A DNA stretch of 53,961 bases from an uncultured Mycoplasmatales bacterium (lineage in GTDB: Bacteria; Bacillota_I; Bacilli_A; UBA3375), in the NCBI GenBank assembly GCA_937936465.1, contig CALDDH010000002.1, positions 1 through 53,961 on the forward strand. The letters are read 5' to 3'. Both the position numbers and the translations under genes were made by a program. Under the pieces are notes generated by a model. That model had not been told where the DNA came from, searched no databases, and saw only the letters and a list, made by a program, of their open reading frames with translations. The stretch's first letter is position 1. Each line of letters begins with the position of its first letter. Positions 1-53,961 of the stretch are shown here, in pieces.

Positions 1-326
1 ACTTGATCAAACTTGTGATTAGCAGAAACTATTTCAAAGTTTTGCTTGATTGATAAATTTTTAAATAAAATAATATCATCTGGTATTAATATAATATTTT
101 TATTTAACTGATTAATATCATTTTTTTGACCATTTATAAAGACTTCACCTATTTGCGGTATTTCTAAATTTGCAATATTTCTCAGCATTGTTGATTTACC
201 AGCACCATTGTGTCCAAGCAGACCAATAACTTCTCCATCTGATACTTTGAAATTAATGTCTTTATATATATACTTTTTTTTACTTTTGGATGATAAGTTA
301 CTAACTTCAACTAAAATGTTATTCAT
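1..326 (-). CDS. ABC transporter ATP-binding protein (3' end outside window)
   Basis: Only about 108 N-terminal residues are present; the gene runs off the left edge. The start is the ATG at 326-324, preceded by GGGAGAG. The Walker A motif GHNGAGKST lies at about residues 38-46, so this is an ABC ATPase energising an unknown exporter or importer whose membrane partner should lie outside the window. It is the first gene of its transcript, with a strong promoter of its own just upstream. A second ABC pair (429-2802) lies immediately upstream in the same orientation, which resembles the two-ATPase layout of Ytr-type operons. Substrate unknown. Confidence 0.85.
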   Translation of the reverse strand, partial: MNNILVEVSNLSSKSKKKYIYKDINFKVSDGEVIGLLGHNGAGKSTMLRNIANLEIPQIGEVFINGQKNDINQLNKNIILIPDDIILFKNLSIKQNFEIVSANHKFDQ

Positions 327-344
327 TTCTCTCCCAACGATCTA

Positions 345-410
345 TGTACCACCCTAGCGGAACACTCAGATGATAACATAAAAAAAAGACCGTGTCAATT
401 AAGTGGTACA
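345..410 (-). promoter_or_regulatory. Promoter with bracketing operator-like repeats
   Basis: Read on the minus strand, TTGACA (398-393), a 17-bp spacer and TATCAT (375-370) form a near-consensus sigma-A promoter for the ABC gene at 1-326. TGTACCAC lies just upstream of the -35 (410-403). An imperfect palindrome with arms TGTTCCGC and GTGGTACA and a 4-bp spacer covers 364-345, at the expected start site. The sequence AGTGTWCCRCT therefore occurs twice in direct orientation (412-402 and 366-356), plus one inverted copy. This is the geometry of a repressor site; the regulator is not visible in the window. Confidence 0.7.
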
Positions 411-428
411 CTAGTGCTTTTTATTATT

Positions 429-1058
429 TTATTTGTTAGTGATTTTGATAATTTTCTTATTATCTATTTTATAAACATTATCTTGCAATATAGCTTTATT
501 ATGAGTGATTATTATAACTGTCTTATTATATCTTTCAACAATCTTTTGCAGTATATTAATAATCTTAATTGTATTTTCTTGATCTAAATTACCAGTCGGC
601 TCATCACATAAAATAATCTTTGTATCAAGCATTAACGACCTAGCGATTGCTACACGTTGCTGCTCCCCTCCACTTAATTGATAAATCTTTTTATTAACTA
701 AATTGATAATACCTAAATCATTTAACAATTGATTATCTAGTTCTTTATTTGTAATTTCTAAATTCTTTTTAACAGTCCAATCTTCATTTAAATTATAGTT
801 TTGAAATATAATAGTCATCGTATCTTGTAAATATTTATTATTTTTAAAGACATTTAAATTAGCTTTTTGATTAATGAATATCTTCCCATCATAATTCTGA
901 TCCATTCCCGCTAATAAGAAGAAAAATGTTGTCTTTCCACTTCCACTGTCACCAATTAAAAAATTTAGAGTTCCCGCTTTAATTTCAAAATTAACATCAT
1001 CTAATATTATTTGCTTATCTATCACCTTTGTTAATCCTTTTACTTCAATTATATTCAT
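429..1058 (-). CDS. MacB/LolD-type ABC transporter ATPase
   Basis: This 209-residue ABC ATPase belongs to the small LolD/FtsE/MacB-type branch that partners FtsX-like permeases. Walker A GDSGSGKTT is at residues 36-44, the signature LSGGEQQRVAIARS near 130, and Walker B with DEPTGNLD near 152-159. A good Shine-Dalgarno AAAGGAG precedes the ATG. It starts one base after the TGA of the permease gene at 1060-2802, so the two are translationally coupled and surely form one transporter. Such systems usually move peptides or lipids, or act mechanically across the membrane; the substrate here cannot be told. Confidence 0.85.
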   Translation of the reverse strand: MNIIEVKGLTKVIDKQIILDDVNFEIKAGTLNFLIGDSGSGKTTFFFLLAGMDQNYDGKIFINQKANLNVFKNNKYLQDTMTIIFQNYNLNEDWTVKKNLEITNKELDNQLLNDLGIINLVNKKIYQLSGGEQQRVAIARSLMLDTKIILCDEPTGNLDQENTIKIINILQKIVERYNKTVIIITHNKAILQDNVYKIDNKKIIKITNK

Positions 1059-1059
1059 C

Positions 1060-2802
1060 TCACTCCTTTAAGAACATTTTAAATTCTTTTTTCAACTTCA
1101 TATTTATATATAATTTCAATATAATACTTTCTAATATAACTATTAATAAAAAGATAATTAAATATTTAAAATCAAGAAATATTCCGATTCCAATAAAGAT
1201 ACTAAGACCAATTAAATTATATGTTTGATATTTGATAATCGCATAATTTACTTGTCTGTCAATATTATTACCAACTATTAAATTACAATATAATTGCTTT
1301 TTAATTAATCTAAAATATAAATTAAAAAAGATATAAACTATTAAACTATAAAGCATAAGGATAATTATGAAGTTTACTAGTTCATAGAGTAATGGATATA
1401 GTAAATTTATTTTAAAGTCTTGATTCAAATCATCAATTGACATAACTATTACCGGTAACTGGTCTTCTTGATAATTATTTGGAATTTGGCTGTTAGGCAC
1501 CCAAAAATCACTTGTAAACTTTTCAGAGACAACTATCATTGGGTTATCTACCCATAAGCCTGCTTTATATGATTTCTGGATATTTGGTAATTGATAGTCA
1601 TCATTGTAATAACAAATGTTTTCTTGTTCAATAGTGCTTATTTGATTACTTAATTGATATGGTATTGTTTGATTACCTTGTAAATACACCTGGCATTTGG
1701 GATTATATTCATATTTAAAGTATTTGTTTAAATAAGCCTGATTTGCATATAAGATATTATCATCTTCATAGTAGGTATTATATAGTATATGATCCTTATT
1801 TTGAGCAATGAAATCTACTAACTTATCACCATACTTTGTTACAGTTGGTGATGAAATATATGAATATTCATTTAAGTTTTGATTTAAATATCTAATTTGC
1901 ATATACTGATCATATATATAGTTAGTTGTATTAATTGTTAAGAAAAGTATCAAGACAGTTAATATGAGTAATAAAACCTTAAATATTTCACTAAACAAAC
2001 CAATTTTCATTTGTTTTTTATTAACTATTTCACGAATATTTGATTTAATCAGTTTGTTATTATAATAGATCCCGCACAATAGTTTAATCATTAAACCAAC
2101 TATTAGTGCAATTATAATTTGTAAAATGAACAAGTAATTATAAATATTTAAATCATTTATAAATGGTTGTAATAAAATAAACATAAATATTAAACTAATA
2201 ATTAAGTAAGAAAGAAGATCATTTTTCAAATCTTGTAAATATAAATTGTTTGGACTATATAAGTAAGCAGTTAAATATTTCTTTGAATTAGTAATATAGT
2301 TATATCTACTTAAAATTATTTGAATTAAACTGACAATAATTAAAATATAAATAATAACTTTAAATACCTCTGTAAAATAATTATTAATACTTATATTTTG
2401 ATTATAAATAATATTATATTCTTCTTCTAATTGTTGATCATATTGATTAACATATACTGTATCAATATTATTATAATTTAATGGATATTCACTCATTGGT
2501 AAAAAACTATAATTATAATATCCAACTCCCAAGGTTTGATTGTTTTCAATATATTGATTTAAGATATCATCACCTTGATAATAAACATTAACATTTTGGT
2601 TATCAAGAGTATATTTGATTCCATAATCGATTTCAAAAGATTCTAAATATTCAATAACTTCTTCTTGGTTATCTTCTGTAAAGTTAATTTTATAATTAGT
2701 ATTAATTTCCAAGCCAAAGTTAATATAAAAAAAGGGGAAGATAAAAATATTCATTAAAATAATAAATATAACTATTAACCCATTAACAATACTTACTTTC
2801 AT
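1060..2802 (-). CDS. FtsX-like ABC permease, bacteriocin-associated type
   Basis: This 580-residue membrane protein has one N-terminal transmembrane segment (about 8-28), a short external region, and a hydrophobic block near 150-265. A further segment near 275-295 is followed by a large external domain (about 300-460), and there are two or three more C-terminal segments. This is the topology of MacB/YtrF-type permeases and of the putative bacteriocin-export or immunity permeases. It pairs with the downstream ATPase. Its ribosome-binding region reads TTGAGGGAG, and seven bases of it are perfectly complementary to the candidate small RNA at 40037-40096. The family-level assignment is reasonable; the substrate is unknown. 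Confidence 0.65.
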   Translation of the reverse strand: MKVSIVNGLIVIFIILMNIFIFPFFYINFGLEINTNYKINFTEDNQEEVIEYLESFEIDYGIKYTLDNQNVNVYYQGDDILNQYIENNQTLGVGYYNYSFLPMSEYPLNYNNIDTVYVNQYDQQLEEEYNIIYNQNISINNYFTEVFKVIIYILIIVSLIQIILSRYNYITNSKKYLTAYLYSPNNLYLQDLKNDLLSYLIISLIFMFILLQPFINDLNIYNYLFILQIIIALIVGLMIKLLCGIYYNNKLIKSNIREIVNKKQMKIGLFSEIFKVLLLILTVLILFLTINTTNYIYDQYMQIRYLNQNLNEYSYISSPTVTKYGDKLVDFIAQNKDHILYNTYYEDDNILYANQAYLNKYFKYEYNPKCQVYLQGNQTIPYQLSNQISTIEQENICYYNDDYQLPNIQKSYKAGLWVDNPMIVVSEKFTSDFWVPNSQIPNNYQEDQLPVIVMSIDDLNQDFKINLLYPLLYELVNFIIILMLYSLIVYIFFNLYFRLIKKQLYCNLIVGNNIDRQVNYAIIKYQTYNLIGLSIFIGIGIFLDFKYLIIFLLIVILESIILKLYINMKLKKEFKMFLKE

Positions 2803-2835
2803 TATTCTCCCTCAAATAAAAATAGTTATTTAATA

Positions 2836-4422
2836 TTAATTATCTAATAATTTTTGGGCATGCAACCTAGCTTCATCAGTTATTTTATCCGATGATATAA
2901 TACTTGCTAATTCATCTACTTTTTGCTGATCATTTAAAACTTTAATTTTCGTATTTGTTAGATTATTATCTTCTTCTTTATAAACTTTTAAATGTTGATT
3001 AGATATAGCTGCTATTTGTGACAAGTGTGTAATAACTAATAAAGTATTACTAGTAGCCATTTCTTTCATTTTTTTAGCTATTTTATAAGCAACTTCACCA
3101 CTAACACCAGTATCTATTTCATCAAGTATTAAAAAGTTATTATTTGTATTGGATGTTGCTATTTTAAGTGCTAACATAAAGCGGGCTAACTCTCCACCTG
3201 ATGCACTTTGGTCAAGAGCAAGCATATCTGATCCTTTATTTAAAGAAACTAAGAAATTAATTTGATCAACACCGCTTGAACCATATGGATCTTTTTCAAT
3301 TACTATTTTAAATTTAGCTTCCTGCATTTTTAAGTCAACTATTTCTAAGTTAACACGCTTTTCTATATCTTCAGCTATTTCAAGTCTTTTATTTGTTAAT
3401 TTATTTGCAACTACTTCTAATTGCTTTTGACAATCGATTAATTTATTTTCTAATCCCTTTAAATCAATTGTTAAACTTTCTAGTTCACCTTGATCAGCCA
3501 TTAATTGTCTTTTCTTTTCAATTACAAGCGTTGAATCTAAACCATATTTTCGAGTAATATATTTATAAGTTGATAAATCATCAACTATTTGGTCATACTT
3601 ATATTGTTCAAAGTTTTCTACTTTTGAATTAATGTAGTAATCAAAATCATCTAAAAGCGTTACTAAATTATCAACCATCTGATCATTTTCTATTTGGTCG
3701 TAATGCTTAACTAATTTTTGATTTAAAGATTGATTTAAATTAGTTATATCTTTAAAATCTTGATAGTTATCACGAATTTTTTCCATTTTATTTTTCTGAT
3801 TGATTAAGTCTTCATAATCAATTGTTTCATCAAATTTTTCTAAATCTTTTAATTGTTTATTAATAACTTCTAAATGATATTCACCATCAATTGATTTTTT
3901 ATTTATATGTTCTATCTTTTTATTTATCGCCTGAAACCTTGAATATTCTTGCTTGTACTCATCAATTAACTGTTTATCAACTTGCTCGTCAATTATTGAT
4001 AAATAATCATTATTACTTTTTAATTCATAACTATCATCTTGTGAATAGATTGAAATGTTTGGTTCCATTAATAGTTTTAATTCAGATAGTGATATTAACT
4101 GTCCTTCAATTCTTATTTTTGAAACACCTGCTTGATTAAGTGTTCTAACTACTTCAATTTCTTTGCTACTTTCTATTCCAAGATTTAGTAATTCTCTTTT
4201 CATTATCTCATTAATATTACAAGTTATTTTAACAGTCAATAATTCTTGATCTTTAAAAATCAAAGAACTTTTAGCTCTTTGGCCAGTAATAAATTTAATT
4301 GCCTGAACAATCATTGACTTACCACTTCCTGTTTCACCAGTTAAGATATTAATTTTTTGATCAAAATTAATTGTCTGATTTTTAATTAAAATAAAATTAT
4401 TGATCTCTAATCTTTTAATCAT
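2836..4422 (-). CDS. recN: DNA repair protein RecN
   Basis: RecN is an SMC-like ATPase acting in double-strand break repair. Walker A GETGSGKS is at residues 29-36 and the ABC-type signature ASGGELARFMLALK is near 405. Walker B with ILDEIDTGVSG is near 427, and a central coiled coil spans about 160-350. At 528 residues it is slightly shorter than typical RecN (550-570). Its ATG overlaps the TGA of tlyA (ATGA at 4422-4419), giving coupled translation. The tlyA-recN neighbourhood is conserved in Bacilli, where it also sits next to dxs. Confidence 0.95.
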   Translation of the reverse strand: MIKRLEINNFILIKNQTINFDQKINILTGETGSGKSMIVQAIKFITGQRAKSSLIFKDQELLTVKITCNINEIMKRELLNLGIESSKEIEVVRTLNQAGVSKIRIEGQLISLSELKLLMEPNISIYSQDDSYELKSNNDYLSIIDEQVDKQLIDEYKQEYSRFQAINKKIEHINKKSIDGEYHLEVINKQLKDLEKFDETIDYEDLINQKNKMEKIRDNYQDFKDITNLNQSLNQKLVKHYDQIENDQMVDNLVTLLDDFDYYINSKVENFEQYKYDQIVDDLSTYKYITRKYGLDSTLVIEKKRQLMADQGELESLTIDLKGLENKLIDCQKQLEVVANKLTNKRLEIAEDIEKRVNLEIVDLKMQEAKFKIVIEKDPYGSSGVDQINFLVSLNKGSDMLALDQSASGGELARFMLALKIATSNTNNNFLILDEIDTGVSGEVAYKIAKKMKEMATSNTLLVITHLSQIAAISNQHLKVYKEEDNNLTNTKIKVLNDQQKVDELASIISSDKITDEARLHAQKLLDN

Positions 4423-5219
4423 AATCCCCCAATCGCACTCTCAATTACTTTGTCTATATCATCTTTAGTTATATTTGCGTCTATTTTACTACATTGAGTT
4501 AAAAATTCAATGTTTCCTTTAGTTCCTTTAATTGGACTAGTAGTTATCTTGTTAATGAAAATATTATGTTGATTAAATTTTTCAATTATTTGATTTATAA
4601 TAATTTTATATACTTTATAATCAATTATTACACCTTTTGAATTTCTTTTTACTGATCTCTCTGCTTCAAATTGTGGTTTAATTAAACAAATAAATTGTCC
4701 ATCTTCTTTTAAATAAAACGCTACTCTTTCAATTAGTAACTTAACTGATATAAATGAAACATCCATTGTAATTAAATCAAATTTATAATCAAAAAAATTA
4801 TTATCAATTTTACGAAAGTTTGTTTTCTCATGAACATCAACTTGTTTATTGATTCTTAGTTCATAAACTAATTGATTTGTTCCAACATCCAGTGCAACAA
4901 CATGGTTTATTCCCTTTTGCAATGCACAGTCTGTAAATCCACCTGTTGATGAACCAACATCAAGCATATTTTTACCACCCAAATCTATTTCCCATTGATT
5001 AATTGCTTTTTCTAGTTTTAATCCAGCGCGTGATACATATGGACTTTCTTTACCTTTAATAATTATATTTTCTAGTTGTTCTTCTGTATATTTCTCAGAT
5101 ACTTTATTTACTTGTATGTTAGCAATATACACAAGACCAGCCATAATAGTTCTTTGGGCTTTTTCACGACTAGTAATTTTACCACTATCAACTAAATATT
5201 TATCAATTCTTATTTTCAT
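4419..5219 (-). CDS. tlyA: TlyA-family rRNA 2'-O-methyltransferase
   Basis: The N-terminal S4 RNA-binding domain (about 1-60) is followed by an RrmJ-like SAM methyltransferase fold. The SAM-binding motif LDVGSSTGGFTDC lies near residues 83-95. The elements of a K-D-K-E-type active site are visible: SRAGLKLEKAI, DVSFIS and IKPQFE. TlyA enzymes methylate the 2'-O of a ribose in 16S and/or 23S rRNA. The 266-residue length is normal. The start overlaps the dxs stop by one base and the stop overlaps the recN start. Confidence 0.9.
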   Translation of the reverse strand: MKIRIDKYLVDSGKITSREKAQRTIMAGLVYIANIQVNKVSEKYTEEQLENIIIKGKESPYVSRAGLKLEKAINQWEIDLGGKNMLDVGSSTGGFTDCALQKGINHVVALDVGTNQLVYELRINKQVDVHEKTNFRKIDNNFFDYKFDLITMDVSFISVKLLIERVAFYLKEDGQFICLIKPQFEAERSVKRNSKGVIIDYKVYKIIINQIIEKFNQHNIFINKITTSPIKGTKGNIEFLTQCSKIDANITKDDIDKVIESAIGGL

Positions 5220-7078
5220 TAAAGACTCTTTTCAATAATCGATAATATTTTATTTTTCAATGACAGATTATCTAAATTATGCTTTTGATATACTTCTTCA
5301 ATTGATCCTTGTTCAATAAATTGAGTGCCTAAATTTTGATAATGAATTACCTTGCCAATTCTCTGACTATTATAATATTCATTAATTAAACTTATTAATC
5401 CACCTTGATGGGTATGTTCTTCGACTACTAATATATCTTGATCTTTAATTTCCATTAAACATTTTGTATCAAGTGGTTTAATAAAAAGTGCATTAATTAA
5501 ATTAATATTTGAATCATTAATATCTTTTACTACTTCTATTAATTTATTATACATTTCTCCATAAGCAATAATTGACAGTTTTGCTTTTGGTTTACTTATA
5601 TAACGCCAAGTTCCTAATTTAATTTCAGTTGAAGGTATTTGTAATTGCTCGCTTGTAAATGAACCACCCCTTGGGTAACGAATTACTACAGGTCCTTGAT
5701 GCTCAAATGCAAAATTAAACAATCCTTTAATATTGCTTACTTCATTTCCTTGGACAATTACAACGTTTGGCATATGTGAAAGAAATGATATATCATATAT
5801 ACCTTGATGTGTTTCTCCATCTTCTCCAACTAAACCCGCACGGTCAACACCAATTACTACATTCGCATTTTGACGAACAACATCATGAAACATCTGATCA
5901 TATCCTCTTTGGAAAAAAGTAGAATAAATTGATAAAAATGGTTTTTGCTTAGCTAATGCAAGACTTGCAGTTAGTGTAACTGCATGTTCTTCTGCTATCC
6001 CAACATCTGTAAATCTATTAGGAAAATTTCGTTCTAAATATTCTAGTTTACTTCCTTCAATCATTGCTGGGGTTATTGCATAGACCCTATGATCTGTTTG
6101 CATTTTATCAATCAATAATTGAGCAATCAAACTAGAATAAGTATGATTGTTAGATTTTTTTTTCACTTCACCAGTTTGGATATTAAATGGGCTAATAGAA
6201 TGTGACTGACTTGCTTCAGAATATTTATATCCTTTACCTTTTACTGTTTTAACATGTAAAATGATTGGCTTTGTATTTTCTTTAGCCTTTTCAAATGCAT
6301 TATTTAAATCAACTATATTATGTCCATCAATTAATCCAATATAATCAAAGCCCATTAAATTAAAGAAGTTCTCATATTCATTTTCAATAACTGTTTTTAC
6401 TTTCCACTTTCCTGCAGAAATAACTTCAGTTAGACTGTGTCCAACTGGTTTTGTATTTAATTTATTTTTTATTTTATTTTTAGTTGTTTGATATTGGTTT
6501 TTACCCGATAGACTTTTCAATATACTATCAATAAAACCGATGTTTTTAGAAATTGACATTCCATTATCATTGATGACAATAATAATTGGTATTTGAAGGT
6601 CAGAAACATGATTTAAAGCCTCTAAAGCCATTCCATTAGTAAGAGCTCCATCACCAATTATTGCAATTGAATGATTTTCTTGATTTAACTGTTGATTTAC
6701 AATCGCAAAACCAGTAGCAGCTGAGATGCTTGTTGATGAATGACCAGCTTCCCAAATATCATGTTCAGATTCAGATCTTTTCAAGAAACCTGATAAACCA
6801 TTGATTTGTCTTAAGTTCTTAAATTGATCTTGACGATTTGTCAATATTTTATGTACATAACCTTGATGTCCAACATCAAAAAACAACTTATCAACTGGTG
6901 AGTTAAAACTATAATGAAGTGCAATCGTTAACTCAACAACCCCTAAGTTTGGACCTAAATGACCACCTGTTTTTGATAAATTATCGATTAGAAAATTACG
7001 AATTTCTTCTGGTAAGTTTTCTAATTCATAAGTTGATAATTTTTGTAAATCAGCTGGCCCTTTTATTTTATCAAGCAT
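5219..7078 (-). CDS. dxs: 1-deoxy-D-xylulose-5-phosphate synthase
   Basis: This is a thiamine-diphosphate enzyme that condenses pyruvate and glyceraldehyde 3-phosphate, the first step of the MEP isoprenoid pathway. Visible hallmarks are GHSSTSISAATG, the ThDP/Mg motif GDGALTNGMALEALNH, the catalytic acid in VGIAEEHAV, and DRAGLVGEDGETHQG. The length of 619 residues is normal. It shows that isoprenoids here come from the MEP route and not from mevalonate. It sits upstream of tlyA-recN as in Bacillus. Confidence 0.97.
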   Translation of the reverse strand: MLDKIKGPADLQKLSTYELENLPEEIRNFLIDNLSKTGGHLGPNLGVVELTIALHYSFNSPVDKLFFDVGHQGYVHKILTNRQDQFKNLRQINGLSGFLKRSESEHDIWEAGHSSTSISAATGFAIVNQQLNQENHSIAIIGDGALTNGMALEALNHVSDLQIPIIIVINDNGMSISKNIGFIDSILKSLSGKNQYQTTKNKIKNKLNTKPVGHSLTEVISAGKWKVKTVIENEYENFFNLMGFDYIGLIDGHNIVDLNNAFEKAKENTKPIILHVKTVKGKGYKYSEASQSHSISPFNIQTGEVKKKSNNHTYSSLIAQLLIDKMQTDHRVYAITPAMIEGSKLEYLERNFPNRFTDVGIAEEHAVTLTASLALAKQKPFLSIYSTFFQRGYDQMFHDVVRQNANVVIGVDRAGLVGEDGETHQGIYDISFLSHMPNVVIVQGNEVSNIKGLFNFAFEHQGPVVIRYPRGGSFTSEQLQIPSTEIKLGTWRYISKPKAKLSIIAYGEMYNKLIEVVKDINDSNINLINALFIKPLDTKCLMEIKDQDILVVEEHTHQGGLISLINEYYNSQRIGKVIHYQNLGTQFIEQGSIEEVYQKHNLDNLSLKNKILSIIEKSL

Positions 7079-7086
7079 AATTTCTC

Positions 7087-7977
7087 CTAATCAAAATCAT
7101 ATCCTACTTCTTTAAGTAAGTCTATCTTTCTTCCCCAATTCTTAAGTACCTTAACATGATTTTCTAAATATATTCTTTTATCATATCTTTTTGCCAATTC
7201 AAGCCTTGCATCTTTTCCAATTTTTTGAAGCATTTTACCTTGATTACCAATAACAATTCCCTTTTGAGAATTTCTTTCAACATATATTGTTGCAGCAATA
7301 TTGATGATTTCATCATCTTCTTCTAATTGATCAATCTTAACTCCAATTGAATGTGGAACTTCATCCATCGTATATTTAAGTACTTTCTCACGAATTATTT
7401 CTGAAATAATAAATGCTTCAGAAAAATCAGAAACTTGATCGTCTTCATAATACTGAACACCTTCTACTAAATGAGGAGTTAATAAATCAATTACTGATTT
7501 AACATTAAACTCTTCTTTAACACTTATCGCTAATGTATGATTAAAGATATTATATTCACTTAATTGATCAACTATCTTTTGAGTTTTTTCTTGTCCTATT
7601 AAATCAATTTTATTAACAATTGCAATTTTAGGCAACTTTATATGACTCAATCTTTCAATTATTTCTTTTTCTTTTTTTCTAATTCCTATTTCTCCATCAA
7701 GCACATAAACTACTGCTTCGATATCATTTAATGCTCCATCAATTTGTGCATTCATATAATTTTGTAATTTATTTTGAGGTTTATGAAATCCTGGAGTATC
7801 AACAAAAACAATTTGTGTTTGTGCAACTTTATCTGTGTAAATTCCACGAATCATATCTCTTGTAGTTTGGACCTTATCAGAAACAATTGCAATCTTTTGA
7901 TCTAAAAGAGCATTAATTATTGAACTCTTACCTGCATTTGGACTACCAACTATTGCAACAAATCCTGACTTATACAT
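7087..7977 (-). CDS. era: GTPase Era
   Basis: Era is a ribosome-assembly GTPase that binds the 3' end of 16S rRNA. G1 GSPNAGKSS is at about residues 11-19, G3 DTPGFH near 60 and G4 NKID near 121. A C-terminal KH domain contains VIGNQGKMLQKIGKDAR. The length of 296 residues is typical. The gene overlaps the end of cdd by 8 bases, and the era-cdd pairing is common in Firmicutes. Confidence 0.97.
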   Translation of the reverse strand: MYKSGFVAIVGSPNAGKSSIINALLDQKIAIVSDKVQTTRDMIRGIYTDKVAQTQIVFVDTPGFHKPQNKLQNYMNAQIDGALNDIEAVVYVLDGEIGIRKKEKEIIERLSHIKLPKIAIVNKIDLIGQEKTQKIVDQLSEYNIFNHTLAISVKEEFNVKSVIDLLTPHLVEGVQYYEDDQVSDFSEAFIISEIIREKVLKYTMDEVPHSIGVKIDQLEEDDEIINIAATIYVERNSQKGIVIGNQGKMLQKIGKDARLELAKRYDKRIYLENHVKVLKNWGRKIDLLKEVGYDFD

Positions 7978-8386
7978 TTTCTAAGTCCTCCTTTTGAAAG
8001 GGGTTTGGTAATAATGTTTCCATATTGGTTTCTAGAAAATCAGAATTTTGATTAACTAAAAACATTGGAATATTGCGATTAACAAATTCACCAATAAATT
8101 GTCGACATATTCCACACGGACTTATGAAATCATCTGTTTTTGAACTTATAGCTATTGCTTTTATTTCATCAGTATTATAACCTTGAGAAATTAATGAAAC
8201 CATTGCACTTCTTTCAGCGCATATTGTTGCTCCAATTGATGCATTCTCTACATTTGTTCCAGTAATTATTTCTCCATTTTCAAGCATAATTGCACATCCA
8301 ACTTTAAACTTAGAGTATGGACTATAACTATTGTTAATTACTTCTTGGACTGCTTGAATTATTTCTATATTCATATCTTTATTCAT
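7970..8386 (-). CDS. cdd: Cytidine deaminase
   Basis: Cytidine deaminase converts cytidine and deoxycytidine to (deoxy)uridine in pyrimidine salvage. The zinc site is complete: CAE in the segment NASIGATICAERSA, and PCGIC in SPCGICRQF. At 138 residues it is the usual homotetrameric bacterial type. It overlaps the tyrS stop upstream and the era start downstream, so it is part of a tightly packed operon. Confidence 0.96.
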   Translation of the reverse strand: MNKDMNIEIIQAVQEVINNSYSPYSKFKVGCAIMLENGEIITGTNVENASIGATICAERSAMVSLISQGYNTDEIKAIAISSKTDDFISPCGICRQFIGEFVNRNIPMFLVNQNSDFLETNMETLLPNPFQKEDLENV

Positions 8387-9642
8387 ATCATCTCCATAAA
8401 TGCATATTTTTTTTTGCCTCTTTTAATCATTAAATATTTACCACCAATTGCAATGTCATTTGTTAATACAAAATGCTCATCATTTTGTTTAATTCCATTA
8501 ACTAAAATAGATCCTGCTTTTAAAAATTCTCTTGCTTCTCTTTTTGAGCTAGCTAATTTAGAATTAATTAATGCATCAATTAGTGTAATATTTTTTTCAA
8601 TTGTAAACTTTTTAATACCTTTGAAATTAGTTTCAATTTCATTAATTGATAACTCATTTAATTTACCTGTAAATAAAATCTCTGAAACCTTTGAAATTGA
8701 CTCTAATATTTGATCTCCATGAACAAATTTTGTAACTTCTTGTGCTAGTTTTTTCTGAGCGTTTCTAGCTTTTGGATTTATTAATAAATCATTTTCTAAT
8801 TCAGTAATTTCACTTATTTCTATAAATGTAAAAACCTTTAAATAATTAATTACATCTAAATCACTTGTGTTATAAAAAAACTGATAAAATTCATATGGTG
8901 ATGTTTTTTCTGGATTTAGCCAAATTGCTCCACCTTCTGTTTTTCCAAATTTTGTACCATCAGATTTTTTAATTAATGGAACAGTTATTCCATAAACTTT
9001 ATCTTTTATTTTCTCATCAATTTGATAATCACGTGTTTTACGAATTAAATCGATTCCTCCAACAATATTACCCCATTGATCTGATCCACCAATTTGCAGT
9101 TGACAATTATATTTTTCATATAAATGTTTAAAATCTAATGCTTGCAATATTGGATATGAAAACTCAGTAAATGATATACCTGTTTCCATTCTAGATGCCA
9201 CACTGTCTTTTGCGATCATATTATTAATTGTAAAGTTCTTACCGTAATCACGAAGAAAATCAATGATATTAATATTTTCTGTCCAGCTCATATTATTAAC
9301 AATATGCGCTTTATCTAAATCAAAAAATTTAGAAATTTGCTCAGTTAAACTTTTTGAATACTTAACAACAGTATCATAAGAATTAAGTTGACGTTCATTG
9401 GCTTTAAATGATGGATCACCAATGCACCCTGTTGCACCACCGATTACTGCAATCGGAGTATGTCCCATCTTTTCAAAGTGCTTTAGTAAGATAATTGGTA
9501 GTAAGTGCCCAATGTGTAAGGACTCAGCTGTTGGATCAAATCCACAATAAACTGTTATTGGATTATTCAATCGATCTTTAATAGTTTCATCAGTTATTTG
9601 TTTGATTAGGCCTCTATTTTCAAGTGTATTATATACATTCAT
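8383..9642 (-). CDS. tyrS: Tyrosyl-tRNA synthetase
   Basis: This class I aminoacyl-tRNA synthetase charges tRNA-Tyr. The HIGH-type motif is in SLHIGHLLP (about residues 41-49). The second signature is KFGKTEGG (about 229-236), the normal TyrRS form of KMSKS. A C-terminal S4-like domain contains SKREAREFLKAGSILVNG. Length is 419 residues. No T-box leader is present in the 9 bases separating it from the upstream regulator gene, so tRNA-responsive control, common for Bacilli tyrS, is absent here. Confidence 0.97.
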   Translation of the reverse strand: MNVYNTLENRGLIKQITDETIKDRLNNPITVYCGFDPTAESLHIGHLLPIILLKHFEKMGHTPIAVIGGATGCIGDPSFKANERQLNSYDTVVKYSKSLTEQISKFFDLDKAHIVNNMSWTENINIIDFLRDYGKNFTINNMIAKDSVASRMETGISFTEFSYPILQALDFKHLYEKYNCQLQIGGSDQWGNIVGGIDLIRKTRDYQIDEKIKDKVYGITVPLIKKSDGTKFGKTEGGAIWLNPEKTSPYEFYQFFYNTSDLDVINYLKVFTFIEISEITELENDLLINPKARNAQKKLAQEVTKFVHGDQILESISKVSEILFTGKLNELSINEIETNFKGIKKFTIEKNITLIDALINSKLASSKREAREFLKAGSILVNGIKQNDEHFVLTNDIAIGGKYLMIKRGKKKYAFMEMI

Positions 9643-9651
9643 TTTTCTCCT

Positions 9652-10479
9652 TTATTTACTAACATTAAGTATAAATTCACTTGTGTCAATTTTTTTTATT
9701 TTTTTAATTAAAAATCTAGATAAATATACTCCTAGTTTATAAAAATCAATATCTAATTCGATTGTATTTGGATGAATTTTAACTATCTGCATGCTATCTT
9801 CAAGTAAAATTATTTGTCCTTTATAACCTAAGTTAATAACTTCTAACGCATCGTTTATATTAGTAATTATTAATTTATCAAATTGATTAATTGTTTTATC
9901 TATTGTTTTATCAATAGTAATTCCATTCATTATTTGTTTAGAAATAAACTCAATAATTAAATGATCATATATATTGAAGAATCCAACCTTTTGATTATCA
10001 AGATTTAATTTATTATTAAATTGTAAATCAATTTTATCTTCTAACAAATTAATAATAATCTTATGATCTACTTCTATTTTATGGGCAAATTGTATTATAC
10101 CTTTAACTTCAGAAGTATTGGCATGTTCATTTAACTGAGACTTATATTGATTAAAATCATTATTGAAATAATCAATTACAATTTCAAAGTCGTAAATTAA
10201 TGCACCTTCTTTAATTCCCTTAATTAGTGGAATATAGTAATTTGTCAAATCAGGTAATAAAAATATTATTTTCTTAACATAGTGAACACTTGCTAAATTT
10301 TGTGCTGCACTATTTGGTACATAATCTAGTTTTTCAATAGCCATTAATACTTTTTTTCTTTTTTCATATTTGACACTTTTTCCATTATTTAAAACACGAG
10401 AAACTGTGGAAATTGAGACTCCCGCTTCTTTGGCAACATCTTTGATTGTCATATATGTATCAGATCTCTTTGTTCTCAT
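9652..10479 (-). CDS. LacI-family regulator, probable divergent CcpA
   Basis: An N-terminal LacI-type helix-turn-helix (about residues 10-65) has TIKDVAKEAGVSISTVSRVL and the hinge region YVPNSAAQNLAS. The start is set by AGGAGAT seven bases upstream. The gene order ytxG-ytxH-this-tyrS matches the Bacillus ytxGH-ccpA-tyrS neighbourhood, so CcpA orthology is likely. At 275 residues it is about 55 short of CcpA. Its effector domain (66-275) is strongly diverged and low-complexity, with repeats such as IDKTIDKTI. Either the response to HPr-Ser-P has changed or ligand sensing is lost. Identity as a LacI-family regulator is certain; function is inferred. Confidence 0.75.
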   Translation of the reverse strand: MRTKRSDTYMTIKDVAKEAGVSISTVSRVLNNGKSVKYEKRKKVLMAIEKLDYVPNSAAQNLASVHYVKKIIFLLPDLTNYYIPLIKGIKEGALIYDFEIVIDYFNNDFNQYKSQLNEHANTSEVKGIIQFAHKIEVDHKIIINLLEDKIDLQFNNKLNLDNQKVGFFNIYDHLIIEFISKQIMNGITIDKTIDKTINQFDKLIITNINDALEVINLGYKGQIILLEDSMQIVKIHPNTIELDIDFYKLGVYLSRFLIKKIKKIDTSEFILNVSK

Positions 10480-10487
10480 AATATCTC

Positions 10488-10748
10488 CTAGATCACTTCC
10501 ATTTGGAAATCATGCATTTTAGATTGTAAATTATAAACAAGTGTTTTAAATAACTTAGTTATTATTGTATATAAACGTGTTAATAATTCAGCTGATAATT
10601 CTAATAAATCATCTAAAATTAATTGGATTTCAGTTTTTGCATTATATAATTTAATATTCATATCTTCACTTGATACTTTATTTGTATAAGCATAAACTCC
10701 AATTGCTCCTGCTAATATTCCACTAGCTATGATTGTTTTATTTACCAT
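10488..10748 (-). CDS. Small YtxH-like membrane-anchored protein
   Basis: This 86-residue protein has an N-terminal hydrophobic segment (about 5-22, IIASGILAGAIGVYAY) followed by an amphipathic helical region. That is the layout of YtxH/gas-vesicle-like stress proteins. The call rests mainly on position: it lies between a DUF948/YtxG-like gene and a CcpA-like gene, exactly where ytxH sits in Bacillus. No catalytic motif is visible. Confidence 0.5.
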   Translation of the reverse strand: MVNKTIIASGILAGAIGVYAYTNKVSSEDMNIKLYNAKTEIQLILDDLLELSAELLTRLYTIITKLFKTLVYNLQSKMHDFQMEVI

Positions 10749-10749
10749 T

Positions 10750-11151
10750 TTAATCCTCCTTACCTAATATGTTTGATAATTTAGAAAATATACTTTGAAC
10801 TTGCTGTGCATCTTCTTTAGTTTGCTTAACTACTTTATCAAATGATTCAACACCATCTTTGGCAACTCCCGTTACACTACTTACGTCATCAGTTATATCT
10901 TTTGTATTTTTAAGGATCTGATCAATATTTTCTGTATTCTTTTCCATATTATCTAGTAACCCACTAATTTTCTTTAAATTTTCTTCTGAGTAGTCGATGA
11001 TATTATTAATATTACTTACTTTACCTTTAATACTTTTATTTAAATTACTAAATAATTTATATATTTTAATTGCAATTAAAATAAAAATAAAACCAATTAT
11101 TAAAACTTCTAACAGCAGTACAACTTGTAATAAATCAATATATTCTTGCAT
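10750..11151 (-). CDS. YtxG-like (DUF948) membrane protein
   Basis: This 133-residue protein has a strong N-terminal transmembrane helix (about residues 7-31). A long cytoplasmic helical stretch follows with heptad-like repeats of N/D and I/L, ending in IFSKLSNIL. That is the DUF948 layout of YtxG. SD AGGAGA precedes the ATG, and there is one base between its stop and the next gene. The family is linked to general stress in Bacillus; molecular function unknown. Confidence 0.6.
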   Translation of the reverse strand: MQEYIDLLQVVLLLEVLIIGFIFILIAIKIYKLFSNLNKSIKGKVSNINNIIDYSEENLKKISGLLDNMEKNTENIDQILKNTKDITDDVSSVTGVAKDGVESFDKVVKQTKEDAQQVQSIFSKLSNILGKED

Positions 11152-11162
11152 ATATTCTCCTT

Positions 11163-11960
11163 TTATATTAAATCAGGCATTAATCCTCTAGATTTCTTCC
11201 AAACACTAAATCCAATTACATATATTAACCCAATTACTAACCATATATATATATCATACCAAATTTCTTCAAAAAAGAATGTATTATATAAAAGGGTTTC
11301 CCGATATCCAACAACAAAATAGTAAAATGGATTAAATAATTTTTCTAATAATGCTATTAGTTCTGTTTGAGGATTCCATAAAACTGGTGTCATCCAAAAG
11401 AGTGGCATTAAGATTGCTCCAATGAATGATGATACATCTTTAATTAATACTCCTAGAGGGGCAATTAAAATACTGAACCCAACAAAGAAGACAAAGAATG
11501 TAAACCAATAGTAGATAAAATTCAAATAATAAATATCAGGTAAATATGTTGTTCCTCCAATTAGAACAAAAATAAAAAACATAATAAACATAACTCCTAT
11601 ATGTACATATAGTGATGATAGCACTTCAATTATTGGTAGCGTCATGACTGGGAATTTAATTGTCGTGACAAGCACTGAATTTGATTGAATAACTTTTGGT
11701 GCTTTACCAATTACTTCACTTGTCAACATCCAAATCATATTACCACCAAATAACCATAAAATAAACATTTGACCATCAACTGGACTACCACTTCTAAGGC
11801 CGATTTTAAAGAAAAACCAAAAACTAAAAACTGTTACAAGTGGTTTAATTAGTGCCCAAGCAATTCCAAAACTTTGATCGGCATATTGTAACTTTACCTT
11901 ATGTACTGCTAATTTATGAATAGTACTTCGCTTATTCCAAATTATTTTAAAATAATCCAT
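11163..11960 (-). CDS. ABC-2 type polysaccharide/teichoic acid export permease (TagG-like)
   Basis: This 265-residue integral membrane protein has about six transmembrane segments. The cytoplasmic N-terminus contains LAVHKVKLQYADQSFGIAW, a hallmark of Wzm/TagG exporters. It is paired 8 bases downstream of a TagH/Wzt-like ATPase. Together they should flip an undecaprenyl-linked polymer, such as wall teichoic acid or another surface glycan, across the membrane. The polymer biosynthesis genes are not in the window, so the substrate is unknown. Confidence 0.85.
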   Translation of the reverse strand: MDYFKIIWNKRSTIHKLAVHKVKLQYADQSFGIAWALIKPLVTVFSFWFFFKIGLRSGSPVDGQMFILWLFGGNMIWMLTSEVIGKAPKVIQSNSVLVTTIKFPVMTLPIIEVLSSLYVHIGVMFIMFFIFVLIGGTTYLPDIYYLNFIYYWFTFFVFFVGFSILIAPLGVLIKDVSSFIGAILMPLFWMTPVLWNPQTELIALLEKLFNPFYYFVVGYRETLLYNTFFFEEIWYDIYIWLVIGLIYVIGFSVWKKSRGLMPDLI

Positions 11961-11968
11961 TGGGCTCC

Positions 11969-12751
11969 TTAATCAACCATATAAATTGCTTTATTTTCTT
12001 TAATTGTTTTCTTGATCTGCTTTAATGTTTGTTTTCTATCTAAAAATGAATCATAAATCTTCATAATATCTTTAACTTCACCCTTACACATAAGTTCACC
12101 TTTTTGAATCCAACAAGCACGATCACAAAATTTTTTCATTTGTCCAGATGAATGAGAAACAAATAAAATTGTTGTTCCTTTTGCTTTGAGTTCATTCATT
12201 TTCTGATTACATTTATTTTTAAATAATTTATCCCCAACTGCTAATGCTTCATCGATAATTAAAACATCTGCTTCTAAGTGAATTGCAATTGCAAAACCTA
12301 GTTTTGATTTCATTCCTGATGAATATTTATTAACAGGCTGATTAATAAAATCTCCTAATTCAGAAAATTCAATAATGCTTTGAAATTTTTCTTTGATTTC
12401 TTTTTCTTTTAAACCAAATAATGTACATTTATAATAAATATTTTCAATACCAGTATATTTAGGCACAATTCCAGCTCCAACATTTAAGAGTGAAACTGTC
12501 CCTTTTACATTGATTTCACCACTAGTTGGATAGACAGTTCCATTAATTAGTTTCAAAATTGTTGATTTACCACTACCATTTGTTCCAACAACCCCATATG
12601 TTGTTCCTTTTTTCACATTGAAATTTATGTCATTAAGCGCTTTATATACTTGTCCATAAGATTTTTTAAAAAGCAATTCTTTAACAATATCACTATTTTT
12701 ATTATAAAGACGATAATCTTTAGTCACATGTTTTACTTCTATGATATTCAT
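11969..12751 (-). CDS. ABC transporter ATPase for surface polymer export (TagH/Wzt-like)
   Basis: This 260-residue ATPase has Walker A GTNGSGKST (about residues 56-64), signature NKYSSGMKSKLGFAIAI and Walker B LIIDEALAVGD. It has the DxxFKxKC-like element KLFKNKC typical of the TagH/Wzt subfamily. It ends soon after the nucleotide-binding domain, without the carbohydrate-binding tail of some Wzt proteins or the long tail of Bacillus TagH. It is the first gene of a two-gene transcript, driven by the promoter at 12772-12800. Confidence 0.88.
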   Translation of the reverse strand: MNIIEVKHVTKDYRLYNKNSDIVKELLFKKSYGQVYKALNDINFNVKKGTTYGVVGTNGSGKSTILKLINGTVYPTSGEINVKGTVSLLNVGAGIVPKYTGIENIYYKCTLFGLKEKEIKEKFQSIIEFSELGDFINQPVNKYSSGMKSKLGFAIAIHLEADVLIIDEALAVGDKLFKNKCNQKMNELKAKGTTILFVSHSSGQMKKFCDRACWIQKGELMCKGEVKDIMKIYDSFLDRKQTLKQIKKTIKENKAIYMVD

Positions 12752-12771
12752 CAGACTCCTTAATATTAATT

Positions 12772-12800
12772 ATTATACCATGGTTATTGAAATATGTCAT
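12772..12800 (-). promoter_or_regulatory. Promoter of the TagHG-like operon
   Basis: On the minus strand ATGACA (800-795), a 17-bp spacer and TATAAT (777-772) give a near-consensus sigma-A promoter. The -35 lies inside the 3' end of purA. It lets the exporter pair be transcribed separately from purA. Confidence 0.7.
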
Positions 12801-14067
12801 TTCTTATAATCGTTTGTAGTCGATCCGGCCCAACAGAAACAATGTTAATTGGTAGACCAAGTTCTGCTTCAATAAACTCTAAATATTCTAATGCTTCTTT
12901 TGGTAAACTATTATAATCTAAGACATTTGTGATATCTGTGTTCCATCCAGTAAATGTTTTATAGATAGGTTTTACATTTTGATAATCTCTTTCTAATGGT
13001 GGAATTGTATAAATTTCTTTTCCATCAAGTTGATATCCAATACATACTTTAATCTCTTTAGCTACTGACAACACATCTAATAACATAATTGATATTTGTG
13101 TAAATCCACTTACTCTTGCTGCATATTTTAATTGAACTAAGTCAATCCATCCAATTCTACGTGGTCTTTTTGTTGTTGTTCCATACTCACGACCAGTTTC
13201 ACGTATTAAATCAGCAATATCACCTTCTATTTGAGTTGGAAAAGGGCCTTCACCGACTCTTGAAGTATAAGCTTTAACAATTCCTAATGAATTATTAATG
13301 TAGTGAGACCCAATACCCGTATTTACAGGAATTGAACTGCTAGATGGAGATGATGAGGTTACGAATGGATATGTTCCATGTTCAATATCAAGCATTACTC
13401 CTTGTGCTCCTTCAAAGACAATTTTTTCACCATTCTTAACTGCTTGATCTAGTAATAGAGATGTATCACACATATACTGCGATAAAACTTCTGCATATTT
13501 TTCGTATTCTGGGTGAACTTGATCAAATGAATATTTTGTTAACTTTGTATCATCTAATAAATTATTACTAATTTCTAAATTATGAGATAACTTCTTAGCA
13601 AAAATATCTTTATCACAAAACTCAGCCATTCTTATTCCACTTCGATTAATTTTATCCATGTAAGCTGGACCAATTCCTTTGCGCGTTGTTCCAACTTTAA
13701 AGTCTAATTTTAAATTTTCATAATATTCATCTAATTCTTCATGGTAAGGCATTATCATTGCAGCCCGATTAGAAATATATAAACTAATTGACACTCCATG
13801 TGATTGCAACATATTTATTTCTTCTACTAATTTTTTGGGATTTACTACCATCCCATTTGCAATAACTATCTTTGTACTAGGATTAAAAACACCACTTGGT
13901 AAAATATGTAATGAATATTTTTTCTGATCAAATTCAATTGTATGTCCAGCATTATTTCCACCTTGATATCTTACAACATAATCAGCATCTTTACAAACTA
14001 TATCTGTAATTTTACCTTTCCCTTCATCACCCCATTGACTTCCAACTATACTTAATGTTTTATTCAT
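12784..14067 (-). CDS. purA: Adenylosuccinate synthetase
   Basis: PurA forms adenylosuccinate from IMP and aspartate using GTP. The N-terminal signature GSQWGDEGKGK is at about residues 9-19. The switch/IMP region GTTRKGIGPAY and the second signature TTTKRPRRIGWIDL are present. The length of 427 residues is typical. It overlaps the glpX end by 8 bases. Confidence 0.97.
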   Translation of the reverse strand: MNKTLSIVGSQWGDEGKGKITDIVCKDADYVVRYQGGNNAGHTIEFDQKKYSLHILPSGVFNPSTKIVIANGMVVNPKKLVEEINMLQSHGVSISLYISNRAAMIMPYHEELDEYYENLKLDFKVGTTRKGIGPAYMDKINRSGIRMAEFCDKDIFAKKLSHNLEISNNLLDDTKLTKYSFDQVHPEYEKYAEVLSQYMCDTSLLLDQAVKNGEKIVFEGAQGVMLDIEHGTYPFVTSSSPSSSSIPVNTGIGSHYINNSLGIVKAYTSRVGEGPFPTQIEGDIADLIRETGREYGTTTKRPRRIGWIDLVQLKYAARVSGFTQISIMLLDVLSVAKEIKVCIGYQLDGKEIYTIPPLERDYQNVKPIYKTFTGWNTDITNVLDYNSLPKEALEYLEFIEAELGLPINIVSVGPDRLQTIIRNDIFQ

Positions 14068-15082
14068 AATTTTCCTCTCTAATTATTTTTTTAATTGCTA
14101 TATCTTTTCTTTCCATAAAATGTGATGATACTATCTTTCTAATTGTTCGTGTTTTTCCACGAATTAAAAGCGTTTCTGTTGTAGCCATATCTTCGTCCAT
14201 TTTAACACCACCTAAAATCATTCCATCTGTAATTCCTGTCATTGACATAATAATATTATCTGTTTTACATAAATCACTTAATTGTAATTTCTGATTAACT
14301 TGAACATTCATCTCTTTACATCTTTTTATTTCTTCTTGAGATATTTGATCGTTTTCTAAACTTTGTCCTTTACAATCAGTACGTGAAATTAATTTAGCTT
14401 GCATATTACAACCCATTGATTTCATAATTGCCGCTGATATTACACCTTCTGGTGCTCCACCAATTCCATAAAACATATCAATCTTTTCATGAGGCATAGC
14501 AACCATGATACTACATGCAACATCTCCATCTGGAATTGATATTACTTTTACACCTGCTGTTTGCAATTGCTCAATAACTTTAAAATGTCTTTCTTTATGT
14601 AAGGTCATAACCGTCATTTGATTAATTCTTTTACCTAAAACTTTTGCCACATTAATTACATTTTCTAAAATCGGCAAGTCAATATCAATTGCATCTTTAG
14701 CCTTATATGAAACCATCAACTTTTCCATGTACATATCAGGAGCTTTAAGTAAATTACCAACTTGTGATAGAACAATTACAGATACAGCGTTATCTTGTCC
14801 TAAACCAACCATTCTTGTTCCATCAATTGGATCAACTGCAATATCAACTTTATCAACTCCAAGACCAACTTTTTCTCCGATGTATAGCATTGGTGCATTA
14901 TCAATTTCACCTTCACCTATAACTACCTTCCCATCGATTTTAATTGTATTTAAAACATGACGCATCGCTTTTACTGCTGCTAAATCTGCTTTTTCTTTTT
15001 GACCTTTACCAATCCAATTATGGCTTGTAAGGGCAGCTGCTTCTGTTACTCTAGATATTTCTAGTGCTAGTTCTCTTTTCAA
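14060..15082 (-). CDS. glpX: Class II fructose-1,6-bisphosphatase (GlpX)
   Basis: GlpX hydrolyses fructose 1,6-bisphosphate in gluconeogenesis. The metal-binding motif [13 protein letters not shown] (about residues 83-95), an earlier GEGEID element, and the substrate motif [13 protein letters not shown] near 207 are visible. The length of 340 residues matches GlpX. Its stop overlaps the purA start and its start overlaps the nfo stop. An operon with purA and nfo is not the Bacillus arrangement. Confidence 0.95.
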
Positions 15083-15957
15083 TTTTCATCCTTTTCAATC
15101 CAGTCATCAAATTTTTGTGCTCTTAGCATTGCTATTTCTTTTTTATATGGTGGATATAATTTATTTATATAAGGTGTTTCTAATATCTTAACAATATTAT
15201 CTAATCTAGGGTGGTGAACAATTTGATTTAATATGTCAAACCCAATATATCCATATCCAAGATTTGCATGTCGATCTTTAGATGCTCCTCTTTCATTTTT
15301 TGAATCATTAATATGTAATACTTTTAATTTATCTAACCCAATCAAATCATCAAATTGATCGAGTACATCATCAATATTCTTTAAATTATAACCTGCATCA
15401 TGAATATGACATGTATCTAAACAAACACCTAATTTATCGCTTAATCTAACATTATCAATAATATACTTTAATTCTTCAAAACTACGCCCACATTCTGTTC
15501 CTTTTCCCGCCATAGTCTCTAAACATACAATAACACTTTGATCAGCTAAAAGCACTTCATTTAACCCTTTAACAATTGAATCTAAACCAACTTGAGCTCC
15601 CTCTTTAACATGGGCACCAGGATGTAGGACAATATATTTACTACCAACAGCTTCTGTTCTTTGAATCTCTTTCTTTAAAAACTCAACAGCTATTTCATAT
15701 GTTTCTGGTTTAATAGTATTACCTAAATTAATAATATATGGTGCATGAACAACTATGTTTTCTAAATCAATTTTACTTTCTTTTAGTAATTCATGTGCTT
15801 CTTTAATAAACAATTGATCAATTGGCTTACGTGATGTATTTTGAGGTGCACCAGTATATATCATCATTGCGTTAGCATCATAACTAAGTGCTTCTTTAAC
15901 AGCACCTAAGAACATATTAGGACTTTTAAACTTTACATGAGATCCAATTTTAAGCAT
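15079..15957 (-). CDS. nfo: Endonuclease IV (AP endonuclease)
   Basis: This TIM-barrel, zinc-dependent enzyme cleaves at abasic sites in base-excision repair. Zinc ligands are visible in [45 protein letters not shown] and [21 protein letters not shown]. The length of 292 residues is normal. It overlaps pyrG by 8 bases and glpX by 4. Confidence 0.97.
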
Positions 15958-17548
15958 TATTCTCCTTTTTATTCAATTTTCTTTTTTTAGCACTCTTTAT
16001 TAATTCAATAAACAATGGATTAGCTTGTGTTAATTTAGAACTTAATTCAGGGTGATATTGAACTGCAACAAAGAAATCATTTTTCGGATATTCAATTATT
16101 TCAACTAAATCTAATTCTGGATTAATTCCTGAAAATACTAATCCATTATTCTCTAATACTTCTTTATACTTGTTGTTAAACTCATACCTATGCCTGTGTC
16201 GCTCTTGAATTAAATTACTTTGATATATTTTAGCTACTTTAGTATTTTCAATTAACTGACAGTTGTAATTACCAAGCCTTTGTGTTCCACCTAATTTTTC
16301 TAAATCTTGATCTTCCATCAAATGAATAATTGGATTTTTACTTTTTGGATTTAATTCTTGGTGTTCTACTTTTAAATTACAAACATTTGTTGCAAAATCA
16401 ATTATTGACAATTGCATTCCCAGGCAAATACCTAAAAATGAAATGTTATTTTCTCTAGCGTATTTAATAGTTTCAAGTTTACCATCAATCCCGCTTTCAC
16501 CAAACCCTCCTGGAACAATTATTGCATCATAATCTTTTAAGTTTTCAATAGATATATTTTGTGATGGAATTAAATCAATTTTAGTTTTTACTTGATTAAC
16601 AATTGCTGAATGTTTAATCGCTTCAGTTACCGATATATATGCATCAGCTAACTGTGTATATTTACCAACAATAGCAACTTTTATTTCTAAAGTAGCATGA
16701 TTTATTTTATCAATTACATTTGATAGTTCTAAATGATCTGAATGTTTTAAATCAAGTGATAAGAAATCAGCAATTTTTTGATCAACTTTTTGTTTCTTCA
16801 GAAGTAATGGAATTTGATAAATATTATCTACATCAATTGATTGAATAACATTCTCTTTTTTTACACTACAAAACATTGCTATTTTGTTAATTTCACTTTC
16901 AGATAGTGCAATCTCATTTCTTGTAACAATCATATTTGGTTTTATTCCAAGTGACATTAATTGTTTAACGCTATGTTGAGTTGGTTTAGTTTTAAGTTCT
17001 CCTGTTGCTCGAAGTAGTGGAACATAAGCCGCATGAATCAAGAAATTATTTTCTAAATCTTCAGCAATAATTTGACTGATAGCTTCTAAATATGGAATTG
17101 ATTCAATATCCCCGATTGTTCCACCAACTTCAACAAATAGAAGGTCATATCCTTTTAAATTATTTTTTATTTGCAATTTTATTTCATCCATAATATGTGG
17201 GAAAACTTGAACTGTCTTACCAAGATATCCCCCACTACGCTCTTTATTTAAAACATTTGAGTAAATAGTTCCGGTTGTAAGTGATGATGATTTGCTTAAG
17301 TTTTGTCCTAGAAAACGTTCATAATGACCAATATCTAAGTCAGTTTCTCCACCATCTGCAGTTACGAAAACTTCACCATGTTCAATTGGTGACATTGTTC
17401 CCGAATCAACATTTAAATATGGATCACATTTCATCATATTAATATTCAATCCTTGATCTTTAAATAACCTTCCAAGACTTGAAGCAATAATTCCTTTTCC
17501 TAAAGAAGATAGTACTCCTCCTGTAATAAAAATAATTTTCCCTTGCAT
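15950..17548 (-). CDS. pyrG: CTP synthase
   Basis: CTP synthase makes CTP from UTP, ATP and glutamine. The N-terminal synthetase domain has [11 protein letters not shown] and [20 protein letters not shown]. The C-terminal class I glutaminase domain has the nucleophile cysteine in GICLGMQ, with His/Glu in VQYHPE. The length of 532 residues is complete. There is no pyrG attenuator leader; smpB lies only 9 bases upstream in the transcript. Confidence 0.97.
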
Positions 17549-17557
17549 AAGTTCTCC

Positions 17558-18007
17558 TTAATATGAATATTTACTTTTTTTGGCTAATTCACGTGTTATA
17601 TCACGTTCTTTAATTGTATGTCGCTTATCATGTCTCTTTTTACCTTTTGCTTGTGCAATTTCTAATTTAACATATGAGTTAGTGAAGTATAACTTTAGTG
17701 GAACAACAGTAAATCCATGGATTTTAATATCTTGTTTTAATTTAATAATTTCTTTTTTATGTAAAAGTAATTTTCTAGATCTTCTTTCTTCTAATGGATC
17801 AAATAAATCTTGTTGATAAACAGATATGTGCATATTAATAATATAAGCTTCATTTTGTCCATTTATCTTAATATATGCATCATTAATATTTACTTTTCCC
17901 ATTCTTATTGACTTTATTTCGCTTCCTTTTAACTGAATCCCCGCTTCGTACTTTTTTATTACTTCGTAATCGTGTCGAGCTTTTTTGTTTTGAACGATCA
18001 TCTTCAT
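17558..18007 (-). CDS. smpB: SsrA-binding protein SmpB
   Basis: SmpB binds tmRNA for rescue of stalled ribosomes. The family motifs are complete: QNKKARHDY, YEAGIQLKGSEIKSIR, INMHISVYQQ, and the basic C-terminal tail with KKRHDKRHTIKERD. The start at 18007 is supported by GAAGG eight bases upstream and by full alignment of the family N-terminus. The first 42 codons overlap the 3' end of rnr in another frame by 125 bp. Length 149 residues. Confidence 0.95.
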   Translation of the reverse strand: MKMIVQNKKARHDYEVIKKYEAGIQLKGSEIKSIRMGKVNINDAYIKINGQNEAYIINMHISVYQQDLFDPLEERRSRKLLLHKKEIIKLKQDIKIHGFTVVPLKLYFTNSYVKLEIAQAKGKKRHDKRHTIKERDITRELAKKSKYSY

Positions 18008-20072
18008 ACTTAGTACCTTCTTTCAATTTAAAATCTAATGGTTCAAAATCAATTTCACCTCTAACTGAATCTGCATTGATTAATTTAACTCTAATCGTAT
18101 CACCTAATTTTATTTTTTGTTTATTCTGGAAGTTAATTTGAAAATTTACAACTTCTTGGTGTCCATCTAATTGATTAAACCTAATTAATCCTCGTTGAGT
18201 TGTTTCCAATTCTACAAAGAAACCAAAATTAGTAATTGAACTTACTTTACCAATAAATTTATTACCAATAAACTGTTTCATATACTCAGCTATTTTTTGA
18301 TCTTCAATCTTCTTTTCAGCTTTAAAAGCTTGTACTTCTTGCACTGATGCAACTTTACAAATATAGTTTAAATCGGCTACAACTTCTTGGTGAACTAGTT
18401 TTTTCTGATCAAATAAATATTTTCTAAGCATTCGATGAACAATTAAATCAGGATAACGACGAATTGGTGATGTAAAATGAGTATACATAGGTGATGCTAA
18501 TCCAAAGTGACCAATATTATTAGTTGAATAAAATGCTTTTTGTAAACTTCGAATAATACTATCTGATAAAATTCTTTTATCAATTGGATCATTTACTTGA
18601 TCTAATGCCACTTTAAAGCTTGATGAATGAAATTCTTCAACATTACCTTTTAGTTGAACATCAAATAATGGAAATAATTTAAATAAATCTTTTAATTTAT
18701 CTGGATTAGGTTGACCGTGAACACGATAAATAAATGGAAGATTCATATTAAAAATTGTTGATGCAACTGTTTCATTAGCAATAATCATGAATTCTTCAAT
18801 TAATTTTTCACTATCTTTTCTTTCTCTTGCAGATATACCAATAATATTACCATTAATATCAAATTTAAAGACGGGTTCTTTATCAGCCAGATTAAATGAA
18901 CCTCTTTTTAATCGATTATTATTTAATACTTTTGCAAGTTTATTCATATCACATAATGTTTCGGTTATAGTTTGAAATTTTTCAATGATCTTAGGATTTT
19001 GATTAATCACAATTTCATTAACATCATCATATGTCATTCTAAACTTTGAATTAATAATACTTGGATATATCTCACTTTCAATAACTTTACCTTGTTTATT
19101 AATGACCATTTCAGCAGTCAGTGTATATCTATTTACATTTGGATGCAGTGAACATATCCCATTTGATATCTCTTTTGGTAACATTGGTACAACGCGGTCA
19201 ATAAAATAAATACTTGTGCTTCTTTCAAGTGCTTCTTGATCTAGTTTTGATCCCTCTTGAATATAATATGATACATCAGCAATTGATACAAATAAACGAT
19301 ATCCATTTTTTTCTTTTTTCAAAAGGACTGCATCATCTAAATCTTTAGCATCAGAACCATCAATTGTAATAAATTGCTCATTTGTTAAATCTCTTCTATT
19401 TTCTTGTTGAGTTACATCAGTCTCAGAAATTAACATAGCTTCTTTAATTTGTTGATCTGTAAACTCAGTTTTTAAATTAAATTCACTTAATACTAATTTC
19501 ATTTTTAAATCAGGATCATTTGAATTGGCGACAACTTCTTTTAAATTTACATCAATTTTATAACCTCTAACTTTAACAATATCTAACAAAAGATAATTAT
19601 TTAAATACTTTTTAAAATTAACCTTTGAATCTACACTTAATGAGTATGCTTCAAATTGTTTACTTTGAACAATATTTATTTTTCCAAAGCAATTAATAAA
19701 TCCTAATACTTCAGTTTTATTTCTTTTAAGTAAGTATAAAATACTTGCTTCTTGACTTTTATTATCTTCTTTTTTCCTTGCAATAATTACTACTTGATCT
19801 CCATCAATATAACCTTTAACATCACCAATATAAAAATCTCCAACTGATGTAATAACAAATCCAAACTTACTTTTAACACTTAAAATTCCTTGATATATTT
19901 TTTTTGAACTAGTTTTTTTTAGTTTACCATATTGATTTTTTATAAGCAAATTATGACTTATTAAATTATTAGTAAAATTAGTGTTTTCTTTGTCTGAAAG
20001 TAATTGCAATTTGTTTTCATTATAATTTTGCATCAAGTTATCTAATTCTAAACCCTGAGATTTCTTTATCAT
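17883..20072 (-). CDS. rnr: Ribonuclease R
   Basis: RNase R is a processive 3'-5' exoribonuclease. It has an N-terminal cold-shock-like region and an RNB catalytic domain with the metal-binding DGSDAKDLDDAV near residue 240. The conserved HFTSPIRRYPDLIVHR lies near 545, and an S1 domain (about 620-690) precedes a basic Lys/Arg tail (about 690-729). At 729 residues it is somewhat short. The basic tail is encoded within the 125-bp overlap with smpB. It lies downstream of secG, with an attenuator-like hairpin between them. Confidence 0.95.
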   Translation of the reverse strand: MIKKSQGLELDNLMQNYNENKLQLLSDKENTNFTNNLISHNLLIKNQYGKLKKTSSKKIYQGILSVKSKFGFVITSVGDFYIGDVKGYIDGDQVVIIARKKEDNKSQEASILYLLKRNKTEVLGFINCFGKINIVQSKQFEAYSLSVDSKVNFKKYLNNYLLLDIVKVRGYKIDVNLKEVVANSNDPDLKMKLVLSEFNLKTEFTDQQIKEAMLISETDVTQQENRRDLTNEQFITIDGSDAKDLDDAVLLKKEKNGYRLFVSIADVSYYIQEGSKLDQEALERSTSIYFIDRVVPMLPKEISNGICSLHPNVNRYTLTAEMVINKQGKVIESEIYPSIINSKFRMTYDDVNEIVINQNPKIIEKFQTITETLCDMNKLAKVLNNNRLKRGSFNLADKEPVFKFDINGNIIGISARERKDSEKLIEEFMIIANETVASTIFNMNLPFIYRVHGQPNPDKLKDLFKLFPLFDVQLKGNVEEFHSSSFKVALDQVNDPIDKRILSDSIIRSLQKAFYSTNNIGHFGLASPMYTHFTSPIRRYPDLIVHRMLRKYLFDQKKLVHQEVVADLNYICKVASVQEVQAFKAEKKIEDQKIAEYMKQFIGNKFIGKVSSITNFGFFVELETTQRGLIRFNQLDGHQEVVNFQINFQNKQKIKLGDTIRVKLINADSVRGEIDFEPLDFKLKEGTKYEDDRSKQKSSTRLRSNKKVRSGDSVKRKRNKVNKNGKSKY

Positions 20073-20087
20073 TGCTCTCCTAAAAAT

Positions 20088-20118
20088 AATAAAAGACTAC
20101 AGTATATTGTAGTCTAAT
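20088..20118 (-). terminator. Hairpin terminator/attenuator between secG and rnr
   Basis: On the minus strand, AGACTACA and TGTAGTCT (20115-20094) form a perfect 8-bp stem with a 6-base loop. TTTTATTATTTTT follows, and the rnr ribosome-binding site comes directly after. It is placed so that readthrough sets rnr-smpB-pyrG expression relative to secG. Confidence 0.75.
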
Positions 20119-20373
20119 TTAAATATATGTAAATAATCCTGCTCCAATAGCCATATATAAGACACTCAGAAAAATAAAACAAAAAACTGAAAAGATTGTT
20201 GAGCGAAATAAAAATAATTCAAAGCCTCTTTTCACTCTTTTTTCTGAATCAGTTGCATCACCAATTAATCCAGTTCTTTGTGACGGTTGTAATATTACTA
20301 TTAAAATTAATATAAAACTAAATATAATCATTAAGAACTCAATTATTTGTAAAATATTATCTGTGTTCATCAT
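20119..20373 (-). CDS. secG: Protein translocase subunit SecG
   Basis: This 84-residue protein has two transmembrane segments (about 7-28 and 55-80). The connecting loop holds the SecG-typical LQPSQRTGLIGDATDS region. SecG stimulates SecYEG translocation with SecA. The secG-rnr-smpB order is conserved in Firmicutes. GGAGG precedes the start. Confidence 0.88.
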   Translation of the reverse strand: MMNTDNILQIIEFLMIIFSFILILIVILQPSQRTGLIGDATDSEKRVKRGFELFLFRSTIFSVFCFIFLSVLYMAIGAGLFTYI

Positions 20374-20403
20374 TCCTCCAAATTTTTATCTATTTCTTAT
20401 GTA

Positions 20404-20856
20404 TTAAAACTTAACTTTAAAGAACCATGGTTTTTTCTTGTCATTTGCTCTTTGAACAAATAATTTAACTTCATCATAGTCTTTATTTTCTCCAACAATT
20501 TCATATCCATCTGCTAAATATTGCTTTAATGATAAATAGTTCATATTAAGAACAAAATAAACATAAAGATATATTGCAAAAAATAATAAACCTAACATTA
20601 GAATCAATAATAAGATTGAACTAATATAAAATGGAAAAAGCCAAAAAATAAGCACCATTGCAATCATAACACTTGGTATTCCAACTAATGCAATTATTGC
20701 ACCATTAAAATAAAATGCTTTGAATTGTTTTCTCATTACAGCTAATATTAAAACTATTATTTGCCCTACCCACGGAATCAATCCAAATAATAAATAATTT
20801 GCCATACCTGTTCTTAATTCTTTTCGTTCTAATCCTTTTTCAAGTGTAATTAACAT
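20404..20856 (-). CDS. Unrecognised small membrane protein, tandem paralogue 4
   Basis: I do not recognise this family. The 150-residue protein starts ITLEKGLERKELRTG, then has a transmembrane segment ending RKQFKA (about 20-47). One or two more hydrophobic segments (about 55-108) follow. A cytoplasmic tail carries NYLSLKQYLADGY and ends FVQRANDKKKPWFFKVKF. The same tail closes the three neighbouring paralogues. It has its own extended -10 promoter in the 71-bp gap upstream and a GAGGGG ribosome-binding site. The most similar neighbour is the 20928-21416 gene. Confidence 0.75.
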   Translation of the reverse strand: MLITLEKGLERKELRTGMANYLLFGLIPWVGQIIVLILAVMRKQFKAFYFNGAIIALVGIPSVMIAMVLIFWLFPFYISSILLLILMLGLLFFAIYLYVYFVLNMNYLSLKQYLADGYEIVGENKDYDEVKLFVQRANDKKKPWFFKVKF

Positions 20857-20899
20857 TACCCCTCTTTCCTAATACTTTTAATATTTATAATATGAATAT

Positions 20900-20908
20900 A
20901 TTATAACA
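20900..20908 (-). promoter_or_regulatory. Extended -10 promoter for paralogue 4
   Basis: The minus strand reads TGTTATAAT (908-900), a TG-N-TATAAT extended -10 with no good -35. It lies in the 71-bp spacer between the third and fourth paralogue, so the last copy can be expressed independently. Confidence 0.5.
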
Positions 20909-20927
20909 TATTTGACTAATTTATATA

Positions 20928-21416
20928 CTAAATTTTCAATATGAAAAACCAAGGTTTTTTCTTTTCATTTGCTCTTTGAACAAATAACTGAACTTCTCGA
21001 TAATCTTTATTATGAGATGTAATAACATATCCATCTTCTAAGTATTTCTTCAATGATAAATAATTAAGATTCAAAGTTGAATAAACAAAAAAATAAATTA
21101 TAATTAAGATGAAAGAAAAGATTGATAAAGCGATACTAAATAAGGTTATAAATGCTACCATTTCAATTTGGATTGATGCCATCAAAAGGATTGAGATAAA
21201 TCCGAATAATAATAGAATTAATAACATATCAAATAATAAAACACCAATTGCTATTAATATATTATTTAAAATTGCACCTTTAAATTGCTTTCTCATTATT
21301 GCTAATATTAATGTAATAAATATTCCAACATATGGTATTAAAGCAAATAATACATAATATGCATTTCCTGTTTCTAATTGTTTCTTTTCAAAGCCTTTTT
21401 CTAATGTTATTTTCAT
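20928..21416 (-). CDS. Unrecognised small membrane protein, tandem paralogue 3
   Basis: This 162-residue member of the same family starts ITLEKGFEKKQLETG. A hydrophobic segment ending RKQFKG follows, then a longer hydrophobic middle (about 50-120) than in the other copies. The tail is NYLSLKKYLEDGY ... FVQRANEKKKPWFFILKI. It lies 13 bases downstream of paralogue 2. Shared identity with paralogue 4 is highest in the tail (LFVQRAN.KKKPWFF), which suggests a recent duplication. No catalytic motif is seen; a membrane scaffold or sensor role is possible but unsupported. Confidence 0.75.
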   Translation of the reverse strand: MKITLEKGFEKKQLETGNAYYVLFALIPYVGIFITLILAIMRKQFKGAILNNILIAIGVLLFDMLLILLLFGFISILLMASIQIEMVAFITLFSIALSIFSFILIIIYFFVYSTLNLNYLSLKKYLEDGYVITSHNKDYREVQLFVQRANEKKKPWFFILKI

Positions 21417-21429
21417 ATCTCCCTTTTTT

Positions 21430-21885
21430 TTAAAATTTCAATACTTGAAACCATGGTTTTTTCTTGTTTTTAGCTTGTTCAACAAATTTTTGTATTTCTT
21501 GATCATCTTGATCACCTTGGTCATCCTTGACCACATAACCATTTTCTAAATATTGTTTTAAAGATAAACAATTTGCATTTAAAATATAATAGACTGAAAA
21601 ATAAACAGATAGACTCAAGAAGAAGATTGATGAAGCCATTAAAATAGTATCTCCTGGTTCAAAACCAATTAGTGAAAATAATACAAGACCAGCAATCATT
21701 ATTGCAAGTATCATTAGATAAACAACAAATTGATTTAATAATATTCCTTTAAATTGTTTTCTCAATATTGTTAAAACTAACAATATTATAGATCCAAACC
21801 AAGGCATCAGTCCCCATAATAAATATAATGAATATCCAGTTTTAACTTCCTTTGTTTCAAACCCTTTTTCTAAAATTATTTTCAT
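21430..21885 (-). CDS. Unrecognised small membrane protein, tandem paralogue 2
   Basis: This 151-residue family member has N-terminal IILEKGFETKEVKTG and a first transmembrane segment with LMPWFGSII and RKQFKG. A second hydrophobic stretch covers about 55-105. The tail has NCLSLKQYLENGY and ends FVEQAKNKKKPWFQVLKF. An acidic GDQDDQ insert sits before the last helix. It has a promoter of its own at 21909-21936. Confidence 0.75.
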   Translation of the reverse strand: MKIILEKGFETKEVKTGYSLYLLWGLMPWFGSIILLVLTILRKQFKGILLNQFVVYLMILAIMIAGLVLFSLIGFEPGDTILMASSIFFLSLSVYFSVYYILNANCLSLKQYLENGYVVKDDQGDQDDQEIQKFVEQAKNKKKPWFQVLKF

Positions 21886-21908
21886 TGTTCTCCTTATTTA
21901 TATTGTAT

Positions 21909-21936
21909 ATTGTATCATGCTTGTAATCTTTTACAA
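21909..21936 (-). promoter_or_regulatory. Promoter for paralogues 2-3
   Basis: On the minus strand TTGTAA (936-931), a 16-bp spacer and TACAAT (914-909) lie in the 51-bp gap between paralogue 1 and 2. AAGGAG follows before the ATG. The -35 is only moderately conserved. Confidence 0.45.
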
Positions 21937-22404
21937 TTAAAAACTTATATATTGAAACCAAGGTTTTTTTATTTCTTTTGATTTAGCAATAAATTGTTTT
22001 GTTTTTTTTGTTTCTTGATTATTTTCACAAATTATATACCCATCATCTAAATATTGATTAAGTGATAAATAATTAGCATTAAAGCAGTAATATATAATTA
22101 AGATTATTTTGACTACGTCCGCTACCAAACCAATTGCAAGCATAACGTAAATAAATGTTAAACTAATTGATTCATTAGTAATCATCATAACTGATAATTG
22201 AATGGCTGTAAAAATAATTGCAATGATTATTTTCAGAGCATAACTAGTTAAAAAGACTCCCTTAAATTGTTTTTTACTTATAGTTAAAATTAAGAAAATT
22301 ATTTCTCCAATTAATGGTATTAAACCAATTAATAATAGATATGATTTCCCAACAAATACTTTCTTCTGACTATTATCTTTTTCTAGTAATAATTGCATAC
22401 ACAC
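21937..22404 (-). CDS. Unrecognised small membrane protein, tandem paralogue 1
   Basis: This is the first-transcribed and most diverged of the four copies (155 residues). The N-terminus is LLLEKDNSQKKVFVG. A transmembrane segment with LIPLIGEII is followed by KKQFKG, and two more hydrophobic segments come next. The tail has NYLSLNQYLDDGY and ends KEIKKPWFQYISF. A strong GGAGGAG ribosome-binding site precedes it. It follows thiN by 29 bases and may be cotranscribed with it. Confidence 0.75.
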   Translation of the reverse strand: MCMQLLLEKDNSQKKVFVGKSYLLLIGLIPLIGEIIFLILTISKKQFKGVFLTSYALKIIIAIIFTAIQLSVMMITNESISLTFIYVMLAIGLVADVVKIILIIYYCFNANYLSLNQYLDDGYIICENNQETKKTKQFIAKSKEIKKPWFQYISF

Positions 22405-22433
22405 TCCTCCTTTATAATATCCTATTTAACTTA

Positions 22434-23057
22434 TTAATCTCTGATTGTTTTTATACAAATTAATTTACCACTTTTAAAATTGACTTCTCCAACTATATCA
22501 TTTAGTTGATTACTAATACAAATTGGGTCATTAACTTTTAAAGTGTAATCTTCCAGTTGATATTTAAATCCTTTAATTGATAACCCTGACACTAATTCTT
22601 GAGCAAAAAATGAATAATAATAATATTTTGATGGATTAAATATTGTTTTTGATTTTAACAATGATATTTCTGAGTAATCATTAATATAGATCATATTTGA
22701 TTTTAAATTAAGTAAGTTACTATATAAATGATCTATTCTATTTGTACTTGCATACCCAACAATATATATTTGCAAATTATTATAACTATTATTTAAATAA
22801 TTTAAAGCAGCTCTAAAATCTGTTTGATCCTTGATTGTTGGTAATTTAATAATATTTATTTTAGATATCTCTAATCTCTTTTTATTTTTAATAGAATCCA
22901 AATCACCAATTAAAAAATCAATTGAAATATTTTGATCTGTCAAGTGATTATATCCCCCGTCAACAGCAACAACTAAATTAATTTTTTTTTTTATTTTAAG
23001 TTTATTTAAATTCACGTTTCCAATATCACCAGCTAGAACTAATAATATATTATTCAT
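22434..23057 (-). CDS. thiN: Thiamine pyrophosphokinase
   Basis: ThiN transfers pyrophosphate from ATP to thiamine to make thiamine diphosphate, the cofactor Dxs needs. The visible motifs are VVAVDGGYNHL, IGDLDSI, the DQTDFRAALNYL segment and GYASTNRIDHLYSNL. Length 207 residues. The order prkC-rsgA-rpe-thiN is as in Bacillus. No thiamine biosynthesis genes or TPP riboswitch are visible, which suggests thiamine is imported. Confidence 0.92.
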   Translation of the reverse strand: MNNILLVLAGDIGNVNLNKLKIKKKINLVVAVDGGYNHLTDQNISIDFLIGDLDSIKNKKRLEISKINIIKLPTIKDQTDFRAALNYLNNSYNNLQIYIVGYASTNRIDHLYSNLLNLKSNMIYINDYSEISLLKSKTIFNPSKYYYYSFFAQELVSGLSIKGFKYQLEDYTLKVNDPICISNQLNDIVGEVNFKSGKLICIKTIRD

Positions 23058-23694
23058 TTTCTAATATCTCTATTCTTTGATTCATTTGTGTATTAAACAA
23101 ATAACTTCCAGCAACTAAAATATCAGCACCAGCTTTTTTAATTTCTTTAAATGTATTTCCATTTACTCCACCATCTACTTCTATTAAAAAGTTATACATT
23201 ATTTTTAATTGATTTAATTGTTTTATCTTTTGTGTACTTGATTCAATATATGTCTGTCCACCAAACCCTGGGTGAACACTCATAACAACAACAACATCAA
23301 CCTTTGGTAAATAATCAATGATTTGCTCAATCTTTGTTTCTGGTTTAATTGCTAATCCAACTTTAATATTATTTTTTTTAATTAATTTAATTAAACCATC
23401 TATATCTTCATCTATTTCAAAATGAATAGTTATTAATTCAAGATCTAACTTAATATAATCTTCAATATATTTAGTTGGATTTTCAATCATTAAGTGAACA
23501 TCCAATTTTTTATTTGATTTATTTTTAATAGATTTAATTAAATCATGTCCAAAAGTTAAATTTGGAACAAAATGTCCATCCATTACATCTAGATGAATCC
23601 ATTGACAATTGCTATTGTTTAATTTAATTATTTCACTTTCTAAATTTAAAAAATCAGCTGCTAATAATGATGGTGCAATAATTACTTTATTCAT
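23050..23694 (-). CDS. rpe: Ribulose-phosphate 3-epimerase
   Basis: This TIM-barrel enzyme interconverts ribulose 5-phosphate and xylulose 5-phosphate. Active-site motifs are HLDVMDGHFVPNLTFG, VHLMIENP, VMSVHPGFGGQ and EVDGGVNGNT. The length of 214 residues is normal. It overlaps rsgA by 4 bases and thiN by 8. Confidence 0.96.
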   Translation of the reverse strand: MNKVIIAPSLLAADFLNLESEIIKLNNSNCQWIHLDVMDGHFVPNLTFGHDLIKSIKNKSNKKLDVHLMIENPTKYIEDYIKLDLELITIHFEIDEDIDGLIKLIKKNNIKVGLAIKPETKIEQIIDYLPKVDVVVVMSVHPGFGGQTYIESSTQKIKQLNQLKIMYNFLIEVDGGVNGNTFKEIKKAGADILVAGSYLFNTQMNQRIEILENE

Positions 23695-24548
23695 TTCAAA
23701 CCCCTAACTTGATGCAACATTTTTATATAATAATTATATCTAGTTGCAAGTATTTCTTGATCTTCAACTAACTTTTTAATTTGACAATTAGGCTCTTGAT
23801 CGTGGAAACAACCTTTATACTTACAACCCGGTGAATACTCAACAAAATCAGGATAATTATCACGTAATTGATTATCTTTAAAATCTAAATCTAAAGATGA
23901 AAATCCTGGTGTGTCAATTAAGTATATATTTTTATAGCTATAAAAAGTAACTTCACGCGTTGTGTGTTTACCTCTTCCTAAAACCCTTGATATTTCTTGG
24001 GTTTGAAGATCTAAATTAGGAATCAGATAATTAATAATAGTACTTTTACCAACTCCACTTTGACCAGTTATGACATATTTATCTGATGTAAGATTTAAAT
24101 TTAATTGATCTTGGAAATCATCATATGGACTATAAATAACAGTATATCCAACTTTTTGATAATAAGACATTGTTTTTTTTAAACTACTCAACTCAGCAAT
24201 ACTTAATAAATCAATTTTAGTTATAATGATTATGATATCTAATTTATTGATTTCCATAATTAAAATCATTCTATCAAGTAGTCCTAAGTTAAGTTTAGGT
24301 TCAATTGCCGATGTTACTAAAATACAATTTTGAACATTAGCAATTAAAGGCCTTTGTAAGTAATTAGTTCTTTTTTTAACTGCAATAATATAGTTGAAAT
24401 CAAGATCTACTTCAACATCATCACCAACAATTATTTTTTGTTTATTTTGTTTTAATTTTTTAGATGCTCGGCATTCAATTATTTGATTATCAATTGATAC
24501 ATAAAAAAAACTAGATAATGCTCTTATAACTACAGCAGTCTTAATCAT
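23691..24548 (-). CDS. rsgA: Ribosome small subunit GTPase RsgA
   Basis: RsgA is a circularly permuted GTPase that acts late in 30S assembly. An N-terminal OB domain comes first. The order G4 (TKIDL) then G1 (GQSGVGKST) then G3 (DTPGF) shows the permutation. A C-terminal zinc knuckle has C-x4-C-x-H-x5-C (CKYKGCFHDQEPNC). Length 285 residues. It overlaps prkC and rpe. Confidence 0.96.
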   Translation of the reverse strand: MIKTAVVIRALSSFFYVSIDNQIIECRASKKLKQNKQKIIVGDDVEVDLDFNYIIAVKKRTNYLQRPLIANVQNCILVTSAIEPKLNLGLLDRMILIMEINKLDIIIIITKIDLLSIAELSSLKKTMSYYQKVGYTVIYSPYDDFQDQLNLNLTSDKYVITGQSGVGKSTIINYLIPNLDLQTQEISRVLGRGKHTTREVTFYSYKNIYLIDTPGFSSLDLDFKDNQLRDNYPDFVEYSPGCKYKGCFHDQEPNCQIKKLVEDQEILATRYNYYIKMLHQVRGLK

Positions 24549-26248
24549 TGCTCTGACTCATCTGTTGAAGTTTGAAGTAATAATGAATCATCTTGATTTG
24601 GACAAATTCCATCACTAACAGTTATTTCTACTGTACTTCCATCCTCAACTATAGATCCAGAACTAGGTGATTGCTTAACTACAATTCCATCACCATATAT
24701 ATCATCACATTGATATGTACGTGAAATATTTATATCATTATCATCAGCCCATGTTGATACTTGATCTTCTTTTAATGTAATAAAGTTTGGCATACTAATT
24801 TCTTTTTTACCTTCACTGACTGTAATAGTAATTTCATCACCTTTTTCTAGTTCAGATCCTGAAACAGGATCTTGATCAATTATTATTCCTTGAGTTACAG
24901 AATTTTGTTCATATTCAATTTTAACTTTTAACCCTAATTCTTCTAAAGTTGTTTGGACATCTGTATAAATTAATCCAGAATAATCATCTAATATTATTTT
25001 TTCTTTACCAGAGGATACAGTTAAAATGATTATTTGATCTTTTTCTAAATCTGTATTAGCTTTAGGTTTTGTTTCAATAATTGTGTTTTCATTATATTCA
25101 TCACTTATTTGATATTTAATTTCTATTTTATCTTCATCTACACCAATTATTTTCAAGATATTTTCAGCAATATCAATGTTTTCACCAATTAAATCAGGCA
25201 TTTCATTAGTCTTATAATTAGAAATAAATAAGCCAATTATTAAGCATGAAATTACTATTAATGAAGTTATTAAAATTATTTTTTTTATTTTATTAACTTT
25301 TTTCTTTTTTTGTTCTTTCTTATTTTCTTCATCTAAATTAAAATCACCATCTAACTTAATTGTTTTTTCAAGTTCTTCTTTTTCTAATAGATCATCTGCA
25401 AAAAATATTTTTTCAACATTTTCTTGTTCAACTAAAAATACTTTATCTAAATCTTTTAATACTTCTTCGGCATTTTTATACCGATTGCTTAGTCTCTTTG
25501 CTGTAGCTTTTATAACAATATTTTCTAAGCTTTGACTCACTTGACTTACTTGCATTTTGATTGATGGAAGTGGCTGATTTAATTGTTTCATCATAATTAC
25601 TGTTGGTTTTTCTCCTGTAAATGGAGCACTACCACAAAGTAATTCATACATTAATATTCCAATTGAATAAATATCAGTTTGAGCACTGCTTTCACTTCTA
25701 TTTAATGTTTCAGGAGCAACATATTGTGGTGTACCCATCAAACTTTGAGTTCTTGTTATATCTTCTTCCATAATATCAGCAATTCCAAAATCAGTTATTT
25801 TAATTTTTTTTTCTATATCAATTAAAATATTTTGCCCTTTAATATCTTTGTGAATAACATTGCTTTTATGCGCATGCTGAAGGCCACTTAATATCTTTTT
25901 ACTAATTTCAACAGCTTCTGTTGGACTTATTTTACCACTTATTTTTAAGTATTCTTTTAAAGTCATTCCTTCAACATATTCTTGAGCAATAAAATGACGA
26001 TCTTTTTCCTGGTCATATCCAACATCATATATTTTAATAATATTGGGATCATCTAGCATACTTATAAGCTCAGCTTCTCGCTTGAAATACTTTAATTTTC
26101 TTTGATCTATATTATCATTTTTTAATACTTTTAATGAAATCTCCAGTTCATTTATTCGATCATATGCTAAATATACATTTGCTGTTCCACCTTCACCAAT
26201 TTTACGAATTATTTCATATTGTCCACATACTATATCTTTAGCTATCAT
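24545..26248 (-). CDS. prkC: PASTA-domain serine/threonine protein kinase
   Basis: An N-terminal Hanks kinase domain (about 1-270) has the glycine loop GEGGTANVY, a catalytic loop HKDIKGQNIL, DFGIAD, and an activation loop RTQSLMGTPQYVAPE. A juxtamembrane acidic/basic linker is followed by one transmembrane helix (about 325-345). Three external PASTA domains (about 350-545) come last. Such kinases sense muropeptides or lipid II and phosphorylate division and wall proteins, so this is good evidence for peptidoglycan or a related wall. The 567-residue protein overlaps its phosphatase gene, as is typical. Confidence 0.94.
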   Translation of the reverse strand: MIAKDIVCGQYEIIRKIGEGGTANVYLAYDRINELEISLKVLKNDNIDQRKLKYFKREAELISMLDDPNIIKIYDVGYDQEKDRHFIAQEYVEGMTLKEYLKISGKISPTEAVEISKKILSGLQHAHKSNVIHKDIKGQNILIDIEKKIKITDFGIADIMEEDITRTQSLMGTPQYVAPETLNRSESSAQTDIYSIGILMYELLCGSAPFTGEKPTVIMMKQLNQPLPSIKMQVSQVSQSLENIVIKATAKRLSNRYKNAEEVLKDLDKVFLVEQENVEKIFFADDLLEKEELEKTIKLDGDFNLDEENKKEQKKKKVNKIKKIILITSLIVISCLIIGLFISNYKTNEMPDLIGENIDIAENILKIIGVDEDKIEIKYQISDEYNENTIIETKPKANTDLEKDQIIILTVSSGKEKIILDDYSGLIYTDVQTTLEELGLKVKIEYEQNSVTQGIIIDQDPVSGSELEKGDEITITVSEGKKEISMPNFITLKEDQVSTWADDNDINISRTYQCDDIYGDGIVVKQSPSSGSIVEDGSTVEITVSDGICPNQDDSLLLQTSTDESEQ

Positions 26249-26978
26249 AATGCACTCCTTTCTCTATACCAACTACAGTAATATTATCTTTACCACCTGT
26301 TGTTAAAGCTTTTTCAACTAGAAGTTTAACTTTACGATCAATTGTTTTATCTAAATTACTAATTTTTTCTATTCCTTGATCATCCACAACTTCTGTTAAT
26401 CCATCTGAGCAAATTATTAAATTATATTTTTTAGGCAAACTAAATTCTAAGATATCAATTGTAATCTTTTTACTTGTGCCAAGGGCTTGAGTTAAAACAT
26501 TACGAAAACTATTATTTTTAGCGCTCTCTGTTGTTAAAGTCCCTGCATCAATCATACTTTGAACAAGTGTATGATCTTTAGTTAATTGAGTTATTTGTGT
26601 TTGATCAATATAATATATTCTTGAATCACCAATATGACCAATATACATTTTATTATCAGATAAAATTAAGCAGCTGATTGTTGTACCCATTTTTTCTAAA
26701 TTAATATCCATAAGTGATTTTTTATATATTTTATCATTTGCTGCTTTAATTGATTGAACTAAAAAATCACTATAGTCTGATCTGAATTGATAGCTTAAAA
26801 ATTGTTCTTTCATAATATCAACAGCCATTTGTGATGCAACATCACCTGCATTATGGCCACCCATACCATCAGCAACAACATATAATGTATCACCAAAATG
26901 ATTTTTAATAATTAAAAAAGAATCTTCATTATTTTCACGAAAATTCCCAATGTCACTTTCAACACTATGCTTGATCAT
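26238..26978 (-). CDS. prpC: PP2C-family protein phosphatase (PrpC/Stp)
   Basis: This 246-residue metal-dependent phosphatase reverses the PASTA kinase. Metal and phosphate motifs are VRENNEDS-like (FRENNEDSF), VADGMGGHNAGDVAS, GHIGDSRIYY, ICSDGLTEVV and GGKDNITVV. It overlaps rlmN by 14 bases and prkC by 11, so both signalling partners are made together. Confidence 0.95.
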   Translation of the reverse strand: MIKHSVESDIGNFRENNEDSFLIIKNHFGDTLYVVADGMGGHNAGDVASQMAVDIMKEQFLSYQFRSDYSDFLVQSIKAANDKIYKKSLMDINLEKMGTTISCLILSDNKMYIGHIGDSRIYYIDQTQITQLTKDHTLVQSMIDAGTLTTESAKNNSFRNVLTQALGTSKKITIDILEFSLPKKYNLIICSDGLTEVVDDQGIEKISNLDKTIDRKVKLLVEKALTTGGKDNITVVGIEKGVHYDS

Positions 26979-28011
26979 TTTTTCTCGTTTCTTTATATCT
27001 TAATTGTCCACAAGCTCCATCAATATCTGATCCTTTTTGTTGTCTTAAAGTAACTTGTATTTTATTTTTTTTCAAAATTTTATAAAATTCTTCTGTTCTT
27101 TTATAAACTGAAGTTTCATAAGGAACTTCTTTTACTGAATTAAATGGAATTAAATTAACATGGCAATTCATCCCCCTTAATAATTGAACTAATTCTAATG
27201 CTTCCTTTGGTGAGTCATTAACATCTTTTAACATTATATATTCAAAACTAACACGACGATTAGTTTTATTTTGATATTCAACAATTGCATTCATAACTTC
27301 CTTGATATTATATGCATTATTAATTTTCATAATTTTACTACGTATTTTATCGTTTGGTGCATGTAAAGATACAGCTAAATTAACTTGTTTATCATATTCA
27401 GCAAAATCTTTTATTCTATTTGCCATCCCACTTGTAGATACAGTTATATGTCTTGCACCAATATTCAATCCTGAATTATCATTAATAACATTTAAAAATT
27501 CTAATAAATTATCATAATTATTAAATGGTTCACCAATTCCCATAACTACCAAATGAGAAACTCTTGCTTCTTGTTTTTTTAAAATTTTTTGCCAGTAAAC
27601 TACTTGAATAACTATTTCCCCTGCTGTAAGATTACGATCTAATCCTAATAATCCAGATGCACAAAAACTACAACCAACAGCACACCCAATTTGGGTTGTA
27701 ACACATACCGAATGTCCATGATTATATTTCATTAATACTGTTTCTATTAATTTACCATCATCTAACTTAATTAATAATTTTTGCGTTCCATCTGCACTTT
27801 CTTGATGTTTAACAATTTCTAAATTTGGTAATTTAAAATTAGCCTTTAAAATTTCAATTGTTTTTTGATCAATATTGTTCATTTGATCAAAATCTTCTAC
27901 TAAGTGAATATATAGCCAGTTCCAAATTTGTTTTACTCTAAATTGTGATATTCCTAAATCGATACATTCTTTCTTTAATTGTTCAAACTCAAAATTATAT
28001 ATACTTTGCAT
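26965..28011 (-). CDS. rlmN: Dual-specificity 23S rRNA/tRNA methyltransferase RlmN
   Basis: This radical SAM enzyme methylates C2 of adenine 2503 in 23S rRNA and A37 in some tRNAs. The [4Fe-4S] CX3CX2C motif is in GCAVGCSFCASG, and the C-terminal methyl-carrier cysteine is in GACGQLRY. Length 348 residues. It heads the rlmN-prpC-prkC-rsgA-rpe-thiN cluster, as in Bacillus. Confidence 0.96.
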   Translation of the reverse strand: MQSIYNFEFEQLKKECIDLGISQFRVKQIWNWLYIHLVEDFDQMNNIDQKTIEILKANFKLPNLEIVKHQESADGTQKLLIKLDDGKLIETVLMKYNHGHSVCVTTQIGCAVGCSFCASGLLGLDRNLTAGEIVIQVVYWQKILKKQEARVSHLVVMGIGEPFNNYDNLLEFLNVINDNSGLNIGARHITVSTSGMANRIKDFAEYDKQVNLAVSLHAPNDKIRSKIMKINNAYNIKEVMNAIVEYQNKTNRRVSFEYIMLKDVNDSPKEALELVQLLRGMNCHVNLIPFNSVKEVPYETSVYKRTEEFYKILKKNKIQVTLRQQKGSDIDGACGQLRYKETRKNDQA

Positions 28012-28051
28012 TTCACTCCATTTTATTTTTTTCTAATTTATCTAATAACTA

Positions 28052-28083
28052 AAATATATAAAAAAGTTGGATATACCAACTCT
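28052..28083 (-). terminator. Rho-independent terminator of ftsZ
   Basis: On the minus strand AGTTGG and CCAACT (28081-28065) pair around a 5-base loop, followed by TTTTTTATATATTTT. The hairpin begins two bases after the ftsZ stop, so the early stop codon is the natural end of that gene. Confidence 0.85.
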
Positions 28084-29070
28084 TTAATCTAATCTAGTTA
28101 TCTGATCTGATTGTTCTTTATCATAACCTGTTGCAATTAATGTTACTGTTTTATAATTCTCATCTACATCTGGTATATCTTTAAGTCCTGATAAGATTGT
28201 AAATTCATATCCTAAATACTGCAATAAATAATCTTCCACATCATAAGTCTCACCTGGTGTTAGGTAATCTAAATTACCACCTATTAAAACAATAAATTCT
28301 GTTGATCCTGAAATTGAAATTTCTAAAATATTTGATTCAATTGCTTTTTCTAATGCTCTTAGTAAGTTTTCTGATGGAGATAGTTCATTAGAATTAGATT
28401 GACCAATTCCAATCACTGCAAGTCCTTTATCTTTTAAAGACATTTTCAATGTATTTAAATCTATATTAGCACTTACTGTTGATACAGAATCAAGCATTGT
28501 AATAATTGCTTCAACTGCAGTCTTCAATATTTCATCTGGTAATACAAAGGCATCTTCAATATACTTATCCTTATGATTTTCGATTAATTTTTCATTTGGT
28601 ATAACAATTGTAATATCTGTTGACTGCTCCATTTTCTTTATACCTTCTAATGCAACTTGCATTCTTGTTTTACCTTCAAATGCAAATGGTTTAGTAACTA
28701 TGGCAATTGTTAAAATACCCAAACTCTTGCTTAACTCTCCAATGAATGGAGCTGCTCCTGTTCCTGTTCCACCACCCATACCTGAAGCTATAAAAACAAT
28801 ATCAGCATCACTTAAATATTCAACTAATTCTAATGATGATTCTTGTGCTGATTCACGACCAATTTCAGGAATAGCACCTGCACCAAGTCCTTTAGTTAAT
28901 TCTTTACCAATATGAACACGTTCATCAGCTTGCGCATTGTTTAAAGCTTGAGCATCTGTATTGATAGAAAAAGTTTCAATTCCCTTAATTTTAGATTTAA
29001 TAATGTAATCAATTGTATTAGATCCCCCTCCACCGACACCAAAAACTTTTATCTTATAGTTTGAATTCAT
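28084..29070 (-). CDS. ftsZ: FtsZ-family tubulin-like GTPase, divergent and tail-less
   Basis: The GTP-binding half is canonical: GVGGGGSNTI (11-20), NTDAQAL (38-43), and the tubulin signature GMGGGTGTG (97-105). The T7 synergy loop reads N202-I-D204-L-N-T207, where E. coli FtsZ has N-x-D-x-x-D212. The second acid is Thr here, and the usual Pro-Gly before the loop is gone. The protein stops at residue 328, eleven residues after the last core strand, so linker and C-terminal FtsA/SepF-binding peptide are missing. The gene has its own promoter and terminator and is not in a dcw cluster. It may be the division FtsZ altered, or an extra FtsZ-like protein. Confidence 0.88.
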   Translation of the reverse strand: MNSNYKIKVFGVGGGGSNTIDYIIKSKIKGIETFSINTDAQALNNAQADERVHIGKELTKGLGAGAIPEIGRESAQESSLELVEYLSDADIVFIASGMGGGTGTGAAPFIGELSKSLGILTIAIVTKPFAFEGKTRMQVALEGIKKMEQSTDITIVIPNEKLIENHKDKYIEDAFVLPDEILKTAVEAIITMLDSVSTVSANIDLNTLKMSLKDKGLAVIGIGQSNSNELSPSENLLRALEKAIESNILEISISGSTEFIVLIGGNLDYLTPGETYDVEDYLLQYLGYEFTILSGLKDIPDVDENYKTVTLIATGYDKEQSDQITRLD

Positions 29071-29093
29071 TTCGCTCCTTTATTAATTATACT

Positions 29094-29122
29094 AATTATA
29101 ACAATTTTTCTAATAAATTTCT
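29094..29122 (-). promoter_or_regulatory. Promoter of ftsZ
   Basis: On the minus strand TAGAAA (29122-29117), a 17-bp spacer and TATAAT (29099-29094) stand about 24 bases before the ftsZ ATG, with AAAGGAG between. The -10 is perfect and the -35 weak. The 127-bp gap upstream (29071-29197) is otherwise A+T-rich without any gene. Confidence 0.55.
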
Positions 29123-29197
29123 ATTATATTTATAATTTAAAATAATTTAATTAGTTTGATTCATTTTTTTTTAGATTAATTAATAAACATAATAGAT

Positions 29198-30292
29198 TTA
29201 CTTGTTTTCAATAATCTCTAATAACTGTAATATTATTTCATTTGAAACAAAATAATATTTTTCTTTTATTTTCAGAAAATCTGATCCAATTATTAATTTA
29301 TCTTTCAAATAATGATTTTTTTTTACTTGATTTATGAAATCTATTTCAAAATATATTTTTTTATTTTGTCTTAAACTTAAAAAAATCTTCTCTTCAAGTT
29401 GATCACTTATACTAATTTCTTGTTTTTCAATAATCGGCATTATATTATTATTTATGCTGTTCATATATTCTTTAATGCTTTTTGTATTACTATAACGTAT
29501 CTGTTTTAAATATCCACTGGCCCCAAGGCCTACTCCATAATACTCATCTAAATCCCAATAATGAATATTATGTTGGGACTGACAATTTTCATTTGCATAA
29601 TTTGATATTTCATATTGATTATAATTATTCATATTATTAATAATAAAGTCTTGAATCATTTTATAAATTTCAGCTTCTTGATCATCATTAAAATTGTGAT
29701 AATTTTGATTATATAAAATTGTATGCTCTTCTAAAATTAAACTATAGTAAGAAAAATGTGGGATATTGAATTCTTTAACTTTTTCTAAACTATATTTTAT
29801 ATCATCCACATTTTGATTAGGCAAATTAAACATTAAATCTATCGAAAAATTATTAAAATATTTTTTTGCTAATTTAATTGCCTCTATTGCTTCCTGTTGA
29901 TTATATTTACGATTTATTTCTTTAAGTATTTGATCATTAAAAGTTTGTACACCAATACTTAAACGATTAACATGATATTTTTTCAATAAGATTAATAATT
30001 CTTCATTAATATCATCTGGATTACATTCCCATGTAAATTCTAATATTTGATTAAAATCAATTTCTTTATTAATTGCAATTAATAGTTTTTCAATTAAATT
30101 ATTATCTACTGCACTTGGTGTTCCACCACCAACATATATTGTATTAACATTTTGAATTTGATATTCTTTGATTTCTTTGATTAAACAGTCAATATATTGA
30201 CTGACCGGTTGATTTTTTATATGTTTTTTACAAAAATCACAATATGTACAAATATATTTACAAAAAGGAATATGTATATAAAGAGCTTTCAT
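29198..30292 (-). CDS. hemW: Radical SAM protein HemW (heme chaperone family)
   Basis: The N-terminal radical SAM motif CX3CX2C is in HIPFCKYICTYCDFC (about residues 7-21). Conserved HemW features TIYVGGGTPSA, LSIGVQTFN and IDLMFNLPNQ follow. At 364 residues it is near the family length. HemW inserts or carries heme and is often misnamed coproporphyrinogen dehydrogenase. No heme pathway genes are visible here, so its role in this organism is open. Confidence 0.88.
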   Translation of the reverse strand: MKALYIHIPFCKYICTYCDFCKKHIKNQPVSQYIDCLIKEIKEYQIQNVNTIYVGGGTPSAVDNNLIEKLLIAINKEIDFNQILEFTWECNPDDINEELLILLKKYHVNRLSIGVQTFNDQILKEINRKYNQQEAIEAIKLAKKYFNNFSIDLMFNLPNQNVDDIKYSLEKVKEFNIPHFSYYSLILEEHTILYNQNYHNFNDDQEAEIYKMIQDFIINNMNNYNQYEISNYANENCQSQHNIHYWDLDEYYGVGLGASGYLKQIRYSNTKSIKEYMNSINNNIMPIIEKQEISISDQLEEKIFLSLRQNKKIYFEIDFINQVKKNHYLKDKLIIGSDFLKIKEKYYFVSNEIILQLLEIIENK

Positions 30293-30304
30293 CTTCCTCC
30301 TATT

Positions 30305-31429
30305 TCATGCTTTAATTTGTTTTTTATGTTTCTTTCTTTCTAGTCTATATGTTTCTTTGGAGATAATCATTGCACCAATTAATCCAAAACTCATAAATAC
30401 AAAAGAATTAAGACCTTTAGAAATAAATGGTAATGTTACTCCTGTCATTGGTATAACACCAGTTACTCCTCCAATATTTATAAATGCCTGCAGTAAGATT
30501 ACACTAGAAATTCCAAAGCAATAAAGCATCCCAAAACGTTCATGTGCATTAATTCCTATTTTAAATAAAATATATGCAATTATAAAGTACATTGAAATTG
30601 TAAATAAAACACCTATAATACCTAGTTCTTCTGCAATGATTGCAAAGATAAAATCTGAATCAACAACAGGTAAAAACCCTGCTTTTTGAGCTGAATTCAT
30701 AAAGCCACTACCTGTTATACCTCCATTTGATATTGCAATAAATGATTGAACTATTTGATAACCATTTCCACCGGCATCAATAAAAGGATTTAACCATGTA
30801 TGTATTCTTTGAATTTGATATTCAGACATTGTTAGAAATAAAATTGGAATTGTTACTGTAAAAAAGATTAAAAATAAATATAGTAAATGTTTAACTTGTT
30901 GACCATTATAAAAAAGCATTAAAAGAATAACACCTAAGATAATTAATGCTCCACCTAAATCTGGTTGTAAAATTATTAATATTATTCCACTTAATGGAAA
31001 AAGTAATTTTTTAAATAAATCATTTATATCTGGTTCATAATCTAGTTCACCAAATATAAATGATAGATATAATATTACTGCTATTTTATAAAACTCCATT
31101 GGTTGAAAGTCAAAGAAGAAAAAATCAATTACCATTTTAGCTTGTTCTCTTTCTTCTCCAATTAATAGTACAAGAACTAAAAATATAAATGATAATCCAA
31201 ATATATAAACGCTTAAACTTTTCATTAAATAATAAAATTTTTTAGTTCTAGGCATGACAATTGTTATTATAAGAAATATAACTATTATAATAAATATTTG
31301 TTCAAAAATATACATGTATGGGCTTCGGTCACTTACTATCATTTTAATATAACCAGCACTATATACCATTAATATACCAAATAGACTAATTGTTAACCAT
31401 GATAGTAATAAAAAACTATGTCTTTTCAT
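30305..31429 (-). CDS. SEDS-family peptidoglycan polymerase (RodA/FtsW)
   Basis: This 374-residue polytopic protein has about ten transmembrane segments. SEDS hallmarks are FFDFQPMEFYKIAVILYLS, ISNGGITGSGFMNS, the catalytic-acid region VVDSDFIFAIIAEELG, and TGVTLPFISKGLNSF. In the last motif the usual S-Y-G-G-S-S is altered to S-K-G-L-N-S. SEDS proteins polymerise glycan strands with a class B PBP; no PBP is in the window. It sits next to ftsEX; whether it is RodA or FtsW cannot be settled from sequence alone. Confidence 0.88.
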   Translation of the reverse strand: MKRHSFLLLSWLTISLFGILMVYSAGYIKMIVSDRSPYMYIFEQIFIIIVIFLIITIVMPRTKKFYYLMKSLSVYIFGLSFIFLVLVLLIGEEREQAKMVIDFFFFDFQPMEFYKIAVILYLSFIFGELDYEPDINDLFKKLLFPLSGIILIILQPDLGGALIILGVILLMLFYNGQQVKHLLYLFLIFFTVTIPILFLTMSEYQIQRIHTWLNPFIDAGGNGYQIVQSFIAISNGGITGSGFMNSAQKAGFLPVVDSDFIFAIIAEELGIIGVLFTISMYFIIAYILFKIGINAHERFGMLYCFGISSVILLQAFINIGGVTGVIPMTGVTLPFISKGLNSFVFMSFGLIGAMIISKETYRLERKKHKKQIKA

Positions 31430-31433
31430 TGTA

Positions 31434-32321
31434 TTAAACCTTTAAATAATTTCTAATTGCTATAATTGAACCGATTGAACCTACAACCATTCCTACAATA
31501 GGTAAATAAATTAAAACGCTAGTCAATAAGTCAGTTGGGACTAATAATGTATGTGCAAATAATTTTACGATATCTAAAGTTAAAAAATAACTATATGAAT
31601 AAAAAACTAATATAAGTGATATTAAACCACCCGCTAAACCAATTAATAATCCTTCCATAATAAATGGATAACGAATAAACCAATTTGTTGCACCAACTAA
31701 TCTCATAATTGATATTTCATTTTTTCTAGAATCAATTGTTAATTTAATTGTATTAGTAATTAAGAAAACTGTAATAATAAATAAGATTATTAATAAAAAA
31801 AGCATAAATAATTGAACAAATTCTAATGCGCTTACAAGTGAATTTATTCCTTGTTCTTCACCATAATCAACTTCTTGAACACCTTCTATTTCAAGAATAG
31901 ACTTTGATGCTTCTTCTAAGCTATATTCATCACTCTCAAGTGTTACTTCATATACTGGGTATAAAGGATTATCTTCACCCGAGAAATATGTTTTCATAAG
32001 TTCTTGATCTTCGGGATCATCAAAACTTGTTACTAAGTTATTTAACTCATCATCAGGTGATGAGAAAATCGATTCATTAACTCCTTCAACTTCTAAGATT
32101 TCTTTGTTTATTTGAGTTATTTCATCTTCTTGAATACTTGGGTCTAAGTAAACATTGATTTTCAAACTTTCAAAAACACTGTTAGTTAAGTGATTTGTAT
32201 TAGATCCAATAATTAATACTGTTCCAAAAACAAATAATGTTACTGTAACTAGTGTCATTGATGCAATTGTCATTGACATATTTCTTCGCATGCTTTTTAA
32301 TGCTATAATAATATTATTCAT
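31434..32321 (-). CDS. ftsX: Cell division protein FtsX
   Basis: This 295-residue permease-like protein has an N-terminal transmembrane helix (about 17-40), then an external domain (about 45-165). Three C-terminal helices follow, with the cytoplasmic loop IDSRKNEISIMRLVGATNWFI. FtsEX links the cytoplasm to wall hydrolases at division or elongation. It overlaps ftsE by 8 bases. Confidence 0.93.
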   Translation of the reverse strand: MNNIIIALKSMRRNMSMTIASMTLVTVTLFVFGTVLIIGSNTNHLTNSVFESLKINVYLDPSIQEDEITQINKEILEVEGVNESIFSSPDDELNNLVTSFDDPEDQELMKTYFSGEDNPLYPVYEVTLESDEYSLEEASKSILEIEGVQEVDYGEEQGINSLVSALEFVQLFMLFLLIILFIITVFLITNTIKLTIDSRKNEISIMRLVGATNWFIRYPFIMEGLLIGLAGGLISLILVFYSYSYFLTLDIVKLFAHTLLVPTDLLTSVLIYLPIVGMVVGSIGSIIAIRNYLKV

Positions 32322-33486
32322 AAATGTAACCTCCGTATACTTGATTTACAATTTTTCCATCTTTTATTCTTACAACACGTTTTTTATAGCGATTAACTAT
32401 TCCAACATCATGTGTTGCCATCAATATTGTTGTTCCACTTTTATGTATATCCATTAATATTTCCATAATTCCAATTGCATTTTCTGGATCTAAATTACCA
32501 GTTGGCTCATCACAAACAATAATTTCAGGATCAGCTACAATTGCCCTTGCAATAGCAGCTCTTTGTTGTTGCCCCCCACTTAATTCATTTGGATATTTAT
32601 CTTTATGTGTTGTTAAACCAACTTTTTTCAATACTTTTAGAACTTGTTCTTTACGATCTTTTCTTGGATACCCAATTACTTCTAAACTAAATTTAACATT
32701 ATCATAAATTGTTTTATCCTCAAGTAATTTATAATCCTGAAAAATAACTCCAACTTTACGTCTTAATTCTGGTAATTTCTTTCTTTTTAATTTATTAACA
32801 TCAGATCCTAATACGATAAGTTCCCCCTCAGTACCTTTTAATTCACGATATATTAATTTAATCATTGATGATTTCCCTGCACCTGAAATACCAACAAAAT
32901 AAACAAATTCTCCTTCATGGATTTTTAAGTTAATTCCATTTAATATTTTCTCACGTTCTATTTGTAAAAATATATCTTTAAACTCAATGATTGTAGGGTT
33001 CATTGATTTTTCTTGTTTATATTCATTAAACGAACTGCCCTCTTTGTCAAAGACTTGATTTGACTGATTTACTTGCTGATTTTCTTTTGGCTGGTTATCA
33101 ACTATTATTTTTTCTATTTCAGAAGTTTTTTTAAAATCAAAATCTTGCTCTTCTGTTATTACAGAATCAACATATTCTATTTTTTCTTCTTCTGCCAATT
33201 TAGGAGGATCTTGTTCAATATCTTTTTGTTCTATTTTATCTTGATCATTTTTATTATCACTGGTTTTTAAATCATCATTCAAATAATCAAAATCTTTTAA
33301 AGTTTCCTCTTTTGTAAATTCAGCACGATGCATTTCTTTTTGTTTCATTTCATTATATGTTACATTAATTTGATCATCTAATCTTTCATTCAAATCTTTT
33401 ATTTGCTCGGTTCTAAATGTAATAGTTTCATTTTTTTTAGTTTTATCTAATAACTGTTCAATATGATCTTTATTTTCTTTTGACAT
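32314..33486 (-). CDS. ftsE: FtsE with long acidic N-terminal extension
   Basis: The C-terminal 229 residues (from about 162) are a standard FtsE: Walker A GISGAGKSS, signature LSGGQQQRAAIARAI, Walker B VCDEPTGNLD. Ahead of it lie about 160 residues rich in E, D, K, N and Q. These start with a likely coiled coil (about 5-60) and continue as low-complexity acidic sequence. AGGAGAAAA lies directly before the ATG at 33486. No ribosome-binding site precedes the internal Met 162, so the extension is translated. Ordinary FtsE is about 228 residues. It partners FtsX, encoded next. Confidence 0.92.
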   Translation of the reverse strand: MSKENKDHIEQLLDKTKKNETITFRTEQIKDLNERLDDQINVTYNEMKQKEMHRAEFTKEETLKDFDYLNDDLKTSDNKNDQDKIEQKDIEQDPPKLAEEEKIEYVDSVITEEQDFDFKKTSEIEKIIVDNQPKENQQVNQSNQVFDKEGSSFNEYKQEKSMNPTIIEFKDIFLQIEREKILNGINLKIHEGEFVYFVGISGAGKSSMIKLIYRELKGTEGELIVLGSDVNKLKRKKLPELRRKVGVIFQDYKLLEDKTIYDNVKFSLEVIGYPRKDRKEQVLKVLKKVGLTTHKDKYPNELSGGQQQRAAIARAIVADPEIIVCDEPTGNLDPENAIGIMEILMDIHKSGTTILMATHDVGIVNRYKKRVVRIKDGKIVNQVYGGYIYE

Positions 33487-33493
33487 TTTTCTC

Positions 33494-34579
33494 CTATTTT
33501 ATTAAATTATTATATATGAATTCATCAATTTCACCTGACAATACTTTATCTGGTTGTGAACTTTCATATCCACTATCATGATCTTTAACCATTTTATATG
33601 GATGTAAAATATATGATCTTTTTTGTGAACCAAATGCAATATCATTGTTAGTATCAACAAATTTATTTTTTTTATCTTTATTTTTTATTTGCTCTAATTC
33701 ATATAATTTAATTTTTAATATCTTAAGTGCTTTATCTTTATTTCTTAATTGACTTCTCTCATTTTGACAACTAACAACTGTCTTTGTTGGTAGATGTGTA
33801 ATTCTAACTGCTGAGTCCGTTGTATTAACGCTTTGTCCTCCAGCACCTGATGATCTATAAGTATCAATTCTTAAATCTGTTTGTTTAATTTCAATATCAA
33901 TCTCACCTTCAATTAATGGTGTTACTTTAACCGCTGCAAATGATGTGTGACGCCTATTTGCAGAATCAAATGGAGACATCCTGACCAACCGATGAATACC
34001 ACTTTCATTTTTTAGTTTTCCATATAACATTGATCCTTTTATTTCAAATGTAATATTTTTTATACCTGCAGTTTCACCTTTATGTAAATTTAAAATAGCA
34101 ACTTGTAAGTTTTCTTTTTGAGCATATTTATTATACATTTCATATAACATTTCAGCCCAATCTTGTGATTCAACTCCACCTGCACCGGGATTTATTTCGA
34201 TTATAACATCAAAATCATCATTATCACCATTTAATAAGACAATTAATTCAAAGTTTTGATATGCATCATTTAAGCTTTTATATTCCAAAAGAAGTTCAGT
34301 TTCAGACAGATCTCCTTCTTCAAATAATTCAATATACATTGAGAAATTTTCAAATATTTCTTCCAATTTTAATTTATGATTTATTAATCTTTTTAATTGA
34401 GATTGTCGCTTTAATTTAATAGAAACAATTTTAGGATTATCCCAAAATTGATTCTCTTGACTTTCAATTTCAATTGTTTTTAGTTCAGTTATATTGTCTT
34501 TGAATTCCTTTTTATTTATAATTCCTTGAAATTTTTTGAAAATTATTGCTGTTTCTTTTTTAATTAAATAAATTTCCAT
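33494..34579 (-). CDS. prfB: Peptide chain release factor 2, no programmed frameshift
   Basis: RF2 recognises UAA and UGA. The GGQ motif is in RSSGAGGQSVNTTDSAVRITH, and RF2-type flanks DWAEMLYEMY and ESQDW are present. The start is placed at the ATG at 34579, giving MEIYLIKKE, which matches the RF2 N-terminus and follows the secA stop by one base. In-frame codons upstream belong to the secA 3' end. The usual in-frame TGA with +1 shift early in prfB is absent: the frame is open from codon 1. Length 361 residues. Confidence 0.93.
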   Translation of the reverse strand: MEIYLIKKETAIIFKKFQGIINKKEFKDNITELKTIEIESQENQFWDNPKIVSIKLKRQSQLKRLINHKLKLEEIFENFSMYIELFEEGDLSETELLLEYKSLNDAYQNFELIVLLNGDNDDFDVIIEINPGAGGVESQDWAEMLYEMYNKYAQKENLQVAILNLHKGETAGIKNITFEIKGSMLYGKLKNESGIHRLVRMSPFDSANRRHTSFAAVKVTPLIEGEIDIEIKQTDLRIDTYRSSGAGGQSVNTTDSAVRITHLPTKTVVSCQNERSQLRNKDKALKILKIKLYELEQIKNKDKKNKFVDTNNDIAFGSQKRSYILHPYKMVKDHDSGYESSQPDKVLSGEIDEFIYNNLIK

Positions 34580-34580
34580 T

Positions 34581-37079
34581 TTACTTACCGCAACAATCCT
34601 TATATTTTTTACCACTCCCACATGGGCATTTTTCATTACGACCAACTTTTGTTGTATTGATTACAGTTTTATTTTTTTGTCCAACAATTTTACTGTGCTG
34701 AGCTTCCATTAAATTAACTTGATTTTCTCTTTGAGTATTAGTTCTAACTTTTCCTTTTAAAATAATTTTAATGATTTCACTTTCAACTCTTGACAACATT
34801 TCTTCAAACATACGTCGTCCTTCTCTTTGGTATTCATGTAATGGATCTATTTGACCATATCCACGTAAACCAATACTTTGACGTAAAACTTGCATTTCAT
34901 CGATATGATTAATCCATGCTTCATCAAAAACCCTTAAAATTACCATTTTTAAATAATTATTAAACTTTTCTTGTCCTAATTGCTCAATTTTATTTATAAA
35001 TTCAATTTCAGCTAAATCTATTATTTTTTGTTTTGCCTCTTCTTCTAAAGTAATACTCACTTCTTCATTTGTAAAAGAAGCTTTAATTGCATCATTAAAT
35101 TCATCTGTATTTTTATTAGATAAATATAAATCTACAATTCTTGAAGCATAATCTTTAATTATATCTTTAGTATTATCAATAATATCTGTATTTTCTAAAA
35201 TGAAATCTCTTTGGTCATAAATTACTTCTCTTTGCTCTCTCATAACATCATCGTATTTAAGAACTGTTTTTCTTGTATCAAAGTTGATACTTTCAACTTT
35301 CCGTTGTGATGTTTCAATTTGTTTTGTTAATCTTTTGTTTTTCAGTGCACCTGTTCCTTCAAATCTCTTAAGTAAACTTTCAATCGTTTTACTTTTATAT
35401 CTTTTTAGTAGATCATCTTCAAATGAAACAAAGAAAGCTGTTTCACCTTTATCACCTTGACGTCCTGAACGTCCACGTAATTGATTATCAATTCTTCTTG
35501 ATTCATGCCTTTCTGTACCAATTACAAATAATCCAGCAGGGTCTTCTTCACTATTTGTTACTTTACTAATAAATGGTTTTAAATCTTTAACTTCTTGTGA
35601 AATTTTAATATCTGTACCACGTCCTGCCATATTAGTTGCAATTGTAATTGATCCTCTTTGACCTGCGTTTGCAATAATCTCTGCTTCTTTTTCATGTTCC
35701 TTAGCATTTAAAACAGAAACTTCAATGTTTTCTTTTCTAAGGCGTGAAGATATACGCATACTACTTTCAATTGCTACTGTACCAATCAATAATGGTTGAC
35801 CATGTGTATGTCTTTCTTTAATAATATCAATCATATAATCAAGTTTTTCATTTTCAGTTATAAATAATGTATCTTGAGAATCTTTTCTGATTAACTTTTC
35901 ATTTGTTGGAATACAAATAACTTCTAAGCCATAAGTTTTTACAAATTCTTCTTCTTCAGTTTTTGCTGTACCTGTCATCCCAGCAATGTGCGAGTATAAT
36001 CTAAAGAAATTTTGAAATGTAATTGTTGCAAGAGTTTTTGTCTCTTTATTAGTTTTAACATTTTCTTTTGCTTCTAATGCTTGATGAAGACCATCAGAAT
36101 ATGCACGTCCTTCCATCAGGCGACCTGTAAATGAATCAACTATAATAATTTTTCCATCTTTCACAACATAATCAATATCTTTGTACATGCAATAATTAGC
36201 TTTTAATGCTTGGTTCACCGAATGTAAATAACCTGAGTTTTCAACATCAAATAAATTACCACGTACAAGTAATCTTTCAATTTTTTCAATTCCACTTTTA
36301 CGTAAATATGCAACTTTATCTGTTATATTAACAACATAGTCATCAGTCTCTTTAAATCCTTTTACAAGTGCATCTGTTTTATAATATATTTCTAAAGATT
36401 TTTTTTCTTGACCTGAGATAATAAGTGGAGTTCTAGCTTCATCTATTAAGATTGAATCAACCTCATCTATTATTACATATTTTAAATTCCTTAAAGTTTT
36501 GTCTTCTTTATAAAGAACCATATTATCACGTAAGTAATCAAAACCTAATTCATTATTTGTCACATATGTTATATCCGAGTTGTATGCTTCTTTTTTTTCT
36601 TCTTTAGTCATATCTCTTGCACTATATCCAACTGTTAAACCAAGGAAATTATATAAAACACCCATTTCCTCGGCATCACGCTTTGCTAAGTAATCATTTA
36701 CTGTAACAACATGTACACCCTCTTTATTTAAAGCCATCATATATACAGCAAGTGTTGATGTTAAAGTTTTACCCTCACCAGTTTTCATTTCAGAAATTTT
36801 ACCATCTATAAGTGCTTGAGCCCCAATCAATTGCACTTTAAATGGTGTCATTTTCAAACAACGAGTTGCTGATTCTTTAACCGTTGCAAAACAATCAACC
36901 ATAATATCATTGAAAGTTTTACCTGCTTTTATTTCTCCTATAAAATAATTTGTTTTTTCTTGTAATTCAAGATCACTATATTTTTTATATTCCTCTTCTT
37001 TTTTAATTATATCTTCAGCTACTTTTTCATACTTTTTAATATATTTCTTTTCTGTATCAAATACATTTTTTATTGTCAT
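34581..37079 (-). CDS. secA: Preprotein translocase ATPase SecA
   Basis: This 832-residue motor drives proteins through SecYEG. Walker A is in MKTGEGKTLTS, the DEAD-like box in IDEVDSILIDEARTPLIISG, and motifs TNMAGRGTDI and QLRGRSGRQGD are present. A C-terminal SEC-C zinc motif CPCGSGKKYKDCC closes it. The secA-prfB linkage is the Bacillus arrangement. A weak promoter (TACAAT at 37112-37107) lies upstream. Confidence 0.97.
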   Translation of the reverse strand: MTIKNVFDTEKKYIKKYEKVAEDIIKKEEEYKKYSDLELQEKTNYFIGEIKAGKTFNDIMVDCFATVKESATRCLKMTPFKVQLIGAQALIDGKISEMKTGEGKTLTSTLAVYMMALNKEGVHVVTVNDYLAKRDAEEMGVLYNFLGLTVGYSARDMTKEEKKEAYNSDITYVTNNELGFDYLRDNMVLYKEDKTLRNLKYVIIDEVDSILIDEARTPLIISGQEKKSLEIYYKTDALVKGFKETDDYVVNITDKVAYLRKSGIEKIERLLVRGNLFDVENSGYLHSVNQALKANYCMYKDIDYVVKDGKIIIVDSFTGRLMEGRAYSDGLHQALEAKENVKTNKETKTLATITFQNFFRLYSHIAGMTGTAKTEEEEFVKTYGLEVICIPTNEKLIRKDSQDTLFITENEKLDYMIDIIKERHTHGQPLLIGTVAIESSMRISSRLRKENIEVSVLNAKEHEKEAEIIANAGQRGSITIATNMAGRGTDIKISQEVKDLKPFISKVTNSEEDPAGLFVIGTERHESRRIDNQLRGRSGRQGDKGETAFFVSFEDDLLKRYKSKTIESLLKRFEGTGALKNKRLTKQIETSQRKVESINFDTRKTVLKYDDVMREQREVIYDQRDFILENTDIIDNTKDIIKDYASRIVDLYLSNKNTDEFNDAIKASFTNEEVSITLEEEAKQKIIDLAEIEFINKIEQLGQEKFNNYLKMVILRVFDEAWINHIDEMQVLRQSIGLRGYGQIDPLHEYQREGRRMFEEMLSRVESEIIKIILKGKVRTNTQRENQVNLMEAQHSKIVGQKNKTVINTTKVGRNEKCPCGSGKKYKDCCGK

Positions 37080-37150
37080 TAGTTCTCCTTTGCCCTGTCC
37101 TTTTATATTGTAGCAAAAAAATGAAATATAATAAAGTTTTTTACTATTTA

Positions 37151-37179
37151 TTTAAATATTAATAAAGGTGTGTTATAAT
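37151..37179 (+). promoter_or_regulatory. Promoter of the plus-strand symporter gene
   Basis: TTTAAA (37151-37156), a 17-bp spacer and TATAAT (37174-37179), the latter extended by TGT, lie 35 bases before the ATG. It is divergent from the secA promoter in the same 134-bp gap. Confidence 0.55.
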
Positions 37180-37213
37180 TTGAATATTAAAAATATATAT
37201 TAAAGGATATTAA

Positions 37214-38644
37214 ATGCTTATCGATCAAATTAACAATATGTTGTGGAGTATATACTTCTTAATTCCACTTTTAGCTGGAATTTCAATTTTCTTTTCATAC
37301 AAAACAAATTTCATTCAATTTCGTACGATTAAAACATTCCTCAGGACAATTTTCCATCCTGCAAATTACCAAAATGAAGAAAAGCAAATAAATTCATTAC
37401 AAGCTTTTATGATTGGGTTAGGTGCAAGAGTTGGAACTGGTAACATGAGTGGTGTAGCTCTAGCTTTAGTAATTGGTGGTCCAGGAGCTATATTTTGGAT
37501 GTGGTCAATGGCAATATTTGGTGCATCCACCGCATTTATAGAAAGTACAATTGCACAACTTTACAAAGTATCAGATGATTCTATCGGTTTTAAAGGTGGT
37601 CCAGCTTATTATATAAATAATAAACTTAGGAAAAAAAACTTAGCAAAAATATTTGCGATAACAATTACATTTGGTTATACTTTTGCCATGGTAGGTCTAC
37701 AAACTAATACTGTTGCAAATGCTGTAAAAAATGAAGTAGAAAGCTATTTCACATTAAGTAATGAAAATTTACCATTAATTTTAATTGGTTTATCTTTTTC
37801 ACTTTTTACAGGATATGTAATATTTTCAGGAACCAAAAAAATTGCTATTTATTCAACTAAAATAGTAAGTGTAATGACTGTAATATATTTACTAATGATG
37901 TTATCTGTTGTTTCAATTAATATAGAACATTTATTTAGTGTGTTTAAATTAATTATAACAAATGCATTAAGTTGGCAAGCAATAACAGGTGGAACATTTG
38001 GTATTATGGTTTCAACTGGTTTTAAAAGAGGTTTGGTTTCAAATGAAGCTGGTCAAGGTACTGCAGCAAATGCTGCTGCTTCTGCTACTACATCTCACCC
38101 AGTTGGACAAGGAATAATCCAAGCAATGGGTGTTTTTATTGATACACTAGTTATCTCAACTGCAACTGCTTTTATAATATTGTTAGCAGATATTCCATTA
38201 GAAGGAACAGATGGTATTTATATAACACAACAAGCTTTAGTTGTAACACTTGGTGAGAATGCCTCTATTTTATTAACTATAACATTATTTTTCTTTGCAA
38301 TAAGCACAATACTTGGTGTTTACTACTATGGTCAATCAAACTATAGATTTCTATTTAAGAATCAAAAAATTAAGTACTATAATATAGCAATTGTTATCTT
38401 TATTTTCTTTTCAGCAATCTTTAAATCAGAATTTGTTTGGGCCATAACAGATCTATCAGCAGGAATTATGGTATTAATTAATTTATATGCTCTATACAAA
38501 TTATATCCATATGCCTTGATTGCTTTAAAAGATTTTGAAAAACAAAGAAAAAGTAAAAGTACTAGTGAGACAATTATATTTGATAGTAGTAAATATGAAG
38601 AAACTAAAGAATTAGAAATATGGTCAAAGTTAGATGATAAGTAA
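37214..38644 (+). CDS. Alanine/glycine:cation symporter (AGCS family)
   Basis: This 476-residue transporter has about ten to twelve transmembrane segments. Family signatures are IGLGARVGTGNMSGVALALVIGGPGAIFW and GLVSNEAGQGTAANAAASATTSHPVGQG. It imports alanine or glycine with Na+ (or H+). It is the only plus-strand gene here, inserted between secA and a convergent minus-strand pair, with its own promoter and a shared terminator. The start is the only ATG with a nearby purine-rich site (AAAGGATATT). Confidence 0.94.
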   Translation: MLIDQINNMLWSIYFLIPLLAGISIFFSYKTNFIQFRTIKTFLRTIFHPANYQNEEKQINSLQAFMIGLGARVGTGNMSGVALALVIGGPGAIFWMWSMAIFGASTAFIESTIAQLYKVSDDSIGFKGGPAYYINNKLRKKNLAKIFAITITFGYTFAMVGLQTNTVANAVKNEVESYFTLSNENLPLILIGLSFSLFTGYVIFSGTKKIAIYSTKIVSVMTVIYLLMMLSVVSINIEHLFSVFKLIITNALSWQAITGGTFGIMVSTGFKRGLVSNEAGQGTAANAAASATTSHPVGQGIIQAMGVFIDTLVISTATAFIILLADIPLEGTDGIYITQQALVVTLGENASILLTITLFFFAISTILGVYYYGQSNYRFLFKNQKIKYYNIAIVIFIFFSAIFKSEFVWAITDLSAGIMVLINLYALYKLYPYALIALKDFEKQRKSKSTSETIIFDSSKYEETKELEIWSKLDDK

Positions 38645-38656
38645 TTTATTTCATTT

Positions 38657-38690
38657 AAAAAAAGCAAATAAATGCTTTTTTAATTTTTTT
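38657..38690. terminator. Bidirectional terminator between convergent genes
   Basis: AAAAAAGCA (38658-38666) pairs with TGCTTTTTT (38673-38681) around AATAAA and is followed on the plus strand by AATTTTTTTT. The stem is flanked by runs on both strands, so it can end the plus-strand symporter and the minus-strand gene ending at 38680. Confidence 0.75.
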
Positions 38691-39795
38691 TTATAGAAGA
38701 ATAAATTTTTTTAAATCCATCGATAATATTTGGATTGTTATATTTATTCTTATCTGATATTAATTTCAAATCATTAATTATTATATCTTCAACTTTTTGA
38801 ATTAAATTATTGTTATTATTAATTAAAATCAAATTTTTAGTTTGTTTATTAATTTCATCAACATAAATTTCACTTTTATTTAGAAATATTTTATTTTGAG
38901 AATATTGAATTAATTTATCTTTAAAATAAATGTAATTTTGTTGCTGTTTTGTTATTTCACTATCACTATCAATTATAATTAAAAAATGAGTAGATTCAAT
39001 TATTAAATCGATTAACTTATGATCTGAATATAAAATATTTCCAATATTTAAAATAGCATGTTGCTCAAAACTACTAACTCTTAGTAATAGAGCTAATATA
39101 TCATTTTCGGTTGTTGGAATATTTTGATGCTGGGAAAAAATTATTTCCTGATTTATTTGTTCAATATAATTTGTTTCATAATTTACTTGTGAACATTTAT
39201 AATAATCAATTAATTCACTGTTTTTAAATGGTGACTCTATATAAATCGATTTATGATTTGATTTTTTTAAAAAATTACTAAAGTTTAAAGAAAAAAATGT
39301 TGTAAAACACTTGTCATCTAAACTTAAAATAGTGACTAATCCATTAGAGTGATAATTTTCTTTTCCTTCTGAGACATTTAAATCAAGATTATTTAAGTTA
39401 ATATACTGGCTTATATCAGCGAGTGTATTTGGTTTAATAAGTAACTGATTTATTTCTTTTTTCAACTCTATCCCCTTTTTATAATCAATGATATTATAAA
39501 CGCCTAAAATAGCTAACTGTTTATTAATATTAGGTGACAGAGATATAACAATTAAATTAATTGAATTATTGCTCATTTTAAATTGATAAATAAATTCTAA
39601 GACTTGACTATCATCATTGAAACTTGTTGTTTCTAAAATTAAATTTTCAACTTTTAAATCTAAAATCTGTTCAATTGTTTTTATAAAATTATCTTTATCA
39701 AGAAGTTTATCATTTTTAAATAATAATCCTTGTCCTTTTTGAATTATGAAATTTTCTAACTCAATTGTTAAATTATTACATATAAGACCAAACAT
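38680..39795 (-). CDS. Divergent CpaE/MinD-like protein with degenerate P-loop
   Basis: This 371-residue protein has no clear family. Residues 1-130 look like a receiver-type alpha/beta domain. It ends in LAILGVYNIIDYKKG ... IKPNTLADISQYI, a pattern I associate with the N-terminus of CpaE/TadZ-like ATPases (GIYDII ... P-x-x-x-D-V). Residues about 150-190 align with the MinD/ParA start, but the Walker A is lost: LSLDDKCFTTFFSLNF stands where S-x-K-G-G-x-G-K-T-T is expected, and IYIESPF replaces the switch aspartates. It should not hydrolyse ATP. It is coupled one base after a 45-residue membrane peptide gene. Function unknown. Confidence 0.45.
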   Translation of the reverse strand: MFGLICNNLTIELENFIIQKGQGLLFKNDKLLDKDNFIKTIEQILDLKVENLILETTSFNDDSQVLEFIYQFKMSNNSINLIVISLSPNINKQLAILGVYNIIDYKKGIELKKEINQLLIKPNTLADISQYINLNNLDLNVSEGKENYHSNGLVTILSLDDKCFTTFFSLNFSNFLKKSNHKSIYIESPFKNSELIDYYKCSQVNYETNYIEQINQEIIFSQHQNIPTTENDILALLLRVSSFEQHAILNIGNILYSDHKLIDLIIESTHFLIIIDSDSEITKQQQNYIYFKDKLIQYSQNKIFLNKSEIYVDEINKQTKNLILINNNNNLIQKVEDIIINDLKLISDKNKYNNPNIIDGFKKIYSSIKKN

Positions 39796-39796
39796 C

Positions 39797-39934
39797 TTAA
39801 TAATCTAAAACTTCATCAATTTTTTCTTCAACACCTTGTTCCATTTCATTGCTTTGTTCTTCAGACCAATACATGAAAGCAACTACTAAAATAAGTAAAA
39901 CGGCTATTAATATTAACATTTCTTTTGATACCAT
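39797..39934 (-). CDS. 45-residue single-span membrane peptide
   Basis: This short gene has a perfect AGGAGG seven bases before its ATG and ends one base before the next gene, so it is very likely translated. The peptide starts MVSKEMLILIAVLLILVVAF, a hydrophobic helix with a Glu at position 5. It continues with an acidic tail (EEQSNEMEQGVEEKIDEVLDY). Size and the early Glu recall minimal Flp-type pilins, but no prepilin glycine is present. A plain membrane micro-protein partnering the downstream CpaE-like protein is equally possible. Confidence 0.65.
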   Translation of the reverse strand: MVSKEMLILIAVLLILVVAFMYWSEEQSNEMEQGVEEKIDEVLDY

Positions 39935-40021
39935 GAAATCCTCCTCTCTATATTATTATTATCATGATAGCTTTTTTTTACTCATTTTTTCTACAATTTA
40001 GTATATTCATGTTTGTAAATA

Positions 40022-40030
40022 TGTTATAAT
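40022..40030 (+). promoter_or_regulatory. Extended -10 promoter of candidate sRNA
   Basis: Plus-strand TGTTATAAT (40022-40030) is a TG-N-TATAAT extended -10; no convincing -35 is seen. It would start transcription at about 40037, at the base of the first hairpin. Confidence 0.55.
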
Positions 40031-40036
40031 AAACAT

Positions 40037-40096
40037 GTACTAAAAATTAGTACACACCCTCAAGAGATATTTACTCCTTATTGGTAAATATCTTTT
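40037..40096 (+). ncRNA. Candidate small RNA with Shine-Dalgarno-complementary segments
   Basis: Immediately after the promoter, TGTACTAA/TTAGTACA (40036-40054) forms an 8-bp hairpin. A single-stranded linker ACACCCTCAAG follows. Then AGATATTTAC/GTAAATATCT (40065-40074 with 40084-40093) forms a perfect 10-bp hairpin running into TTTT, a terminator. The loop is TCCTTATTG. Both unpaired parts (CCCUCAA and UCCUUA) are complementary to Shine-Dalgarno sequences, as in Firmicutes C-rich sRNAs. No open frame lies within it and no plus-strand gene follows. Confidence 0.55.
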
Positions 40097-40157
40097 AACA
40101 TAAATAAACTATACATAAACAAACCAATTATTATAGTATTATACTTTTATTTTATTT

Positions 40158-40207
40158 AATTTCTAAAAAAAAGACTGCCTTAATTGGCAGTTTTATTTTT
40201 AGAAATT
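40158..40207. terminator. Bidirectional terminator downstream of rpiB
   Basis: ACTGCC and GGCAGT (40174-40191) pair around TTAATT. The stem continues outward as TAATTTCTAAAAA/TTTTTAGAAATTA. On the minus strand CTTTTTTTTAG follows, ending the rpmE-prfA-prmC-sua5-rpiB transcript. On the plus strand TTTTATTTTT follows. Confidence 0.85.
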
Positions 40208-40655
40208 AACAATCAATACAACTTTCTTCATAGTCAATTAATGTTTCAATTCTTTCTAAATGTCGTCCAGCTAAGAATTTAGTTTCAATAAATACATCGA
40301 TTATATTATATGCTTCCTTCTCTGTAATTACCCTTGCTCCAAGTGCTAAAACATTAGCGTCATTATGTTCACGTGATAATTTAGAAAATTCTATATTATT
40401 ACATACCACGGCTCTAATTCCTCGAACTTTATTTGCAGCTATTGAAATCCCTAATCCTGTTCCACAAATAATAATACCTAAATCAGCATTATCTAATAAT
40501 ATGTTTTCACCAACTTTAATACCTTGCATTACATAATTTGATTTCTCTTTATCAGAACCAACGTCTAATACTGAAATATCTTTATCTTTTAAATATTTAA
40601 TTATCTGATTACGAAGCTTGATACCTGTATGATCTGATGATATTACTATTCTCAT
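40206..40655 (-). CDS. rpiB: Ribose-5-phosphate isomerase B
   Basis: RpiB interconverts ribose 5-phosphate and ribulose 5-phosphate. Motifs SSDHTGIKLR, DVGSD, the active-site cysteine in IICGTGLGISIAANKVRG, and HNDANVLALGARV are present. The length of 149 residues is standard. It lies last in a conserved prfA-prmC-sua5-rpiB cluster. Confidence 0.96.
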   Translation of the reverse strand: MRIVISSDHTGIKLRNQIIKYLKDKDISVLDVGSDKEKSNYVMQGIKVGENILLDNADLGIIICGTGLGISIAANKVRGIRAVVCNNIEFSKLSREHNDANVLALGARVITEKEAYNIIDVFIETKFLAGRHLERIETLIDYEESCIDC

Positions 40656-40656
40656 A

Positions 40657-41157
40657 TTACCTCAGCCTTTCAAATTCATTTTTATATTGATAAATTTTTG
40701 ATGGTTTATTACTTTTTTTAGTTTTAATATCCTCTTTTAATAATGGAATATTTGGAAACACTAATTCAAATTCTTCTTTAGTTGTAATTTCTGGTAACCC
40801 AGATAAATTTGCGCTTGTAACAAATAGTGGTTCATTTAAAAGGTTTAATAAAGATAGTATATTATCTTCATCAGGAATTCTAAATGATGTCATTTCATTG
40901 TGATAATTAAAAATAAGAGTAACATTACCAGGCCACACTTGGTGCATTTTATTAATTAGTTTTTGATCCTTAACATCAAGCTGATTACAACTGGCAATAA
41001 ATTGAACTATCTTTTTTGACTTATCTCTTTTTTTAATTATATATAATTGATCAATTGAATTCTTCAAACTTGCTAATCCATAAACTGTATCTGTAGGTAC
41101 ACCAACAACATTACCATTTATTAATTTTCCATAAATATCTTGACAATTTAATTGCAT
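40657..41157 (-). CDS. Threonylcarbamoyl-AMP synthase (YrdC domain only)
   Basis: This 166-residue protein has the Sua5/YrdC core: GVPTDTVYGLA, KKRDKSKK, FVTSANLSGLPE. It makes threonylcarbamoyl-AMP from threonine, bicarbonate and ATP for the t6A37 tRNA modification. It lacks the C-terminal Sua5 domain of Bacillus YwlC and is shorter than E. coli YrdC (190), so it is a minimal form. Its place between prmC and rpiB is the Bacillus ywlC position. Confidence 0.88.
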   Translation of the reverse strand: MQLNCQDIYGKLINGNVVGVPTDTVYGLASLKNSIDQLYIIKKRDKSKKIVQFIASCNQLDVKDQKLINKMHQVWPGNVTLIFNYHNEMTSFRIPDEDNILSLLNLLNEPLFVTSANLSGLPEITTKEEFELVFPNIPLLKEDIKTKKSNKPSKIYQYKNEFERLR

Positions 41158-41159
41158 TT

Positions 41160-42023
41160 TTATCCTTCAAAAATTAATATTCTATCTTTTTTGTTTATAT
41201 CAATTATTATATCAAATTTTTCACTTTTTTTCAGAAACATAATTTTATTTATTGAATCAGCTTGTAAATGGCCAATTTCTAAAATTAGTAAAAATTGCTT
41301 GTTTACAATTTCTTGATATTTATCTATTATTCGTTCATAACATGATAATCCACTATTCCTAGCAAATAAAGCAAGGTGTGGTTCATACTTCAAGACATTT
41401 ATTGCAATGTTCTGATCTTCCCTATCAATATATGGAGGATTAGACACTAAGACATCAATTTGATGCTTGTTTTTGATTAGTGGTTGTAACATATCACCTT
41501 GATAAACAATTGCTTCTAATTGATAGTAATTTAAGTTTTCTCTCACAACTTCTAATGCTTGTTTAGATATATCACTCATTATTAAATTAATTGTATATTG
41601 ATCTTTTAATTCCAAAGCAATAACTATTCCAATAACTCCACTACCCGAACATATATCAGCTAAAGTGATAGTTGATCCTTTTGGATATTTTTCTTTAATT
41701 CTTTTAATAGTTATATCTACAAGTTCTTCAGTTTCAAAACGTGGAATTAAGACATTCTTATTTACTTTTATTTTATAACCAAAAAAATATTCAAATCCAA
41801 CAAGATATGCAATTGGAATATTTGTCATTAAATATTGACTGAATATCTTTTCAAATTTATTTTTATCTATTTGATTTAATTTATCTCGATTAACAAGTGT
41901 TTGATTTAATGTTTGATCAAAAACTTTCAAAGTTATTAAATTGATATCAGATTGATATTTATTTTCTAATTGTTCAATTTGCTTTAACTGATACTTAAGA
42001 TATAAATCAATTGTCTTCATCAA
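41160..42023 (-). CDS. prmC: Release factor glutamine methyltransferase PrmC
   Basis: PrmC methylates the glutamine of the GGQ motif in RF1 and RF2. The catalytic NPPY is in VLVSNPPYIDRED, the SAM motif is ADICSGSGVIGI, and the helical N-terminal domain contains LIPRFETEELV. Length 287 residues. It overlaps prfA by 17 bases; its two substrates are encoded at 42007-43083 and 33494-34579. Confidence 0.95.
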   Translation of the reverse strand: MMKTIDLYLKYQLKQIEQLENKYQSDINLITLKVFDQTLNQTLVNRDKLNQIDKNKFEKIFSQYLMTNIPIAYLVGFEYFFGYKIKVNKNVLIPRFETEELVDITIKRIKEKYPKGSTITLADICSGSGVIGIVIALELKDQYTINLIMSDISKQALEVVRENLNYYQLEAIVYQGDMLQPLIKNKHQIDVLVSNPPYIDREDQNIAINVLKYEPHLALFARNSGLSCYERIIDKYQEIVNKQFLLILEIGHLQADSINKIMFLKKSEKFDIIIDINKKDRILIFEG

Positions 42024-43083
42024 TAACCTTCAATCTTTCCATTTCATCTTCAACCATTAAATTATCAACAACTTCATTTAGTTTACCATTCATTATAATA
42101 TCTAATTTATTTAAAGTTAACCCAATACGGTGATCTGTCACACGGTTTTGTGGATAATTATATGTTCTTATTTTTTCACTTCTTTGTCCTTGTCCTAATT
42201 TATTTTTACGCTCTTTATCTGTTTCACTCATTTGTTTTTGAATAAAGTAATCGTAAATTTTTGCTCTCAGAACTTTCATTGCTTGCTCACGATTTGATAT
42301 TTGAGACCTTTCAGTTTGACAAGAAACAACAATATTCGTTTCTAAATGGGTTATTCTTACAGCTGAATCTGTCGTATTAACACTTTGTCCTCCTGCACCT
42401 GAAGATCTAAATGTATCAACTCGTATATCCATATCTTTAATATCAATTTCTACGTCATTAATCTCAGGCATAACAACGACTGTCGCTGTTGAAGTGTGTA
42501 CTCTTCCTTGTGACTCTGTGACTGGCACTCTTTGCACTCTATGAGTTCCTGATTCAAACTTAAGTTTACTAAAAACATCACTACCTTTTACTAAGATAGA
42601 AACAGTAGAAAATCCACCGTTTACTGTTTCTTGTGATTCAAGTATCTCTAATTTCCAATGATTTAATTCAGCATATTTACTATACATTCGATATAAATCA
42701 TATGCAAATATATTAGCTTCATCTCCACCAGCCGCTCCCCGAATTTCTAAGATTGCATTTTTTCCATCATTTGGATCTTTAGGTATTAATAATTTTTTTA
42801 ATTCAATTGCAATTATATCAATATTGTTATTAGCTGACTCTATTATTTGATTAAACATATTGATTGATTCTTCATCTGTTTCAATCTTAAGTAATTCTTT
42901 AGCTTCATCTAATTCTGATTTATTTACTTTATATTGATTATATTTAACTATAATTGGTTCTAAATCACTTATATCCTTAGATATCTTACCAATCATCTTT
43001 ACATCAGAAATTATTTCTGGATTTGCTAAATCTGCTTGTAATTTATTATACCTTTTTTCAATATCAACTAATTTATCGAACAT
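42007..43083 (-). CDS. prfA: Peptide chain release factor 1
   Basis: RF1 reads UAA and UAG. The GGQ loop is in FRSSGAGGQSVNTTDSAVRITH, RF1-type GGDEANIFAYDLYRMYSKYAE is present, and RVPVTESQGRVHTSTATV follows. The length of 358 residues is normal. A hairpin terminator lies between rpmE and this gene. Confidence 0.96.
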   Translation of the reverse strand: MFDKLVDIEKRYNKLQADLANPEIISDVKMIGKISKDISDLEPIIVKYNQYKVNKSELDEAKELLKIETDEESINMFNQIIESANNNIDIIAIELKKLLIPKDPNDGKNAILEIRGAAGGDEANIFAYDLYRMYSKYAELNHWKLEILESQETVNGGFSTVSILVKGSDVFSKLKFESGTHRVQRVPVTESQGRVHTSTATVVVMPEINDVEIDIKDMDIRVDTFRSSGAGGQSVNTTDSAVRITHLETNIVVSCQTERSQISNREQAMKVLRAKIYDYFIQKQMSETDKERKNKLGQGQRSEKIRTYNYPQNRVTDHRIGLTLNKLDIIMNGKLNEVVDNLMVEDEMERLKVIDEDN

Positions 43084-43089
43084 TTTTCT

Positions 43090-43128
43090 CCTAAAATAAA
43101 AATAGGCTAAATAAGCCTATTTCTTTTT
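43090..43128 (-). terminator. Terminator/attenuator between rpmE and prfA
   Basis: On the minus strand AAATAGGCT and AGCCTATTT (43122-43100) form a 9-bp stem with a 5-base loop, followed by TTATTTTAGG, into the prfA ribosome-binding site. It limits readthrough from the ribosomal gene to the release-factor cluster. Confidence 0.75.
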
Positions 43129-43131
43129 TTA

Positions 43132-43332
43132 TTATTTTAAACCAAACTTTTTGTTGAATTTTTCAACTCTACCTGCTGCTGAAACTGCTTTACTCTTACC
43201 TGTATATGCTGGGTGACATACATAACAAGATTCAATGTTAAGTGTTTCCATAGTTGAATTTACTTCAAACTCATTTCCACAAGCACATTTAACTTTTGTG
43301 TTCATATATTCTGTATGAATTTGCTTTTTCAT
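43132..43332 (-). CDS. rpmE: Ribosomal protein bL31 (zinc-binding form)
   Basis: The start is placed at the ATG at 43332 (MKKQIHTEY), six bases after AAAGGTGG. A longer in-frame reading would overlap rpsI and lacks family similarity. The 66-residue protein has paired cysteines (CAC and CYVC) of the zinc-containing bL31 type and ends RVEKFNKKFG. Confidence 0.93.
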   Translation of the reverse strand: MKKQIHTEYMNTKVKCACGNEFEVNSTMETLNIESCYVCHPAYTGKSKAVSAAGRVEKFNKKFGLK

Positions 43333-43348
43333 ATATATTCCACCTTTC

Positions 43349-43738
43349 TTAACGTTTTGAAAATTGTGGCGCTCTACGTGCACCTTTCAATCCATATTTT
43401 TTACGTTCTCTAACTCTAGCATCACGAGTTAATAATCCTTCTGCTTTTAACTTTGGTCTGTAAGTTGAATCTACCTCTAGTAAAGCTCTTGAAATTCCTA
43501 ATCTAATTGCTCCAGCTTGTCCGGCAAATCCACCCCCATCAACATTTACAGAAATATCAAACTTATCTAATCCTTCTACTGCTTTTAATGGTTGTTTTAA
43601 ATCAATAATTAATAAAGCACTTGGCATGAATTCTTCTACCGGTATATTATTAACTAAAATTTTTCCACTTCCACTCATTAATCTAACTCTAGCAACAGAA
43701 GCTTTACGACGACCAGTTCCTAAATAAATTTTTGTCAT
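43349..43738 (-). CDS. rpsI: Ribosomal protein uS9
   Basis: This 129-residue protein has [14 protein letters not shown] at the N-terminus and [19 protein letters not shown] in the middle. It ends in the conserved basic tail [17 protein letters not shown], which reaches the P-site tRNA. It lies 8 bases after rplM, the universal rplM-rpsI pair. Confidence 0.97.
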
Positions 43739-43746
43739 TTTTCTCC

Positions 43747-44187
43747 TTATCTGTTAGTCTTATATATTGTTGGTTGTTGAGCTTCATGTTTATGATCTAC
43801 ACCAGCATAAACATATAAGTTTCTGTACATTTGTTTACCAAGTTTAGTTTTTGGTAACATCCCTTTTATTGCTTTTTCTAAAATTCTTTCAGGTGCTCTA
43901 TTTAATAAGTTTTGAGCAGTCTCTTCTTTGATTCCTCCTGGATGTCCAGTGTGTTTGTAGTACTTTTTATCTGCCCATTTGTTTCCTGTGAAGTGAACTT
44001 TTTTTGCATTTATTATTATTACATAATCTCCACAATCTACATTTGGTGTAAAATACGGTTTGTGCTTACCTCTTAATAATTTTGCTATTTCTACTGATAA
44101 TCTACCAACTGTTTTGTCAGTAGCATCAATTAACAACCATTTTTTATCAACAGTATTTGCATTGGCCATATACGTATTTTTCATCAT
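43747..44187 (-). CDS. rplM: Ribosomal protein uL13
   Basis: This 146-residue protein has [41 protein letters not shown] and [33 protein letters not shown] precedes tandem ATG codons. It is the first gene of the rplM-rpsI transcript, under an L13-type leader and a strong promoter. Confidence 0.97.
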
Positions 44188-44199
44188 AATTTTCTCCTT

Positions 44200-44250
44200 T
44201 TTTTAATAACTTAAATAGTTTAACGGGGCTATTTAATTTAAAGAAATGCC
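44200..44250 (-). ncRNA. L13-type ribosomal protein leader
   Basis: The 5' untranslated region of rplM contains, on the minus strand, AAATAG-CCCCGTTAAA-CTATTT (44234-44213). This is a hairpin with the CCGTTAAAC core I recall from Firmicutes L13 leaders, at which uL13 is thought to repress its own operon. The match is by eye. Confidence 0.6.
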
Positions 44251-44257
44251 AAATATT

Positions 44258-44286
44258 ATTATACCTTAAAAAAGAAGAAATTGCAA
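44258..44286 (-). promoter_or_regulatory. Promoter of rplM-rpsI
   Basis: On the minus strand TTGCAA (44286-44281), a 17-bp spacer and TATAAT (44263-44258) give one of the best promoters in the window. It is about 70 bases before the rplM start. Confidence 0.8.
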
Positions 44287-44330
44287 ATTTAAATGTAATT
44301 AAATTTAATTTTTCTTTTAAATTGTAAAAT

Positions 44331-44873
44331 CTAAATAGTCATTATTTCTTTTTCTTTTTCTGAAATGATTTTTATAATTTTTCCATTGAAACTATCTGTT
44401 ACTTTTTGAATATCTTTTTCTAATTGCTTTTGCATGTCAGTGCTTACTTCATTATCTTTTTTAATTTTATCAATTGCTTCTTTTCGAACGCTGCGAATTG
44501 ATACTTTGCTATTTTCACCAATACCTTTTATATCTTTACTAATTTTTTTTCTTAACTCTTCAGTTAATTGAGGAATAGTAATTCTTAATGTTTGTCCATC
44601 ATTTGTTGGATTAAAACCTAAATTAGACTCTAATATTCCTTTTTCAATATCTTTAATTGTGCTTGGATCAAATGGCTTAACTAATAATTGCCTTGCTTCA
44701 GGAACACTGATCATTGCAATGGTATTAATCGCAACTTTATTTCCATAAGCTAACACATGTACTCCATCTAAAATTGAAGGGTTAGCACGACCAGTTCTTA
44801 TTTTACCTAATTCACCAATTAAATGTTCAACTACTTTATTCATTTTAATTTCAGTTTGATTAATAGTATCCAT
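44331..44873 (-). CDS. frr: Ribosome recycling factor
   Basis: RRF splits post-termination ribosomes with EF-G. Motifs IRTGRANPSILDGVHVLAYG, PFDPSTIKDIEKGI and IRSVRKEAIDKIKK are present; length 180 residues. It is the last gene of rpsB-tsf-pyrH-frr. Confidence 0.97.
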   Translation of the reverse strand: MDTINQTEIKMNKVVEHLIGELGKIRTGRANPSILDGVHVLAYGNKVAINTIAMISVPEARQLLVKPFDPSTIKDIEKGILESNLGFNPTNDGQTLRITIPQLTEELRKKISKDIKGIGENSKVSIRSVRKEAIDKIKKDNEVSTDMQKQLEKDIQKVTDSFNGKIIKIISEKEKEIMTI

Positions 44874-44881
44874 ATATTCTC

Positions 44882-45589
44882 CTAACTTATTTTAGTTCCA
44901 TAATTATCTTGTGTTAATGCTTTTAATATTCCACTCTCTTCATTCATATTGAAAACAATTGTTTTAATTTCATTTTCTTGAGCAATTGTTGAAGCAGTTA
45001 AATCCATAATCATTAATTTTTTTTCTAATATTTCTTGATATGTTAAATGACTGAATTTAGTTGCATCATCAAAAACATTAGGATCTTTATCATATACACC
45101 ATCCACACCATTTTTAGCCATTAAAACTGTGTCCACTCCTAATTCACTTGCACGTAACATTGAGTTAGTGTCGGTTGTAAAATAAGGCATCCCCGTTCCA
45201 CCTGCTAAAATAACTACTCTATTTTTTTCTAAATCACGTATTGCTTTCCTTCTAATGTAAGGTGCTGCTACTTGATCAGTATGTAGTGCTGTTTGAACAC
45301 GAGCTTCAATACCACTATTTTCTAAGCTATCTTGCAGTGCAAGTCCATTCATCATTGTTGCAAGCATTCCCATATAGTCTGCTTGTGAACGACTCATACC
45401 TAATTCAACACCTGTTTGACCACGCCAAATGTTTCCTCCACCAACAACAACAGCTACTTGATAACCAATTTCAATTACCTTCTCAATTTCTTTGGCTACT
45501 TCAAAACAAATACTTGGTTCAATTCCAAATCCTTTTGTTCCAGATAATGCTTCTCCAGAAAGTTTAATCAAAATTCGTTTATTTGACAT
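44882..45589 (-). CDS. pyrH: UMP kinase
   Basis: PyrH phosphorylates UMP to UDP, feeding CTP synthase (pyrG). Motifs IKLSGEALSG, VVGGGNIWRG, ADYMGMLATMMNGLALQD, TDTNSMLRASELG and KNGVDGVYDKDP are clear. The length of 235 residues is standard. A terminator-like hairpin separates it from tsf upstream. Confidence 0.97.
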   Translation of the reverse strand: MSNKRILIKLSGEALSGTKGFGIEPSICFEVAKEIEKVIEIGYQVAVVVGGGNIWRGQTGVELGMSRSQADYMGMLATMMNGLALQDSLENSGIEARVQTALHTDQVAAPYIRRKAIRDLEKNRVVILAGGTGMPYFTTDTNSMLRASELGVDTVLMAKNGVDGVYDKDPNVFDDATKFSHLTYQEILEKKLMIMDLTASTIAQENEIKTIVFNMNEESGILKALTQDNYGTKIS

Positions 45590-45596
45590 AATTCTC

Positions 45597-45630
45597 CTTT
45601 ATAAAAAAAATACAAATAATTGTATTTTTA
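45597..45630 (-). terminator. Intra-operon terminator between tsf and pyrH
   Basis: On the minus strand AAATACAA and TTGTATTT (45627-45608) form an 8-bp stem with a 4-base loop, followed by TTTTTAT. It lies right after the tsf stop, so pyrH-frr are transcribed by partial readthrough. Confidence 0.7.
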
Positions 45631-45638
45631 TTTAATAA

Positions 45639-46511
45639 CTATTTTTTAACTTGTTGTGCAACTTCATCCACAAAACTTATTTGATTTTTCTCAATACCTT
45701 CTCCAACTTCATATCTAATGAAATTAGTTAAATTAAGATTATTTTCTTTTAATACTTGTTTGATTTTTTTATCAGTGTCAATTACAAATAATTGTTCAAC
45801 TAAACAAATTTCTTCATAATATTTTCTAATACGACCTTCAACCATTTTTTCAACAATATTAGCTGGTTTACCTTCATTAAGTGCTTCGTTTTTCAAAATT
45901 TCTTTTTCTTTATCGATTGTAGTAGAATCTACTTGATCAATATTTAAGAATAATGGTTTTGAAGCAGCTGTATGCATTGCAATTTGCTTACCAACATCTT
46001 GATTATCTCCATCAAATACTAAAAGAGTTGATATTTGACCACCCATATGTGAATAAGCAGCAAACATTTGATTTTCATCTTTAGTATATGCTTTAAATCT
46101 TCTTAAGTTTATTTTTTCACCAATTGTAGCTGTACCACTTGTAATTAAATCTTTAATTTTTTGGCCATTAACTTCAACTTTTAAGCCTTCTTCTAATGTT
46201 TGTGCATCAGAATCTAGTAATCCATTAGTTATTGTATTTAATAAGTCTAAAAACTGTTCATTTTTAGCGACAAAATCTGTCTCTGAATTCAATTCAATTA
46301 CAATTGCTTTATTTTCATTTACAGCAATTTTTGTAAGACCTTCAGCTGCTACTCTATCACCTTTTTTAGCTGCTTTAGCAATTCCATTTTCGCGTAGCCA
46401 ATCAATTGCTAAATCAACAGATCCATTAGTTTCATCTAATGCTTTTTTACAATCCATCATTCCAGCACCTGTTATACTACGTAATTCTTTAACTAAACTT
46501 GCTTTTACCAT
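45639..46511 (-). CDS. tsf: Elongation factor Ts
   Basis: EF-Ts recycles EF-Tu-GDP. The conserved LRSITGAGMMDCKKAL and WLRENGIAKAAKK, then ELNSETDFVAKNEQF, are present. The length of 290 residues is typical. It follows rpsB by 21 bases. Confidence 0.97.
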   Translation of the reverse strand: MVKASLVKELRSITGAGMMDCKKALDETNGSVDLAIDWLRENGIAKAAKKGDRVAAEGLTKIAVNENKAIVIELNSETDFVAKNEQFLDLLNTITNGLLDSDAQTLEEGLKVEVNGQKIKDLITSGTATIGEKINLRRFKAYTKDENQMFAAYSHMGGQISTLLVFDGDNQDVGKQIAMHTAASKPLFLNIDQVDSTTIDKEKEILKNEALNEGKPANIVEKMVEGRIRKYYEEICLVEQLFVIDTDKKIKQVLKENNLNLTNFIRYEVGEGIEKNQISFVDEVAQQVKK

Positions 46512-46532
46512 TTTTTTCTCCTTATATCAGTT

Positions 46533-47213
46533 TTATCTTTTTACTTTACCTTCCATAACAGCATCAGCCATTTTATGAACAATTAAACTAATTGATTTAA
46601 TTGCATCATCATTTGCTGGTATAAAATAATCAAAATCTTCTGGATTAGAATCTGTATCTGCCATCCCCAAAATTGTTATACCTAATTTTTTAGCTTCTAA
46701 GATTGCATTTTTTTCTTTCTCTGAATCAACAACAAAGATTGCTTTAGGTAATTTTCTCATATGACGAATTCCACCTAAGAAACGTTCTAATTTCATCATC
46801 TCTTTACTCATTAACATTTGCTCTTTTTTTGGATATAAATTTATATCTTCACTTGCAAATAATTTTTCTAAGTCTTCAAGTCTTTTAATTCTTTTTTTTA
46901 TTGTTTGTAAATTAGTTAATGTTCCACCTAACCATCTATTACTTACATAAGGCATGCCACATCTTTCAGCCTCTTCTTTAATTGTATTACTTGCTTGTTT
47001 TTTAGTTCCAACAAATAAAATTTCACCTTTACCAGCAATTAATCTCATTTGTGCATATAATGTTTCACTTTTTTTTGAACTTTTTTGTAAATCTATAATA
47101 TGAAAACCTTTACGATCTGTATATATATACTCTTTCATTTTCGGATTCCATTTTTTCTTACTCTCACCAAAGTGAGCTCCTGTTTCTACTAATTCTTTTG
47201 TTGATAATGCCAT
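46533..47213 (-). CDS. rpsB: Ribosomal protein uS2
   Basis: The start is the ATG at 47213 (MALSTKELVETGAHFG), with AGGAGG five bases upstream. A longer in-frame reading upstream falls in the structured leader and is not family-like. Conserved HFGESKKKWNPKMKEYIYTDR, FVGTKKQASNTIKEEAERCGMPYV, RWLGGTLTN and DSNPEDFDYFIPANDDA are present. Length 226 residues. Confidence 0.96.
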   Translation of the reverse strand: MALSTKELVETGAHFGESKKKWNPKMKEYIYTDRKGFHIIDLQKSSKKSETLYAQMRLIAGKGEILFVGTKKQASNTIKEEAERCGMPYVSNRWLGGTLTNLQTIKKRIKRLEDLEKLFASEDINLYPKKEQMLMSKEMMKLERFLGGIRHMRKLPKAIFVVDSEKEKNAILEAKKLGITILGMADTDSNPEDFDYFIPANDDAIKSISLIVHKMADAVMEGKVKR

Positions 47214-47319
47214 ATTTCCTCCTGATTTGTTATTTCTAATACTCGCTTTTAATACCACTTCGCATTGAGCACTAGGTATTTAAAAGAATGGCCGAGTATG
47301 TTTTTTTATTTTCACCACT
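47214..47319 (-). ncRNA. rpsB leader RNA (candidate S2 autoregulatory leader)
   Basis: The roughly 105-base untranslated region between the promoter and rpsB folds into nested stems. ATACTCG (47299-47293) pairs with CGAGTAT (47245-47239). Inside it, TTTTAAATACC (47285-47275) pairs with GGTATTAAAA (47256-47247) with one bulge. An 18-base loop TAGTGCTCAATGCGAAGT caps it. The stem ends shortly before the AGGAGG. Such leaders upstream of rpsB are generally feedback sites for uS2; the exact Rfam class was not checked. Confidence 0.55.
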
Positions 47320-47325
47320 AGTTAA

Positions 47326-47334
47326 ATTATAACA
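47326..47334 (-). promoter_or_regulatory. Promoter of rpsB-tsf-pyrH-frr
   Basis: The minus strand reads TGTTATAAT (47334-47326), a TG-N-TATAAT extended -10. There is no strong -35. Transcription would start near 47319, giving the structured leader. Confidence 0.55.
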
Positions 47335-47408
47335 CATTTGTAAAGCTTAAGTGTATATTTTTACAATTCATCAATTTTAATAATTTTATTATCAATAATC
47401 AATTTTCT

Positions 47409-48075
47409 TTAATCAAAAATTAAGTCTAAATTTATTATGTACTTAAAAGAAAATAAATTTTCAAAATTATTTTCAGTAAGTATTTTAAGTAGATATTTAA
47501 TTATTCCCCCACTTAATACAATAGTAATATTTTTATCATAAATTGCTAATTAAACTAATTTATTAATTGCACCAATTGTTCCATATAAAGTAAACACAAA
47601 CATTTGAGTGACTCTATCAATATTATAGTCAATTTCTTTATATTTTGAAACACTTGGTAAATTATCAATCTTTGAAAAGATAGAATCACCTACTAAGTTT
47701 AATACCGGATAAATATATCGATTATCATAATTACCTTCTTTATATACATCAACTGTTATGAAAGTTCCGATATATACTATAATAATATTATCTTAATATT
47801 TATTGAATGAACCATAAGCACAAATTATTCTATCTGACCATTTCTTATATATTAATGTACCATTAACTTGGAATAATTTATCCTATTTCTGATTATATAA
47901 GAAAATAATTAATAAATATTTAATTTTTTTTTTTTTGTTAATTGATGATTGACTGAAGAAATTAATACTTTTTCTTTATTAGTAAGCAAATCAATAATCT
48001 GTTTATTTTCAATAGTAAAATTTTGTTGTATTCTAAAATTTTAGCATAAGAATTACTCACATCTATTAAAATCAT
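47409..48075 (-). pseudogene. coaX: Decayed type III pantothenate kinase (coaX)
   Basis: Reading the minus strand from the ATG at 48075 gives MILIDVSNSYAKILEY (family D-V-G-N-T). The frame then shifts to one encoding NKEKVLISSVNHQL. After a poly-A run another shift leads to YKKWSDRIICAYGSFNKY-stop-DNIIIVYIGTFITVDVYKEG. This continues through LPSVSKYKE and LYGTIGAINKLV-stop, and ends with ITIVLSGGI. These are the CoaX motifs in order (GTAITIDV, LP-x-V, TGG). There are at least two in-frame TAA stops (47795 and 47552) plus frameshifts. Its ATG overlaps the coaC stop (ATGA). Confidence 0.85.
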
Positions 48076-48602
48076 TGTGTTTCAGTTCTAACAACATCAA
48101 TAATTTTAGTTATATCTGCCATTGCACCGATACCAAATTCATTAGATGCTAAAAGGGCTACTTTAGGATCAATAAAAGTAACACCTAAATTTTTTAGTTT
48201 ATTAATATTGTCTTTAATAATTTTATTTTCATACATCTTTGTATTCATCGCTGGGGCTATGATTATATCTTGAGGATTAGCAACAATTAGCATTGTAGAT
48301 AACAAATCAGCACAAAGTCCATTTGCAAGTTTGGAAATAGTGTTTGCAGTAGCTGGGGCTATGATTAGTTTATCGGCTTGATTAACAAGGTCTATATGAT
48401 CTATTTTATTTGATTCATTACTAAATAGATCTAAGTAAACTTTATTTTCTGATAAAACCTGTAATGTAAAAGGCGTAATAAACTTAGTTGCTGATTTAGT
48501 CATTACAACATTTATTTTATATTCCTTTTTTAATTCACTAATTAAATCAGCTGATCTGTATGCAGCAATTGAACCGGTAACACCAATTATTATATTTTTC
48601 AT
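48072..48602 (-). CDS. coaC: Phosphopantothenoylcysteine decarboxylase-like flavoprotein (CoaC), possibly inactive
   Basis: This 176-residue protein of the HFCD flavoprotein family should decarboxylate phosphopantothenoylcysteine in CoA synthesis. GVTGSIAAYRSADLI, the catalytic histidine in KIDHIDL, APATANTISKLANGLCADLL, and PAMNTKMYEN are intact. The substrate-clamp motif normally L-A-C-G-x-x-G-x-G-R-M reads LASNEFGIGAM: the conserved cysteine is Ser, the Gly is Asn and the Arg is Ala. AAAGGAG precedes the start. It is the only intact frame between two pseudogenes of the same pathway, so it may be drifting as well. Confidence 0.8.
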   Translation of the reverse strand: MKNIIIGVTGSIAAYRSADLISELKKEYKINVVMTKSATKFITPFTLQVLSENKVYLDLFSNESNKIDHIDLVNQADKLIIAPATANTISKLANGLCADLLSTMLIVANPQDIIIAPAMNTKMYENKIIKDNINKLKNLGVTFIDPKVALLASNEFGIGAMADITKIIDVVRTETQ

Positions 48603-48603
48603 T

Positions 48604-49069
48604 TTAAACTCCTTTTAGTTTTAATTCTTTTAAAATAATTTTAACTATTTCATGCTAATTATATGCATTTATCACTTTATTATCAAATAAAATTGAAGCC
48701 TTATACTTATCTTTATGAATTACTTCTTTTATATTGCCAATTATAATTTCACTATTTGTTTTAATTTTTAGAAAATTTTACTAATTCATTTATCGTAATA
48801 CGTAATAATAATTTGTAAGATATTAATTTTATATTAAGATTTATTTTTAAATATTAGATAATTCAAATGAATTATTTACTAGAAATTAATTTAACATTTA
48901 CATTTTTTATAAATAAACCATCTGGCGAATGAATATAAACAATATTATCAACAATATTAACTAATTGTTTGGCAAATTCAAAACCTAACCTTCCATTTGA
49001 GGATTTTTTAATTGTTCTAACTTGATCAAGTATAACATCCATTGGTCCACCAGTAATTATTTTTTTCAT
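48604..49069 (-). pseudogene. coaB: Decayed phosphopantothenate-cysteine ligase (coaB)
   Basis: The intact 5' part (49069 to the stop at 48872) encodes ITGGPMDVILDQVRTIK followed by SSNGRLGFEFAKQLV. This matches the CoaB start GGT-x-E-x-ID-x-VR-x-I-x-N-x-SSG-x-LG. After several stops another frame (about 48770-48604) gives IIIGNIKEVIHKDKYKAS. It ends at HEIVKIILKELKLKGV, with one stop inside, and resembles the CoaB C-terminus. The whole region is about 465 bp against about 690 for a separate CoaB, so a central piece is lost too. Its last frame ends one base before coaC. Confidence 0.8.
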
Positions 49070-49082
49070 ATTAACCTCTTTA

Positions 49083-49088
49083 ATTATA
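49083..49088 (-). promoter_or_regulatory. -10 element of the coaB-coaC-coaX remnant operon
   Basis: Minus-strand TATAAT (49088-49083) lies 13 bases before the coaB ATG, directly after the terminator of the upstream surface-protein gene, with AGAGG as ribosome-binding site. The -35 is not clear. Confidence 0.45.
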
Positions 49089-49093
49089 CCATA

Positions 49094-49125
49094 AGAAAAC
49101 ACATAACTAAACTAGTTATGTGTTT
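49094..49125 (-). terminator. Terminator of the surface-protein gene
   Basis: On the minus strand AACACATAACTA and TAGTTATGTGTTT (about 49125-49097) form a stem of about 10 bp, followed by TTCTT. It begins about 25 bases after the stop of the large surface protein, so that stop is the natural transcript end. Confidence 0.7.
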
Positions 49126-49148
49126 ATAAAATTTAAGTATTATTAAAA

Positions 49149-52100
49149 TTATTTTTCTTCAATTACTTCTTCTTCAATTACTTCTTCTTTAATATTATTA
49201 TTTATTTTATTATCAATCTTCATAAAAGCTGGTGCTTGAATAATATTATTTATTTGATTATTTAATCCAACTAATTGAGGGTAGTAAAAATTACCATCAG
49301 TTGCAGGAATAAGCCAATCATCAGAACTAAATATTAATGTGTTTTGATACCAAGATGGATCTTGTAAGTTAGTGTATGATGCAATTGAACCAACAGGTTC
49401 AAAAGTACCTTTATTATCACCAACTACTACAGCTTCGTATACTAGCTGATCTAAGAAATTTCCGATTTTAATATTTTGCATTTCATATGCATAACTATTA
49501 GTAATTACGCCATTTCTTGTGTTTTCTCCAACTAGTCCTCCCACACTATTTCCTCCAACATCATTATAAGTATCCACAGTTACATTTCCTGTAGCAAAAC
49601 AATTTTCAATTGTACCACTATTTGTTCCAGACAATCCTCCTGCTCTTGGACTATCAGTATCTGATGCGATTACATCACCTATTGCATAACACTTACTAAT
49701 GTTTCCAGAATTACTATTAACTAATCCTGCTGATGAATTATCATATGTGACATTAGATGTTGAATAAGAATTAGTTATTTCTCCAGAATTACTTTTAACT
49801 AATCCTCCTGCACTTCCAGAGCCTAACATGTCTCCTGCTGAATAACTATTTGTTATTATTCCAGTATCAGTATTTGTCATAACTAATCCTCCTGCACCTC
49901 CAGAGTTTTCTATATCTCCAGTTGCATAAGTGTTAGTTATTTCTCCAGAATTTGATAATACTAAACCTGAAGCATTATTTTCAAGTTGTGATGGTACTGT
50001 ATTAGTTAAATTAATATTACCAGTTGAATAGCTATTTTCTATTGTAGCCCCTTCGTTATTTTCTAAAATAAAACTTGAAGCATCATCGATTAAACCATTA
50101 TTATTTGTAACTCCAATTGAAGATGTAGAATTTATTATTTGACCATCATTTATAATTGCAAATGGTGCTGAATGTGTAATGCTAAGTAAAAAAGGTATGT
50201 CTAGATCTGTTGTTTGATCATCACCAGAAATATTAACACTTTCAATATTACCACTGTTATAACCAATTAATTCACCTTGAAATAATGATGTAACCTTAGT
50301 TAAATCACTATATGAATTATTCACATCTAATGCGGTGAAATTTAAATTATTTATTTCTCCTGTAACGTATGGAAATAATGCACTTATAACCCCATTATAT
50401 GTATTTTGATTAGAGACATCTGAATAAATTTCAATATAACTATTACTATATAAATCACTAACTGTCATTCCATTACCATTTAATTGACCACTAAAAGGTG
50501 TGCTGTTTGCTGTATCTACTTCTAATGAATCATTGTATACTAAATCACCAATTGAATCAAATCCATCAGTATCCCACAAAGTTGAATCTGTTGTTGTTGA
50601 ACAGTCAATATCATTTAGTAAATAATATGTTTCATCTAATGTCCAACTATTATTATGGGTTATAGATGAATTATCTGTTGAAGTTTGACCACTACCAATA
50701 CTTTCTAAGTCTTTACAACTTTCAACAACGCCATATATATCTAGTTCATTAGTTTCAGTTACATCTATTATGCTAGATTCAGTAACTACAATATTATTTT
50801 TAATACTTAATTCTGTATTATTTATAATATCAAAATCACCTAATGCATTTACAGTATATACAATTGTATAAGTTTGTGATGCTGGAATGCTATCAAATGA
50901 TAATCCACTACTAATATCACCATTTAAATCAGCACTAATATCTTTTCCATCTTTATCTGTTACACTTGTAATTACTGCATTTGCACTATCAAGGAATACA
51001 TCGTCTAATTCACTTTCAATTTTAACTTCATTAGTATCTAACGTTGATAAACTATTATCTAGAACTATTGTATATGTTAATGTTTCTGATGTACTTAAAT
51101 AATCATCATTTTTTTCTTGACTTAATGATACTGTAGCATTAAAATCAAGTGTTCCAAGTGGCAGCTCTATAACATTATTATTTTGATTATTTAAATTTAT
51201 TAATTGTGGATAATAATAATCTGTTCCATCATTTAAACCAACTGACCAATTATTATCAGTATCCCAATTTAATGTTGATTTATACCACTCAGGTGAGTTG
51301 GTTAAATTAGAATATGATGAAATTTCAGCATTTGATGAAGTTTCATTACCAACAAGCGTGTCTAAAGAAACTTCTACATCATTTAATAGCTGAAGTTCAT
51401 AACCATAACTATTTGTTATTGTTCCATTGTTTTCTACAATTAATGCAGATGCTGTTGTTGTTCCAATAATATTACTAGCAGAAAAACTATTTTCTACTAT
51501 TCCTATATTGGAACCTATTAATCCAGCACCTGTTATTGAAGAGATATCACCTGTAGCGTAAGTATCTTTAATTTGACTTCTATTTACTCCAACTAACCCT
51601 GCTACATTTAATTCTCCCAATATATCAGATGTAGAATAACTGTTTTCAATTGTTCCATCATTTGAACCAACTAATCCTGCTGTATTATTAATACCATTAA
51701 CTACACCTGTTGTATATGTATTTGTAATTGTACCTAAATTTGATCCTACTAATCCTGCCGTATTATCTTTTCCTGTAATATCAACATTTGTTAATCCAAT
51801 ACTATCAATTGATGAACTAGCCTCAACTTCGGAAAATAGCCCAATATTGCTGTTATCTGAATCTATATATAGCTGATCAACAGTATAACCTTCTCCATAA
51901 AATTGTCCACTGAAGTTATTAATTGGATTAAATCCATCTTCTCCATATAAACTTACTTCTTTTGTTTCACTACAGTCAATATCTTTACCTAAATAATAAA
52001 TATCATCTGAAGGCCATAAAGTAGTATGACTAGATCCTTGGTAATCTATTGTTGTACCAATACTTTCTAAATCTTTACATGTTGTAACTAAATGTGTATC

Positions 52101-53961
52101 AATTGGTATTATTGCTTCATCTGTTTTTGTTGATACTTCATCTTTATAATCTACACTAACATTACTTGCTATTTGATCATTGTCTGCTGGTAAAATAAAA
52201 GTATCTTTTGCTACCATTGTAAAATTAATTTCATAGATTGACCCACTGACTATTTGATTAAAGCTAATTGTATTATTAGTTTCATCAATATCATCAGCAG
52301 TAACTTGTGTTGGTGGGGTAGTTGATGTATCCAAAATAGTTATATTGGTTTTATCAATATTATTACTAACCAAGTTTTGATCACCTAAATTATATGTAAC
52401 AACTACTTCTTCTTCATTTACATCTGCAAGGCTATTATCTAAGGTTGTTGTATATGTTAATTCTTCACCTTTACTTACTTTCTGATTACTATCACTATCA
52501 CTTACTTGATAACTAATATTTAAATCAGGAGAAACTTCAACTTGAACTTCTTTGACAGCTTCAAGACCAATAGTGTTTTTGACACTTAATTTAACAGGAT
52601 ATTGATCAGAAATATTAATATCTACTGAACTTTCATCAACATTATCTTCAGTTAGTATAATTTCACCATCTTTACTGTCATATGCAAATGCATTATATGT
52701 TTCTGGATTATCTAATTTAACTCCTCCATTATTTCCAATTGGAATGATAATATCTTCTCCATATATATAAGGACTTCCATCTATTGGCATTGTATCACCT
52801 TCACCTATTACAACTACATTTACTAATTTAGATTGACTATCTACACTTAATTCAACTGGATAAACATCTGGCTTTGTTGTATCAATTTTATCTACATCTG
52901 ATTGCTTTATAGCTATATCTCCAGTTCTATTTCCAATTGTTTTATTATATGCAAAACTTTTATAGCTGTCTGGTTCACTGAAATCTGGATATTCAGTGCT
53001 CATTTTATTAGCCTGAACTATTATATCTTCACCATATACATATGTATCATTTTCATCAATTATCTGATCGCTCACTACAAGAGTTTGTATATCAGAACCT
53101 ATTTTTCCATTATATGTTGCAGACATTTCTATTGTGTATTCTCCAACTGTTTCAGTGCTAACTTTTTTGAAATTCTTAAAAAAGCTAGACCCTTGATTTA
53201 CAATTTCAATAGCTACACTTTCATCTTCTAAATCTATTACTTGATTATTTTCATCAATATAAAAACCAAATTCACCAAATGTATCAACTGTTACTTTATC
53301 ATCAACTAATACATAGCCAGTTTCCCCATATAAATTTACTTCTTGGTCTTTAACTGTTGTAACATCATCAAGTACATAGTAGTGAAGATTCAATGACTTA
53401 CCTTCAATTGTTAAAACAACATTGTATCTACCTTGTTCTTGATAATTAACATTACTATCATCAATTAATATTTGATCACTTAAATCATCTTCTCCTTTTG
53501 TTGCTAAAGCTTGGAAAGTATTATAATTAATATTATTATCTCCCACTTGTCCATAACCATTTGTTGCCGTTAATTCTATTTCATCTTCTGGTTCAGTTGG
53601 TTCTACAGGCTTTATAACACCATCATTACTCTCTCCTGGAATTGTTACAGATGGAATTTGCGTATTACTATCCCCTACTAAGTCTTGTCCACTTGTATCG
53701 TAGTAGTTTAATTCTATTTCTTCCTCTGTTGTTGATTCAGTAACTTCTTGTTCTATTACTTCCATACTATTTGTAACATTACTACTTGTTTCAATAACGT
53801 CTGCTCCACTTGCTTCCCACACTAGCATTTGTCCTGCTACTAAGTCAATGGGATCATTACTTGCATTGTAAGTATCCTCTGTTGCTTTAACTATTTGTTT
53901 AATCTCTGTTTGTGCATCTACCGATAACTTGCTATATTTTGTATTATCAGGATTAGTTAAA
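49149..53961 (-). CDS. Giant repetitive surface protein, thioester-domain-like start, two GLUG modules (5' end outside window)
   Basis: The frame is open to the window edge, giving about 1,603 visible residues. The first visible stretch (KLSVDAQTEIKQIVKATEDT ... DLVAGQMLVWEASG) resembles the second half of a thioester adhesin domain, where a Gln followed by x-x-I/V-W forms the bond. A T/E/P-rich linker follows, then several Ig-like repeats (YVYGEDIIV, YIYGEDIII). Next comes a cassette made of a DUF11-like domain, a CKDLESIG segment and GLUG repeats, and the cassette occurs twice. The C-terminus is EEVIEEEVIEEK, with no LPXTG motif and no transmembrane helix. It is probably an adhesin, with anchoring unresolved. 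Confidence 0.8.
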   Translation of the reverse strand, partial: LTNPDNTKYSKLSVDAQTEIKQIVKATEDTYNASNDPIDLVAGQMLVWEASGADVIETSSNVTNSMEVIEQEVTESTTEEEIELNYYDTSGQDLVGDSNTQIPSVTIPGESNDGVIKPVEPTEPEDEIELTATNGYGQVGDNNINYNTFQALATKGEDDLSDQILIDDSNVNYQEQGRYNVVLTIEGKSLNLHYYVLDDVTTVKDQEVNLYGETGYVLVDDKVTVDTFGEFGFYIDENNQVIDLEDESVAIEIVNQGSSFFKNFKKVSTETVGEYTIEMSATYNGKIGSDIQTLVVSDQIIDENDTYVYGEDIIVQANKMSTEYPDFSEPDSYKSFAYNKTIGNRTGDIAIKQSDVDKIDTTKPDVYPVELSVDSQSKLVNVVVIGEGDTMPIDGSPYIYGEDIIIPIGNNGGVKLDNPETYNAFAYDSKDGEIILTEDNVDESSVDINISDQYPVKLSVKNTIGLEAVKEVQVEVSPDLNISYQVSDSDSNQKVSKGEELTYTTTLDNSLADVNEEEVVVTYNLGDQNLVSNNIDKTNITILDTSTTPPTQVTADDIDETNNTISFNQIVSGSIYEINFTMVAKDTFILPADNDQIASNVSVDYKDEVSTKTDEAIIPIDTHLVTTCKDLESIGTTIDYQGSSHTTLWPSDDIYYLGKDIDCSETKEVSLYGEDGFNPINNFSGQFYGEGYTVDQLYIDSDNSNIGLFSEVEASSSIDSIGLTNVDITGKDNTAGLVGSNLGTITNTYTTGVVNGINNTAGLVGSNDGTIENSYSTSDILGELNVAGLVGVNRSQIKDTYATGDISSITGAGLIGSNIGIVENSFSASNIIGTTTASALIVENNGTITNSYGYELQLLNDVEVSLDTLVGNETSSNAEISSYSNLTNSPEWYKSTLNWDTDNNWSVGLNDGTDYYYPQLINLNNQNNNVIELPLGTLDFNATVSLSQEKNDDYLSTSETLTYTIVLDNSLSTLDTNEVKIESELDDVFLDSANAVITSVTDKDGKDISADLNGDISSGLSFDSIPASQTYTIVYTVNALGDFDIINNTELSIKNNIVVTESSIIDVTETNELDIYGVVESCKDLESIGSGQTSTDNSSITHNNSWTLDETYYLLNDIDCSTTTDSTLWDTDGFDSIGDLVYNDSLEVDTANSTPFSGQLNGNGMTVSDLYSNSYIEIYSDVSNQNTYNGVISALFPYVTGEINNLNFTALDVNNSYSDLTKVTSLFQGELIGYNSGNIESVNISGDDQTTDLDIPFLLSITHSAPFAIINDGQIINSTSSIGVTNNNGLIDDASSFILENNEGATIENSYSTGNINLTNTVPSQLENNASGLVLSNSGEITNTYATGDIENSGGAGGLVMTNTDTGIITNSYSAGDMLGSGSAGGLVKSNSGEITNSYSTSNVTYDNSSAGLVNSNSGNISKCYAIGDVIASDTDSPRAGGLSGTNSGTIENCFATGNVTVDTYNDVGGNSVGGLVGENTRNGVITNSYAYEMQNIKIGNFLDQLVYEAVVVGDNKGTFEPVGSIASYTNLQDPSWYQNTLIFSSDDWLIPATDGNFYYPQLVGLNNQINNIIQAPAFMKIDNKINNNIKEEVIEEEVIEEK
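49215..51150 (-). repeat. Second copy of the DUF11-like + CKDLESIG + GLUG cassette
   Basis: A DUF11-like domain (STSETLTYTIVLDNSLSTL) is followed by SCKDLESIG (about 50719-50696) and YYLLNDIDCSTT. A longer series of GLUG repeats (GLVLSNSGEITNTYATGD and variants) comes next, then YTNLQDPSWYQNTLIF and YYPQLVGLNNQINN. It differs enough from the first copy to be an old duplication. Confidence 0.75.
51170..52535 (-). repeat. First copy of the DUF11-like + CKDLESIG + GLUG cassette
   Basis: A DUF11-like domain (SKGEELTYTTTLDNSLADV) is followed by TCKDLESIG (about 52080-52057) and YYLGKDIDCSET. About five GLUG-type repeats (GLVGSNLGTITNTYTTG and variants) come next, then YSNLTNSPEWYKSTLNWD and YYYPQLINLNNQNN. 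The same order recurs downstream. Confidence 0.75.

Follow-up and report, generated by a model that had tools for sequence, protein, structure and literature searches.

A candidate two-subunit FtsZ filament encoded by two unlinked ftsZ genes in an uncultured Mycoplasmatales bacterium

Introduction

In the FtsZ filament of Staphylococcus aureus, the active site is shared between neighboring subunits. The pocket subunit contributes N44, D46, Q48, G72 and R143, and the T7 loop of its neighbor contributes N208, D210 and D213 (PMC8936486). The single mutants D46A, R143Q, N208L, D210N and D213N each abolish assembly (PMC8936486).

Several related filaments contain two kinds of subunit. In alpha/beta-tubulin and in Asgard AtubAB, one interface is dead through loss of the T7 acid, and at the other an intact T7 acid completes the site (PMC13394414). 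The reason why microtubules are built from a heterodimer in which one GTPase site is silent is still debated. BtubA and BtubB of Prosthecobacter are described as a two-subunit bacterial filament of the tubulin type with a heterodimer intermediate (PMC2746283), encoded by genes in one operon (PMC5372463). Chloroplast FtsZ1 and FtsZ2 (FtsZB and FtsZA in red algae) form one ring, in which FtsZ1 lacks a tail and the C-terminal peptide is kept by FtsZ2 alone (PMC8142252). In the Odinarchaeal FtsZ paralogues, the motifs GGGTG[T/S]G and NxDxx[D/E] are kept in both (PMC12583498).

Here we analyze two FtsZ proteins of an uncultured Mycoplasmatales bacterium (GTDB lineage Bacteria; Bacillota_I; Bacilli_A; UBA3375). 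The first, Zw, is encoded in the window, by which we mean the whole stretch of 53,961 nucleotides analyzed (GenBank assembly GCA_937936465.1, contig CALDDH010000002.1). The second, Zc, is encoded elsewhere in the same genome.

Results

Zw has an intact GTP pocket and a remodeled T7 loop

Zw is an FtsZ-type open reading frame with an ATG start (Table 1). It matches the Pfam Tubulin/FtsZ GTPase domain (PF00091) with 150.8 bits (cut-off 33) and misses the cut-off of 27 for the C-terminal domain with 23.7. Its score against the NCBIfam ftsZ model (TIGR00065), 291.2, is under the curated cut-off of 295.2, and FtsZ is still the nearest family. An AlphaFold2 model has the FtsZ fold (pLDDT 82.6, pTM 0.84). 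The best PDB matches are the FtsZs of S. aureus, B. subtilis and E. coli, with TM-scores of about 0.85. The model confirms the fold but not the T7 geometry; residues 196-201 of the loop are poorly defined and of low confidence. For both Zw and Zc, FtsZ chains lead the list of PDB matches, and alpha/beta-tubulin is absent from it.

The initial annotation of the window, made from the sequence alone, had described Zw as an FtsZ with a canonical GTP pocket, a threonine in place of a catalytic T7 aspartate, no preceding Pro-Gly, no linker or C-terminal peptide, and a monocistronic gene. This description holds. The pocket contains GGGTGTG, and none of the nucleotide-contact residues tested is missing. 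In the T7 loop the sequence is S-A-N202-I-D204-L-N206-T207, compared to P-G-x-x-N-x-D-F-A-D in other FtsZs. Two residues are inserted besides the loss of Pro-Gly, and NIDLNT takes the place of the catalytic motif NxDxx[D/E]. The position of Thr207 is occupied by Asp in 60/60 comparison FtsZs, most of them from the same class as the window organism. An E. coli FtsZ sequence served for the numbering, and the 60 sequences were used to check the residue identities. Realignment in other registers gave no replacement acid in the loop; the next one, D214, is seven residues further on and beyond the loop. After the last conserved strand (IATG), Zw continues for 13 residues and ends, without linker or C-terminal peptide.

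Table 1. Features of the Zw gene and its surroundings (positions in the window)
Feature	Position	Strand	Details
Zw, FtsZ with intact GTP pocket, remodeled T7 loop and no C-terminal tail	28084..29070	-	328 aa
Ribosome-binding site of Zw	29075..29081	-	AAAGGAG
T4 phosphate loop of Zw, residues 97-105	28756..28782	-	GMGGGTGTG, canonical
T7 loop region of Zw, residues 196-207	28450..28485	-	SVSTVSANIDLNT; Pro-Gly lost, two residues inserted
Codon of Thr207	28450..28452	-	ACA; replaces catalytic Asp (E. coli D212 / S. aureus D213)
Intrinsic terminator directly after the Zw stop codon	28061..28085	-	10-pair; consistent with a monocistronic gene
Division/wall genes upstream of Zw	30305..33486	-	hemW-like gene between them and Zw
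FtsW/RodA family	30305-31429	-	
FtsX	31434-32321	-	
FtsE	32314-33486	-	

Zw likely has its own transcript, because a strong terminator follows the gene. There is a promoter match at 29123-29095, but of a quality expected by chance.

FtsE, encoded upstream, is extended at its N-terminus, ahead of the ABC domain, by roughly 170 residues with a high content of Glu, Asp and Lys. Downstream of Zw, rlmN and the genes for a PP2C phosphatase, a PASTA kinase and RsgA follow in one run (23691-28011), a cluster familiar from walled Bacillota. Although the genome is small, the PASTA-kinase cluster, FtsW/RodA, FtsEX and MreB (L083) together suggest that the cell has a wall of peptidoglycan.

A second ftsZ occupies the usual division cluster

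A search for another ftsZ, for example in a dcw cluster, had been proposed in the initial annotation. It revealed Zc, a protein of 498 residues encoded on contig C6 of the window genome (G000), at 14191-15687 (L045:10192-11688). The gene order is ftsA-like, Zc, sepF, yggT, ileS. An ftsA-ftsZ-sepF-yggT-ileS cluster is the usual place of ftsZ in Bacillota. Zc ends in an FtsZ-type peptide, IPNFFKKK. Its TIGR00065 score is 231.4, also under the cut-off, with FtsZ still nearest. Compared to Zw, it is weaker against the Pfam N-terminal domain (94.9), and it passes the C-terminal domain with 43.2.

The only other genome of the order examined (G001), from another genus, contains orthologues of both proteins, of 335 (Zw) and 607 residues (Zc). 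Its Zc gene lies between an ftsA-like gene and sepF with ileS downstream, and the protein ends in IPDFFRR. Identity between the two genomes is 54% for Zw and 50% for Zc; between Zw and Zc it is only 25-30%. The two genes are unlinked; in G000 they lie on different contigs, which put Zc out of reach of the initial annotation. The neighborhood of Zw differs between G000 and G001. Both genomes are incomplete drafts: G000 is a metagenome assembly of 0.99 Mb and 87% complete, and G001 is 93% complete. A third, ordinary FtsZ was not found in either; at these levels of completeness, the chance of its being missing from both is about 1%. Contamination or an artefact was rejected as the source of the pair, since orthologues of both proteins occur in an independent genome.

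Zc has a long, acidic N-terminal extension (L045:10192-10600 in G000, about 140 residues; L042:6886-7453 in G001). The two extensions start similarly, with MKDKQTTFDMF in G000 and MKEQTTLDLF in G001, and in G001 a tandem repeat with a unit of 63 bases (21 residues) is present in about five copies. The N-terminus of Zc may be a second docking peptide. The FtsA-like protein encoded beside Zc is strongly degenerate in both genomes (L045:9090-10178 in G000; L042:7453-8550 in G001). In G000 it has a weak SHS2 remnant only and no recognisable ATPase domain. No match to the FtsA ATPase domain (PF14450) was found in either genome except MreB in G000, and this match was rejected as a true second FtsA. 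Possibly the FtsA-like neighbor is a pseudo-ATPase form of FtsA whose changes accompanied those in the FtsZ pair.

Zw and Zc are altered in opposite halves of the active site

All eight shared-site residues are kept in each of the 60 comparison FtsZs, as are those lost from the Zc pocket (N44, D46, G107 and R143). Both Zc proteins carry N44D, D46S, G107R and R143L/D. They thus lack Mg-site and arginine-finger residues and the full GGGTG[T/S]G motif (GGGTGTG is changed to GRGTGSV), whereas N208, D210 and D213 of the T7 loop are intact. In both Zw proteins the whole pocket is kept and T7 is remodeled. Aligned with its G001 orthologue, the window Zw shares the absence of Pro-Gly, the insertion of two residues, the change from FA to LN and the missing tail, but not the D213T substitution, which is found in G000 only. 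The G001 protein retains Asp at this position (NIDLND), and the T7 defect is therefore strict only in G000.

We counted the active-site residues available at each possible interface in G000. The Zw pocket facing the Zc T7 loop has 8/8 and is the only complete pairing. The opposite arrangement, the Zc pocket facing the Zw T7 loop, retains four of the eight (Q48, G72, N208 and D210). The homo-interfaces would contain 7/8 (Zw/Zw) and 5/8 (Zc/Zc). In G000, each subunit thus lacks the catalytic half that its partner keeps; in G001, the T7 loop of Zw is remodeled but has its Asp.

Conservation of the two filament faces is mirrored

We compared conservation over whole faces, whose limits were drawn manually after the four contact regions described for S. 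aureus FtsZ (PMC8936486). The pocket face comprises T1-T6 and H6-H7, and the T7 face comprises T7, the start of H8, H10, S9 and the D97 patch. The measure was mean conservation relative to the 60 controls, with the value of the pocket face subtracted from that of the T7 face. The two Zw proteins score -2.36 and -2.65, and the two Zc proteins +1.44 and +1.65. The controls score -0.25 +/- 0.29 (range -1.10 to 0.38), and both families fall outside this range. The contrast between Zw and Zc was reached by 0/20,000 label permutations. The effect comes from T2, T3, T4 and T5 in Zc and mainly from T7 in Zw. H10, S9 and the H6-H7 loop diverge about equally in both.

A second measure, identity between orthologues, uses no control profile. 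For Zw it is 0.81 on the pocket face, 0.40 on the T7 face and 0.52 in the rest; for Zc the corresponding values are 0.55, 0.68 and 0.55. In a set of 791 similarly diverged control pairs, which are mutually non-independent, 0.4% match the skew of Zw and none that of Zc. The pocket-face identity of Zc (0.55) ranks at 1.3% of control pairs. By these measures, the pocket face of Zw and the T7 face of Zc are held unusually tightly, and the pocket face of Zc is relaxed. The T7 face of Zw was remodeled early and has evolved at an ordinary rate since. At several of the altered pocket positions, Zc has the same residue in G000 and G001, which speaks for reuse and against mere decay.

The pair is restricted to one order in the genomes searched

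Relatives of Zc were found neither in 395 genomes of the class nor in 392 of the phylum (E<=1e-75) beyond the two of this order. The Zw family is likewise limited to these two within the class at E<=1e-88, and both families are absent from the 393 other class genomes. In a scan of the genome collection, every FtsZ obtained, at 32-39% identity, had a normal T7 loop. The viral contigs searched contained FtsZs with a normal T7 loop and no Zc relative. In a phylogenetic tree, the Zw pair and the Zc pair each form a clean clade (100/100) on long stems (3.64 for Zw, 5.75 for Zc). Duplication and transfer cannot be told apart from this tree, because the long branches spoil placement.

Other short FtsZs were seen during these searches. 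Viral contigs L084-L091 (IMG/VR) encode an FtsZ of about 311 residues that has no tail, while its pocket and T7 loop are canonical. Its neighbor genes are similar on the two contigs compared, and relatives at 51-60% identity were found in phage records without annotation, most of which come from human faeces. In G036, a further genome of the class, a normal ftsZ is accompanied by a second, truncated FtsZ-like open reading frame of 212 residues (L043:4484-5122, contig C22). In this frame GLGGNTATSALP replaces GMGGGTGTGAAP, and it stops before the C-terminal domain.

Discussion

A mixed filament and its alternatives

The genes, their residues and genomic context, the mirrored conservation and the joint occurrence of Zw and Zc in each of the order's two genomes were observed directly. 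From these we infer co-assembly, alternation, the identity of the hydrolyzing interface and the mode of tethering. We consider it probable that Zw and Zc are two FtsZ subunits that co-assemble in a mixed, probably alternating filament, each providing one half-site of the GTPase. With slightly less confidence, we lean towards an obligate FtsZ heteropolymer for division, with one live and one dead GTPase interface, that arose within the FtsZ family independently of alpha/beta-tubulin. The evidence comes from the two genomes of this order.

At the first interface, the intact Zw pocket would be completed by the intact Zc T7 loop. GTP would bind there, drive assembly and be hydrolyzed. At the second, the degenerate Zc pocket would sit on the remodeled Zw T7 loop, a structural contact without GTP hydrolysis. 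Tethering to the membrane would have to run through Zc, because only Zc has a tail, and the tail-less Zw would be carried along. SepF, encoded beside Zc, would be a more likely tether partner than the degenerate FtsA.

The most serious rival is a filament of Zw alone, with Zc as a membrane-anchored end cap or adaptor. The T7 face of Zc would dock on the Zw pocket at one end, and Zc, having no usable pocket, would end the chain. We judge this unlikely but worth weighing, because the G001 Zw keeps D213 and with it all catalytic residues. The restriction of the C-terminal peptide to Zc, its position next to sepF and its relaxed pocket face, as if little used, also fit such a role. However, the window Zw has Thr at a position where D213N abolishes assembly of S. 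aureus FtsZ (PMC8936486), and the T7 face of Zw is far from all controls in both genomes. The altered Zc pocket residues shared by the two genomes suggest a kept interface.

The initial annotation had also considered Zw as a second FtsZ-like protein with another job. This job might be in cell shape or another internal filament; Zc alone would then divide the cell. The first half of the annotation's proposal stands: another ftsZ exists, in a dcw-type cluster and with a normal tail. Zw is also tail-less, has its own terminator and sits outside the dcw cluster in a neighborhood that varies between genomes. The second half probably does not hold, since the dcw copy has a severe defect of its own, across the active site from that of Zw. 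Among the pocket residues missing from Zc are two at which a single change (D46A, R143Q) abolishes assembly in S. aureus (PMC8936486), so Zc is unlikely to suffice for division. Zw also has ftsEX and a gene of the ftsW/rodA family close by in G000, and a separate function would make the reciprocal pattern a coincidence. We regard this reading as improbable; the evidence favors two FtsZ copies sharing one job.

Decay under relaxed selection or an assembly artefact in a reduced genome is more doubtful still. The small, incomplete metagenome assembly and the long branches are compatible with it, but it is already largely refuted by the intact reading frames in two separately assembled genera at 50-54% identity and by conservation that peaks exactly on complementary faces. 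That Zw is the only FtsZ of the organism, slow-hydrolyzing and differently anchored, deserves almost no credence: the T7 substitution and missing tail are real, but the ftsA-sepF-yggT-ileS cluster of the same genome contains another ftsZ, whose product ends in a tail of the FtsZ type.

If the mixed filament is real, a reciprocally broken FtsZ pair would be a case of a halved site in the normally homopolymeric sister family of tubulin. A single-subunit treadmilling filament could then become a two-subunit one by reciprocal loss of half-sites, and the effect of halved GTPase sites on treadmilling, polarity and division would be directly testable. To our knowledge, this would be the first bacterial Z-ring that needs two FtsZs.

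Comparison with known systems

We found no earlier description of such an FtsZ pair in the literature searched, which included few subscription papers or preprints. Canonical FtsZ of Bacilli has the same fold and a gene context like that of Zc. Unlike Zw and Zc, it combines both half-sites and the tail in one protein. BtubA and BtubB are of the tubulin type and encoded in one operon, whereas Zw and Zc are FtsZs with unlinked genes. Archaeal FtsZ1 and FtsZ2, including those of Odinarchaeota, are similar in being two paralogues per cell with differing filament or tethering properties.

Chloroplast FtsZ1 and FtsZ2 resemble Zw and Zc in pairing a tailed with a tail-less partner. The likeness extends to the tail pattern but not to catalytic completeness. 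The plant proteins show no reciprocal loss: both are catalytically complete, either one forms filaments by itself in yeast, and FtsZ1 uses its own T7 Asp (D275).

Like the proposed Zw-Zc filament, alpha/beta-tubulin and AtubAB consist of two related subunits with one interface lacking a working GTPase site. They are tubulins, whereas Zw and Zc, a candidate heterodimer, are FtsZs by sequence. In Zw and Zc, the pocket of one partner is degenerate too, so that both halves of the presumed dead site are changed, and the two genes are unlinked.
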